Shown piece by piece: positions 1 to 64,000 of a stretch of DNA of 64,000 nt (position 1 is the stretch's first letter; every line of letters begins with the position of its first letter). The DNA is from Deltaproteobacteria bacterium TMED58. Lineage in GTDB: Bacteria > Desulfobacterota_D > UBA1144. Both the position numbers and the translations under genes were made by a program. The DNA lies in NCBI GenBank assembly GCA_002167555.2, contig NHDL02000001.1:131005-195004 (forward strand). The letters are read 5' to 3'. Under the pieces are notes generated by a model. The model was not told the origin of the DNA. It did not search any database and saw only the letters and a list, made by a program, of their open reading frames with translations.

Positions 1-1
1 A

Positions 2-622
2 GAATCCAAATTATTTATTGATAGATTTGGAATGATGCCAATTCCCCCATATCTAAATAGAGAGCCTGATATAAATGATTTTGTGGATTACCAAACTGTC
101 TATGCAAAGAAAGAGGGTTCTATAGCCGCACCAACTGCTGGGCTACATTTTACAAAGGATTTGATGAAAAAAATTCGCATGAAAGATATTGGACTAGAAT
201 TTTTAACACTTCACGTTGGAATGGGTACCTTTTTGCCTATAAAAGATAAAATTATCGAAAATCATAAAATGCATTATGAAGAATTTTTTATATCATCAAA
301 ACTTATTTCTGAAATAGAATTAACTAAGAGGCGTGGCAATCGAATATTAACAGTTGGAACAACTACACTAAGAGCGCTTGAGTCCTATAATTTATTCACC
401 CCACCATCTAATAGTTGGTTTAAAACGGATATTTTTATTAATCAGGGTTTTGAATTTGGTTTGACGGATGCTTTGTTGACTAATTTCCATTTACCCAAAT
501 CATCTTTATTAGTCCTTATTTCATCTTTTTTAGGATATGAATTAACCAAAGTATCTTATGAATATGCCATCAAGGAAAAGTTTAAATTTTACAGCTATGG
601 AGATGCAATGCTAATAGTTTGA
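2..622 (+). CDS. queA: S-adenosylmethionine:tRNA ribosyltransferase-isomerase, 5'-truncated by window edge
   Basis: QueA transfers and isomerises the ribosyl group of SAM onto 7-aminomethyl-7-deazaguanine in tRNA to form epoxyqueuosine, the penultimate queuosine step. The open frame runs back to base 2 with no stop, so the gene starts before the window and only about 206 C-terminal residues are present. Visible family blocks are GMMPIPPYL near the left edge, YAKKEGSIAAPTAGLHF, LTLHVGMGTF, the GTTTLRALES stretch and the C-terminal TNFHLPKSSLL. An internal ATG at 32 is not the start, because conserved sequence continues upstream of it. aroC follows 48 bp downstream on the same strand. queG, which performs the last queuosine step, lies at 34.9 kb, so the pathway end is complete here. 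Confidence 0.96.
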   Translation, partial: ESKLFIDRFGMMPIPPYLNREPDINDFVDYQTVYAKKEGSIAAPTAGLHFTKDLMKKIRMKDIGLEFLTLHVGMGTFLPIKDKIIENHKMHYEEFFISSKLISEIELTKRRGNRILTVGTTTLRALESYNLFTPPSNSWFKTDIFINQGFEFGLTDALLTNFHLPKSSLLVLISSFLGYELTKVSYEYAIKEKFKFYSYGDAMLIV

Positions 623-670
623 TTTACTTAGCAAATTGCATTATGTGAATTTGAATATAAAATCATTTAA

Positions 671-1753
671 ATGCCAGGTAATTCATTTGGGAATATATTT
701 AAGATTACTACTTGGGGCGAATCCCATGGAAAAGCTTTAGGAGTTGTTATCGATGGTTGTCCTGCTGGCCTCAAAATATCAGAGAAAGATATTCAATTAG
801 AGCTTGATAGAAGAATGCCAGGTCAAAGTAAGTATACGACACAACGAAAAGAGACTGATAAAGTCGAGATACTATCAGGACTTTTTAACGGAGTTACAAC
901 TGGTACTCCAATTTCAATGTTAATACCTAATGTCGATGCAATTTCTAAATCATATGAAAATTTTAAAGATATCTATAGGCCAGGCCATGCTGATCTAAGT
1001 TATGACGAAAAATATGGTATTAGAGATTATAGGGGCGGTGGTAGATCTTCAAACAGAGAGACTGTTGGAAGAGTTGCTGCTGGTGCTATCGCAAAAAAAC
1101 TACTTAAAGCAATGAAAATTAAAACTTTTGGTTTTGTTCAACAAATTGGAAATATAAAATGCGAAAAAATTAATATTAATTATATTGAAAAAAATTCACT
1201 ACGAATCGCTGATAAAGGGAAATTTGATGAAATGGCAAATTTAATAGATTCAGTTAGAAAATCCGGAGATTCAATCGGCGGTGTAATAGAAGTTAGGTCT
1301 ACAGGTATGCCAGCAGGACTTGGTTCACCTGTTTTTGAAAAACTCGATGCTAGACTTTCTTCAGCAATTATGGGTATCGGTGGTGTTAGAGGCTTTGAGA
1401 TTGGACTTGGATTTCAGGTAGCATCAATGAAGGGATCAGAAGTAAATGATATTATGGTTGGGAAGTCAAAGGGAAAAGTAAAGTTCAGAACAAATAATGC
1501 TGGAGGAATATTGGGGGGTATTAGCAATGGTAATGATTTAATTTTAAGATTTGCCCTAAAACCTTCTTCATCTATTTCACAGAAGCAAGATTCTATTGAT
1601 AATAAAGGTAAACAAAAGAAACTTCAGGTTAAAGGTAGACATGATCCATGTCTATGTCCAAGAGCGGTACCCATTGCAGAAGCTATGGTCAACTTAGTAC
1701 TCTTAGATTGCATATTGGAAAATAACTTATCAACGGTAAAAAAGATTACTTAA
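671..1753 (+). CDS. aroC: Chorismate synthase
   Basis: This enzyme converts 5-enolpyruvylshikimate-3-phosphate to chorismate with reduced FMN as catalyst, the last common step to aromatic amino acids and folate. The 360-residue length is normal. Family signatures seen are GNSFGNIFKITTWGESHG at the N-terminus, the RPGHADLSYDEKYGIRDYRGGGRSS region around residues 105-125, GRVAAGAIAKK, GGILGGISNG and the C-terminal GRHDPCLCPRAVPIAEAM. The start ATG gives the canonical MPGNSFG beginning. It is convergent with the aminotransferase, with 4 bp between stop codons. aroK is elsewhere in the window (34.4 kb), so the shikimate genes are dispersed. Confidence 0.98.
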   Translation: MPGNSFGNIFKITTWGESHGKALGVVIDGCPAGLKISEKDIQLELDRRMPGQSKYTTQRKETDKVEILSGLFNGVTTGTPISMLIPNVDAISKSYENFKDIYRPGHADLSYDEKYGIRDYRGGGRSSNRETVGRVAAGAIAKKLLKAMKIKTFGFVQQIGNIKCEKININYIEKNSLRIADKGKFDEMANLIDSVRKSGDSIGGVIEVRSTGMPAGLGSPVFEKLDARLSSAIMGIGGVRGFEIGLGFQVASMKGSEVNDIMVGKSKGKVKFRTNNAGGILGGISNGNDLILRFALKPSSSISQKQDSIDNKGKQKKLQVKGRHDPCLCPRAVPIAEAMVNLVLLDCILENNLSTVKKIT

Positions 1754-1757
1754 TATC

Positions 1758-2897
1758 CTAGAGTTTGTCTAAAATTTGAGTTGCTTTTGCAACACCCGAT
1801 CCCGGTTCAAATTTGTACTTTAGCTCTGTTAATATTCCTTCAACGCCTGCAATAACAGAAATTATATCCGCTTTATCTACATACCCCATATGCGTTATTC
1901 TGAATATTTTTCCTTTTGCTTGGTCTTGTCCACCAGCGACAATCATTCCATACTTTTTCTTTAATCCTTTAATAATTAAACCCGCATCAATTCCTTCGGG
2001 AGATTTAATTACAGAAAGTGCAGTACTAGTACAACCTTTGGCAAAATTTTCTAAACCCATAGCTTCGAAACCTTTGGTCGTTGCTTCAGATAAAATTGAG
2101 TGTCTTTCGAATAGTTTTTCTAAACCAAGTTTTTCAAAATATTCCAAGACTGCATTAAGACCAATTACTAATGTTACAGCAGGTGTCCAAGGAGAGGTTT
2201 TTTTGAGACTATTTTTATGGGCTTGACTTAAATCCAAATAGAATTTTGGAAGATCAGATTTATCATTAAAATCCCAAGCTTTTTTGCTCAGAACTATAAA
2301 TGCAAGACCCGGTGGCATCATAAATGCTTTTTGGGAGCCACCAATTAAAATATCTATCCCCCACTTGTCAAACTCAACTGGGAAGGCACCGACAGCGGTA
2401 ATTCCATCAACAATCAAAATTATATCATCACGACTTTTTGTAAGTTTAGCAATATCCTCTATAGGGTGCTCGACTCCAGTAGATGTTTCACTTGCTTGAA
2501 CAAGAATTGCTTTGATAGATTTGTTTTCCTTAAGAGCATCTTCGATTACTTTAGGACTAACGGCTTTTCCCCACTCTACTTTTATTTCTATTGTATTGAC
2601 CCCATATGCTTTACAAATTTTTAGCCATCGCTCACCAAATTTACCACCATTAACAACTAAAGCCGTATCCCCTTTACTTAAAGTATTACAAATCGCTGCA
2701 TCCATAGCCCCAGTTCCTGAAGAAGCTAAAATTAAAACCTCCTCCTCTGTCATAAAGACCTTTTTAAGACCTTGAGTAGCTTTATAAAAAATTTCTTCAA
2801 ACTCCTCAGTTCTATGGTGGATAATTGGTTTTGCCATCTCTAGCATCACAAATTCTGGAACGGGTACAGGTCCTGGTGTTAAAACATAATTTTTCAA
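1758..2897 (-). CDS. Class V PLP aminotransferase (serine/alanine-glyoxylate aminotransferase family)
   Basis: This is a fold-type I PLP enzyme of the alanine/serine-glyoxylate aminotransferase and phosphoserine aminotransferase-like group. It probably moves the amino group of serine or alanine to glyoxylate or pyruvate. Seen: N-terminal LTPGPVPVPEFV, the SSGTGAMDAAICNTL cofactor block near residue 60, IVDGITAVGAFPVE with the PLP aspartate, and GSQKAFMMPPG containing the Schiff-base lysine near residue 190. The start is TTG at 2897. A strong GGGGAG site sits 6 nt upstream, and MKNYVLTPGP matches where the family begins. The 379-residue length is typical. Substrate cannot be decided from sequence. 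It is divergent from prfB across 65 bp. Confidence 0.9.
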   Translation of the reverse strand: MKNYVLTPGPVPVPEFVMLEMAKPIIHHRTEEFEEIFYKATQGLKKVFMTEEEVLILASSGTGAMDAAICNTLSKGDTALVVNGGKFGERWLKICKAYGVNTIEIKVEWGKAVSPKVIEDALKENKSIKAILVQASETSTGVEHPIEDIAKLTKSRDDIILIVDGITAVGAFPVEFDKWGIDILIGGSQKAFMMPPGLAFIVLSKKAWDFNDKSDLPKFYLDLSQAHKNSLKKTSPWTPAVTLVIGLNAVLEYFEKLGLEKLFERHSILSEATTKGFEAMGLENFAKGCTSTALSVIKSPEGIDAGLIIKGLKKKYGMIVAGGQDQAKGKIFRITHMGYVDKADIISVIAGVEGILTELKYKFEPGSGVAKATQILDKL

Positions 2898-2962
2898 AAT
2901 TTACTCCCCTAAGATAATAAAAATGTTAAGTTTAATATAACATTAATTATTGAGTTAAAAAA

Positions 2963-4058
2963 ATGATTGAATTTATTCAAACCCTAAAAGTATTAAAGAA
3001 GAAGCTTGAAGTAATTAGAGGTTATCTTTGACCTTGAAAGTCTGGAGATTGAATTAATAAATCTTGTCAAAGAGTCCGAGAAGAATGATTTTTGGTCAGA
3101 TAAAAAGAAAGCCCAATTTACACTTAAAAATATTTCTACAATTAATAAGAGGTTAGATTCTTATAAATCTCTAGAAAATGAATTATCTGAACAATTTGAA
3201 ATAAGTGAACTATATAAAGATGAAGAAGTAGATAGAGAAACTTTAAAAGAAATGGAAACTTCTTTGACAGAGTTAAAAAAATTAATTGAAGCCTTTGAAA
3301 TTACTGTAATGCTTTCGGGTAAAGATGACAATAAGAATGCAATAATATCAATTAACTCAGGGGCGGGTGGCACAGAAGCACAAGATTGGGCTAGTATGCT
3401 ATCAAGGATGTATTTTCGTTATTCTGAGACTAATAATTTAAAAGCTGAGTTTCTAGATTTTTTAGATGGTGAAGAGGCAGGTTTAAAAAATTGTAGCATT
3501 TTAGTTAAAGGTGAATTTGCCTATGGATATCTAAAAAATGAAATTGGTGTTCATAGGCTAGTAAGAATATCCCCTTTTGATTCCAATAAACGTAGACATA
3601 CTTCTTTTGCATCAGTATCGGTTTCACCAGAAGTCGAACTGGATATAGATGTAGAAATCGATGATAAGGATTTGAAAGTTGATACCTTTAGAGCTGCTGG
3701 AGCTGGAGGTCAACATGTAAATAAAACAGATTCTGCTGTTAGGATTACACATATACCTTCAGGAATTGTAGTTGGATGTCAAAATCAAAGATCTCAGCAT
3801 CAAAATAAGAATGCAGCAATGAAGATTCTTTCATCAAAGCTTTATGATTTAGAGATGGAAAAAATTAAAACAAAAGATGAAAAACTTAATTCTGAGAAAA
3901 AAGATATTGGCTGGGGAAGCCAAGTCCGCTCCTATATTTTGCACCCATATAGAATGGTTAAAGACCATCGGACTGGGACAGAAATAGGGGATGTAGATTC
4001 TTTCTTGGATGGTAGCTTTCAAGATTTAATTGAAAAACTTCTTTCATCCGAGAAATAA
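2963..4058 (+). CDS. prfB: Peptide chain release factor 2 (programmed +1 frameshift)
   Basis: RF2 releases nascent peptides at UGA and UAA codons. The gene is in two frames: 22 codons from ATG 2963 end at an in-frame UGA (3029-3031). Reading continues in the +1 frame from GAC 3030 to the stop at 4058, giving about 364 residues, normal for RF2. The catalytic GGQ is in GAGGQHVNKTDSAVRITH and the C-terminal QVRSYILHPYRMVKDHRTG block is intact. The split is the conserved autoregulatory frameshift, not a pseudogene: low RF2 lets the ribosome slip at the UGA. nadK follows 41 bp later on the same strand. Confidence 0.97.
3017..3032 (+). promoter_or_regulatory. RF2 programmed frameshift site
   Basis: The sequence agaggttatctttgac places a Shine-Dalgarno-like AGAGG just before TAT CTT TGA C. 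This is the bacterial prfB arrangement of a slippery CTT followed by UGA-C. Slippage of one base at CTT moves the ribosome into the main RF2 frame (CTT-GAC-CTT-GAA). The internal SD is weaker than the E. coli AGGGGG. Confidence 0.95.
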
Positions 4059-4099
4059 CACTCAATACAAAATAATTAATCTAATTTATAATATATATA

Positions 4100-4966
4100 A
4101 TGATTTTTGGAGTTCTTGCAAAGCCACGACTTAAAAATTTTAGAAAGGTTAAGTTGGCCTTAATAAAATTTCTTGGTAAAAAAAGGTCGACTTTACTTGT
4201 AGATGAATCACTAGAAAAATATTCTAGCCCTAAGACTTCTTATGCTTCTAAGGATCAGGTAATAAAAAACTCTGATGTTTTAATTGTCCTAGGTGGGGAT
4301 GGCACACTTTTACATATTGCCGAGGCAGCCGCAAAAAATAAAAAACCAGTTTTAGGAATTAACTTAGGAAATCTTGGTTTTTTAACAGAAGCACCTATTA
4401 ATAAATTAGAACATTTATTAAAAGAGTTTTTTGATAAGAATCTTATTGTAGATACAAGAGAGCTTTTGCAAGCAAAAATAATTAAGAATAAGAAAGCTAT
4501 CTTAAAAACAAGTTTCCTCAATGATGTGGTAATTAACAAGGGTGCGCTAGCCAAGATTATTAATTTGGATTTATTTATAGATAAAGCCCTTGTATCTAAC
4601 ATAAGAGCGGATGGTATTATCTTCTCTTCTCCAACTGGTTCCACAGCTTATTCAATGTCAGCAGGGGGTCCTATTGTTACACCAAGCTTACCTTTAGTAA
4701 TCATTACTCCGATTTGTCCCCATACATTATCAAATAGACCCTTAGTAGTATCAAACAAATCTGCAATTAGAGTTAAGATAAATTCTTTAAATTCCCCTAT
4801 TTTTACTACCTTTGATGGTGGCGATAGCATGGAGATGGAAGAAGGTTTTGAGTTAGAAATCACAAAATCTAATTTGAAATTAAGTTTGTTACGATCTCAA
4901 GAAACACAATACTTCAATGTTCTGAAGGATAAATTGATGTGGAGTAATAATTATGGGAGAAAATGA
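4100..4966 (+). CDS. nadK: NAD kinase
   Basis: Phosphorylates NAD to NADP using ATP or polyphosphate in the cytosol. Diagnostic motifs: VLGGDGTLLH (the GGDGT catalytic/ATP motif near residue 65-72), GINLGNLGFLTE, the second domain RADGIIFSSPTGSTAYSMSAGGPIV around residues 170-195, and FDGGDSMEM. Length of 288 residues is standard. The 3' end overlaps the next gene by 14 bp (4953-4966), indicating translational coupling. Upstream prfB is on the same strand. Confidence 0.97.
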   Translation: MIFGVLAKPRLKNFRKVKLALIKFLGKKRSTLLVDESLEKYSSPKTSYASKDQVIKNSDVLIVLGGDGTLLHIAEAAAKNKKPVLGINLGNLGFLTEAPINKLEHLLKEFFDKNLIVDTRELLQAKIIKNKKAILKTSFLNDVVINKGALAKIINLDLFIDKALVSNIRADGIIFSSPTGSTAYSMSAGGPIVTPSLPLVIITPICPHTLSNRPLVVSNKSAIRVKINSLNSPIFTTFDGGDSMEMEEGFELEITKSNLKLSLLRSQETQYFNVLKDKLMWSNNYGRK

Positions 4967-5324
4967 AAGAGATATATTCTTGCATGATTGGGTAATAGAT
5001 GAAATAAAGTTTCAATACTCAAAGGAATTTAACGAAATTCAAATTAATAAGCATGGTGTTGAAGTAAATGATATTCAAGGGCAATTTCCTGATATTATTT
5101 TTGCTAACTATGGGCAGGTAGTAATGTTAGGCGAGGTTGAGGTTGAGTCAACAATTAATGATAATTCTATAGAAAAATGGAAGAATATTATGTCCACAGG
5201 TATTAGCTTAATAGTATTTGTCCCAAAAGAAAAATTAAAGTTAGCCAGAGATATGTGTTGGGAAAATAAATTGATAGAGAAAATTAAAGTATCCTCCTTT
5301 TCAGTCGAGATTCCTATTAAATAA
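4953..5324 (+). CDS. Conserved-looking small protein with PD-(D/E)XK-like pattern
   Basis: A 123-residue cytosolic protein of unknown function. It has a PD-(D/E)XK-like order: QFPDIIF with PD at residues 46-47, then about 15 residues later a beta-strand-like VVMLGEVEVEST with acidic residues at 61, 63 and 65, followed by EKWKNIM. This resembles the nuclease-fold core, but the catalytic lysine of D/E-x-K is replaced by E (EVE), so activity is uncertain. A GGAG site lies about 8 nt before ATG 4953, and the gene overlaps nadK by 14 bp, so it is probably translated with it. It also overlaps the 3' end of fmt by 8 bp, tail to tail. The nuclease fold is an inference from a short pattern. Confidence 0.75.
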   Translation: MGENERDIFLHDWVIDEIKFQYSKEFNEIQINKHGVEVNDIQGQFPDIIFANYGQVVMLGEVEVESTINDNSIEKWKNIMSTGISLIVFVPKEKLKLARDMCWENKLIEKIKVSSFSVEIPIK

Positions 5325-6243
5325 ATTCTATATGAGATTTAAATGAAATCCCGTTAATGAAGTCTTTGCCTGAAATTTTTTTTTGCCCACTTTTTTGAAT
5401 ATGTAATATCTCGATATTTGTATCTTTACAGCCTACAATCATACAGCCATTAACTTTTTTAATAACTCCAGGGGGAATTTTCTCTGAATTATTCTGAGTA
5501 ATTTGATAAATCTTTATCATAGATTTATCAAGTTTGGTGTATGCAACGGGCCAAGGATTACACCCACGGATTAAGTCATTAATCTCATTAAAACTCTTCT
5601 CCCAATCAATTAAACCATCCTCTTTTGTCATCTTTGGAGCAATTGTTGCCTTGCTATGATCCTGCTTCTTTGAATTAATAATTGGGTTAATATCAAGCTC
5701 TTTGATTAGCTTAACTATTTGACTAGCACCTAGATTTGCTAATTTTTCTGTAAGAGATATCGTGGTGTCAGCACTTTGAATGCCGATTTTAGAGATGGAT
5801 ATTATATTTCCTGAATCCATTCCCTCATCCATTTCCATTAACGTTATACCTGTTTCTTTATTACCATTTATAATGGCTCTATTTATAGGCGCCGCACCTC
5901 TAAGCTGTGGAAGTAATGATGCATGAATATTTATACAGCCAATTTTTGGTATCGATAAGATTTCTTTAGAGAGAATTTTACCATAAGCCGCCACGACAAT
6001 AATATCTGGTTCAATATCATTAATTTGAGATAAAAAATCTTTATTGTCTTTAATTTTTTCTGGTTGCAAGAATTTAACATCTCTATTAATACAATAGGTT
6101 TTTACAGGAGAAAAAATTATTTCTTTTTTTCTTCCTGTTGGCTTGTCAGGTTGAGTAACAACAAGACTAACGTTGAAATGTTGATTGATGGACTCTAAGC
6201 TTTTTAATGCAAAATGTGGAGTTCCCATAAAAATTATTTTCAT
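5317..6243 (-). CDS. fmt: Methionyl-tRNA formyltransferase
   Basis: Formylates initiator Met-tRNA with 10-formyl-tetrahydrofolate. Seen: MKIIFMGTPHFALKSLE at the N-terminus, VVAAYGKILSKEIL, the formyltransferase signature HASLLPQLRGAAPINRAI around residues 105-125 and MDEGMDSGNII. The C-terminal OB-fold region includes GCNPWPVAYT. I take ATG 6243 as start rather than TTG 6252, because it follows the thiolase stop directly and gives the canonical MKIIFMGT. About 308 residues, normal. It is cotranscribed with the upstream thiolase-like gene, with which it nearly abuts. Confidence 0.96.
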   Translation of the reverse strand: MKIIFMGTPHFALKSLESINQHFNVSLVVTQPDKPTGRKKEIIFSPVKTYCINRDVKFLQPEKIKDNKDFLSQINDIEPDIIVVAAYGKILSKEILSIPKIGCINIHASLLPQLRGAAPINRAIINGNKETGITLMEMDEGMDSGNIISISKIGIQSADTTISLTEKLANLGASQIVKLIKELDINPIINSKKQDHSKATIAPKMTKEDGLIDWEKSFNEINDLIRGCNPWPVAYTKLDKSMIKIYQITQNNSEKIPPGVIKKVNGCMIVGCKDTNIEILHIQKSGQKKISGKDFINGISFKSHIEFI

Positions 6244-6244
6244 T

Positions 6245-7744
6245 TTATTCAAATAAGTCTAAGAGGCCTTTTATATTTCTTCTCACAAAGAATTTAATCT
6301 GATCAATATAAGAAGTTTTTCTGAAATAAACCGTTTCATTCTCTTTAAAGACTGTTATGCTTCCCCCTATTTCAAATTCTCCTTCAAAGAGTGCTCTTGC
6401 AAAAATTCTTTTGTGTTTCAAAGTATCAATTATCCCCAGTGTTAGAGGTGAGTCAAATCCCTCCGGAGTAACGTAGAGAGTCGTATAGCTCGCAAGTTTT
6501 CCTTCTAACTCCTCACCCTCATTTATAAGCTGAGCACTATCAGGTATTTTTTGAATAATTGCATGATCTATTTGATTGTAATTAGGAATAGTTGTATTTC
6601 TATATGCAACTTTTTCTAGGATATTTACAAAAATATTGTTTCCCATTCCACCGATAGAGTGACAAAGGGCAATATTATTCTTTTCAACTTGTCTTGAATC
6701 AGATACTTTATTTCGCATTTGCTTAACACAATCTACTATTTGGGCGAGACCCGTTGCACCTACAGGGTGCCCTCTAGATTTTAGGCCGCCAGATGGATTA
6801 ATAGGAAGATTACCTTTTAATTTTGTTTCATCATTAAGTATGTGGATATAAGATTTACCCTGATCAAAAAAACCTAAGTCCTCAGTATTTATGGCCTCGA
6901 AGCTAGTAAAGGCATCATGAACTTCAGCAAAATCAATATCTTTAGGTGAAAGCGATGAAGACTTATAGGCTTTTTTTGCCGCAAGTTTTGTTGCAGCAAA
7001 ATGGCTTAAAGATACCCTATTTTTTAGGCTTACGGTATCAGTTGCATGCCCTAGACCACTAACCCTTATATCGGTCTTTTCACATGACAGCATCAAGCCA
7101 ACTGCACCGTCCGAAATAGGTGAACAGTCATACATTTTTAAAGGATTAGATATGACTTTACTATTATTATAATCATCTTCAGATATTTCTTTTTGGAAAT
7201 GCGCTAAGGGATTCATAGAGCCATTGTAGTGATTTTTTATCGCTATAGTTCTTAATAATTCATTTAATAATTCTTTATTCATTTTATATCTAAGTTTATA
7301 TGCCATAGTTACCATAGCTGCGAGTGAAGGCATACTTGCTCCGGATTCTCTTTCATTTTCTTCAATGACTTTTGCTAGTATTTTAGTAACCTTTTGTGTC
7401 TCTAACCCTGACATTTTTTCCCCTGCGATCAGAAGTATATTTTTATAAATACCTGAAGCAATCAAATTACAACCTAAACTAAATATTGCCGCGCCTGAAG
7501 ATGATGCTGTTTCTATTCTTAATGAGGGGATACCTTGAATGTCTAAGTAATCTGCCACTAATGAGGAAATATTGGAATTACTACTGAATTCTTCTGGATT
7601 CATTGATCCAATTAAAAGACAATCCGGTTTTCTTTTAGAGTCCGCTATACATTCCATACCCGCTTGTGTGGTCAGTTGCCTCAGACTTAAGTCAAAACGA
7701 CCAAATTTTGTCATCGAAGTGTTCTCTACATAAACTTCACGCAT
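6245..7744 (-). CDS. Thiolase-like protein fused to C-terminal OB-fold (DUF35-like) domain, nucleophile Cys replaced
   Basis: The first ~390 residues are a thiolase of the SCP-x/acetyl-CoA acetyltransferase superfamily. The last ~100 (from about EGELEGKLASYTTLYVTPEGF to the end) look like the DUF35 OB-fold acyl-CoA-associated domain, normally a separate small subunit. Seen: EVHDAFTSFE (His of the HDxF motif), GGLKSRGHPVGATG (His of GHPxG) and ALCHSIGGMGNN (second catalytic Cys). The nucleophilic Cys position, usually C-x-x-G, reads TASSSG at residues 79-84, so Cys is Ser81. It may be a non-decarboxylating acyl transferase, a degenerate enzyme or a scaffold. Gene order with fmt suggests cotranscription only. 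Confidence 0.85.
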   Translation of the reverse strand: MREVYVENTSMTKFGRFDLSLRQLTTQAGMECIADSKRKPDCLLIGSMNPEEFSSNSNISSLVADYLDIQGIPSLRIETASSSGAAIFSLGCNLIASGIYKNILLIAGEKMSGLETQKVTKILAKVIEENERESGASMPSLAAMVTMAYKLRYKMNKELLNELLRTIAIKNHYNGSMNPLAHFQKEISEDDYNNSKVISNPLKMYDCSPISDGAVGLMLSCEKTDIRVSGLGHATDTVSLKNRVSLSHFAATKLAAKKAYKSSSLSPKDIDFAEVHDAFTSFEAINTEDLGFFDQGKSYIHILNDETKLKGNLPINPSGGLKSRGHPVGATGLAQIVDCVKQMRNKVSDSRQVEKNNIALCHSIGGMGNNIFVNILEKVAYRNTTIPNYNQIDHAIIQKIPDSAQLINEGEELEGKLASYTTLYVTPEGFDSPLTLGIIDTLKHKRIFARALFEGEFEIGGSITVFKENETVYFRKTSYIDQIKFFVRRNIKGLLDLFE

Positions 7745-7817
7745 TTCTTTTTAATTTTAGCATATCAGAAATATTTAACTGGATACAATTCTATGAATTG
7801 TATATATTTTATTAATA

Positions 7818-9182
7818 ATGATTAGAATTCCAAAGTTTTTCAATATCCTTTTATATCTATTCCTTTTTTTATTTTCATGGAATAGTCTAGTCAAAGCATC
7901 AAGCTTGCCTGATTTAGTGGAACAATTAACTAGTTCAGTAGTCAGAATAGAGACAACAAATATTAGTAAACAAAATCTAAGTATCACAGGAGACCCTTTT
8001 TTTGATGAGTTCTTCAGAAGACAGTTTGGTGATGATTCCCAACCTAGGACTTCCAAAGGCCTGGGCTCTGGCTTCATTTATTCCAAAAATGGGTATGTTG
8101 TTACAAATTTTCATGTTATTGAAAAAGCAAATGATATTTCAGTAGTACTAAATAATGGAAATCGATATGATGCTAATGTTGTTGGAACAGATTCGAGAAC
8201 CGACTTAGCCTTATTGAAAATCTCTACAAATGAATCTTTAAATGTAGTTAAAGTTGGTAATTCAAACAAGTTGAGAATTGGTGAAGACGTTATTGCAATT
8301 GGAAATCCATTAGGGTTTGGAGCAACAGTCACAACTGGAATAATAAGTGCTAAAGGTAGGTATATTGATGGACTAGGAACTTATGTTGATTTCTTACAAA
8401 CAGATGCAGCATTAAATAGGGGGAATAGTGGGGGACCCCTCTTTAATTTTAAAGGAGAAGTCGTAGGTGTTAACACTGCAATAGCAGCAAATGGGCAAGG
8501 AATTGGATTTGCAATACCTATTTCAATGGCAATCGATGTTATTAAGGATTTGCAGGAGAATGGAAAGGTTCGAAGGGGTTGGATGGGTGTAGTTGTACAA
8601 AAAATAACTCCGGAAATTTCAGATTCCTTAAATCTTAGTTCAACTAATGGTGCCTTGGTAAGCAAGGTTTTAAATGACGGTCCTGCATTTAAGTCAGATT
8701 TGAGAAGGGGAGATATAATAAAATTTATTAATGGGATTAAGATTATTACATATGAAGATTTGCCTAAGGAGGTAAGTAAACTTAAGCCTGGAACAGAAAT
8801 TAGTTTAGTTATTTTGCGTGAATCAAAGGAAATAAATATTCAAATTATCTTAGGTGATATCCCCGAGCCAAAAGGTACTCAATCTTTAAATTCTAACAAG
8901 GGAGCTAAAAAATTCGGCATCATAGTTACTCAAATTCCCGATTCACAAGATAAAGAAAAGACCAAGATAATAGTCTCTAATGTGGCTAGGTCATCTGATA
9001 ATACAAAGTTTTTTCTTAAAGGGGATATTATTTTAGAAATTAATAGGCAGCTCGTAACTGATATTGATTCTTTTAATTCAGCAATGAAGAATATTAAATC
9101 AGGTCAGAATTCTCTTTTTCTAATACAAAGACAAAATAGAGATTCTGAAGTTACCTTATATAAATCAATTAAATCTAATTAG
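7818..9182 (+). CDS. Periplasmic serine endoprotease, DegP/HtrA family
   Basis: A secreted trypsin-like quality-control protease and chaperone with two PDZ domains. An N-terminal signal peptide (hydrophobic residues ~8-24, cleavage likely near VKAS) directs it to the periplasm. The catalytic triad is visible: His in VVTNFHVIE, Asp in GTDSRTDLALLKI and Ser in LNRGNSGGPLFN. PDZ1 begins about GWMGVVVQKITPEI and PDZ2 covers the last ~90 residues. Length of 454 residues fits DegP/DegQ/MucD. ATG 7818 is 73 bp from the divergent thiolase start. It is convergent with thiG, with 2 bp between stops. Confidence 0.95.
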   Translation: MIRIPKFFNILLYLFLFLFSWNSLVKASSLPDLVEQLTSSVVRIETTNISKQNLSITGDPFFDEFFRRQFGDDSQPRTSKGLGSGFIYSKNGYVVTNFHVIEKANDISVVLNNGNRYDANVVGTDSRTDLALLKISTNESLNVVKVGNSNKLRIGEDVIAIGNPLGFGATVTTGIISAKGRYIDGLGTYVDFLQTDAALNRGNSGGPLFNFKGEVVGVNTAIAANGQGIGFAIPISMAIDVIKDLQENGKVRRGWMGVVVQKITPEISDSLNLSSTNGALVSKVLNDGPAFKSDLRRGDIIKFINGIKIITYEDLPKEVSKLKPGTEISLVILRESKEINIQIILGDIPEPKGTQSLNSNKGAKKFGIIVTQIPDSQDKEKTKIIVSNVARSSDNTKFFLKGDIILEINRQLVTDIDSFNSAMKNIKSGQNSLFLIQRQNRDSEVTLYKSIKSN

Positions 9183-9184
9183 AT

Positions 9185-9949
9185 TTATCTTTTAAACGGA
9201 ATACCAATCATTGTAGTAGAAGGGGTTGCAAAATTTCTTTTAGGAATTAGACCCGAACTTATCGATTTCGTTACAGCTTCTAATGAAAGTTTCAGAGCGT
9301 GAGCAAATTCTTCCGGGTAATTTGCTTTTGAGATAGCTGTATTAAGTAGTATTCCATCATAACCCATTTCAAATGCCTGACAAACGTGAGATATCCTTCC
9401 AATTCCTGCATCAATTATTAATGTCAGATTAGGCATTTCTTCCCTAATTTTCATAAGTTTTTCAGGGTTTTCTAGTCCTCTACCAGAACCAATTTGAGAA
9501 CCCCAAGGCATAATTACTTCACAACCCAAGGATTCAAGAGTTTTAGTAAATTTGAAGTCATCTGTAGTATACGGAAGAACTTTAAATCCCTTTTTAATTA
9601 GTGATTCTGTTGCTTTGATTGTATTTTTTATCGAAGGTTTTAATGTAAGATCATCTTCAATAACCTCAAGCTTAATTAAATCTGTTTCAAAAAGTTCTCT
9701 TGCCATTTCTGCTGTAACAATTGCCTCTTGGGCAGAGAGACACCCAGCTGTATTTGGAAGTATAGTGCATTTTGATTTTTTAATTAATTTAAAAAAGGAA
9801 TTATCATCAGCGTCATTTAGCCTACGAACTGATACTGTAACCATCTCAGTTTTTAATATTTTTATACAGTTAAGTAAAACCTTAGGCGAAGGATAACCTG
9901 AGGTACCTAGTATAATGTTTGTTTTAAAATTTTGCCCATATATTTGCAT
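9185..9949 (-). CDS. thiG: Thiazole synthase
   Basis: Condenses 1-deoxyxylulose-5-phosphate, dehydroglycine and the ThiS thiocarboxylate into the thiazole phosphate moiety of thiamine. The TIM-barrel signatures are TSGYPSP near the N-terminus, LPNTAGC, LIKLEVIEDD with the Schiff-base lysine, VLPYTTDD, PWGSQIGSGRGL, IIDAGIG and DGILLNTAISKA. The 254-residue length is standard. The ATG follows the thiS stop directly, with the thiS-end sequence AGGTGG acting as ribosome site. It is the last gene of thiO-thiS-thiG. Confidence 0.97.
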   Translation of the reverse strand: MQIYGQNFKTNIILGTSGYPSPKVLLNCIKILKTEMVTVSVRRLNDADDNSFFKLIKKSKCTILPNTAGCLSAQEAIVTAEMARELFETDLIKLEVIEDDLTLKPSIKNTIKATESLIKKGFKVLPYTTDDFKFTKTLESLGCEVIMPWGSQIGSGRGLENPEKLMKIREEMPNLTLIIDAGIGRISHVCQAFEMGYDGILLNTAISKANYPEEFAHALKLSLEAVTKSISSGLIPKRNFATPSTTMIGIPFKR

Positions 9950-10153
9950 TTATCCACCTGGGTGAGCTGAAACAACTTCAATTATATCGCCTTTAACGAT
10001 AATTGTATTTTTATACTTTGATTTTGGTACAAATTCATTATTGACCGCCACTGCATATGAATATGAATCTGAAAAATTAGTCTTTAAGATTTTTTCCAAA
10101 TTAATATCATTCTTTATCTGAGTTTTAACACCATTAATAAAAATCATCATCAA
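9950..10153 (-). CDS. thiS: Thiamine biosynthesis sulfur carrier protein ThiS
   Basis: A ubiquitin-like sulfur carrier whose C-terminal glycine is adenylated and thiocarboxylated before donating sulfur to ThiG. At 67 residues it ends in the diagnostic SAHPGG. The beta-grasp pattern IFINGVKTQI, VAVNNEFVPKS and IIVKGDIIEVVSAHPGG is clear. It is sandwiched between thiO (2 bp) and thiG (no gap), which settles the role. Confidence 0.96.
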   Translation of the reverse strand: MMMIFINGVKTQIKNDINLEKILKTNFSDSYSYAVAVNNEFVPKSKYKNTIIVKGDIIEVVSAHPGG

Positions 10154-10155
10154 TC

Positions 10156-11220
10156 TTAATTATAAATGTAACTTAGGTTTTTGTCTTTTTTATCTTTTAA
10201 ACATAAATCAATTACAAGGTCAGCGATTAGTGGAGATAAAAGGTAGCCGTGCCTAAATAATCCATTAACAGAAATATGTCCATCTTTTCCTTTTAAATGA
10301 GGAAGATTATCGCTGTATGCCGGTCGACAATTTGAAGATAATGATATAATTCTAGCTTCAGAAAATCTTTTGCAAATAAATATCGATGAATTTAGGAGTT
10401 CAATTGCGGAACGTACGGATACTGGGGAAAAGTCCTCACTTTCTATTTCAGTCGCACCTATTAAATATGTGTCTTTTTCTCTTGGTGCAATATATATAGG
10501 ATATCTAAAATGATTAAGTCTGATAGGCCTAGATATTTTTACTCCTGGTGCAAAGACCTTTATTATTTCACCCCTTACGCCTCTTATATCACTTTTACTC
10601 CTTTGTGAGCCTAATCCTGTACATTCTATAATATGATCGAAAGATTTTTTCTCATTATCTTTTAATGTAAGGGTGTTATTTTTAATTTGTTTAACTTCAC
10701 AGCCATAATTAATTATCGAATTATTTTCAGTTAAATATCTTGATAGGGAATCGATAATTTGCTCCGAATCAATTTGTCCTTCCTCTTTGAAAAACACTCC
10801 ATTTAAGTCAGTCGAATCGATTGCAGGTTCAAGTTTTCTAAGTTTAGAATTTGAAATTAAAGAGAAATTAGATCTTGAATAGCTATTGATCCTTGAACAA
10901 ATCGATTCCAAATCAGCCACTTCTTCTTTGTGTGAGATAATTAGGCTCCCTTTTGTTTTAAAGAAAATCTTTTTATTTAAATCTTTAATTATTTCTTTCC
11001 ATCTTAAAATTGAATCAAAACCCAGGTCAAATATCTTTTTGTCACTATGAATAAGTTCACAGAATGGTGACAACATACCAGCTCCGGTGATACTACAATT
11101 TGTAAGATTAAGTTTTTTATCTTTTTCGTAGATTGTTACTCTGTGCCCTTTTTTTTGGAATTTATATCCAACCAGCAGTCCTACAATACCACTTCCAACT
11201 ATACCAATATTTTTTTTCAC
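10156..11220 (-). CDS. thiO: Glycine oxidase ThiO
   Basis: An FAD-dependent enzyme that oxidises glycine with O2 to dehydroglycine (iminoglycine) for ThiG. Its presence instead of radical-SAM ThiH indicates an aerobic thiazole route. Seen: a Rossmann dinucleotide motif GIVGSGIVG at residues 5-13 followed by an acidic strand end (TIYEKD), and DAO-family blocks GVFFKEEGQIDS, RGVRGEIIKVF, YIAPREKDTYLIGATE and a C-terminal NGLFRHGYLLSPLIADL that binds FAD. The start is GTG 11220. It is 354 residues long. It heads the thiOSG operon and is divergent from the PpiD-like gene over 68 bp. I see no TPP riboswitch in that gap. Confidence 0.92.
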   Translation of the reverse strand: MKKNIGIVGSGIVGLLVGYKFQKKGHRVTIYEKDKKLNLTNCSITGAGMLSPFCELIHSDKKIFDLGFDSILRWKEIIKDLNKKIFFKTKGSLIISHKEEVADLESICSRINSYSRSNFSLISNSKLRKLEPAIDSTDLNGVFFKEEGQIDSEQIIDSLSRYLTENNSIINYGCEVKQIKNNTLTLKDNEKKSFDHIIECTGLGSQRSKSDIRGVRGEIIKVFAPGVKISRPIRLNHFRYPIYIAPREKDTYLIGATEIESEDFSPVSVRSAIELLNSSIFICKRFSEARIISLSSNCRPAYSDNLPHLKGKDGHISVNGLFRHGYLLSPLIADLVIDLCLKDKKDKNLSYIYN

Positions 11221-11288
11221 TATATTATTTTACACAATGTAACTTGATGATGTAATATTTATCCCACTTATATGCTATATTCATTCTT

Positions 11289-12800
11289 ATGTTTTTTTCA
11301 AAAATTAAAAGCTTTGTCAGCATATTTATCATAGCCCTTTTAGTTTTAGGGCTTGTTTTAAGTCTGAGTGTGGGAACTGATATAGTTTCCTTCGGAATGT
11401 CTGATAAAATAATCGCAAAAGTTAATAAAGAAGAGATTACTTTGGAGGAATTTAATTATTTTAGGGGACTTAGATTCTCTGAATTACCCAAAGAAGTTTT
11501 ATCAGATAAAGATTCTATAAGAATAATTGATAGAGAGATTGTTAATACAATAGCAAGAAGAAAAGTTTCAGCATTTGAGGCTGAAAAGCTAGGTTTGTTT
11601 GTGTCAGATATTGAAATTAAAAATAAAATAAAAAATACAAATTTATTTAATAGAAATGGTCAATTTATTGGGTTTGAGGAATATCAACTAAGAGTGAAGG
11701 ATATTTTTGGATTAGGTACGGATATATTTGAACAAATTCTTAGAGAGGAAGCTTTAGCAGAAAAACTTGAATTTTTCTTCTCTTCTTTTATTTCCGTATC
11801 TGATAATGAAATAAAGAGTAAGTATATCAATGATTCTACTAAGTTAAATTTTTATATCATAAGACCAAAGAGCACAAATTATAAATTACCAACTTTTTCT
11901 AATGAGGAAGTTGATAATTATATTCAAGAAGAAGTCACAAAATTTTCAGGTGAACCTGTCTCTTTCAGAACAGCTATTCTTGATTACAACGATATAACTG
12001 TTGATATAGATATTACTAAGAAGGATATTGATACATTTATTTTAAATTATTCTTCTGATCAAGAGAATCTTACTGATGAAAAAGCACGGGTTCTGATTCG
12101 TAAAAGAATAGCTTTAAATATTTTCCCTGAAAAGTTTGAATACCTTACTAAATTATCTCAAAACAAAAATTTTGAAGATATTATTAATCAGTTAGGAATT
12201 TCCGAAGAGGCAAATAATATTAATATCCAATCATCTGAAATTTTGCTTCCACAAGATTTAATTAATCAAATCCAAGCTGCTAAGTTCGAAAATAAAAAAC
12301 CTAAGGTATTTTATGCGGGTGATGCAATATGGATAATATCAAGAACAAGTAAAAATATATATTCAAAAGAGGAAGCATTAGAAAGTTTGAAGTCCCAACA
12401 TCTTACAGGGTATAAAATTCAACTACTTGAAAAATTATTATCTGAAAGTCAACAGAATCATAAGTTAATATTTGAATCTATAAAAGCAAGTAGTGATTTT
12501 AGCTATGAATTTAATTATGATATAAACTTTGCTGATTTTAGTGCTGTTACCAATGATAAAGTAGGATATAAGTCTCTGAAAGAAGAAGAATTTATACCTT
12601 TTATTATAAATATCGAATCCGAGAATTTTATAATATTTATTGAGAAAATAAGAAAAGCTAATTCAGATTTTTTATTATTGGACAAAGATAAGATTAAGAA
12701 AGACTTATCAATCCCAAGAAAGAAAAAGATTTACAGTGTTTTCCTGTCCGAAATTTATAATTCATCAACCATTGAATATAATACAAAATATATAAATTAA
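11289..12800 (+). CDS. Membrane-anchored SurA/PpiD-like periplasmic folding factor
   Basis: Looks like a PpiD/SurA-N family chaperone: one transmembrane anchor (residues ~8-30, FVSIFIIALLVLGLVLSLSV), then KVNKEEITLEEFNYFRG and a long helical SurA_N-like region, with the bulk of the 503 residues periplasmic. A parvulin isomerase core is not obvious. The middle region with WIISRTSKNIYSKEEALESL may be a degenerate PPIase domain, so chaperone activity without isomerase is plausible. It precedes smc and secA on the same strand, and proximity to secA fits a role with newly exported proteins. Exact orthology to PpiD is uncertain. Confidence 0.75.
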   Translation: MFFSKIKSFVSIFIIALLVLGLVLSLSVGTDIVSFGMSDKIIAKVNKEEITLEEFNYFRGLRFSELPKEVLSDKDSIRIIDREIVNTIARRKVSAFEAEKLGLFVSDIEIKNKIKNTNLFNRNGQFIGFEEYQLRVKDIFGLGTDIFEQILREEALAEKLEFFFSSFISVSDNEIKSKYINDSTKLNFYIIRPKSTNYKLPTFSNEEVDNYIQEEVTKFSGEPVSFRTAILDYNDITVDIDITKKDIDTFILNYSSDQENLTDEKARVLIRKRIALNIFPEKFEYLTKLSQNKNFEDIINQLGISEEANNINIQSSEILLPQDLINQIQAAKFENKKPKVFYAGDAIWIISRTSKNIYSKEEALESLKSQHLTGYKIQLLEKLLSESQQNHKLIFESIKASSDFSYEFNYDINFADFSAVTNDKVGYKSLKEEEFIPFIINIESENFIIFIEKIRKANSDFLLLDKDKIKKDLSIPRKKKIYSVFLSEIYNSSTIEYNTKYIN

Positions 12801-12871
12801 TGTAATTTATATTCAAATTTATTAATATTAACTATTGCCTTTATATCTAATGTATTTTATTATTTGCAAAA

Positions 12872-15800
12872 ATGAGAATAAAGTCCTTATATATTAAAGG
12901 TTTTAAGACGTTCTATGAGAAATCCATAATAAATTTTGATTCTGAAATTTCCACAATTGTTGGTCCAAACGGTTGTGGCAAGACCAATTTATTGGATGCG
13001 ATGAGATGGGTTCTTGGAGAGCAAAACCCTAGATTACTTAGGCTGGACTCAATGTCTCAAGTTGTAGCCGATGGAAACGATAACCTGCCCAAGCAAAATT
13101 TTGCTGAAGTATCTTTATTGGTCGAGAATGAAGAAGAGAATGAGTTCATAGAAACAGAAATAAAAAGAAAGCTCTACAGATCCGGTGAGAGTGAATATTA
13201 TTTAAATGGAACTCAATGTAGATTAAAAGATATTACAAATATTATAATGTCTGAAGGAGCTGGCTCCAGAAGCTTTACCATAATTCCACAAGGACAAATT
13301 GACACTTATATAACATCTAAACCTGAAGAAAAAAAGAATTTAATTGATGAAGCAGCTGGTCTAGCAATTTACAAATCCAAGAGAGCCGAAACAGAACGAA
13401 AGATAATATTGGTTAAAGATAATTTAGAAAGGATGAGAGATATTCAGATTGAAGTAAAAAATCAAAAAGACACCTTAGAAGATCAAGCTAGGAAGGCTAA
13501 ATCATATTCGGAATTAGTTGATAAATTTAAAAGTCTAGAGAAGCTTTTTTATAAAAATAGATTTAGGGATTTAAATAATAAGTTGTCAAAATTTTCAAAA
13601 GAAAAAGAAGAGTTCAGCAATATTACAAATGAATTTGAAAAAGCTAGAAGTGAAATCAAAGCAAATCTTCATACTTCTAGCGATAATCAAAATAAAGTTG
13701 TTAAAACCATTGATGATTTAAATAATTCCTACCTAGAATTAAAAGAAGAGAAGATTGAGGTTTCTTCTGAAGTGAATATTATGCAAAAAGAAAATATGAT
13801 ATTAATTGATGAACTAGATAGAGTAAAAGATACTAAGAAAGATTTAAGAGATGAAGTCGATAGTATGATCCTGGAAACTGAAAATATTAGTAAAAGTTAT
13901 AAGGATTTGCAAAAAAAAATCTTTGATGCTAATGAGCAAATTAATTTCTCTTCTCATGACAATGAACGTGATTTAGATATTACTCAGGATGAAGTAAAAA
14001 TTAAACTTTTAGACGCAGTTGAGCGCTACTCTTCTTTGAAAACTAGCTATTCAATTATTGAAAATGAATTAAGTGACCTATCAACAAAACAACTTAAATA
14101 TGAGGATGAATCTAGTAAGTTAGAGGAATCTATTTCTAGTATTGAAATAAAAATGAGGGAAATTAAAGAAAAGTCATCAGAGCTTGAATTGATTAGAGAT
14201 AATTGTATAAAGAATAAAAAAGAGGAAACAGAGAAGCTTACTTGTATTAATACCGAGCTTAAAGATATAAATATAAAATATTCAAAAATTCTTTCAGATC
14301 TCGAAGCTACTAATTCTAGAGTTAAAGTTTTAGAAAATATTGAGTCTACATATGGTTGGCTGCCAGAGGGTATTAGGAATTTTGTTCATCAACTTAAAGG
14401 AAAAAGTATAAATGGTACTGTATCTGATTTTATCAAATCAAAAGAAGGATATGAAAAAGCTGTAGAATCTGCCTTAGGAGAGAAACTCAAGTGGATTTTA
14501 ATTAACGATAAGAATAATACAATCGATACAATTCAAACTTTTAAGAATACATGTTCTGGTAGAGGAACTTTTATTTCTTTAGATAACAGGAGGCTTGCTG
14601 GTGGAAGTCTAAGATTAAGCCAAATAAGCATTATGGACTGTATAGAATGTAGCCAAGAAAACCGTCCATTTTTAAGCTCAATACTTGGTGATACATATGT
14701 TTCAGATGGGTTAGTAGAAGCTATTAAAGCCAGAGAAGAATTTCCAGGGTTTAACTTTGTAACAAAAGATGGAGAATTTTTTGATGCAAATGGTTCAATA
14801 TCAGTAGGATCAGCTCCAGAGAATATATTACAGATAAAAGATGAAATCAAAGATTTAAATAATCAAAAATTGGAATACGATAAGAATATAGATTTAGTTG
14901 GTATTGAAATAAAAAAAATCGAGGAAGAAATTTTTGATATTAACAATAGGATAAATTCTTTCGATAACGAGATTTCATCATATACGGATTCTTATGAGGT
15001 TATTTCACGAAAACTAAATGATTTTAACTCCAGGCTATCAGGCGAGACATCTCTTAGAGAAAATATTCAATCTCAAATAAAAGAGCTTGAAGCAAGCTTG
15101 ATGCTAAAAAAGAAAAAACTTGATGATATATATGATGAAATTAATGTAATAATTGAAGAAAAAGATGAGTTTGAAAGAAAGTTTAATTTATTAGAAAAAG
15201 CTAAAGATATCTCATCCTCAGAAATTATACTTGAATCTAAAAAGACTGAAATTAAGAATCTTGAGGAATCTCTTAATAATCAGGGGAACTCTAAAAAAAA
15301 TCTTAGTGAAAAGATTGATTCAGTTTCTTTAAAAATCGAAACAGAAACAAGCAGGATTATTGAACTTGAAGATAAAATAGAATTAAATTCCCTTAAGATA
15401 AAAAAATGCGGACAGACATTAGAGAACTTGGGACTATCCGAGGCAGGACTGGTGCAGGATATATCTGAATCGAAAAAAGAATTAGAGAATATAAAGATTA
15501 GCTTATCAAATGGTAGTTCTGAAATCGAAAAAAGCGACGAAATCTTAGAAGAAAGAAGAATTAAAGGATTTGAATTGGATTCTAATATCCAAAAAGTTGA
15601 GATTGAAATTGAGCAATTACTTGAAAATCTCAACCCTGATATTGATGCTTCTGAAATCAAAAAGGTTAATTCCGATGAATCTCTAAGAATTGATGAATTA
15701 GAGAAAAATAATGATTTATCTAAGTCAAAATTTTATAAATTACAAAAAACAATAGAAGGTTTTGGCCCAGTAAATCTATTGGCGCCAGAGGAGTTTGAGA

Positions 15801-16357
15801 AGTTACAGGAAAGATTTGATTTTACAAATTCACAAATTGAAGATTTGGATGAATCATTAATGAACTTAAATAAAACAATTAGCAAGATTGATGGGGAGTC
15901 TGAGACTGCTTTTATGGAAACATTTAATAAAATATCAGATAAATATGATCAATATATAAAAACATTATTTGGTGGGGGAGAGGGCAAGCTTGTATTGACT
16001 AATCCAAGCTCTATCAAAGATACAGGAATTGAAGTAATGCTTAAGATAGGACTGAAAAAATACAGAAATCTTAAGTCTTATTCAGGTGGTGAACGAGCCC
16101 TTGCAGGAATAGCACTATTGCTTTCAGCTTATTTTGTCAAACCTGCACCATTCTTATTGCTTGATGAAGTAGATGCACCCCTTGATGATAAAAATATAGA
16201 CAAATTTGGGTTGATGCTGAAAGAAATATCAGCTAAATCTCAAGTTGCAATAATTACTCATAATAAAAAAACTATGAAATTTTCAAATAAATTAATAGGT
16301 ATTACATCCAAGCTAGAGGGTTTAAGCGAGGTTATCCCCGTGGACTTATCAGAATAG
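12872..16357 (+). CDS. smc: Chromosome segregation protein SMC
   Basis: ATPase of the condensin complex that organises and segregates the chromosome. The 1161 residues show the full SMC layout: N-terminal Walker A GPNGCGKTNLLD (residues 31-42), EGAGSRSF and IIPQGQI blocks, coiled coil (~170-480), hinge (~490-640, WLPEGIRNFV to ENILQIKD) and a second coiled coil (~650-960). The C-terminal head carries the ABC signature SYSGGERALAGIALLLS (~1068) and Walker B FLLLDEVDAPLDD (~1094). Coding is strongly Lys/Glu/Ser rich in the coiled coils. secA follows 22 bp downstream. ScpA/ScpB are not in the window. Confidence 0.97.
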   Translation: MRIKSLYIKGFKTFYEKSIINFDSEISTIVGPNGCGKTNLLDAMRWVLGEQNPRLLRLDSMSQVVADGNDNLPKQNFAEVSLLVENEEENEFIETEIKRKLYRSGESEYYLNGTQCRLKDITNIIMSEGAGSRSFTIIPQGQIDTYITSKPEEKKNLIDEAAGLAIYKSKRAETERKIILVKDNLERMRDIQIEVKNQKDTLEDQARKAKSYSELVDKFKSLEKLFYKNRFRDLNNKLSKFSKEKEEFSNITNEFEKARSEIKANLHTSSDNQNKVVKTIDDLNNSYLELKEEKIEVSSEVNIMQKENMILIDELDRVKDTKKDLRDEVDSMILETENISKSYKDLQKKIFDANEQINFSSHDNERDLDITQDEVKIKLLDAVERYSSLKTSYSIIENELSDLSTKQLKYEDESSKLEESISSIEIKMREIKEKSSELELIRDNCIKNKKEETEKLTCINTELKDINIKYSKILSDLEATNSRVKVLENIESTYGWLPEGIRNFVHQLKGKSINGTVSDFIKSKEGYEKAVESALGEKLKWILINDKNNTIDTIQTFKNTCSGRGTFISLDNRRLAGGSLRLSQISIMDCIECSQENRPFLSSILGDTYVSDGLVEAIKAREEFPGFNFVTKDGEFFDANGSISVGSAPENILQIKDEIKDLNNQKLEYDKNIDLVGIEIKKIEEEIFDINNRINSFDNEISSYTDSYEVISRKLNDFNSRLSGETSLRENIQSQIKELEASLMLKKKKLDDIYDEINVIIEEKDEFERKFNLLEKAKDISSSEIILESKKTEIKNLEESLNNQGNSKKNLSEKIDSVSLKIETETSRIIELEDKIELNSLKIKKCGQTLENLGLSEAGLVQDISESKKELENIKISLSNGSSEIEKSDEILEERRIKGFELDSNIQKVEIEIEQLLENLNPDIDASEIKKVNSDESLRIDELEKNNDLSKSKFYKLQKTIEGFGPVNLLAPEEFEKLQERFDFTNSQIEDLDESLMNLNKTISKIDGESETAFMETFNKISDKYDQYIKTLFGGGEGKLVLTNPSSIKDTGIEVMLKIGLKKYRNLKSYSGGERALAGIALLLSAYFVKPAPFLLLDEVDAPLDDKNIDKFGLMLKEISAKSQVAIITHNKKTMKFSNKLIGITSKLEGLSEVIPVDLSE

Positions 16358-16379
16358 ATCTCTATAATCTGAATTTATA

Positions 16380-19016
16380 ATGTTGAATTTAATAAAAAAA
16401 ATATTTGGTTCGGATAATAAAAGGGAGCTCTCACGAATTGGCAAACTCGTAATTTCCATTAATAAACTCGAGGAAGAAGTATCATTAAAGTCAGATTTAG
16501 AACTTAAAAAAGAAGTTGAGGTAATAAAAGCTAATATACGAAGTCCTCAAGAATTAGAAGAACATCTTGTAAGAGTACTGGCTATTGCCCGTGAAATTTC
16601 CAATAGAAAGCTTGGATTAAGACCCTTTGATGTTCAGCTTATAGGAGCTATAGCTATTCATGAGGGAAAAATTGCAGAAATGAAAACAGGTGAAGGTAAG
16701 ACCTTAGTTGCTTCATTAGCTGTAGTATTAAACTCTATTTTTAGCTCTGTACATTTGATTACTGTTAATGATTATTTAGCAAGGAGGGATGCTTTATGGA
16801 TGTCACCGATTTATATATCTTTAGGACTTAAAGTAGGAATACTAAATAACGACAAGTCCTACCTTGTTGAACAAAATGCAACAGGAGAATATATTTTATC
16901 TGAATCAGAAAGAAGTGATGTTTATAAGTCAGACATTGTATACGGTACAAATAGTGAATTTGGTTTTGATTATCTTAGAGATAATATGAAGTATTCTTTA
17001 GATGAAGTAGCACAAGGGGATCATTTCTTTGCTATTGTAGATGAGGTAGATAGTATCCTTATCGATGAGGCAAGAACACCCTTGATTATTTCAGGCCCAA
17101 CAGATAGCTCTATGACTGACTATTCAAATATTAATAATCTTGCAAAAACTTTAAAGTTAGAGGATATTACAAAAGATGAAAAAACTAAGCAAGTTTTTAT
17201 TTTAGAATCTGGAATTGAAAAAATAGAGAAAAGTCTTTCTTTAGAGAACCTATATGATCCAGCAAATCTTTCTACTTTACACTCAGTAACACAGTCTCTT
17301 AGGGCTATTCATATGTATGAAAAGGATAAGGACTATGTTGTTCAGGAAGGTAAAATTGTGATAATTGATGAGTTTACTGGACGCTTGATGCCAACTAGGA
17401 GATGGGGTGAAGGTTTACATCAAGCGGTTGAAGCAAAAGAGAGGCTAAACGTTGAGGAGGAGAATCAAACCCTAGCGTCAATTACTATCCAGAATTATTT
17501 TAGAATGTATGATAAGTTATCTGGGATGACAGGTACAGCTGATACAGAAGCTTTAGAATTTGATAATATTTATGATTTAAAAGTATTGGTAATTCCTACT
17601 AATTCTCCGATGATCAGAGAAGATTTGAATGATTTAATATATCGAACTGAGAAAGAAAAATTTGATGCCGTTGTAGATTCTATTGTAGATTTTAATAATA
17701 AAAGAAATCCTATCTTAGTTGGTACAATTTCAGTGGAAAAATCAGAACAACTAAGCAGAGAGTTAAATAAAAAAGGAATAGAGCACAAAGTTTTAAACGC
17801 AAAGAACCATGAGTCAGAGTCAGAAATCATAGCAGATGCAGGAAAAATGGATGCAGTAACTATAGCTACTAATATGGCTGGAAGAGGGACTGATATTAAG
17901 CTAGGAGGAAATCCTGATTACATTGAGAATAATCCTTTGTCTTTAGAAAAAATAGAGAAAGAGAAAAATGATATATTGGATTTGGGTGGACTAGTTGTTC
18001 TCGGTACCGAGAGACACGAGTCTAGGAGGATTGATAATCAATTGAGAGGAAGGTCAGGGAGACAGGGTGATCCAGGAAGAAGCCAATTTTTTGTATCAAT
18101 GGAAGATGATTTAATGAGGTTGTTTGGTTCAGAGAGAATTTCTTCAATGATGACAAAATTTGGTTGGAAAGATGGAGAACCAATAGAACATAAAATGATT
18201 ACAAATTCCTTAGAAAATGCTCAAAAGAAGGTTGAAGGTAGAAATTTTGAAATAAGAAAATATTTACTAGATTATGATGACGTTCAGAATAAGCAACGTG
18301 AGGTAGTCTATGGGATAAGGAATAAGTTGTTAAGAGATGAAGAAATAAGTGAGATACTCTCAGAAATTTCAGAAGAAGTTTTTTTAGGAATCGAAAATAC
18401 TTATGATAATCAACAATCTTTAAATGAAAGCGACAGTCAATCTATGATAAGTTCTTTGGGATTGGAGAGTAACATTGAGTTTAAGAATTTACAGGAATTT
18501 AAAGACTTAGTTGAGAATAAGATTAATGAAAAAATCTCATCTCTAGGCGAACTCTATAAGCCTGTGTCAAAATATATTCTGTTAACAACATTAGACATGA
18601 GTTGGAAAGAACATTTATTGGGAATGGACTATTTACGAGATAGTGTTGGTTTACGAGCTTATGGTCAAAAAAATCCTTTACGGGAATATAAAAAAGAAGG
18701 CTTTGATATGTTTGAAGAAATGGTAGAACGCTTTAATTTTGATGCTTTAAGAAGCTTTTTGGCTGTAGAGCCAGTAACAAATGAAGAAATTATTAGACTA
18801 GAAAAAGAAAAAGATAATCAAGAGAAAATGCAATATCTAAGTGATGCTGAAATAATTGACTCCAATGAGAGTGAAAATTCTCAATCCATAATGGAAAACG
18901 ATTCTGAGTCAAATAAAAATAAGATTATTTCTAAGAATAAAATGCAAAAAGAAAAAATTAAAAGAAGAAGTCTTGAAAAGAAAAAGAGACTCCAAAGGAA
19001 GAAGCAAAGGAAATGA
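16380..19016 (+). CDS. secA: Preprotein translocase ATPase SecA
   Basis: Motor ATPase that drives unfolded preproteins through SecYEG. Key blocks: Walker A EMKTGEGKTLVA (~residues 100-110), TVNDYLARRDA, YGTNSEFGFDYLRDNM, the DEAD-like VDEVDSILIDEARTPLIISG (~220-240), IATNMAGRGTDIKLGG, GTERHESRRIDNQLRGRSGRQGDPG and helical-scaffold DMSWKEHLLGMDYLRDSVGLR. It has 878 residues. The C-terminus is a Lys/Arg-rich tail (KRRSLEKKKRLQRKKQRK) without the zinc-binding CxCxSxxxxHC motif used by many SecAs to bind SecB. The small gene after it overlaps by 4 bp (ATGA). Confidence 0.98.
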   Translation: MLNLIKKIFGSDNKRELSRIGKLVISINKLEEEVSLKSDLELKKEVEVIKANIRSPQELEEHLVRVLAIAREISNRKLGLRPFDVQLIGAIAIHEGKIAEMKTGEGKTLVASLAVVLNSIFSSVHLITVNDYLARRDALWMSPIYISLGLKVGILNNDKSYLVEQNATGEYILSESERSDVYKSDIVYGTNSEFGFDYLRDNMKYSLDEVAQGDHFFAIVDEVDSILIDEARTPLIISGPTDSSMTDYSNINNLAKTLKLEDITKDEKTKQVFILESGIEKIEKSLSLENLYDPANLSTLHSVTQSLRAIHMYEKDKDYVVQEGKIVIIDEFTGRLMPTRRWGEGLHQAVEAKERLNVEEENQTLASITIQNYFRMYDKLSGMTGTADTEALEFDNIYDLKVLVIPTNSPMIREDLNDLIYRTEKEKFDAVVDSIVDFNNKRNPILVGTISVEKSEQLSRELNKKGIEHKVLNAKNHESESEIIADAGKMDAVTIATNMAGRGTDIKLGGNPDYIENNPLSLEKIEKEKNDILDLGGLVVLGTERHESRRIDNQLRGRSGRQGDPGRSQFFVSMEDDLMRLFGSERISSMMTKFGWKDGEPIEHKMITNSLENAQKKVEGRNFEIRKYLLDYDDVQNKQREVVYGIRNKLLRDEEISEILSEISEEVFLGIENTYDNQQSLNESDSQSMISSLGLESNIEFKNLQEFKDLVENKINEKISSLGELYKPVSKYILLTTLDMSWKEHLLGMDYLRDSVGLRAYGQKNPLREYKKEGFDMFEEMVERFNFDALRSFLAVEPVTNEEIIRLEKEKDNQEKMQYLSDAEIIDSNESENSQSIMENDSESNKNKIISKNKMQKEKIKRRSLEKKKRLQRKKQRK

Positions 19017-19249
19017 TGAGAAACATTAAAATTACAACATCATCTATTTTAAGCATCATAATAATAGTTGGCTTAGTTTTTGTTTTTGGATCAATTTTTT
19101 TAATTATTTTGGCTATATTTTTCCTAACTAAGATTTATAGTCTTTTTTTTAAAAAGAAGAAAGTAGATGCTTCTCACGAAAGTAATTTAAAGAATGAAAG
19201 CGAAGTAGACATTGTTGATGTAGACAAAGATGATTACAAAATAGATTAA
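19013..19249 (+). CDS. Small single-pass or hairpin membrane protein downstream of secA
   Basis: A 78-residue protein of unknown function. Residues ~10-45 form one long or two short hydrophobic segments (ILSIIIIVGLVFVFGSIFL then IILAIFFLTKIYSLFF), followed by KKKK as a positive-inside stop and an acidic tail (NESEVDIVDVDKDDYKID). The ATGA overlap with the secA stop implies translational coupling, so a membrane role near the translocon is possible but is inference only. It overlaps the 3' end of the pterin dehydratase gene by 4 bp. Confidence 0.65.
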   Translation: MMRNIKITTSSILSIIIIVGLVFVFGSIFLIILAIFFLTKIYSLFFKKKKVDASHESNLKNESEVDIVDVDKDDYKID

Positions 19250-19521
19250 ATATCATCAATATTATTTGCTAATTCTACATCCAAATTTGATAAGCCATCA
19301 ATTGAATGAGTCGATAAATATATTTCAACTTTGTTATAAGTATTTTGAATATTAGGGTGATGGTTCAGTTTCTCTGATTCAATTCCAACTTGCACTATAA
19401 ATCCTAGTGCATCAGAAAAATTTGAGAAAATAAATTTTTTGTATAACTGATTTTTTTTTATTGACCAGGTTGGTACCATAGCTTTTATTTTATTCTTAGG
19501 AATAACTTTAGGTTTTTTCAT
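19246..19521 (-). CDS. Pterin-4a-carbinolamine dehydratase (PCD/DCoH family)
   Basis: Dehydrates 4a-hydroxytetrahydrobiopterin and, in many bacteria, supports pterin recycling or molybdopterin synthesis. The hallmark is SEKLNHHPNIQNTYNKVEIY followed by LSTHSIDGLSNLDVELA: the HHP catalytic histidines and the THxxxGLxxxD motif. I choose ATG 19521 (MKKPKVIPKNKI, 91 residues) over the longer frame beginning at 19554, which would add a hydrophobic stretch atypical of this cytosolic family. It sits next to folK, another pterin enzyme, in divergent orientation. Confidence 0.9.
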   Translation of the reverse strand: MKKPKVIPKNKIKAMVPTWSIKKNQLYKKFIFSNFSDALGFIVQVGIESEKLNHHPNIQNTYNKVEIYLSTHSIDGLSNLDVELANNIDDI

Positions 19522-19581
19522 AATAAAATGAAGATAAACAGAAAATATTAACAAGTCAAAAAAATAAATTATAATTAGTAA

Positions 19582-20115
19582 GTGTTTGAATTTTATTTAT
19601 CTTTAGGATCAAATTTAGGAGATAGACTTTTAAATTTGAGAAAAGCAATTAAACATCTCTCTTTATATAAAGAAAATAATGAAGAAATTATATTCATTGA
19701 AGAAGTTTCTAGTGTTTATGAAAGTTCTCCAATTCCTTCATCTGACCAGCCAAATTTTTTTAATATAATATTAAGAATAAAGAGCAAAATTGAGCCTATC
19801 GATTTGCTAGATATTATTAAGATAATTGAGCTTGATTTCGGACGAGACTTATCCCATAAAAATCAGCCTCGTATTATAGATATTGATATAATATTCGTGA
19901 GATACTACGAAAATCATATTCTAATTGAACCTAATGAATACGGTGGAAGACTAGAGGTACCTCATCCTCGGGCTCATCAAAGAGCCTTTGTTTTAATGCC
20001 CTTACTAGAAATAGATTCTGATATAATCCATCCATTGATTCATAAAACCATTAAAGAAATATTTATAAATTTAGAGAAACAAGAAATTTTAAAATTAGGG
20101 AGTATTAGTTATTGA
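19582..20115 (+). CDS. folK: 2-amino-4-hydroxy-6-hydroxymethyldihydropteridine pyrophosphokinase
   Basis: HPPK pyrophosphorylates 6-hydroxymethyl-dihydropterin in folate synthesis. Seen: YLSLGSNLGDRLLNLRKAI at the N-terminus, VSSVYESSPIP, QPNFFNIILRI, the ELDFGRD stretch, the signature PRIIDIDIIF with metal-binding aspartates, and LEVPHPRAHQRAFVLMPLLEI. The start appears to be GTG 19582 and gives the canonical position. Length of 177 residues is normal. hspQ follows 30 bp later. Confidence 0.95.
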   Translation: MFEFYLSLGSNLGDRLLNLRKAIKHLSLYKENNEEIIFIEEVSSVYESSPIPSSDQPNFFNIILRIKSKIEPIDLLDIIKIIELDFGRDLSHKNQPRIIDIDIIFVRYYENHILIEPNEYGGRLEVPHPRAHQRAFVLMPLLEIDSDIIHPLIHKTIKEIFINLEKQEILKLGSISY

Positions 20116-20145
20116 AAACTCTAAATCAATGTATATCATTTTCTT

Positions 20146-20478
20146 ATGAGCACAAAGCCAGCGAAATTTAAATTAGGCGCAATTGTTAAGCATAAAAAGT
20201 TTCATTTTAGAGGAATAATATTTGATGTTGACCCTATATTTAATAACACGGATGAGTGGCTAGAGAGAATACCTGAAGACCGTAGACCCAAAAAAAATCA
20301 GCCGTTTTATCATCTCTTAGCTGAGAATGAAGATAAAAGTGTTTATATAGCCTATGTTTCTCAGCAAAATCTTGAAGAGGATTTAGAGAAAGAACCATTT
20401 ACACATCCGTCAGTAAAATTAATATTTGATGGAAAGGACACGGAAGGTAATTATATAGTTAAGCAATCAACTAATTGA
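20146..20478 (+). CDS. hspQ: Heat shock protein HspQ
   Basis: A small hemimethylated-DNA-binding (YccV-like) domain protein. In enterobacteria HspQ specifies and enhances Lon degradation and affects DnaA stability. The 110 residues show the family core: KFKLGAIVKHKKFHFRGIIF, DVDPIFNNTDEWLERIPEDR, QPFYHLLAENEDKSVYIAYV and SQQNL. HspQ is best known from alpha- and gammaproteobacteria, a weak taxonomic hint. The 3' end overlaps folD by 12 bp, tail to tail. Confidence 0.93.
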   Translation: MSTKPAKFKLGAIVKHKKFHFRGIIFDVDPIFNNTDEWLERIPEDRRPKKNQPFYHLLAENEDKSVYIAYVSQQNLEEDLEKEPFTHPSVKLIFDGKDTEGNYIVKQSTN

Positions 20479-21321
20479 TTTTTCAAGTGAAGTTAGAGTA
20501 TTCCAAAGCAACATTGTTATAGTCATTGGTCCAACACCCCCAGGAACTGGTGTGATAAACCCAGATATCTTTTTCACAGCTTCAAAGTCCACATCACCTG
20601 CAAGTTTTCCTGTATCTAGCCTGTTAATTCCAACATCAATGACAATGGCCCCTTCTTTTACCATTTCTTTTTTTACAAAATGTGCACGCCCAATCGCAGC
20701 TACAATTATATCTGCTTCTTTTAAAACATCTTCTAAATTTTTTGTTCTAGAATGACAGATTGTAACTGTTGCATTTTTTTGCAATAAAAGTATTGCTGCT
20801 GGTTTGCCGACAATATTACTTCTTCCCAGTACAACAGCATTCTTCCCTTCAATATCTATATCATAAAATTCAAGCATTTTAATTATTCCATGCGGTGTAC
20901 AGGGTATAAATTGTGGTTTTCCTTCAAATAGGTAACCGGCATTTATTGGATGAAAACCATCAACATCTTTCTCAGAGGAAACTGAATTTAATATTAATGA
21001 ATCGTCAATATGTTTTGGTAATGGTAATTGAACTAAAATGCCATTAATTTTTTTGTCATTATTTAATTTATTAATTAACTCAAGCAACTCATCTTGAGTT
21101 GTTGACGCAGGTAGCTTATGTTCTTCAGAGTATATGCCAACATCTTCACAGGATTTTCTTTTATTCCTAACGTAAATTTGTGAGGCTGGGTCTTCACCAA
21201 CTAGAACTGCGGCTAGACCTGGAACTCTTGAATGTTTATCTTTTATAGCCTTCGTTTTTTCTTTAATCTTTTCTCTAATACTAGCTGATACTAATTTACC
21301 ATCTATAATTTTTGCATCCAT
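20467..21321 (-). CDS. folD: Methylenetetrahydrofolate dehydrogenase / methenyltetrahydrofolate cyclohydrolase
   Basis: A bifunctional enzyme interconverting 5,10-methylene-, 5,10-methenyl- and 10-formyl-THF. It supplies the formyl donor used by Fmt in this window. Motifs: VGEDPASQIYVRNKRKSCE with catalytic Lys/Tyr, GILVQLPLPKHID, DVDGFHPINAGYL, the Rossmann VVLGRSNIVGKPAAILL, TICHSRTKNL, IDVGINR and the C-terminal FITPVPGGVGPMTITML. 284 residues. A good AGGAGAG site precedes ATG 21321. thiD lies 10 bp upstream on the same strand. Confidence 0.97.
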   Translation of the reverse strand: MDAKIIDGKLVSASIREKIKEKTKAIKDKHSRVPGLAAVLVGEDPASQIYVRNKRKSCEDVGIYSEEHKLPASTTQDELLELINKLNNDKKINGILVQLPLPKHIDDSLILNSVSSEKDVDGFHPINAGYLFEGKPQFIPCTPHGIIKMLEFYDIDIEGKNAVVLGRSNIVGKPAAILLLQKNATVTICHSRTKNLEDVLKEADIIVAAIGRAHFVKKEMVKEGAIVIDVGINRLDTGKLAGDVDFEAVKKISGFITPVPGGVGPMTITMLLWNTLTSLEKSIS

Positions 21322-21331
21322 TTTGACTCTC

Positions 21332-22126
21332 CTATGTAAAATGATTTAATGGTCCATGTCCTTTTCCGATATTAAAAGAATTTTTTATGGCCATATTTAT
21401 GAATTGTTTCGCATTTTTCGTTGCATCTAATAAATTCATTCCTAAAGCTATATTACCAGAAATAGCAGCAGAAAGTGTACATCCAGTTCCATGAGTATTA
21501 GAGGTAGCGTATCTTTTCCCTGAAATAGTATAGATTTTATTATTAAAGCTCAAATAGTCGATAGACTTGCTTTTGTCTTCTGAATGACCACCTTTTATTA
21601 AAACATTACTAGCTCCTAGTTTAGTAAATTCATTAAAACACTCTTCAATATCCTTTTTGGTTTTAATTTTTTTCATTTTTGTTATTATCGAGGCTTCATG
21701 AAGATTTGGAGTAACAAGAAAAGAACCAGGCAAGATGTTTTTTACAAAAAAATTTATAGAACCGGACTTTAATAGATAATCACCCGATTTAGAAATCATT
21801 ACAGGGTCAAGAATAATTGGAATATGTTTAAATTTTTTTAATGATTTAGAGACAGTTTGCATTATTACTTTGTCATATAGCATACCTATTTTAATCGAAG
21901 AAACTTTAAAATCCTTCAAAACGGCCTTTATTTGATCAGATACAATATTGGGCTGTTGTCTTTTGATTGATATAACTTCTTGTGTATTTTGAGCAGTTAT
22001 ACATGTAATAGCCGTAGTTGCAAAAACTCTTAAAGTATTTAAGGTTTTAATATCTGCCTGAATACCTGCACCTCCCCCAGAATCAGAGCCTGCAATGCAT
22101 AAAACAACTGGTATATTCTTTTTCAT
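21332..22126 (-). CDS. thiD: Hydroxymethylpyrimidine/phosphomethylpyrimidine kinase
   Basis: Phosphorylates HMP and HMP-P to the pyrophosphate used in thiamine synthesis. A ribokinase-like fold is seen from VLCIAGSDSGGGAGIQADIK at the N-terminus, ITCITAQNTQEV, IKIGMLYDKVIM, ILDPVMISKSGDYLL, VTPNLHEASII, NVLIKGGH and the anion-hole NTHGTGCTLSAAIS. 264 residues, full length, with no fused ThiE domain. It complements thiC and thiOSG in the window. It is divergent from gltB across about 100 bp. Confidence 0.96.
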   Translation of the reverse strand: MKKNIPVVLCIAGSDSGGGAGIQADIKTLNTLRVFATTAITCITAQNTQEVISIKRQQPNIVSDQIKAVLKDFKVSSIKIGMLYDKVIMQTVSKSLKKFKHIPIILDPVMISKSGDYLLKSGSINFFVKNILPGSFLVTPNLHEASIITKMKKIKTKKDIEECFNEFTKLGASNVLIKGGHSEDKSKSIDYLSFNNKIYTISGKRYATSNTHGTGCTLSAAISGNIALGMNLLDATKNAKQFINMAIKNSFNIGKGHGPLNHFT

Positions 22127-22228
22127 TTGATATTTATTATTTTAAAGGATTTTTTCTTATATAAAAAATCTTAATTTTTTTCTGTAATTTAGTGTAAAAT
22201 TATATTATTATCCCCTGTTGGCTTTATT

Positions 22229-25200
22229 ATGAAAAAAAATAGACTTTTATATGAAAAGCAATTTGAACATGATGCATGCGGAGTTGGTTTCGTTGCCGAT
22301 ATAAATGGCAAAAGAGCTAATAAAATCCTTCAAAAAGCCTTGGAAGGAGTAGTTAATCTTACTCATAGAGGTGCCGTGGGCGGCGATAAAAAAACTGGAG
22401 ACGGAGCAGGAATTTTAACTCAGCTCCCCTTAGAGCTTTTTAACGATTTTTTGACAAATAGTAAAGTTGATAATATTACTTTAGGAAATTTTGCTGTTGG
22501 CATGTTCTTTCTGCCTAATATTGATACTCCAGAATTCGATAAATGTGTTGAAACTATAAAAAGTTCTATAAGTAAAGATTTTAATTTGATTGCTGTTCGT
22601 GAAGTACCTATCAATTCTTCAACTATAGGAACAAAAGCACGTGAAAGCCTACCTGAAATATATCAATTTTTTGTATCTTGTAATAATTTTACTAATCAGG
22701 ATGATTTTGAAAGAGATTTATATAAATTAAGAAAAACTATTGGAGCAAAGATTGGTAATTTAAAAAATTACTATTGTTGTTCATTTTCTTCTAGAACGAT
22801 TCTTTATAAAGGAATGCTACAAGCGCATCAACTAGATCAGTTCTACTTAGATTTAAGAAACCCGAATTTTAAAACTTCCATAGCTATTTTTCATCAAAGA
22901 TATAGCACTAACACCTTTCCAGATTGGAAAAGAGCTCATCCATTCAGGACTTTAGGACATAATGGTGAAATTAATACTATCCAGGGAAATAGAAATTGGA
23001 TGAAAGCCAGAGAAAATTGTGCTAGTTCTGACATTTGGGGAGAAAACATTGAGCTACTAAAACCCTTCATAGATGATGATGGAAGTGATTCATCTGAGTT
23101 AGATAATGCACTTGAATTGATGACTTTATCTGGAAGAAATATATTAGAATCCATTTGTATGCTAGTACCAGAAGCCTATGAAAAAATCTCTGATTTATCC
23201 GATAGTGCTAAAGCTTTTTATGACTATAGCTCATGCATTGTTGAGCCATGGGATGGTCCTTCAGCTATTGTATTTACCGACGGGAGGTATATAGGTGCAA
23301 TCTTGGATAGAAATGGTTTAAGACCAATCAGATATCATATAACCAGAGATGATATGATTATCTTAGGCTCTGAAGCTGGAATGTTAAATCTTAATCCCTC
23401 CGATATAATTAGATCCGGTAGAGTTGGGCCTGGCAAAATTTTAGCAGTTGATACAAAAGACAAAGTTCTTCTCTTTGATAAAGAGGTCAAGGAAAATATC
23501 TCTGGTAATAAAGATTTTATTAAATGGTCTAGTGAAAAGTTCCTTAATGCTAATGAAATAATTAAATCAAACGAAGATGTTATTGAGGAACATTCTTTCC
23601 TTGATGAAGATAATTTGCTACACCTTCAAAAGGCTTTTGGATATTCGTTGGAAGATTTAGAAAGACTGATTGAGCCAATGAGCCTAACAGGTAAGGAGCC
23701 AATTGGTTCAATGGGAGATGATACTCCAATAGCAGCCTTATCATCGAAGCCAAAATCAGTTTTTTCTTATTTTAAGCAAAGATTTGCCCAAGTTACTAAC
23801 CCTCCTATTGATCCATACAGAGAAGACAGTGTAATGTCCCTTAGGGTTGTAATTGGTGATAAATCTAATTTTTTTAATTTAATTAATGACAAAAATGATT
23901 ATTTATTTTTTGATTCACCTGTTTTAACTAATAAAGAATTTTCATGGATTAAGAGTTTAAAATCATCTTCATTTAAAGTTTCCAGATTAGATACTCTTTT
24001 TAATATTAGTAAAAACAATTCCTTGGAAGAGTCTTTGTTAGATTTAAAAAAATTAGCAATTAAAGAAGTTGAAGCTGGAGCTACAATTTTAATCCTTTCA
24101 GACAGAGGCATTTCTAAGGAATTATGTCCTATTCCAATAATGCTCGCAGTAAGCACTATTCACAACCAATTAATTGCCTCAGGCAAAAGGATGAATGTCT
24201 CAATTATTGTAGAGAGTGGAGAAGTTAAAGAAGACCATCATATATGTTGCTTATTAGGCTATGGAGCATCAGCCATAAACCCCTATTTAGCTTTTGCAAG
24301 TGCCAAAAATTGGATGTCAAAATTTGATGGAAATTTAGACGATTATGAATCTAATTATAAATTAGCATTAGAAAGAGGAATCTTAAAAGTGATGTCAAAG
24401 ATGGGGATAAGTACTGTTGCAAGTTATACAGGCTCACAAATATTTGAGATAATCGGTATTGATGAAGGAACATCAGCTAAATTTTTCCCAGGAACTGTAA
24501 GTAGACTAGGTGGTGTCTCATTAGAAAATTTTGCAACAGACACTCTCGCGCTTCATTCAAGAGCCTATGAACAAGGTGATGATAAATTAAAAGAAGAGGG
24601 TATTTACAGATTTAGAAAAGATGGAGAATTTCATTCTTTAAATCCCCCTGTATTTAAAGCTATAAGAAGAGCTTCTAAGACTGGTTCATATGATGATTAT
24701 AAAAGATTTATAAAAATGTCAGAGGATAGACCACCCTTTTTAATTAGAGATTTATTAAAGTTTAATTTAAAAAAACAAATTGATATTGAAGAGGTCGAAT
24801 CAGTTGACCAAATTATGAAAAGGTTCAGGACAGGAGCAATGTCTCATGGCGCTCTTAGTACAGAGGCACATGAAGCTGTAGCAATTGCTATGAATGAAAT
24901 TGGTGGAAAGAGTAATAGCGGTGAAGGCGGCGAAAACTCAGAAAGATTTACGAAAGATGACAACGGTCAATTCAGGAATAGCGCTATTAAGCAAGTAGCC
25001 TCTGGAAGATTTGGGGTAACTCCGGAATATTTAGCTTCTGCCCAACAAATAGAAATAAAAATGGCACAAGGTGCCAAGCCAGGTGAGGGAGGACAAATAC
25101 CTGGAGAGAAAGTCACTGAAGAAATTGCCTCGCAAAGACTTTCGGTTCCAGGAGTTGGTTTAATATCCCCCCCGCCGCATCATGATATTTATAGCATTGA

Positions 25201-26725
25201 AGACTTAGCCCAATTAATATATGACTTAAAGCATTCGAACCCACAAGCAAGGGTAGGAGTAAAATTAGTTTCAGAAGTTGGAGTAGGTACTGTTGCTGCT
25301 GGTGTAGTAAAGGGGTATTCAGACTATGTTCAGATTTCTGGGTCAGAAGGTGGAACTGGAGCTTCACCGCTGGGTTCAATTAAACATGCTGGAATACCTT
25401 GGGAGATGGGCTTGGCCGAAACCCAACAAGTTCTAGTAATGAATGATTTAAGAGGTAGGGTTTGTCTAAGCGTAGATGGGGGCTTTCAAAAAGGTTCTGA
25501 TGTAGTGAAGGCGGCAATTTTAGGAGCAGAAGAATTTGGATTTGGAACTTCTGTTTTAGTAGCTCTAGGTTGTGTTATGGCAAGACAGTGTCACGTAAAT
25601 ACTTGCCCTGTTGGTATAGCTTCACAAAAGCCAGAACTAAGAAAGAAGTTCCCTGGAGTTCCTCAGGATGCGATTAATTATCTTTACTCCATAGCTTCTG
25701 AGGTCAGAGAAATCTTAGCAAGTATTGGGGTAAAAACACTTGACGAAATTATAGGAAGACCAGAATATCTAAGGCAAGATACAGATGTTGATTTCCAAAA
25801 AACAAAAAATATTGATTTATCAAGATTAATTGCTGATCCTGATCCAACAAACGTAAAGCCCAGAAAAAAAATAATTGATAGGAATAATAGGAATGAAGAG
25901 CCTATTGACTATGAGTTAATAAATATTTTTACATCTAGCATACACGAGTTCAAAAAGAATTCATTTGATATGATGATTAGGACTAAAGATAGATCTGTTG
26001 GGGCTATTTTGTCTTCTGCTATAGCGAAAAAGTTTGGTAACAAAGGACTTCCAAATGACACAATCTCAATCAACTTCAGAGGAAGCGCTGGACAATCTCT
26101 AGGCGCTTACCTTATAAATGGGGTAAAAATAAGTCTCGAAGGTGAAGCAAATGACTATGTTGGTAAATCGATGCACGGGGGTACAATTATCATTCATCCT
26201 GATAGAGAATCAAATTTTTCAACCGATGGAAACTCTATAATTGGAAATACAGTTCTCTATGGCGCTACTGCTGGAAGCTTATTTGCCGCTGGAACCGCGG
26301 GTGAAAGGTTTTGCGTAAGAAATAGTGGAGCTGTTGCAGTAATCGAAGGTGTAGGTGATCATGCCTGTGAGTATATGACAGGTGGTGAAGTATATATTTT
26401 TGGACCAATAGGGAAGAATCTGGGTGCTGGAATGTCTGGTGGAATAGCATATATTTTAAATGAAAATGAAAATATTTCTGAACAGGTTAACCATGATATG
26501 GTTTCAATTGAACAAGTTAATGATAAGGACTTAAATAAAATTAAGGAAATACTTAATAGACATGTAGAAACAACAAATAGCGCTAGAGGGATGCTGCTTT
26601 TAAAAGATTTTGATAAAATAAGTAGCCAATTTGTTAAGATTATTCCTAAAGAGATTTCAAAATTACTTGCTTCGAAAGGAATCAGTATAGATGATTTTGA
26701 TTTTATTAATCCAGATTTAAATTAG
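22229..26725 (+). CDS. gltB: Glutamate synthase large (alpha) chain
   Basis: Makes two glutamates from glutamine and 2-oxoglutarate. Layout: a short propeptide ending at Cys17 (HDACGVGFVAD), which becomes the N-terminal glutaminase nucleophile; class II amidotransferase domain (~17-420, FHQRYSTNTFPDW, HNGEINT); central domain; FMN-binding synthase domain (~810-1190) with GRFGVTPEYLASAQQIEIK, GAKPGEGGQIPG and ISPPPHHDIYSIEDL; a 3Fe-4S motif CVMARQCHVNTCPVG (~1115-1126); and a C-terminal beta-helix rich in glycine. 1498 residues, normal. The small subunit gltD is not adjacent, so it is either elsewhere or the enzyme is ferredoxin-linked. It overlaps tsaD by 20 bp, tail to tail. Confidence 0.97.
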   Translation: MKKNRLLYEKQFEHDACGVGFVADINGKRANKILQKALEGVVNLTHRGAVGGDKKTGDGAGILTQLPLELFNDFLTNSKVDNITLGNFAVGMFFLPNIDTPEFDKCVETIKSSISKDFNLIAVREVPINSSTIGTKARESLPEIYQFFVSCNNFTNQDDFERDLYKLRKTIGAKIGNLKNYYCCSFSSRTILYKGMLQAHQLDQFYLDLRNPNFKTSIAIFHQRYSTNTFPDWKRAHPFRTLGHNGEINTIQGNRNWMKARENCASSDIWGENIELLKPFIDDDGSDSSELDNALELMTLSGRNILESICMLVPEAYEKISDLSDSAKAFYDYSSCIVEPWDGPSAIVFTDGRYIGAILDRNGLRPIRYHITRDDMIILGSEAGMLNLNPSDIIRSGRVGPGKILAVDTKDKVLLFDKEVKENISGNKDFIKWSSEKFLNANEIIKSNEDVIEEHSFLDEDNLLHLQKAFGYSLEDLERLIEPMSLTGKEPIGSMGDDTPIAALSSKPKSVFSYFKQRFAQVTNPPIDPYREDSVMSLRVVIGDKSNFFNLINDKNDYLFFDSPVLTNKEFSWIKSLKSSSFKVSRLDTLFNISKNNSLEESLLDLKKLAIKEVEAGATILILSDRGISKELCPIPIMLAVSTIHNQLIASGKRMNVSIIVESGEVKEDHHICCLLGYGASAINPYLAFASAKNWMSKFDGNLDDYESNYKLALERGILKVMSKMGISTVASYTGSQIFEIIGIDEGTSAKFFPGTVSRLGGVSLENFATDTLALHSRAYEQGDDKLKEEGIYRFRKDGEFHSLNPPVFKAIRRASKTGSYDDYKRFIKMSEDRPPFLIRDLLKFNLKKQIDIEEVESVDQIMKRFRTGAMSHGALSTEAHEAVAIAMNEIGGKSNSGEGGENSERFTKDDNGQFRNSAIKQVASGRFGVTPEYLASAQQIEIKMAQGAKPGEGGQIPGEKVTEEIASQRLSVPGVGLISPPPHHDIYSIEDLAQLIYDLKHSNPQARVGVKLVSEVGVGTVAAGVVKGYSDYVQISGSEGGTGASPLGSIKHAGIPWEMGLAETQQVLVMNDLRGRVCLSVDGGFQKGSDVVKAAILGAEEFGFGTSVLVALGCVMARQCHVNTCPVGIASQKPELRKKFPGVPQDAINYLYSIASEVREILASIGVKTLDEIIGRPEYLRQDTDVDFQKTKNIDLSRLIADPDPTNVKPRKKIIDRNNRNEEPIDYELINIFTSSIHEFKKNSFDMMIRTKDRSVGAILSSAIAKKFGNKGLPNDTISINFRGSAGQSLGAYLINGVKISLEGEANDYVGKSMHGGTIIIHPDRESNFSTDGNSIIGNTVLYGATAGSLFAAGTAGERFCVRNSGAVAVIEGVGDHACEYMTGGEVYIFGPIGKNLGAGMSGGIAYILNENENISEQVNHDMVSIEQVNDKDLNKIKEILNRHVETTNSARGMLLLKDFDKISSQFVKIIPKEISKLLASKGISIDDFDFINPDLN

Positions 26726-27713
26726 AAGTTATTTTAGTACTACTAAAAACTGGAAAAGAATTATCGTAATCAGTCTTTTTAATTTTAATTTTTTGTAAAC
26801 CGCGCATGGCAATCATCGCGCCATTATCAGTGCAGAATTGATTAGATGGGAAAATTGCTTTATTTTTGAAAATTTCCTTTGCCCTATCTCTTAATCTTGA
26901 ATTACAAGCAACTCCACCAGCAAATAAAATATTTTTTGATTTAAATTTATCGGCAGCCTTAACTGTTTTTGATAATAATGAGTCAACAATTGCTTCTTGA
27001 TAACAGCATGAAATATCATTTATGTTATCTTTCCAATTCTTGTTTTTTTCAACATAATATCTAAGAGATGTTTTAAGCCCACTAAAACTAAAGTCAAAAT
27101 CAGATTCTAGATTTGGTATCGGAAAGGAGTGAAATTTATTTGATCCCCTCTTTGATAACCTATCTATTTCTATCCCTCCAGGGTAGCCAAGCTCAAGAAT
27201 TTTTGCTCCTTTGTCGAAAGCTTCACCTGCAGCATCATCCCTTGTCGATGAAATAAGATTAAAATTATTTTCATTTTCGAGTAGGTATAGGTTTGTATGA
27301 CCGCCTGAAGCAACTAAACAAATCGATGGAAAACTAATACTGTTTTCAATAAAGCAGGACGCAATGTGACCCTCCAAATGATTTATAGGTAGTACTGGAA
27401 TGTTCTGGAGTAAGCCAATAGATTTACTAGTTGCTACACCAATCATTAAACAGTTAATTAACCCAGGCCCATTTGTTACACATAAATAGTCGATATCTTC
27501 AATATTCTTTTTTGCTTCTGATAAGGATGAATCGATTACAGGTAGAATTTTTTTAAGATGATTTTTTGAGGCAATTTCTGGAACTACACCACCATATTTT
27601 TTATGAATATCAATTTGACTAAAGGTTGAATTTGAAAGAACCTCTGAATTAGAATTCATAACTGATACACTAGTTTCATCGCATGATGTTTCAATTCCCA
27701 TTACGTGGTACAT
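26706..27713 (-). CDS. tsaD: tRNA N6-adenosine threonylcarbamoyltransferase TsaD
   Basis: Transfers the threonylcarbamoyl group to A37 of ANN-decoding tRNAs with TsaB, TsaE and TsaC. An ASKHA-type fold is shown by MGIETSCDETSVSV at the N-terminus, GGVVPEIASKNHL, VTNGPGLINCLMIG, the metal-binding NHLEGHIAS, LVASGGHTNLYL, GEAFDKGAKILELGYPGG and FSFSGLKTSLRY. The 335-residue length is standard. Divergent from thiC over 74 bp. Confidence 0.97.
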   Translation of the reverse strand: MYHVMGIETSCDETSVSVMNSNSEVLSNSTFSQIDIHKKYGGVVPEIASKNHLKKILPVIDSSLSEAKKNIEDIDYLCVTNGPGLINCLMIGVATSKSIGLLQNIPVLPINHLEGHIASCFIENSISFPSICLVASGGHTNLYLLENENNFNLISSTRDDAAGEAFDKGAKILELGYPGGIEIDRLSKRGSNKFHSFPIPNLESDFDFSFSGLKTSLRYYVEKNKNWKDNINDISCCYQEAIVDSLLSKTVKAADKFKSKNILFAGGVACNSRLRDRAKEIFKNKAIFPSNQFCTDNGAMIAMRGLQKIKIKKTDYDNSFPVFSSTKITSNLNLD

Positions 27714-27769
27714 AAAATAAATTATCCATAATATATTTGTTTTACAAAATAAACTAATTAGTAAATTTA

Positions 27770-27778
27770 TGTTAAAAT
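27770..27778 (+). promoter_or_regulatory. Extended -10 promoter candidate for thiC
   Basis: TGTTAAAAT is a TGn-TAAAAT extended -10 box. No convincing -35 lies 16-18 nt upstream. Transcription would begin near 27785, about 3 nt before the thiC ATG, and there is no Shine-Dalgarno, so thiC mRNA may be leaderless. A TPP riboswitch cannot fit. Confidence 0.4.
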
Positions 27779-27787
27779 GAGTAGTAA

Positions 27788-29674
<1,887 letters not shown>

Positions 29675-29693
29675 TTAGATAAGTTTTCATATT

Positions 29694-32600
29694 ATGCCAA
29701 AGAGAATCGATATCCAATCTATATTAGTAATTGGTTCCGGCCCTATAGTAATTGGCCAGGCTTGTGAGTTTGATTATTCGGGTACACAGGCTTGTAAGGC
29801 ACTTAAGGAAGAAGGCTATAGAGTGATTTTGGTCAATAGTAATCCAGCGACTATAATGACGGATCCTGATTTTTCTGATAGGACCTATATTGAGCCGTTA
29901 AATGTTGAAACTTTAGAAAAAATAATATTTAAAGAGAAGCCTGATTGCGTACTCCCTACAATAGGAGGACAAACTGCTTTAAATTTAGCAATGGAATTAG
30001 ATGCTAAAGGGATTTTGACAAAATATAATGTGGAGCTGATAGGAGCAAGTATCCAATCAATTGAAAAAGCTGAAAAAAGAGAAAGTTTTAAAAAAGCTAT
30101 GGAATCGATTGGTTTACGTACCCCTAATAGTACTATAATATCCAACTATGAGTCAGGACTTAAGCAAATTAATGATATAGGATTCCCAGCAATAATAAGG
30201 CCATCATTTACTTTAGGTGGGACTGGGGGGAGTATCGCTTACAGTATTGAAGAATTTCGTACCTTATTAAAGGATGGCTTAGAAGCTAGCCCAATTTCAG
30301 AAGTACAGGTAGATGAGTCAATAATTGGATGGAAGGAGTTTGAATTAGAAGTTGTTAGGGATAGTAAAGATAATGTAGTTATTATTTGTTCGATAGAAAA
30401 TTTTGACCCTATGGGTGTCCATACAGGTGACAGCATAACCGTAGCACCTGCTCAAACTTTGACTGACAAGCAGTATCAAATTTTAAGAAATTATTCCATT
30501 GATATAATAAGAGAAATTGGAGTTGATACTGGTGGATCAAATATTCAATTTGGTATTAATCCTAAAAATGGTGATGTGGTAGTTATCGAAATGAATCCAA
30601 GAGTTTCAAGAAGCTCAGCACTTGCATCAAAAGCAACTGGTTATCCAATTGCAAAGATTGCTGCAAAGCTTGCAGTTGGGTACACATTAGATGAATTGCC
30701 AAACGATATTACAAGAGATACTCCAGCATCATTTGAGCCTACTCTAGATTACGTTGTTGTTAAAATTCCTAGGTTTACCTTTGAAAAATTCCCACAAACG
30801 AAACCCCAACTAGGAACACAAATGAAGTCCGTAGGTGAGGTTATGTCTATTGGAAGTACTTTTAAAGAGTCCTTAGGTAAAGCAATGAGATCTTTAGAAG
30901 TTGATAGCATTGGGTTCGATAAAATGGAAAAAAATAAAGATAAAATAATTGAAGTTTTGTCATCAAATAATCCAGAAAAACTTTGGTATTTGGGAGACGC
31001 TTTAAGAGTTGGCCTATCAGTTGATGAGATTTTTGATTTAACAAAGATAGATAAATGGTTTTTAAATAATATTAAAGAAATAATAGATTTAGAAAAATTA
31101 ATAGCATCATGCTCGATAAATAACATAGAGCCCGAACTAATTTTGAATGCTAAGAAATTTGGATTCTCAGATTTAATGCTGTCAACTTTATTAGATACAG
31201 AGGAAAAAATGATTAGAAATTTTCGCGAAGAAAATTCTATATCACCCTGCTTTAAGATGGTTGATACTTGTGCAGCTGAGTTTGAAGCTTATACTCCCTA
31301 TTTATATTCTACTTTTCAATCAGAAGATGAATCGGCTCCAACTAGTAAAAGAAAAGTTGCAATACTTGGGAGTGGACCAAATAGGATTGGTCAAGGAATT
31401 GAATTTGATTACTGTTGTGTGCATGCATCTTTTTCTCTTAAAGAGGAAGGATTCGAGACAATTATGATTAATTGTAATCCTGAAACTGTGAGCACAGATT
31501 ATGATACTTCAGATAAACTTTATTTTGAGCCTTTAACTGTTGAAGATACTTTATCAATATTAAAAAAAGAGAAACCAGAGGGCGTTATTGTTCATTTAGG
31601 AGGACAGACTCCGTTGAAGCTCGCTTTAGACTTGGAGAAAGAGGGAATCCAGATAATGGGTACTTCTGCTGATAGCATTGACATAGCAGAAGATCGAGAA
31701 CGCTTTAAAAATTTAATGAATGAGCTTAAGATACTACAACCTGAATCTAGAATTGCCAAATCAAAGGATGAAGCACTTCAATTATCAAAAGAGATTAGTT
31801 ATCCCATGGTCGTAAGACCTTCATACGTTTTAGGTGGAAGGTCCATGGAAGTAGTATATTCAAACTCTGATTTAGAATCATACTTAAAAGAGGAAGTTGA
31901 TATATCTAGTAATAGACCATTATTAATGGATCAGTTTCTCAAGGATGCAAAGGAAATAGATGTAGACGCTCTATGTGATCAAGAGGATGTTGTAATATGT
32001 GGAATTCTTGAGCATATAGAAGAAGCAGGAGTGCATTCTGGAGATAGTACAATGGTATTACCTCCATATTCTTTATCTGAAAAATTGTTAATTGAAATTA
32101 AAGAGAAAACAAAACAAATCGCGATAAGATTGAAGGTTAAAGGGCTTATAAATATTCAGTTTGCCATCAAAGACGAAGACTTGTATATGATAGAAGTTAA
32201 TCCAAGGGCAAGCAGAACAATACCATTTATAAGTAAGGCGATTGGTGTCCCCATTGCTAAGATTGCCGCTAAAGTAATGTCAGGAAGAAAATTAGCAGAA
32301 TTGAATTTCTTGGAAGAGATTAATATTGATCACTATTCGGTAAAAGAATCAGTTTTCCCATTTATAAAGTTCCCTGACGTAGATACAATTCTTGGACCTG
32401 AAATGAAATCAACAGGAGAAGCGATGGGAATTGATTCAGATTTATCAGCTGCTTTTGCAAAAGCACAGATTTCGTCTGGCAATAGTTTACCTAATTCAGG
32501 TAAGGCATTTGTTAGTGTGAAAGATGAGGACAAAGCAAAAATATTACCCTTATGTAAAGACTTAGTTGCTTTGGACTTCGAAATTGTTTCAACTATAGGG

Positions 32601-32903
32601 ACGCATGAATTTCTAAAATCGAATCATATTGAATCTGAAGTTGTCAAAAAAGTAAAAGAGGGTAGTGGGAATATAGTTGATTTGATAAAAAAATCTGAGA
32701 TAGATATCTTGATTAATACAACCTCAACAAAAAAAGAAATTTTGGAATCTTTTAGTATAAGAAGGACAGCTTTAATTAAACAAGTTCCATATTTTACAAC
32801 CATTGCGGGAGCTGTTGCGGCTATTAATGCCATAGATTACTTAAAAAAAGGTATAATTAGTGTTAAACCTCTTCAAGAGTTTACTAAAATAAGTAAGGTA
32901 TAA
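29694..32903 (+). CDS. carB: Carbamoyl-phosphate synthase large chain
   Basis: Forms carbamoyl phosphate from bicarbonate, glutamine-derived ammonia and 2 ATP for arginine and pyrimidines. Two homologous ATP-grasp halves are visible: the first begins with [20 protein letters not shown], the second (~residue 555) with [31 protein letters not shown] and [11 protein letters not shown] are equivalent blocks. A C-terminal MGS-like regulatory domain (~940-1069) ends the 1069 residues, which is full length. The small subunit carA is not adjacent. greA starts 6 bp downstream. Confidence 0.98.
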
Positions 32904-32909
32904 AATTTT

Positions 32910-33380
32910 ATGGATAAAATGCCTATAACACCTAATGGTTTTCAATTTTTACAGGATGAATTGAAGCGTTTAAAAAACGAAGAGAGACCAAAAATAATTA
33001 AAATGATAGAATTTGCTAGGTCACTTGGTGATTTATCAGAAAATGCGGAATATGAAACTGCAAAAGACAGGCAAGCATTTAATGATAAAAGGATTAACGA
33101 ATTAGAAAGTAAATTATCTTCTTGTGTCGTGATTGATCCATCAAAGATAAAAGATAAAACTAAGCTACTATTTGGTTTGTCCTTCGAAATCGAAGACTTA
33201 GATACCGGTGAAAAAAAGACATACCAACTTTTAGGCCCCGAAGAATCGAATCCTGAAAAAGGTTCGATTTCAATAGAGTCCCCAATTGCTAGAGCTGTAT
33301 TAGGGAGAGAAGAAGGGGATGAATTCGTGGTAAAAACGCCCTCGGGCCCTAAGGAATATGTGTTGAACAAGATTTTCTGA
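32910..33380 (+). CDS. greA: Transcription elongation factor GreA
   Basis: Rescues backtracked RNA polymerase by inserting its coiled coil into the secondary channel. The N-terminal coiled coil (residues ~1-75) carries PITPNGFQFLQDELKRL, ERPKIIKMIEFARSLGDLSENAEYE with the tip acidic pair, and AKDRQAFNDKRINELE. The C-terminal FKBP-like domain has GPEESNPEKGSISIESPIAR and ALLG-like AVLGREEGDEF. 156 residues. The stop overlaps the lspA start (TGATG). Confidence 0.97.
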   Translation: MDKMPITPNGFQFLQDELKRLKNEERPKIIKMIEFARSLGDLSENAEYETAKDRQAFNDKRINELESKLSSCVVIDPSKIKDKTKLLFGLSFEIEDLDTGEKKTYQLLGPEESNPEKGSISIESPIARAVLGREEGDEFVVKTPSGPKEYVLNKIF

Positions 33381-33844
33381 TGAAAGATTTTTTTTTAATC
33401 TTACTTCTTTTTTTTTTAGATCAAATTAGTAAAACTTATATTGTAAATTCAATGATATTAAATAGTTCGCTTGAAATAAATTCATATTTCAATATTGTTT
33501 TTATATATAATAGGGGATTCCTGTTCGGGTACTTATCGAATCTACCAGAGTCACTCCTTTTTTATATTCATTTTATTTTATTTTTAGCCTCAATTTACAT
33601 TATCTATAAATTTTTATATGTTAAACAAAGTACTAGAATAATATCTCTTTTTTTATTTGCTGGCGCTTTAGGCAATTCGTTTGATAGATTATTTAGGAAT
33701 GGAGTTGTAGATTTTCTAGATTTTCATTATTTAGATATTCACTGGCCTGCCTTTAACCTAGCCGACTCATTCATTTTAATTAGTGTTATTATATATTTGA
33801 TTAAACACATAAGGAGTGAAAAAATTGTTCACAGGAATTGTTGA
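33380..33844 (+). CDS. lspA: Lipoprotein signal peptidase
   Basis: Aspartyl protease that removes signal peptides from prolipoproteins in the inner membrane. 154 residues with four hydrophobic segments. Conserved elements: FFLDQISKTYIV, IVFIYNRGFLFGYLS (the N-x-G-xx-FG block), GALGNSFDRLFRNGVVDFLDF with the first catalytic Asp and WPAFNLADSFI with the second. Its 3' end overlaps the chosen ribE start by 20 bp. Confidence 0.96.
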   Translation: MKDFFLILLLFFLDQISKTYIVNSMILNSSLEINSYFNIVFIYNRGFLFGYLSNLPESLLFYIHFILFLASIYIIYKFLYVKQSTRIISLFLFAGALGNSFDRLFRNGVVDFLDFHYLDIHWPAFNLADSFILISVIIYLIKHIRSEKIVHRNC

Positions 33845-34418
33845 GGACGTTGGTAAAATTGAGAAAAAAATTTTACAGAAAACTGGCGAATATTTAATCA
33901 GAATTAAATGTAATATGCTAAACCCAAAGAATTTTAAATTAGGCGAATCAATTGCTGTAAATGGAGTTTGTCTAACAGTAACAAAAAGTGGTAAGACTTA
34001 TTTTGAGACTCTGGCATCATTAGAGACTCTTTCAAAGACTAATTTGGGAAATAAATCAGTTAATGATTATGTAAATCTTGAAAGAGCTATGAAAGCAAAT
34101 GGACGCTTTGGTGGCCATATTGTAAGTGGTCATGTTGATACGCTAGGCAAAGTTACAAATGTGAAAAAAGCTGGAAAATCAGTTGAATATTGGTTTCGTA
34201 TAAATAAGAAATTAACTAAATATATTATTGAGAAGGGATCTATAACAATAGATGGAATAAGCCTGACGATTAATATAGTAAGATTGAATATCTTTTCAGT
34301 AAATATAATTCCTCACACTTCTCAAAACACAATTTCAAATTCATGGTTAAATAAATCAGAGGTTAATCTAGAATTTGATATGATTGCAAAATATATAGAG
34401 AAGATGGTGAAAAAATGA
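33825..34418 (+). CDS. ribE: Riboflavin synthase alpha subunit
   Basis: Dismutates two 6,7-dimethyl-8-ribityllumazines to riboflavin and a pyrimidinedione. Two tandem lumazine-binding barrels: the first starts FTGIVEDVGKIEK, with GESIAVNGVCLTV and TLASLETLSKTNLG; the second contains GGHIVSGHVDTLGKV, KGSITIDGISLTIN and VNIIPHTSQNT. I choose TTG 33825 as start. AAGGAG lies 8 nt upstream, and it gives the invariant M-F-T-G-I beginning, whereas GTG 33816 would overlap that site. 197 residues. Confidence 0.95.
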   Translation: MFTGIVEDVGKIEKKILQKTGEYLIRIKCNMLNPKNFKLGESIAVNGVCLTVTKSGKTYFETLASLETLSKTNLGNKSVNDYVNLERAMKANGRFGGHIVSGHVDTLGKVTNVKKAGKSVEYWFRINKKLTKYIIEKGSITIDGISLTINIVRLNIFSVNIIPHTSQNTISNSWLNKSEVNLEFDMIAKYIEKMVKK

Positions 34419-34921
34419 AAAGCATATTTCTAGTGGGCTTTATGGGTGCAGGGAAAACTACTGTTGGTTCTATTTTATCAGAAAAAATGAAATTTGATTT
34501 TTGTGATACCGATCAAATGATTGTCGAAGAGGAGTCAAGGGAAATAGTAAATATATTTAAGACGGATGGTGAAGAATATTTTAGAGATTTAGAATCAAAA
34601 AAATTGTATGAAGTACAAAATCGCGAGAATACTATTTTTTCTACTGGCGGGGGAATAATTTTGCGTGAAGAAAATCGAGAAATTCTTAATAAAAATTTTA
34701 GTGTATACCTTAAAGCGTCTTATGAAGAAATATTCTCTAGAATAAAAAAAGATACAACCCGACCTTTACTAAATAATGAGGATCCATATAATACAGGCCT
34801 TAAGATTTTTGAATCGAGAAAAGAATTATATGATTCATTTTTATTATTTGTAGAGACAGATTTTATTTCTCCTGAATTGGTTGCAGACAAGATTTATAAC
34901 TTGTATAGAAATAAAACATGA
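34415..34921 (+). CDS. aroK: Shikimate kinase
   Basis: Phosphorylates shikimate with ATP. Walker A is FMGAGKTTVGSIL (residues ~9-21), followed by the DTDQMIVEEE Asp motif, the LESKKLYEV substrate region, STGGGIILREENRE (shikimate-binding GGG) and DTTRPLL (lid). The 168-residue length is standard. It overlaps ribE and queG by 4 bp at each end (ATGA), so it is embedded in a tight operon. Confidence 0.95.
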   Translation: MKSIFLVGFMGAGKTTVGSILSEKMKFDFCDTDQMIVEEESREIVNIFKTDGEEYFRDLESKKLYEVQNRENTIFSTGGGIILREENREILNKNFSVYLKASYEEIFSRIKKDTTRPLLNNEDPYNTGLKIFESRKELYDSFLLFVETDFISPELVADKIYNLYRNKT

Positions 34922-35976
34922 AGAAAGAATTAGACCTAACAAACCAGATTAAGAATATAATTTTATCTAATGGTTTTGATTCAGTAGGAGTTTCTGAGGC
35001 TCATAAATTAGATGATGAATTCTTTCTCGCAAATTGGATTCAGAAGGATTTTCATGGAAGCATGAAATATATGGAAGATGTCGAAAAGAGGTCTGATGTA
35101 AGGAAAATTGATTCAAATTTTAAATCAGTGATTAGCTGCACCCTAAACTACAATACTTTAGATAAAGAAAAAAGCTCCATGTTGGCAGAAAAAAAAGGAA
35201 AAGGTTGGATTTCAAGATATGCGATAGGCGATGATTATCATAAAATAATTGAAAAGAAACTAAAAAAAATAGGATTTCTTATAAAAAAACTATATTCAGA
35301 AACAGTTAACGTTAGAGCATATGTTGATACTGGTCCTTTACTTGAAAGAGCATATGCGTCACGGTCTGGATTGGGTTGGATAGGAAAGAATTCTTGTTTG
35401 ATCAATAGAGGTCAGGGTTCATGGATTTTTCTTTCTAACATTCTACTAGACCAGAAGCTAAAGTTTGATGATGTAACTACTAAAGATTTTTGTGGGACAT
35501 GTACTTTGTGTATTGATTCATGTCCTACTAATGCGATAGTCGATAATAAAATTATTGATTCCAGAAAGTGTATTTCCTATTTAACAATTGAAAACAGAAA
35601 TTACATTGAAGATGCTTTGGCTAGTAAGATTAAGAATAATATATATGGTTGTGATATTTGCCAGGAAGTTTGCCCGTGGAATAGAAAATCAATAATTGAT
35701 TTAGAAAATGGCATTAATCCTAAAAATTTATTGATTGAACCTGACATAATTAATCTGATTTCCATAGTTGAGGAAGATTGGGAAACTCTTAAAATAAAAA
35801 GCCCTTTGAAGAGGGTTAAGAAAGATGGATTAATAAGAAATATTTTGATAGTTATGGGCAATTCTTTAAATAAAAAATATTTATCTATTTTACAGAAGTA
35901 TTTAGAAAGTAAGAATCTGATTCATTCAATGACAGCTAGAGATTCAATTAAAAGAATTAAGAGTCATATATCTTGA
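34918..35976 (+). CDS. queG: Epoxyqueuosine reductase
   Basis: A cobalamin and Fe-S dependent enzyme that reduces epoxyqueuosine to queuosine in tRNA. Seen: SNGFDSVGVSEAH at the start, VRAYVDTGPLLERAYA, GLGWIGKNSCLINRGQGSW, and two [4Fe-4S] motifs, CGTCTLCIDSCPTNAI and CDICQEVCPWNRKS. 352 residues, slightly short for the family. Together with queA at the window start, it indicates queuosine is made. The stop codon is embedded in a TTGACA hexamer that may serve the next gene. Confidence 0.94.
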   Translation: MKKELDLTNQIKNIILSNGFDSVGVSEAHKLDDEFFLANWIQKDFHGSMKYMEDVEKRSDVRKIDSNFKSVISCTLNYNTLDKEKSSMLAEKKGKGWISRYAIGDDYHKIIEKKLKKIGFLIKKLYSETVNVRAYVDTGPLLERAYASRSGLGWIGKNSCLINRGQGSWIFLSNILLDQKLKFDDVTTKDFCGTCTLCIDSCPTNAIVDNKIIDSRKCISYLTIENRNYIEDALASKIKNNIYGCDICQEVCPWNRKSIIDLENGINPKNLLIEPDIINLISIVEEDWETLKIKSPLKRVKKDGLIRNILIVMGNSLNKKYLSILQKYLESKNLIHSMTARDSIKRIKSHIS

Positions 35977-36001
35977 CACCATTATCTAATATGTTTAGTT
36001 T
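35973..36001 (+). promoter_or_regulatory. Promoter candidate for the tpx group
   Basis: A perfect TTGACA (35973-35978), overlapping the queG stop, is followed 17 nt later by TAGTTT, a weak -10 (3 of 6). A TTTAAT alternative has 20-nt spacing. The good -35 and the strong ribosome site of the following gene suggest independent transcription of tpx. Confidence 0.35.
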
Positions 36002-36024
36002 AATAGTGTTAATTGGAGGTTAAT

Positions 36025-36543
36025 ATGAGTAATGAAAGAGAGGCAGCAGTAACTTTAAAAGGTAACCCAATAACCTTGGTTGGGCCAGAGCTTAAGGTCG
36101 GTGATAAGGCTCCTGATTTTGTTTGTGATCAAGGACTTGCTCCTACAATATCTTTATCTGATATGGTTGGCAAAGTTAAAATATTCAATGTTTTACTTTC
36201 AATTTCTACACCTGTATGCCAGGCGCAGACTAGAAAGTTCAACGAGGAATTATCTACAATTGGTGGCGATTTAGAAGCATATATTGTTAGCTCGGATTTG
36301 CCAATGTCACATAAAACCTGGTGTGGTGCTGAGGGCATAGAGCTGATAAAAGGTATTGCTGATTATAAAGATAATGTATTTGGTTCAACTTATGGTGTCT
36401 TAATGAAGGATCATAAATTACTATGCAGAGCTGTTTTTGTAATTGATAAAGAAAATATAATAAGGCATGTAGAATACGTTAGTGAGATTTCTCAGGAACC
36501 AGATTATGATAAAGCTTTATCTGTAATCAAGGGTTTGGTATAA
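36025..36543 (+). CDS. tpx: Atypical 2-Cys thiol peroxidase (Tpx)
   Basis: Reduces H2O2 and lipid hydroperoxides with thioredoxin. Seen: an N-terminal TLKGNPITLVG and LKVGDKAPDF, the peroxidatic Cys in SISTPVCQAQTRKFNEE, the resolving Cys in SSDLPMSHKTWCGAEGIE (about 35 residues later, as in Tpx), and the C-terminal EPDYDKALSVIKGL. I take ATG 36025, preceded by GGAGG at 7-nt spacing, giving 172 residues. The frame opening at TTG 36013 would overlap that site. Confidence 0.95.
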   Translation: MSNEREAAVTLKGNPITLVGPELKVGDKAPDFVCDQGLAPTISLSDMVGKVKIFNVLLSISTPVCQAQTRKFNEELSTIGGDLEAYIVSSDLPMSHKTWCGAEGIELIKGIADYKDNVFGSTYGVLMKDHKLLCRAVFVIDKENIIRHVEYVSEISQEPDYDKALSVIKGLV

Positions 36544-36548
36544 AATTT

Positions 36549-36851
36549 ATGTCTGTTACAAAGGAAAATGTTTTAGAAGTTCTATCAGATGTCTATGACC
36601 CTGAGATTCCTATTGATATAGTAAACCTGGGTCTAGTTTATGACGTCGAAGTCGAAGGAACAGTCGTAAATTTAAAAATGACTATGACTTCACCCGGTTG
36701 TCCTTCGGCAAGAGAAATTGTTTTAGAATCTCAGACTCTTGTTAGCGAGATGGATGGGGTAACGGAAGCAAATGTCGAAATTGTCTGGGATCCCCCTTGG
36801 ACGCCAGAAAAAATGAGTGATGAAGCTCGTGTTAGTATGGGTATGGATTAA
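36549..36851 (+). CDS. MIP18/DUF59-family metal-sulfur cluster assembly protein (SufT/PaaD-like)
   Basis: A 100-residue member of the MIP18 family linked to Fe-S cluster maturation. Conserved VYDPEIPIDIVNLGLVYDV, VNLKMTMTSPGCPSAREI with the reactive Cys, and the C-terminal VEIVWDPPWTPEKMSDEARVSMG are clear. It probably aids maturation of Fe-S proteins, of which this window encodes many (ActB, QueG, ThiC, GltB, CysI). It sits between two peroxiredoxin genes, 5 bp from tpx and 2 bp from bcp. Confidence 0.9.
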   Translation: MSVTKENVLEVLSDVYDPEIPIDIVNLGLVYDVEVEGTVVNLKMTMTSPGCPSAREIVLESQTLVSEMDGVTEANVEIVWDPPWTPEKMSDEARVSMGMD

Positions 36852-36853
36852 TT

Positions 36854-37303
36854 ATGAAGTCTTTAAATATTGGGAATAAAGCTCCTAAGTTTAGTTATAA
36901 AAATAGTGATGGAAATAAAGACTCATTGGACAATTATCTGGGATCTAAAGTTCTACTTTGTTTCTACCCTAAAGATAATACTCCTGGTTGTACTTCTGAG
37001 GCTTGTTCCTTGAGTGAATCAATTGTTAAGTTTGATGAGCAAAAAGTAAAAGTTTTTGGAATAAGCAAGGATAATGAAGTGTCACATCAAAAGTTTGTTA
37101 GTAAATATAATTTAAAAATAACTCTGATACCTGATCCTGAATTAAAAATCATTACAAAATATGGAGTTTTAAACGATAAAGGTTCTGCAAAGCGAACAAC
37201 TTTTCTAATAGATGAAGACGGAAAAATAATTAATATATGGTTTAAGGTAAATACGAAAGCTCACGCTGAGGAAGTACTCCAATTTATTGATGAGAATTCA
37301 TGA
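36854..37303 (+). CDS. bcp: Thioredoxin-dependent peroxiredoxin, Bcp/PrxQ family
   Basis: Detoxifies hydroperoxides. Seen: NIGNKAPKFSYKNSDGN, LLCFYPKDNTPGCTSEACSL with the peroxidatic Cys and the resolving Cys five residues later (PrxQ type), VFGISKDNEVSHQKF, LIPDPELKIITKYGV and RTTFLIDEDGKI. 149 residues. It overlaps bioD by 4 bp. With tpx it gives two different thiol peroxidases in one operon. Confidence 0.95.
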   Translation: MKSLNIGNKAPKFSYKNSDGNKDSLDNYLGSKVLLCFYPKDNTPGCTSEACSLSESIVKFDEQKVKVFGISKDNEVSHQKFVSKYNLKITLIPDPELKIITKYGVLNDKGSAKRTTFLIDEDGKIINIWFKVNTKAHAEEVLQFIDENS

Positions 37304-38043
37304 TTTTCTTTGTCTCAGGTAACGATACAAATATTGGAAAGACTTTTGTCTCTTCATTGTTAATTAAGCTTCTTAAAAGTAAATATGAGAAAGTTGCTTA
37401 TATAAAGCCTATAGAAAGCGGGATTAAAAATTTAAAAAACTCCGATTTATCTAAAGTAAGGAATCTTTATAATCTAGGAGAAGAGGTAGATTTTTATCAA
37501 TTTAGCATTTTTAATGAGCCCGTAGCACCTTTAACTGCTTCAATAATTGAAAAGAAAAAAATTAATTACCAATCTATAGTTAAAAAAATTAAAAAATTAG
37601 AGAGTGAATATGACATCATGCTAATAGAAGGGGCAGGTGGACTTAGAGTCCCATTGACAATGGATAAGGAAATAGTTGATTTAATAAAATCAATAAAGGC
37701 AAGAGTATTGTTGGTTATTAGCCCTAATTTAGGGACTTTAAATCACACATATATGTCAATTGAAACTTTAAAATCCAGAAAAATTAAATTTGAAGGCATA
37801 ATCATAAATTCCTATCCAAAAAATCCAAATATTTCTAATCTTCATAATCCTATTTTAATTAATAAGAAAAAAATCAACATTCTTGGTGTTGTCCCTAAAA
37901 TCTCAAAAAGTAATCAAAAAAATAAAAATTTTAGGTTAAAAAGTTTTTTTCATCCTCTTTTAGGTGGCCAATTTAGTCAACGAGAATTTATAAAAAAATG
38001 TCAAGATAAATTCAACATACTGTTAAAGAAATACGCCAATTGA
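37300..38043 (+). CDS. bioD: Dethiobiotin synthetase
   Basis: Closes the ureido ring of dethiobiotin from 7,8-diaminopelargonate, CO2 and ATP. P-loop is VSGNDTNIGKTFVSSLL (residues ~5-21), then YIKPIESGI, APLTAS, and IEGAGGLRVPLTMDKEIVDL with the second conserved block. The C-terminal extension to 247 residues is slightly longer and Lys/Asn rich. No other bio genes are adjacent. The -35 box of the act operon overlaps its stop codon. Confidence 0.9.
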   Translation: MIFFVSGNDTNIGKTFVSSLLIKLLKSKYEKVAYIKPIESGIKNLKNSDLSKVRNLYNLGEEVDFYQFSIFNEPVAPLTASIIEKKKINYQSIVKKIKKLESEYDIMLIEGAGGLRVPLTMDKEIVDLIKSIKARVLLVISPNLGTLNHTYMSIETLKSRKIKFEGIIINSYPKNPNISNLHNPILINKKKINILGVVPKISKSNQKNKNFRLKSFFHPLLGGQFSQREFIKKCQDKFNILLKKYAN

Positions 38044-38067
38044 CAGTAATTATGACTATGATATCAT
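38040..38067 (+). promoter_or_regulatory. Promoter of the alternative complex III operon
   Basis: TTGACA (38040-38045, consensus) is followed by a 16-nt spacer and TATCAT (38062-38067, 5 of 6). Predicted start is near 38074, about 40 nt before actA. The -35 overlaps the bioD stop codon. Predicted by eye only. Confidence 0.6.
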
Positions 38068-38112
38068 TTTTACCAGTCCCCATACTCAAGTTGCAAAAGA
38101 GGAATTATAAAG

Positions 38113-38901
38113 TTGTCGAAGAAGCTCACAATAGTAACGATATTAGCCTTATTGGCAACAGTTTTAATTTCTTATTTTGCTTTTTTTAAAGACTACGAAC
38201 CTCATCAGCCAATCGCATTTAGTCACAAAATACACTCGGGTGTAAATGAGATTCCATGTACTTATTGTCATGCTTATGTAGGGAAGTCATCTCAGCCCGG
38301 CATACCTTCAGTCATGGAGTGTATGGGCTGTCATAAATATGTTAATGCAAAATATGACCCTAAGGACCCAAAAAGGATTTATGAATATAATGGTGAGCTG
38401 ATTGATCCTACAAACTACTTGTATGATGGAAGAAAGAGAATTAATTTCGAAAATGAGATAAAAAAACTTACGGGTTATTGGGAAAGAAAGGAATCCATTG
38501 TGTGGGTTAATTATCATTACGTACCAGAGCATGCCAAATTTCCTCACAAGCCACATATAAGATATGGATTAGAATGTAAAACTTGTCATGGAGATGTTGA
38601 AAATATTGACCAGCCTAGACCAATTACAACAATGCAGATGGGTTGGTGTATAAGTTGTCACGAAGAGAAATTACAGAAGAAATTTGATGATTTTGAAAAA
38701 ATCCATCCTAATATATCTAAATTAAGTGAACATGAGAAGCGAAATATGTCTCACACAGGTAGAATTCAATCTAGAAAATTATATAAAGATTTCGATAGAA
38801 AATTAGGAGATGAACATAAACTTAATAAAGGAAAAGAGAAGTTAATCAATATCAATAAGGAGGTTGCTTGGTTGAAAGACTGTTCAACTTGTCATTATTA
38901 A
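38113..38901 (+). CDS. actA: Alternative complex III subunit ActA, pentaheme c-type cytochrome
   Basis: Membrane-anchored pentaheme cytochrome of the quinol-oxidising alternative complex III. One N-terminal transmembrane segment (residues ~6-24) precedes five CxxCH heme motifs: CTYCH 49-53, CMGCH 70-74, CKTCH 155-159, CISCH 179-183 and CSTCH 257-261. Surplus histidines (HQPIAFSHKIHSG, KFPHKPHIRYG) are the axial ligands expected of the family. The start is TTG 38113 with AGAGGA upstream, and no ATG fits before the membrane anchor. 262 residues. First gene of act, 21 bp before actB. Confidence 0.94.
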   Translation: MSKKLTIVTILALLATVLISYFAFFKDYEPHQPIAFSHKIHSGVNEIPCTYCHAYVGKSSQPGIPSVMECMGCHKYVNAKYDPKDPKRIYEYNGELIDPTNYLYDGRKRINFENEIKKLTGYWERKESIVWVNYHYVPEHAKFPHKPHIRYGLECKTCHGDVENIDQPRPITTMQMGWCISCHEEKLQKKFDDFEKIHPNISKLSEHEKRNMSHTGRIQSRKLYKDFDRKLGDEHKLNKGKEKLININKEVAWLKDCSTCHY

Positions 38902-38922
38902 CCAGGTAACATTTAGTAAATT

Positions 38923-41862
38923 ATGAGTAACGATAAAGGAAAAAAGGGCACGCTAAACAGAAGAGATTTCTTAAAGGCTTTAACTGCTATTGGTGGTGCA
39001 GCAGTGGTATCATCAGGATGCACACCTGAGCCACTAGATAAATTAGTGTCTTATGCTATCCCACCTGAAGATGTTATTCCTGGAATACCAAATTATTATT
39101 CAACTGTTTTACCCTTCTCACCTGTCGGAGCTCCTGTTGAAGTAAAAGTTAGGGAAGGAAGAGCTATATTTATTGGGGGAAATAAACTTGACCCGATATC
39201 TAATGGTGGTGTTTCTTCAGAATCACAAGCCTCATTGCAGGGTCTTTATGATCCAGACAGAATTAAACAGCCACTGTATAAAAATAATAGAGGAGATTTA
39301 TCGCCTATTTCTTGGGGATCAGCTCTTGAAATCTTAACCAAGAAATTAAATGAAAAAAATCAGAATATATATATAATTACCGATAACACTACCGGCACTT
39401 TAGATAATCTTCTTACAAATTTTTCCACCAAAATTGGAGCAAATAGAATCAAATATGAAACTTTTTCTTTTGAGCATATTGCCGAAGCAAATAAAGTTAC
39501 ATTTGGACAAAAACTTATACCAACTTATAAAATTGATCAGGCAAATTATCTACTTAGCTTTGGAGTTGACTTTCTTGAGACATGGCTATCTCCAAATGAG
39601 TATGGTGCTAGATTTGAGAAGATGCACTCTTTAAAAAAGGACTCCAAAGGAAAGTTTGTACAAGTGGAGCCGAAACTAACTTTGACAGGTGCAAAAGCTG
39701 ATGACTGGGTACCAGCAAAACCAGGTACAAATTTATATTTAGTACTAGGAATAATAAATTATATAAAATCTAAAAGACTTAATAAAAAATCTGTTCCAGA
39801 AACTTTTACAAATTTATCTAATTTTACTTTGGAAAAAACCAGTAATCTAACTGGTATATCTATCGAATCTATAGAGAAGATTGCAATTGATTTTGCTTCA
39901 TCAGATTCTTCCTTAGCAATTGGTGGTGGGATAGCATCTGCTGATGAGAATCAATCAAAAACTATGATTGCAATTAATATCTTAAATTATATTACTGATA
40001 ACCTAGATAAATATGACTTTGATAATCACTATATGATTTCAAATGCTTCATCATATCAGGAAATTTTAAAATTCAGAGAAGATGCCGCTAACGGCAATGT
40101 AGACTTATTAATCTCATATAATGCTAACCCTGTATATAACCTGTCTGATTCTCTCAATATTCAATCAGCATTACAAAAAATTCCATATAAAGTAAGTTTT
40201 TCATCTATATTAGATGAAACCTCAGAGTTATCTGACCTTATTTTGCCAGACCAACACCCACTAGAGCAGTGGGGTGATTATGAAGGCAAAAAAAATACCA
40301 GGTATATAATGCAACCGACAATGAAAGCGCTTTATGGGAACTTGTCAATCGGAGATTCCATAGTTTCTATTTTTAATAATGTAGAGCCAAAAAACCAAAA
40401 AATAGAAGAGAGCTCATATCTAGATTATTTAAAAAATTCCTGGGCAGCGACTTATTCTCCAACCTCTTTTAGATCTTTTTGGAACCAAGTTTTAAAGGAT
40501 GGAGGCGTATTTAATCAAGTTCCTCCTAAAGTTGAAGCTAGCTTTAATCCTAATAAAAAATTTACCGTTAAGATTAAAGATGACATTGGGGATAGATTAA
40601 ATTTATTTATAACACCTAACTACAGACTTTATGACGGGCGTGGTGCCAACAAGACATGGCTTCAAGAATTACCGGACTTACTTACTACCGCAGTTTGGGA
40701 TTCATGGGTTGAGATTAATTCTAAGCTTGCTGAGAAGTTGAATATAATTGAAGGTGATTTTGTTGATATAGAAACAGATCATGGAAAGGTCACCACACAA
40801 GCTTATTTATCAAAAGCTATGAGACCTGACACAATTTCTATAACCCTGGGACAAGGGCATACTTCATATGGTAGATATGCCGAGAATAGAGGTGTTAACC
40901 CTGTAAACCTTCTAAATGGTACTAGTGTTGGAGATGCTGGAAATTTAAATTGGTCTTCCGGTAAAGTGTCAATAAATAAAACTGGAAATTGGGAGAAGTT
41001 AGTTAAAGTCCAGCATTCATATTCCCAAGATAACAGAGATATAGCTCAAACTATCGCCTTATCCGAAATTGTTAAGCATGACGATCATCATGATGATCAT
41101 CATGATGGACATCATCATGCTAGAGATATGTACAGAGAGTATGATTACTTTATCCACAAATGGGGTATGAATATAGATTTAGATAAATGTACTGGATGTG
41201 GCGCTTGTGTTACCGCTTGCTATGCGGAAAATAATATCCCTGTTGTAGGAAAGGAACAAGTTGGAAATGGGCGATATATGTCTTGGCTAACCTTAGAGAG
41301 GTTTCAGACTGAGGAAGAAGACTATTTAGATTCTGTAAGAGTTGATACAAGAGTTATACCACAGCTATGTCAACATTGTGAAAATGCTCCATGTGAACCT
41401 GTTTGTCCAGTTTTTGCTACATATCATAATCCAGAGGGAATTAATGTAATGGTTTATAGTAGATGTGTTGGAACAAGGTATTGTTCTAATAACTGCTCAT
41501 ATAAAGTTCGAAGGTTTAATTGGTTTAAATATGAAATGCCAGAGCCATTAAACTTACAACTTAATCCTGATGTGACCGTTAGGTCAAGAGGAATCATGGA
41601 GAAGTGTAATTTTTGCATACAAAGGATTACGGCAGCCAAAGATGTAGCTAGAGATGAAGATAGAAAATTAAGAGATGGTGAAGTTGAGACTGCATGCCAA
41701 AGTGTATGTGGCTGTAATGCAATAGTCTTTGGAGATCTTAATGAACCAAGTTCTAAAGTATCAAAAATGGTTGAAGATAAAAGGTCATATAAGTTATTAG
41801 CTGAACTTAATACAAGGCCATCAGTGTCTTACCTTAAAAAAATCGAGTGGGATAAATCATGA
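38923..41862 (+). CDS. actB: Alternative complex III subunit ActB (molybdopterin-oxidoreductase-like plus Fe-S domain)
   Basis: The large peripheral subunit of alternative complex III, here the usual fusion of two domains. Residues ~1-710 resemble molybdopterin oxidoreductases, which in ActB bind no molybdenum. A Tat-type leader NRRDFLKALTAIGGAAVVSS is followed by a Cys (SSGC) that could be lipidated. Residues ~740-979 form a ferredoxin-like domain with CTGCGACVTACYAENN (~756), CQHCENAPCEPVCPV, CVGTRYCSNNCSYKVRRF and a final CNFCIQ...CQSVCGC group, predicting 3-4 clusters. Between the domains lies a His/Asp-rich linker (HDDHHDDHHDGHHH, 719-732). 979 residues. actC overlaps by 4 bp. Confidence 0.95.
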   Translation: MSNDKGKKGTLNRRDFLKALTAIGGAAVVSSGCTPEPLDKLVSYAIPPEDVIPGIPNYYSTVLPFSPVGAPVEVKVREGRAIFIGGNKLDPISNGGVSSESQASLQGLYDPDRIKQPLYKNNRGDLSPISWGSALEILTKKLNEKNQNIYIITDNTTGTLDNLLTNFSTKIGANRIKYETFSFEHIAEANKVTFGQKLIPTYKIDQANYLLSFGVDFLETWLSPNEYGARFEKMHSLKKDSKGKFVQVEPKLTLTGAKADDWVPAKPGTNLYLVLGIINYIKSKRLNKKSVPETFTNLSNFTLEKTSNLTGISIESIEKIAIDFASSDSSLAIGGGIASADENQSKTMIAINILNYITDNLDKYDFDNHYMISNASSYQEILKFREDAANGNVDLLISYNANPVYNLSDSLNIQSALQKIPYKVSFSSILDETSELSDLILPDQHPLEQWGDYEGKKNTRYIMQPTMKALYGNLSIGDSIVSIFNNVEPKNQKIEESSYLDYLKNSWAATYSPTSFRSFWNQVLKDGGVFNQVPPKVEASFNPNKKFTVKIKDDIGDRLNLFITPNYRLYDGRGANKTWLQELPDLLTTAVWDSWVEINSKLAEKLNIIEGDFVDIETDHGKVTTQAYLSKAMRPDTISITLGQGHTSYGRYAENRGVNPVNLLNGTSVGDAGNLNWSSGKVSINKTGNWEKLVKVQHSYSQDNRDIAQTIALSEIVKHDDHHDDHHDGHHHARDMYREYDYFIHKWGMNIDLDKCTGCGACVTACYAENNIPVVGKEQVGNGRYMSWLTLERFQTEEEDYLDSVRVDTRVIPQLCQHCENAPCEPVCPVFATYHNPEGINVMVYSRCVGTRYCSNNCSYKVRRFNWFKYEMPEPLNLQLNPDVTVRSRGIMEKCNFCIQRITAAKDVARDEDRKLRDGEVETACQSVCGCNAIVFGDLNEPSSKVSKMVEDKRSYKLLAELNTRPSVSYLKKIEWDKS

Positions 41863-43202
41863 GTCAGATAGCAGAAGCAGATAAGTACTCCAATCTAAAC
41901 AAGACTGTTATGAATATGCTCAATAAGCCTTCTTTTGGCTGGTGGGCAATATTTATTTTTGATATGATTTTCCTTGCTTTTGGAATATATTGCTTTATTT
42001 ATCAAGTTTATACTGGATTAGGCGTAGCAGGATATAGCCATCCAGTATTGTGGGGAGTCTATATTACGGACTTTGTGTTTTGGGTTGGTATAGCTCACTC
42101 TGGTACTTTGATTTCTGCGGTTCTATTTTTATTTAGAGCTAAATTTAGAATGTCTATTTATAGAATAGCTGAAGCAATGACTGTTTTTGCTGTTGCAACT
42201 GCGGGATTATTTCCAATAATTCATTTAGGGAGACCGTGGAATTTCTACTGGCTTTTGCCTTATCCAAACCAAAGAGGTTTGTGGGTTAATTTTGATTCTC
42301 CTTTACTATGGGATGTTTTTGCGGTTAGTACGTATGCAACCATTAGCTCAGTTTTCTTCTTTATTGGAATGATTCCTGATATTGCTGCAATTCGTGACAC
42401 TGTAGTAGGGAAGGCAAAAAAAGCACTTTATTCTGTGTTATCTCTGGGATGGAAAGGTTCAAATTGGGAATGGAGCACTTATACTAGGGCTTATTTTTAT
42501 TTTGCATGTTTTGCTACACCTCTTGTTATATCTGTACACAGTGTTGTTTCATGGGATTTTGCAATGGCAAATACTCCTGGATGGCATACAACTATTTTTC
42601 CGCCATATTTTGTCGCCGGAGCTATTTTTTCAGGATTAGCGATGGTTATAACTTTATGTATCCCACTAAGATTGATTTTTAAATTAGAGGACTATATAAC
42701 AATGGAAAATTTTGAGGGAATGTCTAAGATGATAATTTTAACCTCATGCATTGTTTTTTATGCATACCTAATCGAGTTTTTCATTGCCTGGTATAGTGGA
42801 AATAAATATGAATATGATCAATTCTTATATAGGGCCAATGGAGACTATGCATTCTTTTATTGGACTATGATGTTCTGTAATGGAATTGTTCCTCATGCCT
42901 TATGGTTCAAAAAAATAAGAAACAACCTTGTTATATTATTCATAATTTCTTTATTAATAAATGTTGGGATGTGGTTTGAAAGATTTAATATTATTGTAAT
43001 ATCACTATCTAAAGAATTTGAGCCCGGGTCTTGGGGCCTATACAAGCCATCATGGGTTGAGCTCGGAATAACTGTTGGTAGCTTCGCATGGTTCTTTATG
43101 TTCTTCTTGATTTTTGTAAGAACACTTCCTGCTCTCTCAATTGCAGAGATAAAAGAAATACTTCCTGTTCCAAGAAAGAATGGAGGTTCAAATCATGAGT
43201 GA
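41859..43202 (+). CDS. actC: Alternative complex III subunit ActC, NrfD-like quinol-binding membrane protein
   Basis: Polytopic inner-membrane subunit of the NrfD/PsrC family, expected to hold the quinol site and a possible proton path. 447 residues with about ten hydrophobic helices (e.g. WWAIFIFDMIFLAFGIYCFI, TDFVFWVGIAHSGTLISAVL, residues around SVHSVVSWDFAMA). Family signatures include FWVGIAHSGTLISA, GLFPIIHLGRPWNFYWLLPYP and SVVSWDFAMANTPGWHTTIF. It follows actB with an ATGA overlap and precedes actD. Confidence 0.95.
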   Translation: MSQIAEADKYSNLNKTVMNMLNKPSFGWWAIFIFDMIFLAFGIYCFIYQVYTGLGVAGYSHPVLWGVYITDFVFWVGIAHSGTLISAVLFLFRAKFRMSIYRIAEAMTVFAVATAGLFPIIHLGRPWNFYWLLPYPNQRGLWVNFDSPLLWDVFAVSTYATISSVFFFIGMIPDIAAIRDTVVGKAKKALYSVLSLGWKGSNWEWSTYTRAYFYFACFATPLVISVHSVVSWDFAMANTPGWHTTIFPPYFVAGAIFSGLAMVITLCIPLRLIFKLEDYITMENFEGMSKMIILTSCIVFYAYLIEFFIAWYSGNKYEYDQFLYRANGDYAFFYWTMMFCNGIVPHALWFKKIRNNLVILFIISLLINVGMWFERFNIIVISLSKEFEPGSWGLYKPSWVELGITVGSFAWFFMFFLIFVRTLPALSIAEIKEILPVPRKNGGSNHE

Positions 43203-43848
43203 TAGTAGAAAGATTTTGGCAATTTACTCTTATATGGACCTATTAATTGATACAATTAAGGAACTCAGAAGTAAAGGGTTTGAGGATATTCGGGCCTTTT
43301 CTCCTGTCCCAAGCCATGAGATAGAAGATGCACTAGATAGGGGTTATGAGCCTAGTAAGGTTAAATACTTTACTCTTTGTGGAGCAATTTTAGGAGCATG
43401 TGTTGGAGCGGCATTTACAGTTTTAACATCTTTAGATTGGCCTATAGTAACAAGTGCTAAACCAATAGTATCAGTACCTCCCTATATGATAATTATTTTC
43501 GAATGTATGATTTTAATTGGTGGATTGTCGACTTTTCTTGGATTGATAATTAACTCTAGATTAAGAAAAAACGTTGACCCTATTCACTATGACGAAAGAT
43601 TTAGCAATGATAAGTTTGGAATACTAGTAACAGTTGATAGTGGTGATTTTGAGCAGGTAGAACATATATTAAGAGATTTTGGCTCAGAAGAATTAAAGTT
43701 GAATGGTGAAGTTTTAGAAGAGAAAGTTATTGAAGAGGAAACTGAGGAAGAAAAACCAGCGGAAGCAGCAGCTGATGAAAAACCAGTTGAAACTGAGGAA
43801 GAAAAACCAGCGGAAGCAGCAGCTGATAAAAAAGAGAGTGATTCATGA
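43195..43848 (+). CDS. actD: Alternative complex III subunit ActD (DUF3341 family)
   Basis: A two-helix membrane subunit of alternative complex III. Start chosen at ATG 43195, with GGAGG 7 nt upstream (43183-43187), overlapping actC by 8 bp. Sequence begins SDSRKILAIYSYMDLLIDTI. Family blocks: FEDIRAFSPVPSHEIEDAL, KVKYFTLCGAILGACVGAAF (helix 1), SVPPYMIIIFECMILIGGL (helix 2) and DKFGILVTVDSGDFEQV. The C-terminal ~40 residues are a low-complexity Glu/Ala/Pro/Lys tail produced by a tandem DNA repeat, so this end is probably disordered and variable in length. Confidence 0.93.
   Translation: MSDSRKILAIYSYMDLLIDTIKELRSKGFEDIRAFSPVPSHEIEDALDRGYEPSKVKYFTLCGAILGACVGAAFTVLTSLDWPIVTSAKPIVSVPPYMIIIFECMILIGGLSTFLGLIINSRLRKNVDPIHYDERFSNDKFGILVTVDSGDFEQVEHILRDFGSEELKLNGEVLEEKVIEEETEEEKPAEAAADEKPVETEEEKPAEAAADKKESDS
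43741..43827 (+). repeat. Tandem repeat in the actD tail (36-bp identical units, 51-bp period)
   Basis: Two identical 36-bp copies lie at 43741-43776 and 43792-43827, separated by 15 bp. They encode TEEEKPAEAAAD-type residues. The 51-bp (17-codon) period keeps the frame, so copy number could change without breaking actD. Confidence 0.9.
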
Positions 43849-44360
43849 GTAAATCTATTACTTTTATTTTTTATGTTTTTTTAGGATTCATAGTTTTTAT
43901 GGATGATTCTTTTTCTTTACCCTGGTCCACTGATTTATGGGAACATCCTAGTATCAAGCCATACGAGGAAGCAAGAGATTATCCTGAGGGCTCGGTTTTT
44001 AAGAGCGAAGAATCTCCTGAGCTTGATAGAAAGGAGTACGAAGCAATTGTTACTGGGCCTAACAAGGGAGAGCTATCTATTTCAAAAGGTAAAGAGTTAT
44101 ACGAAATAAATTGTTATTCATGCCATGGTATGACGGGGCTTGGAGATGGACCAGTCATAAAAAATGATTTAAGACCCAACGCGTATTTTTACCCAGTAAA
44201 TCTAAGACAACAGCAAACAATTAATAGAACAGATGGATATATTTATGCCTATATTCGTTATGGTGGATATGTTATGATGCCAGCTTACGGCAGAATTACC
44301 CCTGATGAAGCATGGGATATAGTTTATTACGTAAGATATTTGCAAGGAAAGGTTAAGTAA
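43845..44360 (+). CDS. actE: Alternative complex III subunit ActE, monoheme cytochrome c
   Basis: A monoheme cytochrome c, probably the exit point for electrons to soluble carriers or an oxidase. Residues 1-24 are a signal or anchor segment (SITFIFYVFLGFIVFMDDSFS) with no clear lipobox. The single heme motif is CYSCH in ELYEINCYSCHGMTGLGDGP, with the likely Met ligand in GGYVMMPAYGRITPDEAWDIV. 171 residues. ATGA overlap with actD. actF starts 11 bp downstream. Confidence 0.93.
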   Translation: MSKSITFIFYVFLGFIVFMDDSFSLPWSTDLWEHPSIKPYEEARDYPEGSVFKSEESPELDRKEYEAIVTGPNKGELSISKGKELYEINCYSCHGMTGLGDGPVIKNDLRPNAYFYPVNLRQQQTINRTDGYIYAYIRYGGYVMMPAYGRITPDEAWDIVYYVRYLQGKVK

Positions 44361-44371
44361 AGGATTTTGTT

Positions 44372-45640
44372 ATGAGTATAGATATTAATGCTTTATTAGA
44401 TAGAAAAATTGAATTTCCTAAAACGTTAGATTATTTCTTGTACGGTGGATTTATACTTGGTCTTTTGACTTTTTTATACACTCTTTCTAACGGTCACGCA
44501 GATATTGCATGGACTGCTTTTCATTTAAATTTCGTTTTCTGGGCTGGCGTCAGCCACGGTGGGGTCCTTTTTGCCTGTGCTATGAGAATCACTAGTTCTA
44601 GTTGGGGAAGATCTATAATGCGTATTTGCGAGTCTTTTGCTGCATTTATGCCAGTTGTGTTTATATTCTTACTTGTACTGCTTTTTATTGATGGAGAAAA
44701 AACTCTAATATACTTTTCAGAAGATTATCGAAATTATGATTATATTACTAGTAGAAAATATGATCTCTGGCTAAACTTTAATTCTGTATTCATAAGAAGC
44801 ATATTATTGATTGGAACTTTGCACATACTAACATACTATTATTTGTATCATTCAATTAAACAAGATTGTGAAGGAACTGGCAGATTTAAAGGGTTTTTCT
44901 CGTTTTTATCATCCACACCAGAAGAAGGAAAAGAGGTTGACCATGATAATAAGCTTTATAAGTATTCTATAGCTATTGCCTTTGCATATTCGCTATCAAT
45001 GACTTTCATTGCATTTGATTTTATTATGTCTCTTGATGTGCATTTCTATAGCACATTATTTGGTGTTTATTATTTTATGGCATCAGTTTTAGCAGCTTTA
45101 GGTTTGATTGTGATAATTTCGTCTATGATGACTATTAAATTTAAACTAGAACAAGTTATTACAGAATTTCAATATTATGATGCCGCAAAATTGATGTTCG
45201 GTTTAAGTGTTTTTTGGCTATATACTTTCTTTTCCCAGTTTTTGCCAATTTGGTATGCAAATATGCCCGAAGAAACTGGATTTATTGCATCAAGGGTATT
45301 TGATGAGCCTTATAAGTCTTTATCCTGGGCTATTTTGACATGTATTTTTGTAATCCCTTTTGTGACTTTAATCCCTAGAACAACCAAAGTTGTAAAACCC
45401 ATTTTAGTAACCATTGCTTCAATATCTTTCTTAGGATTATTTGTGGAAAAGATTGTATTAATTTATCCTTCACTAATGCATGATCATTTTCATTTTGGCC
45501 TGGAAAGCATTCTAATATCATTTGGATTTTTATGTTTATTTTTGTTATGCATAACGAAGTTTCTTTCTTACTTCCCAATTTTTGGACTAAAAGATAAAAA
45601 ATTAATAAAAAAACTTTCTAGCGGGGGAGGTCATCATTAA
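44372..45640 (+). CDS. actF: Alternative complex III subunit ActF, second NrfD-like membrane protein
   Basis: Second quinol:electron acceptor membrane subunit, paralogous to ActC and with about ten helices over 422 residues. Seen: FFLYGGFILGLLTFLYTL-like first helix after KTLDYF, HLNFVFWAGVSHGGVLFACAMRI (family block), FDFIMSLDVHFYSTLFGVYYFM and FSQFLPIWYANMPEETGF, ending LSSGGGHH. These SLDVHWYST-like and WYANxPEE motifs are typical of ActF. Its stop overlaps the start of the 49-residue gene (TAATG). Confidence 0.94.
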   Translation: MSIDINALLDRKIEFPKTLDYFLYGGFILGLLTFLYTLSNGHADIAWTAFHLNFVFWAGVSHGGVLFACAMRITSSSWGRSIMRICESFAAFMPVVFIFLLVLLFIDGEKTLIYFSEDYRNYDYITSRKYDLWLNFNSVFIRSILLIGTLHILTYYYLYHSIKQDCEGTGRFKGFFSFLSSTPEEGKEVDHDNKLYKYSIAIAFAYSLSMTFIAFDFIMSLDVHFYSTLFGVYYFMASVLAALGLIVIISSMMTIKFKLEQVITEFQYYDAAKLMFGLSVFWLYTFFSQFLPIWYANMPEETGFIASRVFDEPYKSLSWAILTCIFVIPFVTLIPRTTKVVKPILVTIASISFLGLFVEKIVLIYPSLMHDHFHFGLESILISFGFLCLFLLCITKFLSYFPIFGLKDKKLIKKLSSGGGHH

Positions 45641-45789
45641 TGGACAAGAAGAGTGACAGGCTAGGTACAGCCGGAGCAATAGGATTTGCATTAGGTGTTT
45701 TTGGATTTATATCAACTTTATTGATAATATCTTTTCTAGGGCCTTTACTTCCAGACTTGATAAGGAAGGCTTTTGGAGTTATAAATTAA
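45640..45789 (+). CDS. Small (49-residue) single-pass membrane protein at the end of the act operon
   Basis: A short ORF, ATG 45640 to TAA 45787-45789, that shares one base with the actF stop. The protein starts MDKKSDRLGTAGAIGFALG and has one hydrophobic helix (~residues 10-36, GFALGVFGFISTLLIISFLG), ending LPDLIRKAFGVIN. GGGGGAGG lies about 8-15 nt upstream inside the 3' end of actF. Overlap with actF and the membrane helix suggest a small accessory subunit; small ActG-like subunits are known in some alternative complex III structures. Sequence is too short to prove homology. Confidence 0.7.
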   Translation: MDKKSDRLGTAGAIGFALGVFGFISTLLIISFLGPLLPDLIRKAFGVIN

Positions 45790-45795
45790 TTCTTA

Positions 45796-46809
45796 ATGAA
45801 GTCGAAAATTACTTATAAAGATTCTGGAGTTGATATTAAAGTTGGTAATGACTTCGTAGCTAAAATTCAACGTGATATTAAAAAAACCTTAAATAGTAAT
45901 GTAATTGGAAAAACAACATCTTTTGCTGCGCTTTATTCTATTACAAAAGAGAAAATAAAAAATCCTGTTTTGGTTTCTTGTACAGATGGTGTAGGGACTA
46001 AAATAGAGCTGGGAATTAAGACAAATAAACTTAGAGGACTAGGAATTGATCTAGTTGCCATGTCAATCAATGATTTGATTTGTACTGGGGCCAAGCCACT
46101 TTTCTTTCTAGACTATTTAGCAACTTCGAAACTAAAAGTTAACTACCATTCTGAGGTTATTAAGGGAATTGTCGAGGGTTGCATTCTTTCTTCATGCTCT
46201 TTAGTAGGGGGGGAAACCGCAGAAATGCCTGGAATGTATAAGGGTAAAGATTTTGATTTAGCTGGTTTTGCGGTTGGAATAGTTGATAAAAATAAAATCA
46301 TACAAACAAAGAAGATTAGAGGAGGAGAGTTACTAATAGGACTTCCTTCTAGTGGACCACACTCAAACGGCTACTCTTTAATTAGAAAACTTTTTTTTGA
46401 AAAAAGAAGTAAGTTTATTCAAGATAAGAGATTTATTAATTCTGTAATGAAGCCAACTAGAATTTATGTTGATATAATTTCTAGTATTTTAAGAAAAATT
46501 AAGGTTAAAGGGATGGCACATATAACTGGAGGCGGACTTGTTGAAAATATCCCTAGGATTTTGCCAAAGGGCATGGGTATAGAGATTTATCATTCTAGAA
46601 TGCCAAAGAATAAACTTTTTAAAGATATACAAGACTATTCAGGTCTAAATTTTGAAGAAATGACTAAAGTTTTTAATATGGGGATTGGTTTTGTTATTTG
46701 TATAAATGAAAAAGACTTGGGAGCTTTATCAAAAATTTTAAACTCTAAAAATGAAAAATTTTATGTATTAGGTAATGTTGTCAAAGGAAGCGAATTTAAA
46801 ATTACTTAA
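45796..46809 (+). CDS. purM: Phosphoribosylformylglycinamidine cyclo-ligase
   Basis: AIR synthase, fifth step of purine synthesis, ATP-dependent. Motifs: ITYKDSGVDIKVGND, LVSCTDGVGTKIELG, DLVAMSINDLICTGAKPLFFLDYLA, GCILSSCSLVGGETAEMPGMY, LIGLPSSGPHSNGYSLIRKL, MAHITGGGLVENIPR and the C-terminal FNMGIGFVICI. The 337-residue length is standard. It follows the act operon by 6 bp, probably sharing its transcript. It overlaps the TonB-like gene by 4 bp, tail to tail. Confidence 0.97.
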   Translation: MKSKITYKDSGVDIKVGNDFVAKIQRDIKKTLNSNVIGKTTSFAALYSITKEKIKNPVLVSCTDGVGTKIELGIKTNKLRGLGIDLVAMSINDLICTGAKPLFFLDYLATSKLKVNYHSEVIKGIVEGCILSSCSLVGGETAEMPGMYKGKDFDLAGFAVGIVDKNKIIQTKKIRGGELLIGLPSSGPHSNGYSLIRKLFFEKRSKFIQDKRFINSVMKPTRIYVDIISSILRKIKVKGMAHITGGGLVENIPRILPKGMGIEIYHSRMPKNKLFKDIQDYSGLNFEEMTKVFNMGIGFVICINEKDLGALSKILNSKNEKFYVLGNVVKGSEFKIT

Positions 46810-47585
46810 TAGTACCAACCTTGAGGGGAATAATTGAAAGTTATATTTACGTTTAGCTTGTTTAATGTCCAAGCCGAAGGGAATGGACCAAATGGTGCTG
46901 CTTGATATACCGCATCACCTGCTTCATTATCCAAGTCAGCATAGCCTGAAGATTTAAGAATTTCGCTATTTATGAGTTTCCCCTTTTTATTTAATGTTAT
47001 TTTTAGAACAACTTGACCCGTTTCTCCCCTCTGAAGTGAGGAAGTGGGATATGACCATGTCATTTCAATCTTTCTTTTTATCCTTAGAAAATATGAAATA
47101 TACTTAAATTCCTGTGTATTGAAGTCAACAGTTACTTCGTCGTTACTCTCAGGGTCAGTAGGACCCGGATTGAATAAACTTTCTGTAGATTTTGATGATT
47201 TATCTGCTAGTTTCTTCTTTTCGGACTTATTCTTTGTTTCTAGGTCTCCTTTTTCTGTAATTTTTTTCTCTTCTTTAGATAAGACTTTATTGCTCGCTTC
47301 ACTTTTTTTCGAATCAACTGATTTTTTATTTGAATTTTTAATTGGTGATTTTCTAATTTTTTCTTCAATAACTTTATTTGAGTTTTTCGCTAATCTACCT
47401 GAATCATTTATAATCTTATTTGAGTCAGGGATATCGATTTCTGTGATTTCCAAATATTTTAGGGGTTTTTGAAAGCCTTTAAAGAATAAATTATAGTTTT
47501 GAAAAATCATAATTATCAGCAGATGAATCATAATTGAGATAATTATGAATTTTTGTTTTTTTATTTTTGATTCTAATTTTTTCAT
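46806..47585 (-). CDS. TonB-like energy transducer / envelope-spanning protein
   Basis: An inner-membrane protein with one N-terminal helix (FIIISIMIHLLIIMIF, residues ~13-28) and a long Lys/Ser/Glu-rich periplasmic linker (~50-150). The C-terminal TonB domain (~165-259) has RIKRKIEMTWSYPTSSLQRGETGQVVLKITL then INSEILKSSGYADLDNEAGDAV. It would couple proton-motive force to outer-membrane transport, though no exbBD or receptor is nearby. A TolA-type role is possible. It is divergent from an exported protein with only 18 bp between start codons. Confidence 0.8.
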   Translation of the reverse strand: MKKLESKIKKQKFIIISIMIHLLIIMIFQNYNLFFKGFQKPLKYLEITEIDIPDSNKIINDSGRLAKNSNKVIEEKIRKSPIKNSNKKSVDSKKSEASNKVLSKEEKKITEKGDLETKNKSEKKKLADKSSKSTESLFNPGPTDPESNDEVTVDFNTQEFKYISYFLRIKRKIEMTWSYPTSSLQRGETGQVVLKITLNKKGKLINSEILKSSGYADLDNEAGDAVYQAAPFGPFPSAWTLNKLNVNITFNYSPQGWYY

Positions 47586-47603
47586 TTTATTTTATCTAAT
47601 AAA

Positions 47604-47894
47604 ATGTATCATTATGTAGTGATTAGAAAAGTTTTTTTTCTCTTGATTTTACTACTAATAAGCTTTTTTATAAATGATTCCTATGCATTAAAGTCCCCTA
47701 GGGAAAAGTGGAATTATCAAAAAAAGGAAGATAATATTAAGCATCATACTATTAAAGTTAGGATTAAATCAAAAAAGAGCGAAAAAATAGAAAATTCCTC
47801 TGATAGTAATGAATATAATTCTGTAATAAACGAAATAGGAGAGGATGGAACTAAAAAAATAGACAGGCCTGGTTCACCTAGAGACAGATGGTAA
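47604..47894 (+). CDS. Small exported protein of unknown function
   Basis: 96 residues. N-terminal hydrophobic signal (KVFFLLILLLISFFINDSYA) with likely cleavage after SYA, then a basic and polar mature part rich in Lys and Ser (KVRIKSKKSEKIENSSDSN), ending RPGSPRDRW. Note KSPREKW just after the signal and GSPRDRW at the C-terminus: a similar SPR-(D/E)-(R/K)-W element at both ends. The stop overlaps the next gene (ATGGTAA). No family recognised. The true start may be a GTG a few codons in (MIRKV...). Confidence 0.6.
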   Translation: MYHYVVIRKVFFLLILLLISFFINDSYALKSPREKWNYQKKEDNIKHHTIKVRIKSKKSEKIENSSDSNEYNSVINEIGEDGTKKIDRPGSPRDRW

Positions 47895-48577
47895 ATTTTA
47901 TAAAGTACAGAAATTTTTATATTATTTTTTTATCCCTTTTTTTGCTTAATTCGTGTTCTTGGCTTTCTAAGGAGTGGGAAGATAGACCAAAATGGCTTAT
48001 GCCTGACACAGTTGAATCTAAAGACGTAAACCCAACAGCTTCTTCTAATACAGTTCTAGTCTCAGGATTTAATCTTTCCTCTTCGCAAAGTGAAGTTAAA
48101 AAGAAAATATCTAATGGAGGCTTGAAGTATGAGAAGTCACAAAATGATAAAAAAGATAAGCTAGTTAGTTTTTCATTCGGTGGAACTTTAATCAATCTTC
48201 CAAATCAGTTTAATTATTCTTCTTCTAACTCTACTGTGAATTTTTTTGAAGGGTCAATCTTATCTACTAGGGTAATATTTAATGCAATAAATGAGGAGAA
48301 TTTAGAGGTAATTGTAAATTCTCTTTATAATGTCCTAATAGAGAATTATTCTAATCCAGATTCTGAAAACTCTATCTATTCTTTCCAGACGTATAAATGG
48401 GATAATGAAAACCTAGAAATTTTTCTTTCTGTTGACGAGGAAAATAAAAGGGTTTTGATAACTGAAATTAATTCACAACTAGAAGAGACAAGAAGTTTTA
48501 AAGAATTTAAGAATAAATATATAGAACAGTATCAAACCTATGATGAAGAAGTAAAGTATGGGAAGCCTAACCGTTAG
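47888..48577 (+). CDS. Predicted lipoprotein of unknown function
   Basis: 229 residues. Signal with lipobox LLNSC (residues ~19-23: FLSLFLLNSCSW), so probably lipid-anchored. The mature part begins WLSKEWEDRPKWLMPDT and contains polar repeats of Ser and Asn; mid-region GGTLINLPNQFNYSSS and later SFQTYKWDNENLEIFLSV may form beta structure. No family recognised. It overlaps the upstream exported protein by 7 bp and the ecm gene by 11 bp (tail to tail). With the TonB-like gene it may form an envelope module. Confidence 0.65.
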   Translation: MVNFIKYRNFYIIFLSLFLLNSCSWLSKEWEDRPKWLMPDTVESKDVNPTASSNTVLVSGFNLSSSQSEVKKKISNGGLKYEKSQNDKKDKLVSFSFGGTLINLPNQFNYSSSNSTVNFFEGSILSTRVIFNAINEENLEVIVNSLYNVLIENYSNPDSENSIYSFQTYKWDNENLEIFLSVDEENKRVLITEINSQLEETRSFKEFKNKYIEQYQTYDEEVKYGKPNR

Positions 48578-50537
48578 TCATTTCTTTATTAACTATATTC
48601 GCAAAGTCTTCCATAATTTTGTTTAAAGAGTAATCTTTAGGTGTATAAACTGCTCTAACCCCTGATTTTTTTAATGTGGCGTGATCCTCGTCCGGTATAA
48701 TTCCACCAACTATCAAAGGTGTATTACCGCACCCTTTCTCTTTCATTATTTCTATAATTCTTGGAACAACTGTAAGATGTGAGCCAGATAAAATACTCAA
48801 TCCAATCAGGTCTACATCTTCTTGTTCTACAGTACTAACAATTTCATCAGGAGTTAATCTAATACCATGGTAAATGACTTCCATTCCTACATCCCTTGCT
48901 CTAACTGCAATTTGCTCAGCCCCATTAGAGTGACCATCAAGACCAGGTTTTCCAACTAATATTTTTATTGGTCTTCCAAGCCTTTTATTTACATCTTTAA
49001 CTTTATCTCTAACAAGCGTGATTTCTTCATCATTCACATCAGTTGATATTCCAGTTCCTGTAGGTGGCCTATATTCTCCAAATACTTCTCTAAGAGCACC
49101 TGCCCATTCACCAGTCGTTATACCATTCTTTGCGCACTCTATTGATATTGGCATTATATTGTCTGCGTTTTTAATCACATTCTTGAGTTTCTCCAAACTT
49201 GCTTTAACCTTTTTTTCATCTCTTTTTTCCTTATATTTAAATAGTGAATTAATTTTATCAGAAACAACTTTATCGCTTACTTTTTGTATTGATTCATCAA
49301 CGGAGAGAGGTGATTGTTCAGTTTCCTGGAAAATATTTACACCTATAATTTTTTTATCTCCACTTTCAATATCATGCGATCTTTTTGCAAGAGAGCTCAC
49401 TAAAGCCTCTTTCATATATCCATTTTCAAGGGCAACTGCAGCTCCACCCATTTTATCAATTTTATCGATCTCATCATAAGCTAATTGTTTTAATTCTTTT
49501 ACTTTCCCTTCGATTATTGTGGAACCTTCGAATATATCCGAAAATTCTAGTAAGTCAGTTTCAAAGGCAAGAATTTGTTGGAACCTCAGAGACCATTGTT
49601 GATCCCAAGGCCTTGGTAGCCCCAGAGCTTCATTCCAACCAGGTAATTGAACAGCTCGAGCTCTTGCATTCTTACTAAGAGTTACAGCTAGCATTTCGAT
49701 AATTATTCTAGCAACATTATTCTCTGGTTGCTGTGCGGTTAAACCAAGCGAATTTACTTGAACTCCATATCTAAATCTTCTAAACTTAGGATCCTCTACG
49801 TTATATCTTTTTTGGCATATTTCGTCCCACATTTCTGTGAAAGCTCTCATCTTACATAGTTCCTCGACAAATCTAATTCCTGCATTTACAAAAAAAGATA
49901 TCCTGCCAACTACTTTAGGAAAATCTTCTTCGGGGATTTGACCTGATTCTTTAACTGTGTCTAATATGCAAATTGCATTAGATAAAGCGAAAGCAATCTC
50001 CTGTACAGGAGTTGCACCTGCTTCTTGAAGGTGATAGCTACAAATATTAGTAGGATTCCACTTAGGAATCTTTTTATAGCAAAATACAATCATATCAGAT
50101 ATAAGATTTATTGATTCCTTTGGAGGAAAAATATATGTACCTCTGGAAAGATATTCCTTTAATATATCGTTTTGTGTAGTACCTTGGAGCTTAGAAATAT
50201 CAACATTAGATTTTTCTGCTGTTGCACAATAAAGGGATAACAGCCAAGCGGCTGGAGCGTTAATGGTCATAGATGTATTCATTTGATCCAGAGGTATATC
50301 TTGAAAAAGTTTATTCATATCATCTAAGTTAGATATAGGAACGCCAACTTTTCCTACTTCACCTTGAGATAGGATATGGTCTGAGTCATAGCCAGTTTGT
50401 GTTGGCAAATCAAAAGCCACACTTAATCCAGTTTGACCTTTACTAAGGTTCATCTTGAAAAGTTTATTAGATTCCTCTGCTGTACTGTGTCCAGCATAAG
50501 TTCTCATAATCCAAGGTCTATCTGTTTTATTAGCCAT
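48567..50537 (-). CDS. ecm: Ethylmalonyl-CoA mutase (coenzyme B12-dependent, Ecm/MeaA)
   Basis: Converts ethylmalonyl-CoA to methylsuccinyl-CoA, the defining step of the ethylmalonyl-CoA acetate pathway. It is 656 residues long, the length of Ecm/MeaA rather than methylmalonyl-CoA mutase (~720). The start DRPWIMRTYAGHSTAEESN is characteristic of the Ecm branch. Then KGQTGLSVAFDLPTQTGYDS, TSMTINAPAAWLL, QGTTQNDILKEYLSRGTYIF, CSYHLQEAGATPVQEIAF and the C-terminal B12 domain with DGHSNGAEQ (DxHxxG) and LSILSGSH. Last gene of the mcd-mcl-ecm operon, 6 bp after mcl. Confidence 0.93.
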   Translation of the reverse strand: MANKTDRPWIMRTYAGHSTAEESNKLFKMNLSKGQTGLSVAFDLPTQTGYDSDHILSQGEVGKVGVPISNLDDMNKLFQDIPLDQMNTSMTINAPAAWLLSLYCATAEKSNVDISKLQGTTQNDILKEYLSRGTYIFPPKESINLISDMIVFCYKKIPKWNPTNICSYHLQEAGATPVQEIAFALSNAICILDTVKESGQIPEEDFPKVVGRISFFVNAGIRFVEELCKMRAFTEMWDEICQKRYNVEDPKFRRFRYGVQVNSLGLTAQQPENNVARIIIEMLAVTLSKNARARAVQLPGWNEALGLPRPWDQQWSLRFQQILAFETDLLEFSDIFEGSTIIEGKVKELKQLAYDEIDKIDKMGGAAVALENGYMKEALVSSLAKRSHDIESGDKKIIGVNIFQETEQSPLSVDESIQKVSDKVVSDKINSLFKYKEKRDEKKVKASLEKLKNVIKNADNIMPISIECAKNGITTGEWAGALREVFGEYRPPTGTGISTDVNDEEITLVRDKVKDVNKRLGRPIKILVGKPGLDGHSNGAEQIAVRARDVGMEVIYHGIRLTPDEIVSTVEQEDVDLIGLSILSGSHLTVVPRIIEIMKEKGCGNTPLIVGGIIPDEDHATLKKSGVRAVYTPKDYSLNKIMEDFANIVNKEMTNG

Positions 50538-50543
50538 ATTAAC

Positions 50544-51578
50544 TTATTCGTTTGACCCTAAAATATCATAACCAGTGATTGACTTACTTTTTTCAGCCAT
50601 TAAATCAAGATATTCTTTGTCTACTAAGCCTGCAAGATAAGCTTTTGAAACTCTCATTAAAGCAATCTTTGCAGTAGCTTCATCAATCATTTCACCTGTT
50701 TCAGGATTAAACATTGAGCCACCACCCATTTCATGATAAAAATCTAGTTGTTGTTTTGCTTCTTTTATTTGCTCATCGTTTGGTGTGAAAGCGTCATTAG
50801 ATATTACAGCTTGTTGAGGATGTATTACCCACGTTCCATCCATACCAATCAAAGCAGAGCCCTGTACTTTTTTTCTCAATCCTTCTTCTACTTTTGCCAC
50901 TTGCTCTGGTGTATCATCTTTTCTCCATAATCCTAAATAAACATTATCGATTGCATGAAGCCCTGCAGCCTTAGCGGCAGTTATAACAGCTTTTTTTTCA
51001 TAATAAAAAACTTCATTTTGAGCATCCAAGCAAGCACTAGGATCTACACCAAGTTCCGCAGTATAATCAGCAATTCCGAATATAAGCCCAGCCATTCTTG
51101 GAGAGGCTTTAGCCATATCAAATGCATATTCTAGTGCTCTAGGCCTTTCAATAAGAGCTTCTATTGCTAACTTAGTTTTCCATCCATGCTTTGACTCCAA
51201 TTCATCTAAAGTATCTGAAACTAATTTTACGTCTTCTGGTCCATTACATTTTGGGATAATTATTCCGTGAAACTTATCTACTGCTCCACTTAATACTGCT
51301 TCCATGTCACCTCTAAAAAATTCAGACCTAAGGTTGTTTGGTCTTACAGTTATAACTTTTTTTCCAAAATCCAAGGTATTTAAAGCTTCTACCATTGTAG
51401 CCCTACTTTTATCACCTTTGAATTCGTAAGGACAGGCGTCCTCTAAATCAGCCATAACATGATCAACTGGTGTTTTTTCTGCACTAGCTGCATTTGTGTG
51501 GAGTTTCATGTTGTGTCCCGGATATGTAAGTTCAGTCCTTGGAACCACTACTCTTGTACCTTCATCTAATATAAACAA
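50544..51578 (-). CDS. mcl: Malyl-CoA / beta-methylmalyl-CoA lyase, CitE family
   Basis: A CitE-like aldolase that cleaves or forms malyl-CoA and beta-methylmalyl-CoA, the last stage of the ethylmalonyl-CoA pathway. Seen: MADLEDACPYEFKG (metal and CoA region), TVRPNNLRSEFFRG, IIIPKCNGPEDVKLV, LAIEALIERPRALEYAFDMA with the conserved Glu, LIFGIADYTAELG with the Asp, and GMDGTWVIHPQQ. Start is TTG 51578 with AGGAGG 9 nt upstream. 344 residues. The assignment to Mcl rather than citramalyl-CoA lyase rests mainly on its neighbours. Confidence 0.85.
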   Translation of the reverse strand: MFILDEGTRVVVPRTELTYPGHNMKLHTNAASAEKTPVDHVMADLEDACPYEFKGDKSRATMVEALNTLDFGKKVITVRPNNLRSEFFRGDMEAVLSGAVDKFHGIIIPKCNGPEDVKLVSDTLDELESKHGWKTKLAIEALIERPRALEYAFDMAKASPRMAGLIFGIADYTAELGVDPSACLDAQNEVFYYEKKAVITAAKAAGLHAIDNVYLGLWRKDDTPEQVAKVEEGLRKKVQGSALIGMDGTWVIHPQQAVISNDAFTPNDEQIKEAKQQLDFYHEMGGGSMFNPETGEMIDEATAKIALMRVSKAYLAGLVDKEYLDLMAEKSKSITGYDILGSNE

Positions 51579-51602
51579 TTTAATTTCCTCCTAGATTCTA
51601 TT

Positions 51603-52763
51603 TTATTTTAATATAGCTTTAGCGATAACTTCGTGTTGTATTTCACTTGTCCCCTCAAATATGCTAATTACTCTTCCATCTCTCCAGTATCTTTCAACAG
51701 GAAACTCTTTAGAGTATCCATATCCTCCAAGGATTTGCATAGCTTCTCTGGTTATAAACTCTACAGCTTTTGCAGCCTTAACTTTAGCCATTCCTGCTTC
51801 TAGATCACATCTTTTCCCCGAGTCTTTTAATGAGGCAGCATAATAGGTAAGTTGTCTTGCAGCTTCTAGCTCAACTTTCATTTCTGACAACTTCATTCTT
51901 ATAGCTTGATGCTCGCAAATTGGTTTACCAAATTGCTCCCTTTCTTTTGAATATTGAAGTGCAAAATCAAATGCAGCTTGTGCCACACCAACCGCACGGG
52001 CAGCTGTTTGAAGTCTAGCACTTTCATAACTAACCATTAATTGATAAAAACCCTTATTCTCTTCTCCGCCTAATAGAGAATCTTCAGGAACAAAAACATC
52101 TTCAAAGGCTAAATTAAACGATCTCATTCCATGATATCCCACTGTCGGTATAGGCTCGCCTTTTATGTTTGGGTGAACTATTTTTTCTGCTGACTCTTTT
52201 TCAACAAAAAACATACTTAGACCTTTATGTCTTAGGGAGGTGTCAGGATTTGTTCTTGCAAGAACCATTAAAACATTTGCTCTATTTGCATAAGTACACC
52301 AAGCTTTTGCACCATTTAATAGATATCCTCCATCTGTCTTTGTTGCTTTCATTATCATGCTAGCTGAATCAGAACCTGAATCTGGTTCGGTGAAAGCCGC
52401 GGCAGGTAGAACCGTACCTGTCGCGAGTCCAGGAATATATTTCTTTTTTTGCTCATCAGTGCCATGTGCTTCGAGCAATGTTCCCATTATAACCCCTCTT
52501 GTCATAACACTTCCTACGCTTAACCATCCTTTGCTTAATTCTTCGGCAACTATGGTCATAGTAATATTATCAAGTCCTAGACCATCGTATTCTTCTGGGA
52601 ATAAAACTCCAAAATAGCCTTGTTCTGCCATTTTGGTTATTATTTCCATAGGAATTTCTTCGTTTTTGGCATCTAAATCTGATGCAATAGGTATTATTTC
52701 CTCTTCAGTAAACCTTCTAACCGCACTTCTAAATTCTTCGTGATCACTAGTAACAAAAGACAT
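51603..52763 (-). CDS. Acyl-CoA dehydrogenase, probable short-form methylsuccinyl-CoA dehydrogenase
   Basis: An FAD acyl-CoA dehydrogenase of 386 residues. Its sequence follows the catalytic core of (2S)-methylsuccinyl-CoA dehydrogenase (Mcd): AEELSKGWLSVGSVMTRG, AAFTEPDSGSDSASM, YHGMRSFNLAFEDVFVPED, SYESARLQTAARAVGVAQAA, EREQFGKPI, KDSGKRCDLEAGMAKV and IFEGTSEIQ with the catalytic Glu. The ~150-residue N-terminal extension of characterised Mcd (about 550 residues) is absent. With ecm and mcl in the same operon the Mcd role is likely but inferred. GGAGGG precedes ATG 52763. First gene of its operon. Confidence 0.85.
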   Translation of the reverse strand: MSFVTSDHEEFRSAVRRFTEEEIIPIASDLDAKNEEIPMEIITKMAEQGYFGVLFPEEYDGLGLDNITMTIVAEELSKGWLSVGSVMTRGVIMGTLLEAHGTDEQKKKYIPGLATGTVLPAAAFTEPDSGSDSASMIMKATKTDGGYLLNGAKAWCTYANRANVLMVLARTNPDTSLRHKGLSMFFVEKESAEKIVHPNIKGEPIPTVGYHGMRSFNLAFEDVFVPEDSLLGGEENKGFYQLMVSYESARLQTAARAVGVAQAAFDFALQYSKEREQFGKPICEHQAIRMKLSEMKVELEAARQLTYYAASLKDSGKRCDLEAGMAKVKAAKAVEFITREAMQILGGYGYSKEFPVERYWRDGRVISIFEGTSEIQHEVIAKAILK

Positions 52764-52794
52764 AATTATACACCCTCCATGTAATTTTAATCTC

Positions 52795-52814
52795 AGTTTA
52801 AATCGGGGTAAACT
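52795..52814. promoter_or_regulatory. Palindromic operator candidate of the ethylmalonyl-CoA operon
   Basis: AGTTTA (52795-52800), 8-nt spacer AATCGGGG, TAAACT (52809-52814): a perfect 6-bp inverted repeat. It lies just downstream of the predicted -10 of the mcd promoter on the - strand, where a bound dimeric repressor would block transcription. CTCAG also occurs as a direct repeat on each side. The regulator is unknown. Confidence 0.4.
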
Positions 52815-52822
52815 CAGTGTTA

Positions 52823-52828
52823 ATTATA
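52823..52828 (-). promoter_or_regulatory. -10 box candidate, mcd-mcl-ecm operon
   Basis: On the - strand TATAAT (52828 to 52823) is a consensus -10, preceded by TG. The -35 region is poor (TTTTCA near 52850-52845). Predicted start is about 52816, some 50 nt before the mcd ATG. Confidence 0.45.
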
Positions 52829-52925
52829 CATTGCAGAAAATGAATGAAAAGGGTAAAAAAACTTTTATATGTTGAAATTATATATATATTAATAATATCT
52901 ACATTTATAGATAAAGGAGTTTATT

Positions 52926-53393
52926 ATGGGAATTACACATATTAGAATTAAGCTTGAAACAGGGAATGTAAAAATAAAATTGAGACCCGATCTTGCTCCA
53001 AATCATGTTCAACGAATAATTGAGCTAGCATCAGAAGGTTTTTATAACGGAGTTGTTTTTCATAGAGTTATTCCTAACTTTATGGCGCAGACCGGAGATC
53101 CAACTGGGACAGGGACAGGAAGTTCAGACAAGCCAAATCTAAACCAAGAATTCTCAAGTGAAAGTCATGTTAGGGGAACTGCATCAATGGCAAGATCGGC
53201 GGATCCCAATAGTGCAAATTCACAGTTCTTTATCTGTTTTGGTGATTGCTCTTGGCTAAATAATCAATATACTATTTGGGGAGAAGTAGAAGAAGGAATG
53301 GAGCTAATCGATCAAATTAAAAAAGGGGAAGATGAAAGTGGAATGGTTAGAGACCCAGATAAGATGATTGAAGTAGTTACTTTAGAAGGTTAG
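52926..53393 (+). CDS. Cyclophilin-type peptidyl-prolyl cis-trans isomerase
   Basis: Cytosolic PPIase: no signal peptide. The 155 residues include the cyclophilin core NGVVFHRVIPNFMAQTGDPTG (catalytic Arg in HRV), GTGSS, RGTASMARSADPNSANSQFFI and LNNQYTIWGEVEEGMELID. A clear AGGAG precedes ATG 52926. It is divergent from the mcd operon (162 bp) and begins a + strand group of poorly known genes. Confidence 0.95.
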   Translation: MGITHIRIKLETGNVKIKLRPDLAPNHVQRIIELASEGFYNGVVFHRVIPNFMAQTGDPTGTGTGSSDKPNLNQEFSSESHVRGTASMARSADPNSANSQFFICFGDCSWLNNQYTIWGEVEEGMELIDQIKKGEDESGMVRDPDKMIEVVTLEG

Positions 53394-53402
53394 GTGAATT
53401 TT

Positions 53403-53966
53403 ATGAAGATAAATGAAATACCTTTTTTTAGAGACAATGGATGGATATTTATGCCAATAGCTTACTTAGCATTAATTGCTTTAGTAATTCTAATTTATTT
53501 CAATATCAATTCATCTCATCATAACTCATCTTACAACGTAGGTTCAGTAGATGATATTACAATTAATGAAATAGTGACTGAGAAAAAAGCTATATATAAA
53601 TTTTCCGAAACAACTTCTAGAGAATACCTGCAAGTTTCAAATGTAGTTAATACAAAAAATATTGATTTGTTAATTCGTGAAACTAATCTTCAAGATTTAA
53701 AAAATCCCTTTTCTTTTTATCTAATTAATTCTGAAGGGTCTGTTCGAAGTGTTGGATATTTTGGGTATAACGAAGATGACTGTAATAAGCTAAAAGCTAT
53801 TTCAATAAGTAAATTGGGCACTCATTCAATATCAAAAGTTGATAATGGAATTAGTGAAACTTTAACTTGGAAGTCAGATGATTTTAATTATGTTTTTTTA
53901 AATAAATATTTGTCCGATGGAATTCAGCTTGGAAATTTTTGCTCATATATAGCCTTTAATAAATAA
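53403..53966 (+). CDS. Membrane-anchored protein of unknown function
   Basis: 187 residues from ATG 53403 (AGGTG lies 8 nt upstream; GTG 53394 is a less likely start). One N-terminal helix (IFMPIAYLALIALVILIYF, residues ~13-31) then a polar domain with the pattern of a small alpha/beta fold. No known motif. It follows the cyclophilin by 9 bp and precedes another unknown gene by 4 bp, so the three are probably cotranscribed. Confidence 0.65.
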   Translation: MKINEIPFFRDNGWIFMPIAYLALIALVILIYFNINSSHHNSSYNVGSVDDITINEIVTEKKAIYKFSETTSREYLQVSNVVNTKNIDLLIRETNLQDLKNPFSFYLINSEGSVRSVGYFGYNEDDCNKLKAISISKLGTHSISKVDNGISETLTWKSDDFNYVFLNKYLSDGIQLGNFCSYIAFNK

Positions 53967-53970
53967 ATCT

Positions 53971-54723
53971 ATGGGTAATTCTTTAGAGTATCGCACATTT
54001 GAATCCCTACAAAATTCCTATGATTATCAAGATAATTCAGCTTTTTTCCCCCCAGCTCTTGATAATGAAAATTGTTTTTCGAGACACCTTTTAGTTAATA
54101 AATTTTTAAATACCAAAGAACCAAAGTTTCTCTTTTGGTCAATCGAAGCTGATTCAAACGTGATAATGGATCCCTTTTGTGTTGAAACTGTAAATTATTG
54201 GAAGAGCATGCTGATAGATTCAATTGATGAGAGTAAAAGAGAGATTATTGAAACCTTGTTAAAGAATATAGGTTTAGGGCTTAGTAGGCAGAGAAAACTC
54301 ACAGACTCATACCACTATGATTCAGGTTTTGTAAATAATTTTGATGGTGAGAATTCCTATATATCTTTCGAAGTTCATCCACCAAGAAGATGCTTTAGAC
54401 TGGTAGAAAATTTCGAGAAAATAGTAAATAAAATAAATCAAATAAAGATTTTGGGACTTGATTTAAAATTAGAACTAGAGGCTAAGTATAAAGTAAAAGA
54501 TTTGAACGTAAATTTTTCGGAACCTAGCAATATAGCTGCCCAAGTTATGTCAATAAATCATAATGATTTAAAAAAGAATATTAACGATAAGACCAACCTT
54601 TTTTTAACCCCTTATATTGCTGAAGAAATTTATAAAGACGCTAAACAGTTTACTTTGGGGTTAGAGTACATAGTAGATACTTTTCAGGTGGTAGATTATT
54701 GGAGCCCAGATAAAAAGAGGTAG
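53971..54723 (+). CDS. Protein of unknown function (250 residues, soluble)
   Basis: No signal or membrane helix. Mixed alpha/beta-looking sequence with conserved-looking clusters ENCFSRHLLVNKFL, PKFLFWSIEADSNVIMDPF, ISFEVHPPRRCFRLVE and TPYIAEEIYKDAKQF. I recognise no family. It is cotranscribed with the anchored protein before it. Its last 28 bp overlap the 3' end of the opposite-strand membrane gene. Confidence 0.6.
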   Translation: MGNSLEYRTFESLQNSYDYQDNSAFFPPALDNENCFSRHLLVNKFLNTKEPKFLFWSIEADSNVIMDPFCVETVNYWKSMLIDSIDESKREIIETLLKNIGLGLSRQRKLTDSYHYDSGFVNNFDGENSYISFEVHPPRRCFRLVENFEKIVNKINQIKILGLDLKLELEAKYKVKDLNVNFSEPSNIAAQVMSINHNDLKKNINDKTNLFLTPYIAEEIYKDAKQFTLGLEYIVDTFQVVDYWSPDKKR

Positions 54724-55265
54724 AAAAATTTTTTAAATTTATCTACACCTGAATAAATAGCAATATTTGCAATAAACATTACTAATTTGCCGAATACAGT
54801 TATTCTAGAAAAATAAGTAGAAATAAATATAAACTGACAAATCCACATCCAAACAGTAATTACAAGAAATGCACCAAGTTTCATTTGATCGTAGTAGTTG
54901 ATATTGCAATCAGTTGTAAGCGATAAAATAATAAGGATAATCGAGCCAAAAATTACTGGAGAAAGAGTATAGCTATATCCTTTTAGTATTGCGCTAAATG
55001 AAAGTTGCAATGGTGCCCCTCCGAATAGTCGACCTAGAAAAACTAGAAAAAAACAACTTAAAACTATTTCACTGAAATAAAATATAAAACTAAAATTCGA
55101 TAATGCATATTTATTATCAAATACATAATATGCAACATCATCCAATAGTGTAGCTAATATTATAATTGTAAAAGCTCGGGTAGTAGCAATATAGTTTTTA
55201 TTGAGCGAAGCAGCCATGTATATCTTGTTGCTAAAGAATAGGGATGCTAATAAATTCAAAATCAT
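54696..55265 (-). CDS. Five-helix membrane protein, YIP1-like
   Basis: 189 residues with about five hydrophobic helices (e.g. TTRAFTIIILATLLDDVAYY, IFYFSEIVLSCFFLVFLG, LSPVIFGSIILIILSL, FLVITVWMWICQFIFI). The block FGGAPLQLSFSAILKGYSYTLSPVIF resembles the Yip1-domain pattern (GG...S...L..gYs..P). Function unknown; Yip1-domain proteins are membrane-organising or unclassified in bacteria. It is convergent with the 250-residue gene (28 bp overlap). Confidence 0.55.
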   Translation of the reverse strand: MILNLLASLFFSNKIYMAASLNKNYIATTRAFTIIILATLLDDVAYYVFDNKYALSNFSFIFYFSEIVLSCFFLVFLGRLFGGAPLQLSFSAILKGYSYTLSPVIFGSIILIILSLTTDCNINYYDQMKLGAFLVITVWMWICQFIFISTYFSRITVFGKLVMFIANIAIYSGVDKFKKFFYLFLSGLQ

Positions 55266-55361
55266 GGCAAATTAAAAAAGTAATTGAAATTTTCTATTAT
55301 AAATAGTATATATTAAACCACTATACCTATTCTATAGTTAATTTCTTATTGGAGACTGAAA

Positions 55362-56330
55362 TTGGGCGGAAATGATAATAAAAAACCATTAAAAAAGAAA
55401 ATTATTGAAATTTTAGGCTACCTTGTGAGCATTATAGCCCTATATTTTGTTTATAAATATGTAGTTAATATTGATTTAGAGGCTGCTAAACAAAAATTAA
55501 GCCTTTCTTGGATACCCTTACTTCTTTTATTTATTGTAATTTATATAGTTTTAATGGGATTTCTAGCAACTGGATGGAGATATATGCTAGAGCTTCTTCA
55601 TGGATCAGACTTACCTAAGTGGAGAATAATAGGGATATATACCAAAACACAGATTTATAAATACATACCATCAAATTTAATGCATGTTATAGCAAGAATC
55701 TATTTTGCAACTAAGCTAGGACCATCAAAAGCAAATGTGGTCCAAAGCTACTTTTTAGAGATTGTTTTTATGGTCTTGATAGGATTAATAATAGTCCTAA
55801 CTTCGGTCTATACTGGATCCTTTACTCTTTCCGAGGAACTAATTGGTAAAATAAGAGATTTCTCTGGTGGCAAGGTAAAAGGGTTTTCGTTTGGCATTTT
55901 AATTTTCGGTGCGTTAGCAATAACCTTTTATCTCTTTAAAGCATTGAAAAATTATAAATCTTCTTTTTCATCGGAAAATTTAATGAGGCTTCTTAAGCTA
56001 TTTGTTCTTTTATTAGGTTTCTTTATTGGAATGGGTTCTGTTGAGTATTTTGTTTTCTCTAGTTTACTAGGTATGGATATTGGATTCTTTTATGTAGTCT
56101 CCCTTTTTACTATTACTTGGCTTGGAATGTTTATAATTCCTGGTGCTCCTGGTGGCATAGGGATTAGAGAATTTATTGTAATTGCGCTACTTTCCCCTAT
56201 ATATGGACCAGATGATCCTACAATTGGAATATTAATTTTTAGAGTTGTAACAGTGCTTGGAGATGCTATTTTACTGCCTATTGGGACCATTTTCGTCCCT
56301 GAGGAGGTATCCGAAGCAAAAGAAATTTAA
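55362..56330 (+). CDS. Lysylphosphatidylglycerol synthase transmembrane-domain (UPF0104) family protein
   Basis: 322 residues with about eight helices, matching the flippase-like membrane domain of MprF/AglD-type proteins without the synthase domain. Seen: IALYFVYKYVV, WIPLLLLFIVIYIVLMGFLA, TQIYKYIPSNLMHVIARIYFA, the conserved WLGMFIIPGAPGGIGIREF (the PGGIGxxE block) and GDAILLPIGTI. Start TTG 55362 with GGAG 7 nt upstream. Possible lipid-linked substrate flippase. A structured RNA with U-tract follows at 56374-56451. Confidence 0.8.
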   Translation: MGGNDNKKPLKKKIIEILGYLVSIIALYFVYKYVVNIDLEAAKQKLSLSWIPLLLLFIVIYIVLMGFLATGWRYMLELLHGSDLPKWRIIGIYTKTQIYKYIPSNLMHVIARIYFATKLGPSKANVVQSYFLEIVFMVLIGLIIVLTSVYTGSFTLSEELIGKIRDFSGGKVKGFSFGILIFGALAITFYLFKALKNYKSSFSSENLMRLLKLFVLLLGFFIGMGSVEYFVFSSLLGMDIGFFYVVSLFTITWLGMFIIPGAPGGIGIREFIVIALLSPIYGPDDPTIGILIFRVVTVLGDAILLPIGTIFVPEEVSEAKEI

Positions 56331-56337
56331 AAACATA

Positions 56338-56366
56338 TTGACAAAATTACTATTTTTATGTACTTT
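56338..56366 (+). promoter_or_regulatory. Promoter candidate for the intergenic RNA
   Basis: TTGACA (56338-56343), 17-nt spacer, TACTTT (56361-56366). The -35 is a full consensus match and the -10 only 3 of 6. A TTTATA alternative sits at 20-nt spacing. Predicted start near 56373-56376, at the base of the folded RNA. Confidence 0.4.
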
Positions 56367-56373
56367 ATAAACA

Positions 56374-56451
56374 TCAGGTTGAGTTAGAGACAAAATTGTT
56401 TGTCTCACGTAGAAAGCTAAGAGATTAGCACTAAAACTCAACTTTTTTTTT
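56374..56451 (+). ncRNA. Candidate compact structured RNA (three-way junction with U-tract)
   Basis: Three nested stems: P1 GTTGAGTT (56378-56385) with AACTCAAC (56435-56442); P2 GAGACAAA (56387-56394) with TTTGTCTC (56399-56406), loop ATTG; P3 GCTAA (56416-56420) with TTAGC (56425-56429), loop GAGA (a GNRA tetraloop). The joining segment is ACGTAGAAA. P1 is followed directly by nine T's (56443-56451). A promoter-like TTGACA lies upstream and no gene follows on this strand, so it is a small RNA candidate or an elaborate terminator of the 55362-56330 gene. Class not recognised. Confidence 0.5.
56435..56451 (+). terminator. Intrinsic terminator U-tract paired by P1
   Basis: The 3' strand of P1 (AACTCAAC) runs straight into TTTTTTTTT. 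On the - strand no U-tract follows the same hairpin, so it should terminate + strand transcription only. Confidence 0.6.
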
Positions 56452-56461
56452 CGCCTTTTTT

Positions 56462-57082
56462 CTAGTCACCATGCAATCCACACTCTCTTTTTTCTTCCAC
56501 CTTAGTGGGGTCAAAATAATCATACTCATTCTCTAGTGAGTATTCTTTTAAGTAATTATCTAAATCCTTGTCTGACGAGTAGTAAAAGGGACATGCTTTT
56601 ATCAAACCACTCTTGGTTTGACTAATAACATCGATAGTGTCTCTAAAGTTTGTTTGACCTTTCCTTAAGTTTGTTATCCAAAGATTAGGGCTTAATTCTT
56701 CCATCGCCCTTCGGAAGGGCTCGAGTTTAACTTGTTCTGTAAACTCTTTATGAATTGGATCATTAATACTTGGAATTCCACCCATAATAATATCTCTAAA
56801 TTCTTTTGTAAGCTTGGGGGCATATATATGAATATTAAGGTTAAATCTCTTTATAATCTTTTCCGCATATGTATAAGTAGCCTTGGTGTTGTAACCTGTG
56901 TCGCACCAAACTACTTTAATCTCAGGCATTACCGTGGAGCATAAATGAAGTATTGTGCATTCATAGGGTCTAAAGTTAGTAGTTAAAATAGGATTTTCAT
57001 ATTGATTTAGGGCCCACCTGACTATCTCATCTGGTCTTTTATTTTTTAACTTATTATTGAGATCAATAATATTTTCATTCAT
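56462..57082 (-). CDS. cysH: Phosphoadenylyl-sulfate reductase family protein (variant CysH)
   Basis: Reduces PAPS (or APS) to sulfite. 206 residues. Seen: an alpha-hydrolase/PP-loop fold, VVWCDTGYNTKATYTYAEKI, VKLEPFRRAMEEL, LWITNLRKGQTNFRDTIDVI (LRxxQTxxR block), KACPFYY and the C-terminal KVEEKRECGLH with the catalytic Cys. Two points are unusual: the N-terminal PP-loop region reads PILTTNFRPYECTILHL instead of the usual SFGAED-like loop, and the CC...CxxC cluster ligands of APS reductases are absent. Last gene of the cys operon, 4-bp ATGA overlap with the permease. Confidence 0.87.
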   Translation of the reverse strand: MNENIIDLNNKLKNKRPDEIVRWALNQYENPILTTNFRPYECTILHLCSTVMPEIKVVWCDTGYNTKATYTYAEKIIKRFNLNIHIYAPKLTKEFRDIIMGGIPSINDPIHKEFTEQVKLEPFRRAMEELSPNLWITNLRKGQTNFRDTIDVISQTKSGLIKACPFYYSSDKDLDNYLKEYSLENEYDYFDPTKVEEKRECGLHGD

Positions 57083-58062
57083 TTTGATACCTCAATTAGA
57101 ATATTGGTTATTAGAAAAGCTATAACGATGCATGCGATTGGAGCTAGAACCCAAAAAGATACTATTTGGAAAACACTTTTCTTTTTAAAGGTTTCTCTAA
57201 AACCAGAAGTTGAACAAGAAAAACCTATTATTCCCGAAGTTATTATTTCTGCCATAGATATAGGTATCCCGTAGAGAGATGCTATTGCAAGAAAAGCTCC
57301 ACCAGTAAAGTTTACAGATATTGCTCTTATAACAGAGAGTGATGTTATATTGGTTGCAATATTTTCAATAATCCTTCCACCAAAGATTAACGCTCCAAAT
57401 GCCATAAAAAAACCTGAAATAAGTGCGGCATCATTTGCAGTAATTAGGTTAAGTCCCACAATTGGCGCTGCAGCATTAGCAGCGTTATTCGCACCTGCAA
57501 AAAGAGCTAGAAAGCATGCGGAGGAAATCAATAGGAATTTTAAAGTAGAGCTAATTTTTTGTGTTCTTCTTCCATCTAGACTAATTAACTTATCAATTAA
57601 TTCAAAATAAATGTATTTACCTATTAGATAATTTAGTAACCAAATGGCGATAGGTGTAGCTATCCACCAAGCCACAATTTCAATCATTTTTTCTATATTT
57701 AGGGTATTGAATCCTAGTCCTATACCAAATATTGTGCAAACAACTATATGAGTTGTAGCTATTGGGATTTTAAATTTATTCGCCGCTAAGATTGATAAAA
57801 TTGGAATTATCAAAATCAAATAAATGAAATAGTAATTTAATTTTATAAATTCTATGCTTAATAATCCTCTTCCAACTGTTGCAACAACATCTTCGCCAAA
57901 TAGTGAGGCTCCCATGAAAACAAATATAAAAGCTAAAGAAACGGTTCCAAGTTTTGACATTATTTTAGCGCCAAACACCGTAGACATTGAAGAGGCTGCA
58001 TTATTTGCTCCAACATTGAAGGCTAGTACCAAGCTCAATATTGAGATTATGAAAACTTCCAT
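57079..58062 (-). CDS. PiT-family permease, probably sulfate (CysP-type)
   Basis: An inner-membrane transporter of the inorganic phosphate transporter family, 327 residues with about ten helices. The duplicated family signature is present as LAFNVGANNAASSMSTVFGA near the N-terminus and LFAGANNAANAAAPIVGL in the second half. Position between cysN and cysH makes sulfate the likely substrate, as for B. subtilis CysP; phosphate is the alternative. Start ATG shares a base with the cysN stop (TAATG). Confidence 0.88.
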   Translation of the reverse strand: MEVFIISILSLVLAFNVGANNAASSMSTVFGAKIMSKLGTVSLAFIFVFMGASLFGEDVVATVGRGLLSIEFIKLNYYFIYLILIIPILSILAANKFKIPIATTHIVVCTIFGIGLGFNTLNIEKMIEIVAWWIATPIAIWLLNYLIGKYIYFELIDKLISLDGRRTQKISSTLKFLLISSACFLALFAGANNAANAAAPIVGLNLITANDAALISGFFMAFGALIFGGRIIENIATNITSLSVIRAISVNFTGGAFLAIASLYGIPISMAEIITSGIIGFSCSTSGFRETFKKKSVFQIVSFWVLAPIACIVIAFLITNILIEVSK

Positions 58063-59315
58063 TAATTAATGATTCCTGCAGCAACTGTATTATTTGAATC
58101 AGTATCAATAATTATGAATGAGCCTAATACTTTGTTAGATTCATAAGTATCAAAAACAATATCATTTTGAACTTTTATTATCACATTACCAATATCGTTC
58201 ATTTTAATTGAATCCTCTGACTGTATTTTTTCAAGCGATTCAATATTAATTTTATCCACAACTTCTTTAATTAAGATTTTTGAAATTTTATTACTATGTT
58301 TTATAAGATATTTTTTGTTAGGGTCAAGTTCTTCGTCGCTCATCCAGCATATTTGAGCCGAAATTGTACTATCTATCCTAGGGTTATAATTTAATGATGT
58401 AACCGTATCTCCTCTTGAGATTTGAAGCTCATCTTTTATCAATAATGTTCCTGATTGATTTTTGGTTATTTTATTTGTATTTGAGCCTGATACTATAATA
58501 TTTTTTATTTCAGATTCTTTCTTACCTGGAAGAATACGAATTTTATCTCCAATTTTAAATTCTCCAGAAGCTGTCATTCCCATGTAACCACGAAAATCAT
58601 TAATTTCGTCATTATCAACTCTAGATACCAATTGAACAGGGAATGATGAATGACTTGATTCATCATTAGAATGTACAACAGTGTTTTCTAGCATACTTAA
58701 TAATGTTTCCCCTTTATACCAAGGTAAATTATCCCTTCTTTTGACAATCATATCTCCATGGAGCGCAGAAATTGGAATAAATTTTATGGATTTTATAGAT
58801 AATTTTTTTGCAATTTGATTAAATTCATTTTTGATTGAAAAAAATTTTTTTTCACTATATTCAATAAGATCCATTTTATTTACAGCAACAATTATATCTT
58901 TGATACCCAGCAAATAGCTTATATATAAATGCCTTCTAGATTGTTCTAATACACCTTTTCTAGAATCAATTAATATTATAGCTAGATTTGAATTGCTAGC
59001 ACCAGTGAACATATTTCTAGTGTATTCTTCATGTCCAGGAGTATCGGCTATTATGAATTTTCTTTTTGTAGTAGAGAAGTATCTGTAAGCTACATCAATC
59101 GTAATCCCTTGCTCTCTTTCATCTTTTAAACCATCGGTTAGATGAGCAAGATCAATATTTTTTTGATTTTTCAATTTCGAGTCATTTTCTAATGCTTCAA
59201 GTTGATCTGAAAATATTCCTTTCGAATCATAAAGTAACCTACCTATTAAAGTTGATTTTCCATCATCTACACTTCCAGCTGTAGCAAATCTAAGTATTCC
59301 AATTGAATCTTTCAA
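58062..59315 (-). CDS. cysN: Sulfate adenylyltransferase subunit 1 (GTPase)
   Basis: GTPase that drives the CysD-catalysed activation of sulfate to APS. Elongation-factor-like motifs: G1 GSVDDGKSTLIG, G2/switch region REQGITIDVAYRYF, G3 DTPGHEEYT, G4 VNKMDL, G5 ISAL. The C-terminus has beta-barrel domains but no fused APS kinase (CysC) domain. The start is probably TTG 59315, one base after the cysD stop, giving 417 residues. The longer frame from 59363 would overlap cysD by 47 bp and add a basic, non-homologous leader. Confidence 0.93.
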   Translation of the reverse strand: MKDSIGILRFATAGSVDDGKSTLIGRLLYDSKGIFSDQLEALENDSKLKNQKNIDLAHLTDGLKDEREQGITIDVAYRYFSTTKRKFIIADTPGHEEYTRNMFTGASNSNLAIILIDSRKGVLEQSRRHLYISYLLGIKDIIVAVNKMDLIEYSEKKFFSIKNEFNQIAKKLSIKSIKFIPISALHGDMIVKRRDNLPWYKGETLLSMLENTVVHSNDESSHSSFPVQLVSRVDNDEINDFRGYMGMTASGEFKIGDKIRILPGKKESEIKNIIVSGSNTNKITKNQSGTLLIKDELQISRGDTVTSLNYNPRIDSTISAQICWMSDEELDPNKKYLIKHSNKISKILIKEVVDKINIESLEKIQSEDSIKMNDIGNVIIKVQNDIVFDTYESNKVLGSFIIIDTDSNNTVAAGIIN

Positions 59316-59316
59316 T

Positions 59317-60201
59317 TTAAAAATAACCTTCCTTTTTTTTATCTTCCATAGAATTTGAACCATGATCTATAATTCTTGTCTCTCTTTCACTTCTCTTTGC
59401 TCTGATTGTCTCTTCTATTATCATGTCAATATTAGTTGCATTAGACTTTACGGCGCCTGTACATGGCATACAGCCAAGTGTTCTAAATCTCGAGTTGACC
59501 TCTGTTAAATCAGAATTTTTATTTTCTTCACTAGGTATTAAATTTTTACCTTTTAATACCATCTTTCTTTTTTTTGAGAAATATAATGGAGTAATTTTTA
59601 TTTTTTCATGTTTAATGTAATTCCAAATATCAGATTCTGTCCAACTCGATAAAGGAAAAATTCTTACCGATTCGTTTTCATCTATTTCTGCATTGAAAAT
59701 ATTCCATAATTCAGGTTTTTGAGACTTAGGATTCCATTGTCCAAAAGAATCTCTAAAAGAAAATACTCTTTCTTTTGCTCTTGATTTTTCTTCATCCCTT
59801 CTGGCTCCACCTATAGCAGCATTGAAATTATACTTACTGAGTGCATTCAATAGAGCCTGAGTTTTTAGAGCACCACAACACTTCGCTATTCCGTTTTTTG
59901 CTGGATGAAAACCTTTTTTAATAGCTTCTTCATTACGATGAACAATGAGCTTTGCTCCGATTTCTTTAGTAAACGAGTCTCGGAATTCATACATCTCTCT
60001 AAACTTGTACCCCGTATCTACATGTAGAAGAGGAAACGGTATTCTAGATGGATAAAAAGCTTTTCTAGCCAAATGGAGCATAACACTAGAGTCTTTTCCC
60101 ACAGAATAAAGCATCACAGGGTTAGTAAATTCAGCTACTACCTCTCTTAATATAAATATTGCCTCACTTTCTAGTTCTTTTAGATAGGAATTCGTACTCA
60201 T
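59317..60201 (-). CDS. cysD: Sulfate adenylyltransferase subunit 2
   Basis: Catalytic adenylyltransferase that makes APS from sulfate and ATP with CysN. PP-loop is MLYSVGKDSSVMLHLA (residues ~30-45). Other blocks: FPLLHVDTGYKFREMYEFRD, CCGALKTQAL, GARRDEEKSRAKERVFSFRD, FPLSSWTESDIWNYI and RTLGCMPCTGAV. Length of 294 residues is typical. Start ATG lies against the cysI stop (TAAATG). Confidence 0.96.
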   Translation of the reverse strand: MSTNSYLKELESEAIFILREVVAEFTNPVMLYSVGKDSSVMLHLARKAFYPSRIPFPLLHVDTGYKFREMYEFRDSFTKEIGAKLIVHRNEEAIKKGFHPAKNGIAKCCGALKTQALLNALSKYNFNAAIGGARRDEEKSRAKERVFSFRDSFGQWNPKSQKPELWNIFNAEIDENESVRIFPLSSWTESDIWNYIKHEKIKITPLYFSKKRKMVLKGKNLIPSEENKNSDLTEVNSRFRTLGCMPCTGAVKSNATNIDMIIEETIRAKRSERETRIIDHGSNSMEDKKKEGYF

Positions 60202-61893
60202 TTATATGACCTCTTTCCTTAAAAGTTCAAAATCAGTTCTATTGCAAAAATCTCCAAAAGGCTCTTCCTCTGCATTTTTATTTTTTTTCCAATAATTAAC
60301 TAATTTTGAAATTTTATATGCAAGCTCGCTATCATCTACGAGTTCCATGAACAACTTGTTCAATCGAGTTCCGTAAAAATCTCCACCTAAATATATATTA
60401 TATTTTTTTGCTGTGGCACCAATTAAACCTACCTCTGATACAGGTGGTCTTGAACAAGAATTAGGGCAACCACTCATTCTAATTTTTATTTTTTCGTCCC
60501 CTAGTCCCATATGTTCTAGCTCATCTATAAGAGAAGGTAAGAATCTTTCAGCTTCGGCTACGGCTAAACTACACGTAGGAAGTGCAGGGCATGCCATCGA
60601 CGCTAACCTCAAATTAGAATATCTTTCATTAGTATCAATATTATGCTCTGCTAACATTTCCTTGATACCCTCAACATTTTGTTTATCAATATTTACAAGA
60701 ATTAAGTCCTGAGTAGCTGTTAATCTTGTCTCCACATTGTATTTCTTTATTATTTTTGCCAAGCCTGATTTTAACTTCACAGAACCTTTGTCTTTAATTC
60801 TTCCATTCTCAACAAAGATTCCACAATAAAACTTCCCTGTTTGTTTTTGTTTATGCCAACCGTAGTAATTATCAATTTTCGTTAAAGACTTTTTTATGTA
60901 TTCATTAAGCTTAAATCCAATTCTTAGTTCAAGTTCTGCTCGAAACTTATTTACTCCCCAATTTTCTAGTAAATATTTCATTCTAGCTTGCTTTCTATCA
61001 GTTCTAACTCCATAATCTCTTTGAATACTAATTATTCCTTTGACTACATCAATAACTTGATCTTCTTCACACATACCTAATTCATCTGCTAACCTTGGAA
61101 AAGTTTGTGATTGTCGATGATGGCTTCCCAACCCACCACCAACTAAAATATTAAAGAATTTCTTATCACCATCTATAACAGGGAGTATTCCAATATCCTG
61201 TGTATAGATATCTATAGAATTATCCAGCTGATGTCCTACTCCTATCTTAAATTTCCTAGGCAAGTATGTTTTTTTATAGAGTGAATCTTCTTCAATTTTA
61301 TCCTTATTTATTTTAGTATTTATTTTTTCACCATCTACCCATATTTCATAATATCCTTTAGATTTTGCCAGAGTCTCTTTATCAATCTCTTTTGCAAGCG
61401 ATTGTGCATCATAACTAAAATCTTCTCTAATATCCGAAATTGGAGAGGCAACGGTGTTTCGTACAATATCACCACAAGCACCATAAGAAGTTATTAGATT
61501 TTTATTTAAGGTATTAACTAGTTCTTTTAAATTTTTTTTGCCAATTCCATGAAATTGAAAACATTCTCTAGTTGTTATTCTTAATGTTGGATTTGCCCAC
61601 TTACTTGTGATTTCATCCATTATTAGCCATTGTTCAGGTGTTATGTTTCCTCCACCTGGGTTTTTTGTTCTAATCATAAAACTATAATCCTTTTCTTGCT
61701 TGGCCTTCATCAAAGCCTTTCTTTTATCTCTATCATCTTGCTGGTAAATTCCATGGAATTTTAAGACTTGTTGATTATCACCTGTAAATTTTATGGACTC
61801 AGAATCCATTAGTTCTTCATGAATCGTACCTCTCAATCCATTACTTGATTCTTTAATTCCTTCATTTTTTACTAGCTTTAATTCTTTTTTCAT
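60202..61893 (-). CDS. cysI: Sulfite reductase hemoprotein (siroheme, [4Fe-4S])
   Basis: Reduces sulfite to sulfide with six electrons. 563 residues from ATG 61893, which has GGAGAGG just upstream; the frame opening at TTG 61905 would run through that site. Seen: an N-terminal half with VLKFHGIYQQDDRDKR, FMIRTKNPGGGNI, LRITTRECFQFHGI, ACGDIVRNTVASPIS and NILVGGGLGSHHRQ. The cluster/siroheme ligands are in MACPALPTCSLAVAEAERF and RMSGCPNSCSRP. Electron donor is undetermined, since no cysJ is nearby. Translation is preceded by the long structured leader described separately. Confidence 0.95.
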   Translation of the reverse strand: MKKELKLVKNEGIKESSNGLRGTIHEELMDSESIKFTGDNQQVLKFHGIYQQDDRDKRKALMKAKQEKDYSFMIRTKNPGGGNITPEQWLIMDEITSKWANPTLRITTRECFQFHGIGKKNLKELVNTLNKNLITSYGACGDIVRNTVASPISDIREDFSYDAQSLAKEIDKETLAKSKGYYEIWVDGEKINTKINKDKIEEDSLYKKTYLPRKFKIGVGHQLDNSIDIYTQDIGILPVIDGDKKFFNILVGGGLGSHHRQSQTFPRLADELGMCEEDQVIDVVKGIISIQRDYGVRTDRKQARMKYLLENWGVNKFRAELELRIGFKLNEYIKKSLTKIDNYYGWHKQKQTGKFYCGIFVENGRIKDKGSVKLKSGLAKIIKKYNVETRLTATQDLILVNIDKQNVEGIKEMLAEHNIDTNERYSNLRLASMACPALPTCSLAVAEAERFLPSLIDELEHMGLGDEKIKIRMSGCPNSCSRPPVSEVGLIGATAKKYNIYLGGDFYGTRLNKLFMELVDDSELAYKISKLVNYWKKNKNAEEEPFGDFCNRTDFELLRKEVI

Positions 61894-61928
61894 ATTCCTC
61901 TCCAAATTTTTTTTATTAAAATGCTTTG

Positions 61929-61995
61929 CTAATTTGATATGAATAAAACCATTCCTTAGAAATGAAGTACTTACTTGATTGAAATATCAAATTAG
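61929..61995 (-). promoter_or_regulatory. 12-bp inverted repeat in the cys leader
   Basis: Arms 61929-61940 and 61984-61995 are perfectly complementary (12 bp; on the - strand CTAATTTGATAT and ATATCAAATTAG). The 43-nt loop contains a smaller hairpin, CATTTC-TAA-GGAATG. It begins 13 nt after the stop of the Cys-rich leader ORF and ends 36 nt before the cysI ATG. AATTTG occurs in the upstream arm and again just before the cysI ribosome site (61908-61903), so the CAAATT arm has two mutually exclusive partners, as expected of an attenuator. No U-tract follows, so control would be on translation or mRNA processing. Confidence 0.55.
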
Positions 61996-62008
61996 TATTA
62001 TTTTGTTA

Positions 62009-62092
62009 TTAGTTACAACAACAAGAGCTTGATTGATTAATACAGCATAAATTTTTATCATTTAAGGATAAAAAGGTTTTGAAAATAAACAT
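62009..62092 (-). CDS. Cysteine-rich leader peptide of the cys operon (uORF)
   Basis: A 27-codon ORF on the - strand, ATG 62092-62090 to TAA 62011-62009, followed directly by a second TAA. A Shine-Dalgarno GGAG (62102-62099) lies 6 nt upstream. Residues 1-15 are ordinary (MFIFKTFLSLNDKNL), then come C16-C17 and C24-C25-C26 in SSSCCCN: five Cys codons in the last 12. It is upstream of cysI, the first gene of the sulfate assimilation operon. This is the form of an amino-acid-sensing attenuator peptide: low Cys-tRNA would stall ribosomes at the Cys run. Polycysteine leader ORFs are known in mycobacteria; this one is in a different gene context. Confidence 0.6.
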   Translation of the reverse strand: MFIFKTFLSLNDKNLCCINQSSSCCCN

Positions 62093-62115
62093 AACAAACT
62101 CCGCAAATTAATTTG

Positions 62116-62195
62116 TAACTCTAAGAGGAAAGACAAACCAGATGTATGTCTTTGCTCTGTTTAGCAGTTATTTAAGGTCGCTGCAAGTAGAGTTA
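62116..62195 (-). promoter_or_regulatory. Structured 5' leader RNA of the cys operon (three-way junction)
   Basis: On the - strand, P1 is TAACTCTA (62195-62188) with TAGAGTTA (62123-62116), 8 bp. P2 is GCAG (62184-62181) with CTGC (62167-62164) and a 13-nt loop. P3 is AGAG-C-AAAGACA (62158-62147) with TGTCTTT-C-CTCT (62135-62124), 11 bp with one C-C mismatch. It starts about 9 nt from the predicted transcription start and ends 14 nt before the uORF ribosome site. It matches no riboswitch class I can recognise (no S-box or cobalamin-box consensus). A palindrome CAAATTAATTTG (62115-62104) follows. Could instead be read on the + strand toward trhO. Confidence 0.5.
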
Positions 62196-62210
62196 AATGA
62201 CGACGAATCA

Positions 62211-62240
62211 ATTATAGCACTATTTATTATTGAACATCAA
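62211..62240 (-). promoter_or_regulatory. Promoter of the cys operon (extended -10)
   Basis: On the - strand TGCTATAAT (62219-62211) is a perfect extended -10. TTGATG (62240-62235, 4 of 6 to consensus) is an 18-nt-spaced -35. Predicted start is near 62204, giving a leader of about 310 nt before cysI, exceptional for this compact window. Confidence 0.65.
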
Positions 62241-62262
62241 GTTTTTTTAAAAAATATTTAAT

Positions 62263-63192
62263 ATGATATATTATTTTTCTATGGATAATTCTAATTTTGA
62301 GATAATTAGTTTTTATAAGTTTATCAACTTAAAATTTACAAATAAATTAAAAGATGAGCTTTATGTAATTTGCAAGAAAAATTCTATTCTAGGAACAGTA
62401 ATTCTTTCAAAAGAGGGAGTAAATGGGATGTTGGCAGGCTCTAAAGATTCTATTGAATTGATAACTAGTTTTTTTATCAAACACGGTGTTTTGATTGATG
62501 ATTTTAAGTTTTCAAGCTCAGTAACTAAGCCTTTTCATAGGTTGAGAATAAAAATAAAAAAGGAAATTATTAGTCTCGGTCACCCCGAGCTATCTAATCC
62601 AAATGAACTGGTTGGGAAGTACGTTGAACCCGAGGATTGGAATAAATTAATTGAGGAAGAAAATGTTGTTCTAATTGATACTAGAAATAAGTATGAAACC
62701 TCTATTGGAACATTTAAAAATGCAATCGTACCACCTTTGAGAAATTTTAAAGAATTTCCTAACTTTATTAAAAAAAATGATCTTAATAAAAATTCTAAAA
62801 TCGCTATGTTCTGTACTGGTGGAATAAGATGTGAGAAAGCTAGCTCATATTTACTGAAGTCAGGTTTTAAGGAAGTCTTACATTTGCATGGAGGAATAAT
62901 AAAATATTTGGAAACAGTTCCCTCAGAAGACTCTAAGTGGGAAGGTGAATGTTTTGTCTTTGATAATAGAGTTTCGGTAGAACAAAATCTTAAACAAGGT
63001 ACCTACTTAAACTGTAATGGGTGTGGTGAACCTCTTAAAAAAGAAGAGGTTTTAAGCCCAAAATATAGAAAAGGAGTTTCATGTCCTAAATGTTATAATA
63101 GTTTGACAAAAAAGAAAATACAAAAATCATCAGAAAGACAAAAACAAATTGAATTATCAAAATTAAGGGGAGAGGTACATATAGGTGAGTAG
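62263..63192 (+). CDS. trhO: tRNA uridine(34) hydroxylase TrhO (YceA-type rhodanese protein)
   Basis: Oxygen-dependent hydroxylation of U34 in tRNA. Layout: an N-terminal acylphosphatase-like domain (FYKFINLKFTNKL, LSKEGVNGMLAGS), a rhodanese domain (~120-215) with LIDTRNKYETSIGTF and the active-site Cys in AMFCTGGIRCEKASSYLL, and a C-terminal CxxC zinc-like region (LNCNGCGEPLKKEE, CPKC). 309 residues from ATG 62263. ATG 62281 (MDNSNFEII) is an alternative, since neither has a good ribosome site. The GTG of the next gene overlaps its stop by 8 bp. Confidence 0.92.
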   Translation: MIYYFSMDNSNFEIISFYKFINLKFTNKLKDELYVICKKNSILGTVILSKEGVNGMLAGSKDSIELITSFFIKHGVLIDDFKFSSSVTKPFHRLRIKIKKEIISLGHPELSNPNELVGKYVEPEDWNKLIEEENVVLIDTRNKYETSIGTFKNAIVPPLRNFKEFPNFIKKNDLNKNSKIAMFCTGGIRCEKASSYLLKSGFKEVLHLHGGIIKYLETVPSEDSKWEGECFVFDNRVSVEQNLKQGTYLNCNGCGEPLKKEEVLSPKYRKGVSCPKCYNSLTKKKIQKSSERQKQIELSKLRGEVHIGE

Positions 63193-63679
63193 GTTATTAA
63201 TCTTTTTGATTTCCATATTCTTTTTTTCCTGTGATTCTAACGAACAAGTATATCAGGCACAAGGAGAATTTATAAACTCTAATAATATCAAAATAGGGAC
63301 AGTTGAAATAGTTCAACAAGGGAGTGGGTCAAATTTTAGAATACATCTCGATACTCTCCTCCCAGGCTACTATGCAATGCATATTCATAAAAATGGCAAA
63401 TGTGAATCACCAGAATTCTTAAGTGCGGGTGATCATCATGGATTAAAGCCTAACGGCTCATTCTCTGGAGACTTTAAACCTATTCATGTTAAAAATGAAG
63501 TTAGCAAATATACTGGTAAGCTCAAAAAGTTTAGCCAAATAATCTTCTTAAAGGATATCTATCTGAATCCCGATTTAGAATCTACCATTATGGATAAAGA
63601 TGGTTCTGCTATTATTATTCATGAAAATGAAAATGGTGGTAAACGGATTGCTTGCGCTAATATTGTAAAAAAGTCTTAA
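63185..63679 (+). CDS. Exported Cu/Zn superoxide dismutase-like protein with degenerate zinc site
   Basis: 164 residues, starting at GTG 63185 inside the end of trhO. N-terminal signal LLIFLISIFFFSC suggests a lipoprotein (Cys16). The SOD_Cu fold is recognisable: AMHIHKNGKCESP (Cu ligands H66, H68; disulfide C73), LSAGDHHGL (bridging-His position H84 or H85), SGDF (D96, Asp83 position), AIIIHENENGGKRIAC (Cu ligand H146, active-site Arg, disulfide C157). The two further zinc histidines expected in the HPHG...HxGD segment are missing. It may be a Cu-only SOD, or a copper-binding protein without dismutase activity. Confidence 0.8.
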   Translation: MSRLLIFLISIFFFSCDSNEQVYQAQGEFINSNNIKIGTVEIVQQGSGSNFRIHLDTLLPGYYAMHIHKNGKCESPEFLSAGDHHGLKPNGSFSGDFKPIHVKNEVSKYTGKLKKFSQIIFLKDIYLNPDLESTIMDKDGSAIIIHENENGGKRIACANIVKKS

Positions 63680-63912
63680 GGTAGTTTTCCCTCTTCATTT
63701 AACTTGTTTAAATCATCAAATCCCCCAATAAACTCATCATTTATTATTATCATTGGGACAGTTCTCCAATTGTATTTTGTTGAAACTTCAAGCCTCTTTT
63801 CTAAATCTGTACTCAAGTCAATTTCTGTATATTCTAGATTTTTACTAGATAAAAGATTCTTGGCTGATACACAAAAGGGACACAATTTAGTTGTATAAAT
63901 TATAATTTCCAT
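63676..63912 (-). CDS. Glutaredoxin (CPFC)
   Basis: 78 residues from ATG 63912, with AGGAGG 7 nt upstream; the frame upstream of it to 63966 is not needed. Dithiol active site CPFC in IYTTKLCPFCVSAKNLL, cis-proline TVPMIIINDEFIGGFDDL (GSH-binding TVP and GG motifs). It reduces disulfides or glutathione mixed disulfides and may serve as donor for CysH. It overlaps the SOD-like gene by 4 bp, tail to tail. Confidence 0.93.
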   Translation of the reverse strand: MEIIIYTTKLCPFCVSAKNLLSSKNLEYTEIDLSTDLEKRLEVSTKYNWRTVPMIIINDEFIGGFDDLNKLNEEGKLP

Positions 63913-63960
63913 ATTAGTACCTCCTATAAATAATTGCGATAGATAAATAAAAAATAAAAA

Positions 63961-64000
63961 ATGCAATTAAGTCTTGTACAAGATATAGCTGAATATAATT
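63961..64000 (+). CDS. Possible start of a further gene, cut by window end
   Basis: ATG 63961 opens a frame (MQLSLVQDIAEYN...) that stays open to the window edge, divergent from glutaredoxin by 48 bp. There is no Shine-Dalgarno and only 13 codons are visible, so this could be chance. Confidence 0.25.
   Translation, partial: MQLSLVQDIAEYN

Follow-up and report, generated by a model that had tools for sequence, protein, structure and literature searches.

What does a 27-codon ORF loaded with cysteine codons do in front of a sulfate assimilation operon? The ORF lies in the long leader of cysI in a 64,000-nucleotide stretch of DNA (the window) from Deltaproteobacteria bacterium TMED58, an uncultured marine bacterium with a genome of ~1.0 Mb. 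By analogy with trp/his attenuators and mycobacterial polycysteine ORFs, the initial annotation had proposed that it may sense Cys-tRNA supply. Here we describe the conservation of this ORF, a riboswitch that precedes it, and a reading, built as a whole on sequence evidence, in which the two act together. Unless stated otherwise, all features are on the minus strand of the window.

The leader ORF and its operon

Gene identification bears out the operon proposed to lie downstream of the leader. Thus, cysI (60202..61893; NF010029, 677 bits), encoding the assimilatory sulfite reductase hemoprotein, is preceded by its ribosome-binding site GGAGAGG (61897..61903) and followed by cysD, cysN, the gene for a PiT-family transporter and cysH (56462..60201). 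The promoter, described earlier as strong, reads TTGATG-18-TATAAT (62211..62240), which is a 10/12 match with a TG ahead of the -10 box; most other copies of the leader element have a -10-like sequence at the same spacing. At the cysI promoter region, a divergent gene on the plus strand (62263-63192) encodes a UPF0176/rhodanese protein, TrhO-like.

The leader ORF (62092-62009) begins with ATG at 62092, reads MFIFKTFLSLNDKNLCCINQSSSCCCN and ends with TAA at 62011-62009, directly followed by a second TAA. Its GGAG ribosome-binding site (62102-62099) stands six nt before the ATG, and cysteines occupy codons 16-17 (62042..62047) and 24-26 (62015..62023), in full agreement with the initial annotation. 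GGAG or a near variant is found before the leader in almost every copy. With the promoter ~120 nt upstream and a Shine-Dalgarno site present, the ORF is not at the 5′ end of the transcript. The cysteine cluster is as rare as had been claimed: large ORFs of the window have a cysteine content of 1.12% of residues, and among the window's 384 small ATG ORFs (15-45 codons) this leader alone contains CCC or at least five cysteines in its last 12 residues. Naive chance estimates are ~3e-5 for CCC and ~1e-7 for five cysteines of 12.

The ORF persists in four other species of the genus and in one further genus, with its start codon, reading frame and Cys run preserved across all six species and the Cys codons retained while the flanking codons drift. 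Beyond cysI, two more sulfur operons carry Cys-run leaders. Five cysI and five sseA leaders align without gaps, and pairwise residue identity in these alignments is 102/110 in Cys columns versus 173/430 in other columns, and changed codons are synonymous or nonsynonymous in a ratio of 16:8 in Cys columns versus 40:257 elsewhere, these pairwise counts not being independent. Counted by column, invariance is seen at 9 of 11 Cys positions versus 7 of the other 42 (p 1e-4). The final three cysteines are never altered across the aligned leaders despite TGT/TGC exchange. Each leader has 4 to 12 cysteines at variable positions with a constant terminal run, a pattern that fits a codon counter. The leader ORF is therefore confirmed as real, and, because its Cys codons are conserved amid drift both in relatives and in other operons, a Cys-tRNA-sensing leader peptide is supported.

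A SAM-II-like riboswitch ahead of the leader

Overlooked in the initial annotation, an aptamer (62140..62214) extends from the -10 box of the promoter to ~40 nt ahead of the leader ribosome site. It matches RF00521 with 31.9 bits (E 4e-4). All copies scored against this family reach 25.2-33.9 bits and stay under the gathering cut-off of 36 bits, and we therefore refer to the element as SAM-II-like. In the SAM-II fold, P1 is formed by 62204-62200 with 62181-62177, and a CUCU/AGAG pseudoknot by 62192-62189 with 62158-62155. The host genome has three further copies (25 to 33 bits), located before thrC, sseA (a rhodanese annotated as 3-mercaptopyruvate sulfurtransferase-like) and SBP56 (methanethiol oxidase family).

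By its core pattern, the riboswitch is present in 14 of 14 genomes of the family. From 29 copies (14 thrC, 6 cysI, 6 sseA and 3 intact SBP56) we built a covariance model, R1, which recovers in 57 genomes of the phylum these 29 copies and one decayed copy, in this family only; R1 is too family-specific to bear on SAM-II elsewhere. A loose composite pattern run over 386 genomes gave mostly chance matches and was left unused.

Among the 29 copies, the core AUUUAA..UUGCA..GCUAAA is invariant or more than 90% conserved. Two cysI leaders (L064 and L066, from genomes G002 and G003) have GCTAAG in place of GCTAAA, and ligand binding there may be weaker or altered. The expression platform (62116..62158) forms a hairpin, AGAG.AAAGACA/TGTCTTT.CTCT. 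Its CCUCUU (62128-62123) can base-pair with the ribosome site of the leader, and its almost invariant GAGUUA (62121-62116) could, judging from the alignment, pair with UAACUC of the aptamer. When the SAM-II fold, the platform hairpin and the CUCUU:AGGAG pairing are combined, 92.4% of cells are paired, with a covariation of 0.255 versus 0.179 when shuffled and at most 0.10 when slid. Most of the covariation comes from the platform hairpin and the outer P1 pairs; the pseudoknot is 96.6% paired and its changes are wobble only. An alternative fold, in which AGAG lengthens the hairpin via CUCU, is kept equally well in the 29 copies. The pseudoknot and the extended hairpin are mutually exclusive states. 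We infer that the ligand is SAM and that the SAM-bound state would free CUCUU for the leader site. The direction is predicted to be OFF by analogy with the usual direction of SAM-II (PMC6061858). By energy folding, the minimum-energy structures did not differ consistently at the ribosome sites between the SAM-bound and SAM-free states.

The distribution of the copies suggests how the arrangement arose. The 14 thrC copies come from all five genera, and there the thrC start codon lies ~100 nt past the aptamer core. Restricted to genera g1 and g5 are the copies before cysI (6), sseA (6) and SBP56 (3 intact). In all 15 intact non-thrC copies a Cys-run ORF occupies the position of the thrC start codon, as against none of the 14 thrC copies. 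These leader ORFs have 21-33 codons with the Cys run at the end, ranging from MIEEKNFIFLFIAAPCCCCCN to MIKTICDCSFCDCVFCLSSTCCCLSNSCCCNYK, and the enzyme start codon follows 56-130 nt past the leader stop. The thrC arrangement, in which the riboswitch acts directly on thrC, is the ancestral one; in two genera the riboswitch has spread to three sulfur operons. No Cys-run leader was found in the cysI, sseA and SBP56 upstream regions of the other genera, with the start of sseA in L119 left unplaced. In a fourth SBP56 copy (L077) the aptamer is without the GCUAAA part and the Cys run has decayed to CFCG, and neither riboswitch nor leader precedes SBP56 in G004 and G008.

Several further observations concern these loci. 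In G004, the hairpin adjoining the SBP56 ribosome site persists after loss of the riboswitch and leader ORF (L124). Genome G008 has two near-identical thrC loci with the riboswitch (L068 and L073, on contigs C14 and C20), reflecting either duplication or a strain mixture in the assembly. In genera g3 and g4, at loci that lack the RNA leader, several sulfur genes are preceded by GTTACTTTTTAGTAAC-like repeats (L009, L010 and L128-L133, upstream of cysI and SBP56). Such repeats may be the site of a protein regulator, and control may have moved from protein to RNA in g1 and g5.

The targets of the leader-bearing copies all concern reduced sulfur, namely sulfate assimilation, a sulfurtransferase with a SufU-like scaffold gene, and methanethiol oxidase. 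At one locus (L135:920-2437, G000:C6), the riboswitch-controlled thrC is directly followed by a gene for a 90-residue protein ending in GG that resembles a CysO/ThiS-like ubiquitin-type sulfur carrier. Given this neighbour, the 'threonine synthase' operon may itself serve sulfur amino acids.

A possible two-input mechanism and its alternatives

With a SAM-II-like riboswitch ahead of the leader, cysteine would be just one of two inputs. The initial Cys-tRNA proposal therefore stands in part: Cys conservation across relatives supports it, but not as the only signal. We consider it probable that the element has two inputs, SAM gating the initiation of leader translation and Cys-tRNA supply gating its elongation. 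When SAM is absent, AGAG would pair with the platform CUCU and leave the leader ribosome site open; when SAM is present, AGAG would enter the pseudoknot, and the freed CUCUU would cover that site and prevent the leader from starting. Under low SAM, the Cys-rich leader would then be translated, and scarce Cys-tRNA, as the putative second signal, would stall ribosomes at the terminal Cys run.

A segment inside the leader suggests how such a stall could feed back on initiation. Just ahead of the Cys run, CAAGCUCU (62024..62032) complements the leader's own GGAGUUUG (62102-62095). These pre-Cys bases (CAAACUC or variants) are complementary to GGAGUUUG in the other leaders as well, and in 13 of 15 leaders a scan of the ORF ranks them first as a partner for the leader ribosome site. 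Where one side differs, so does the other: GGAGUUUAAU goes with AUUAAACU in L055, CAGGAGUUU with AAACUCUUG in L064 and L066, and GGGAGU with GCUCCU in L062. Shuffling these 12 nt cheapens the computed opening of the leader site (Wilcoxon p 0.003, 15 leaders), in support of sequestration of that site. While stalled at the Cys run, a ribosome would mask the segment, and the leader would go on loading ribosomes, whereas after a ribosome has run off the segment would re-pair and close the leader.

How a stall would reach cysI is the weakest step. The large inverted repeat noted earlier is present (61995-61984 with 61940-61929) as a long-range stem, CTAATTTGATAT/ATATCAAATTAG (61929..61995), between the leader stop and cysI. 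Tallied on hand-set columns, 78.8% of its cells are paired versus 21-41% when slid, and 26 of 500 shuffles attain its covariation score; in the cysI post-ORF region, RNAalifold gave nothing beyond weak local stems. In the sseA and SBP56 leaders, the last Cys codons lie in the 5′ arm of a stem, UUGUAACUA pairing with UAGUUAUAA past the stop, and a hairpin stands a few bases ahead of the main ribosome site. Taken together, the stems beyond the leader ORF have partial support. A search of the window's own cysI leader found no intrinsic terminator; transcription attenuation of the trp/his type, on which the initial analogy drew, is therefore not indicated. Nor could we demonstrate the proposed folding change relaying a stall to cysI. 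The leader apparently raised the opening energy of the main ribosome site, but no more than shuffled leaders did (p 0.64), and the idea that it hides this site was dropped for that reason. Candidate routes would instead be Rho, decay or ribosome occupancy. Ribosomes on the leader may hold the downstream message open or shield it, by blocking Rho-dependent termination, decay or formation of the post-ORF stem, and cysI would be on only with SAM and Cys both low, which is the most economical logic for sulfur genes.

Four other explanations were weighed against this two-input reading. First, Cys codons could be the only sensor, with leader translation alone regulating the sulfur genes and the riboswitch surviving as a non-working relic of a duplicated thrC leader. 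Such a relic could have the sub-threshold Rfam scores and the altered GCUAAA of two cysI aptamers, and the aptamer tree, which clusters roughly by target gene, fits duplicated cassettes. It is nevertheless unlikely in view of the invariant aptamer core and covarying platform hairpin in 29 copies, and of L077, where the aptamer is broken and the Cys run has decayed too. Second, the nascent peptide might be the sensor, its Cys cluster binding metal, persulfide or an oxidant on the ribosome, as in copper-sensing uORFs, the signal then being arrest instead of tRNA supply. Cysteine is indeed the sole conserved residue type, and one target, SBP56, is from a family whose members can bind metal. We regard this as improbable as well: the Cys spacing is not fixed (CC...CCC, CCC...CCC, CCCCC, up to 12 Cys), every target feeds Cys sulfur, and no arrest motif comparable to the CruR RAPP (PMC9426467) is conserved among the leaders.

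Third, the Cys run could be a side effect of conservation at the RNA level, UGUUGUUGUAAC being kept as an element of the post-ORF stem and the peptide being irrelevant. The pairing past the stop in sseA and SBP56 leaders agrees with this, but the cysI leaders keep the run without that stem, TGT/TGC swaps occur inside the run and at upstream Cys codons, and start, frame and ribosome site are retained though most codons differ, which together make the explanation very unlikely. Finally, a chance ORF, suggested by small size and nothing more, is already refuted by conservation at 15 loci in six species.

Since the riboswitch-leader pair recurs before three sulfur operons, methionine-side and cysteine-side signals may combine in one mRNA. 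More tentatively, and with less than even confidence, we propose that this is a natural RNA series gate, in which initiation on one leader ORF is set by a metabolite riboswitch and elongation by an amino-acid-specific codon run, with an internal anti-ribosome-site masked by stalling; it would read SAM and Cys and have spread as a cassette.

Comparison with known systems

The riboswitch and the Cys leader are each of a known kind; their combination is apparently undescribed. In the part of the literature covered, no combination of riboswitch and leader peptide was described for sulfate assimilation or cysteine, nor was there a matching description of a Dadabacteria riboswitch. As a rule, riboswitches and leader peptides for amino acids are handled as separate metabolic readouts; here they stand in series and were copied as a unit. 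If the two-input reading is true, cells of a streamlined marine lineage, in which such RNA control seems undescribed, would coordinate the methionine/SAM branch of sulfur metabolism with the cysteine branch purely in RNA. Some 30 natural variants, among them copies that are leaderless, decayed or lost, are available for testing this logic with simple reporters.

With SAM-II/SAM-V (RF00521; PMC1273637, PMC6061858, PMC11508383), the aptamer shares the AUUUAAC...UUGCA...GCUAAA core, the short P1 and the predicted H-type pseudoknot geometry. It differs in its sub-cut-off score, its separate long platform hairpin, its Dadabacteria-like lineage, and in its putative control of a leader ORF, which applies to 15 of the 29 copies. 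CruR (PMC9426467), a copper-sensing uORF whose DUF2946 protein has CXXC and a RAPP arrest motif, likewise places a Cys-containing uORF ahead of controlled genes; neither a conserved CXXC nor a C-terminal RAPP was found in the leader peptides here. The uORFC-8-2 motif before cysS in Rhodobacterales, for which ribosome-mediated attenuation was proposed (PMC8632094), also has a uORF with tandem Cys codons, but it lacks a riboswitch and closes with an intrinsic terminator, whereas the present leader has no terminator and different target genes. A riboswitch governing a uORF is known from ppe2 of M. tuberculosis, in which a translational B12 riboswitch controls a small ORF needed by the main gene (PMC11260477). 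That uORF overlaps the gene (termination-reinitiation) and no regulatory codons are named in the discussion of it, whereas here a gap of 56-130 nt follows a Cys-loaded ORF.

The leader itself also resembles the Cys-run ORFs ahead of cysteine and sulfur operons in mycobacteria and other Actinobacteria (PMC1262725; Canestrari et al. 2020 via PMC9094748, PMC13236596). Both kinds are short, have Cys codons near the stop, precede sulfur operons and are without an intrinsic terminator. The mycobacterial ORFs tested are leaderless; the ORF described here, from an unrelated phylum, is preceded by a SAM-II-like riboswitch and then a Shine-Dalgarno site, and has an internal anti-ribosome-site just ahead of its Cys run.
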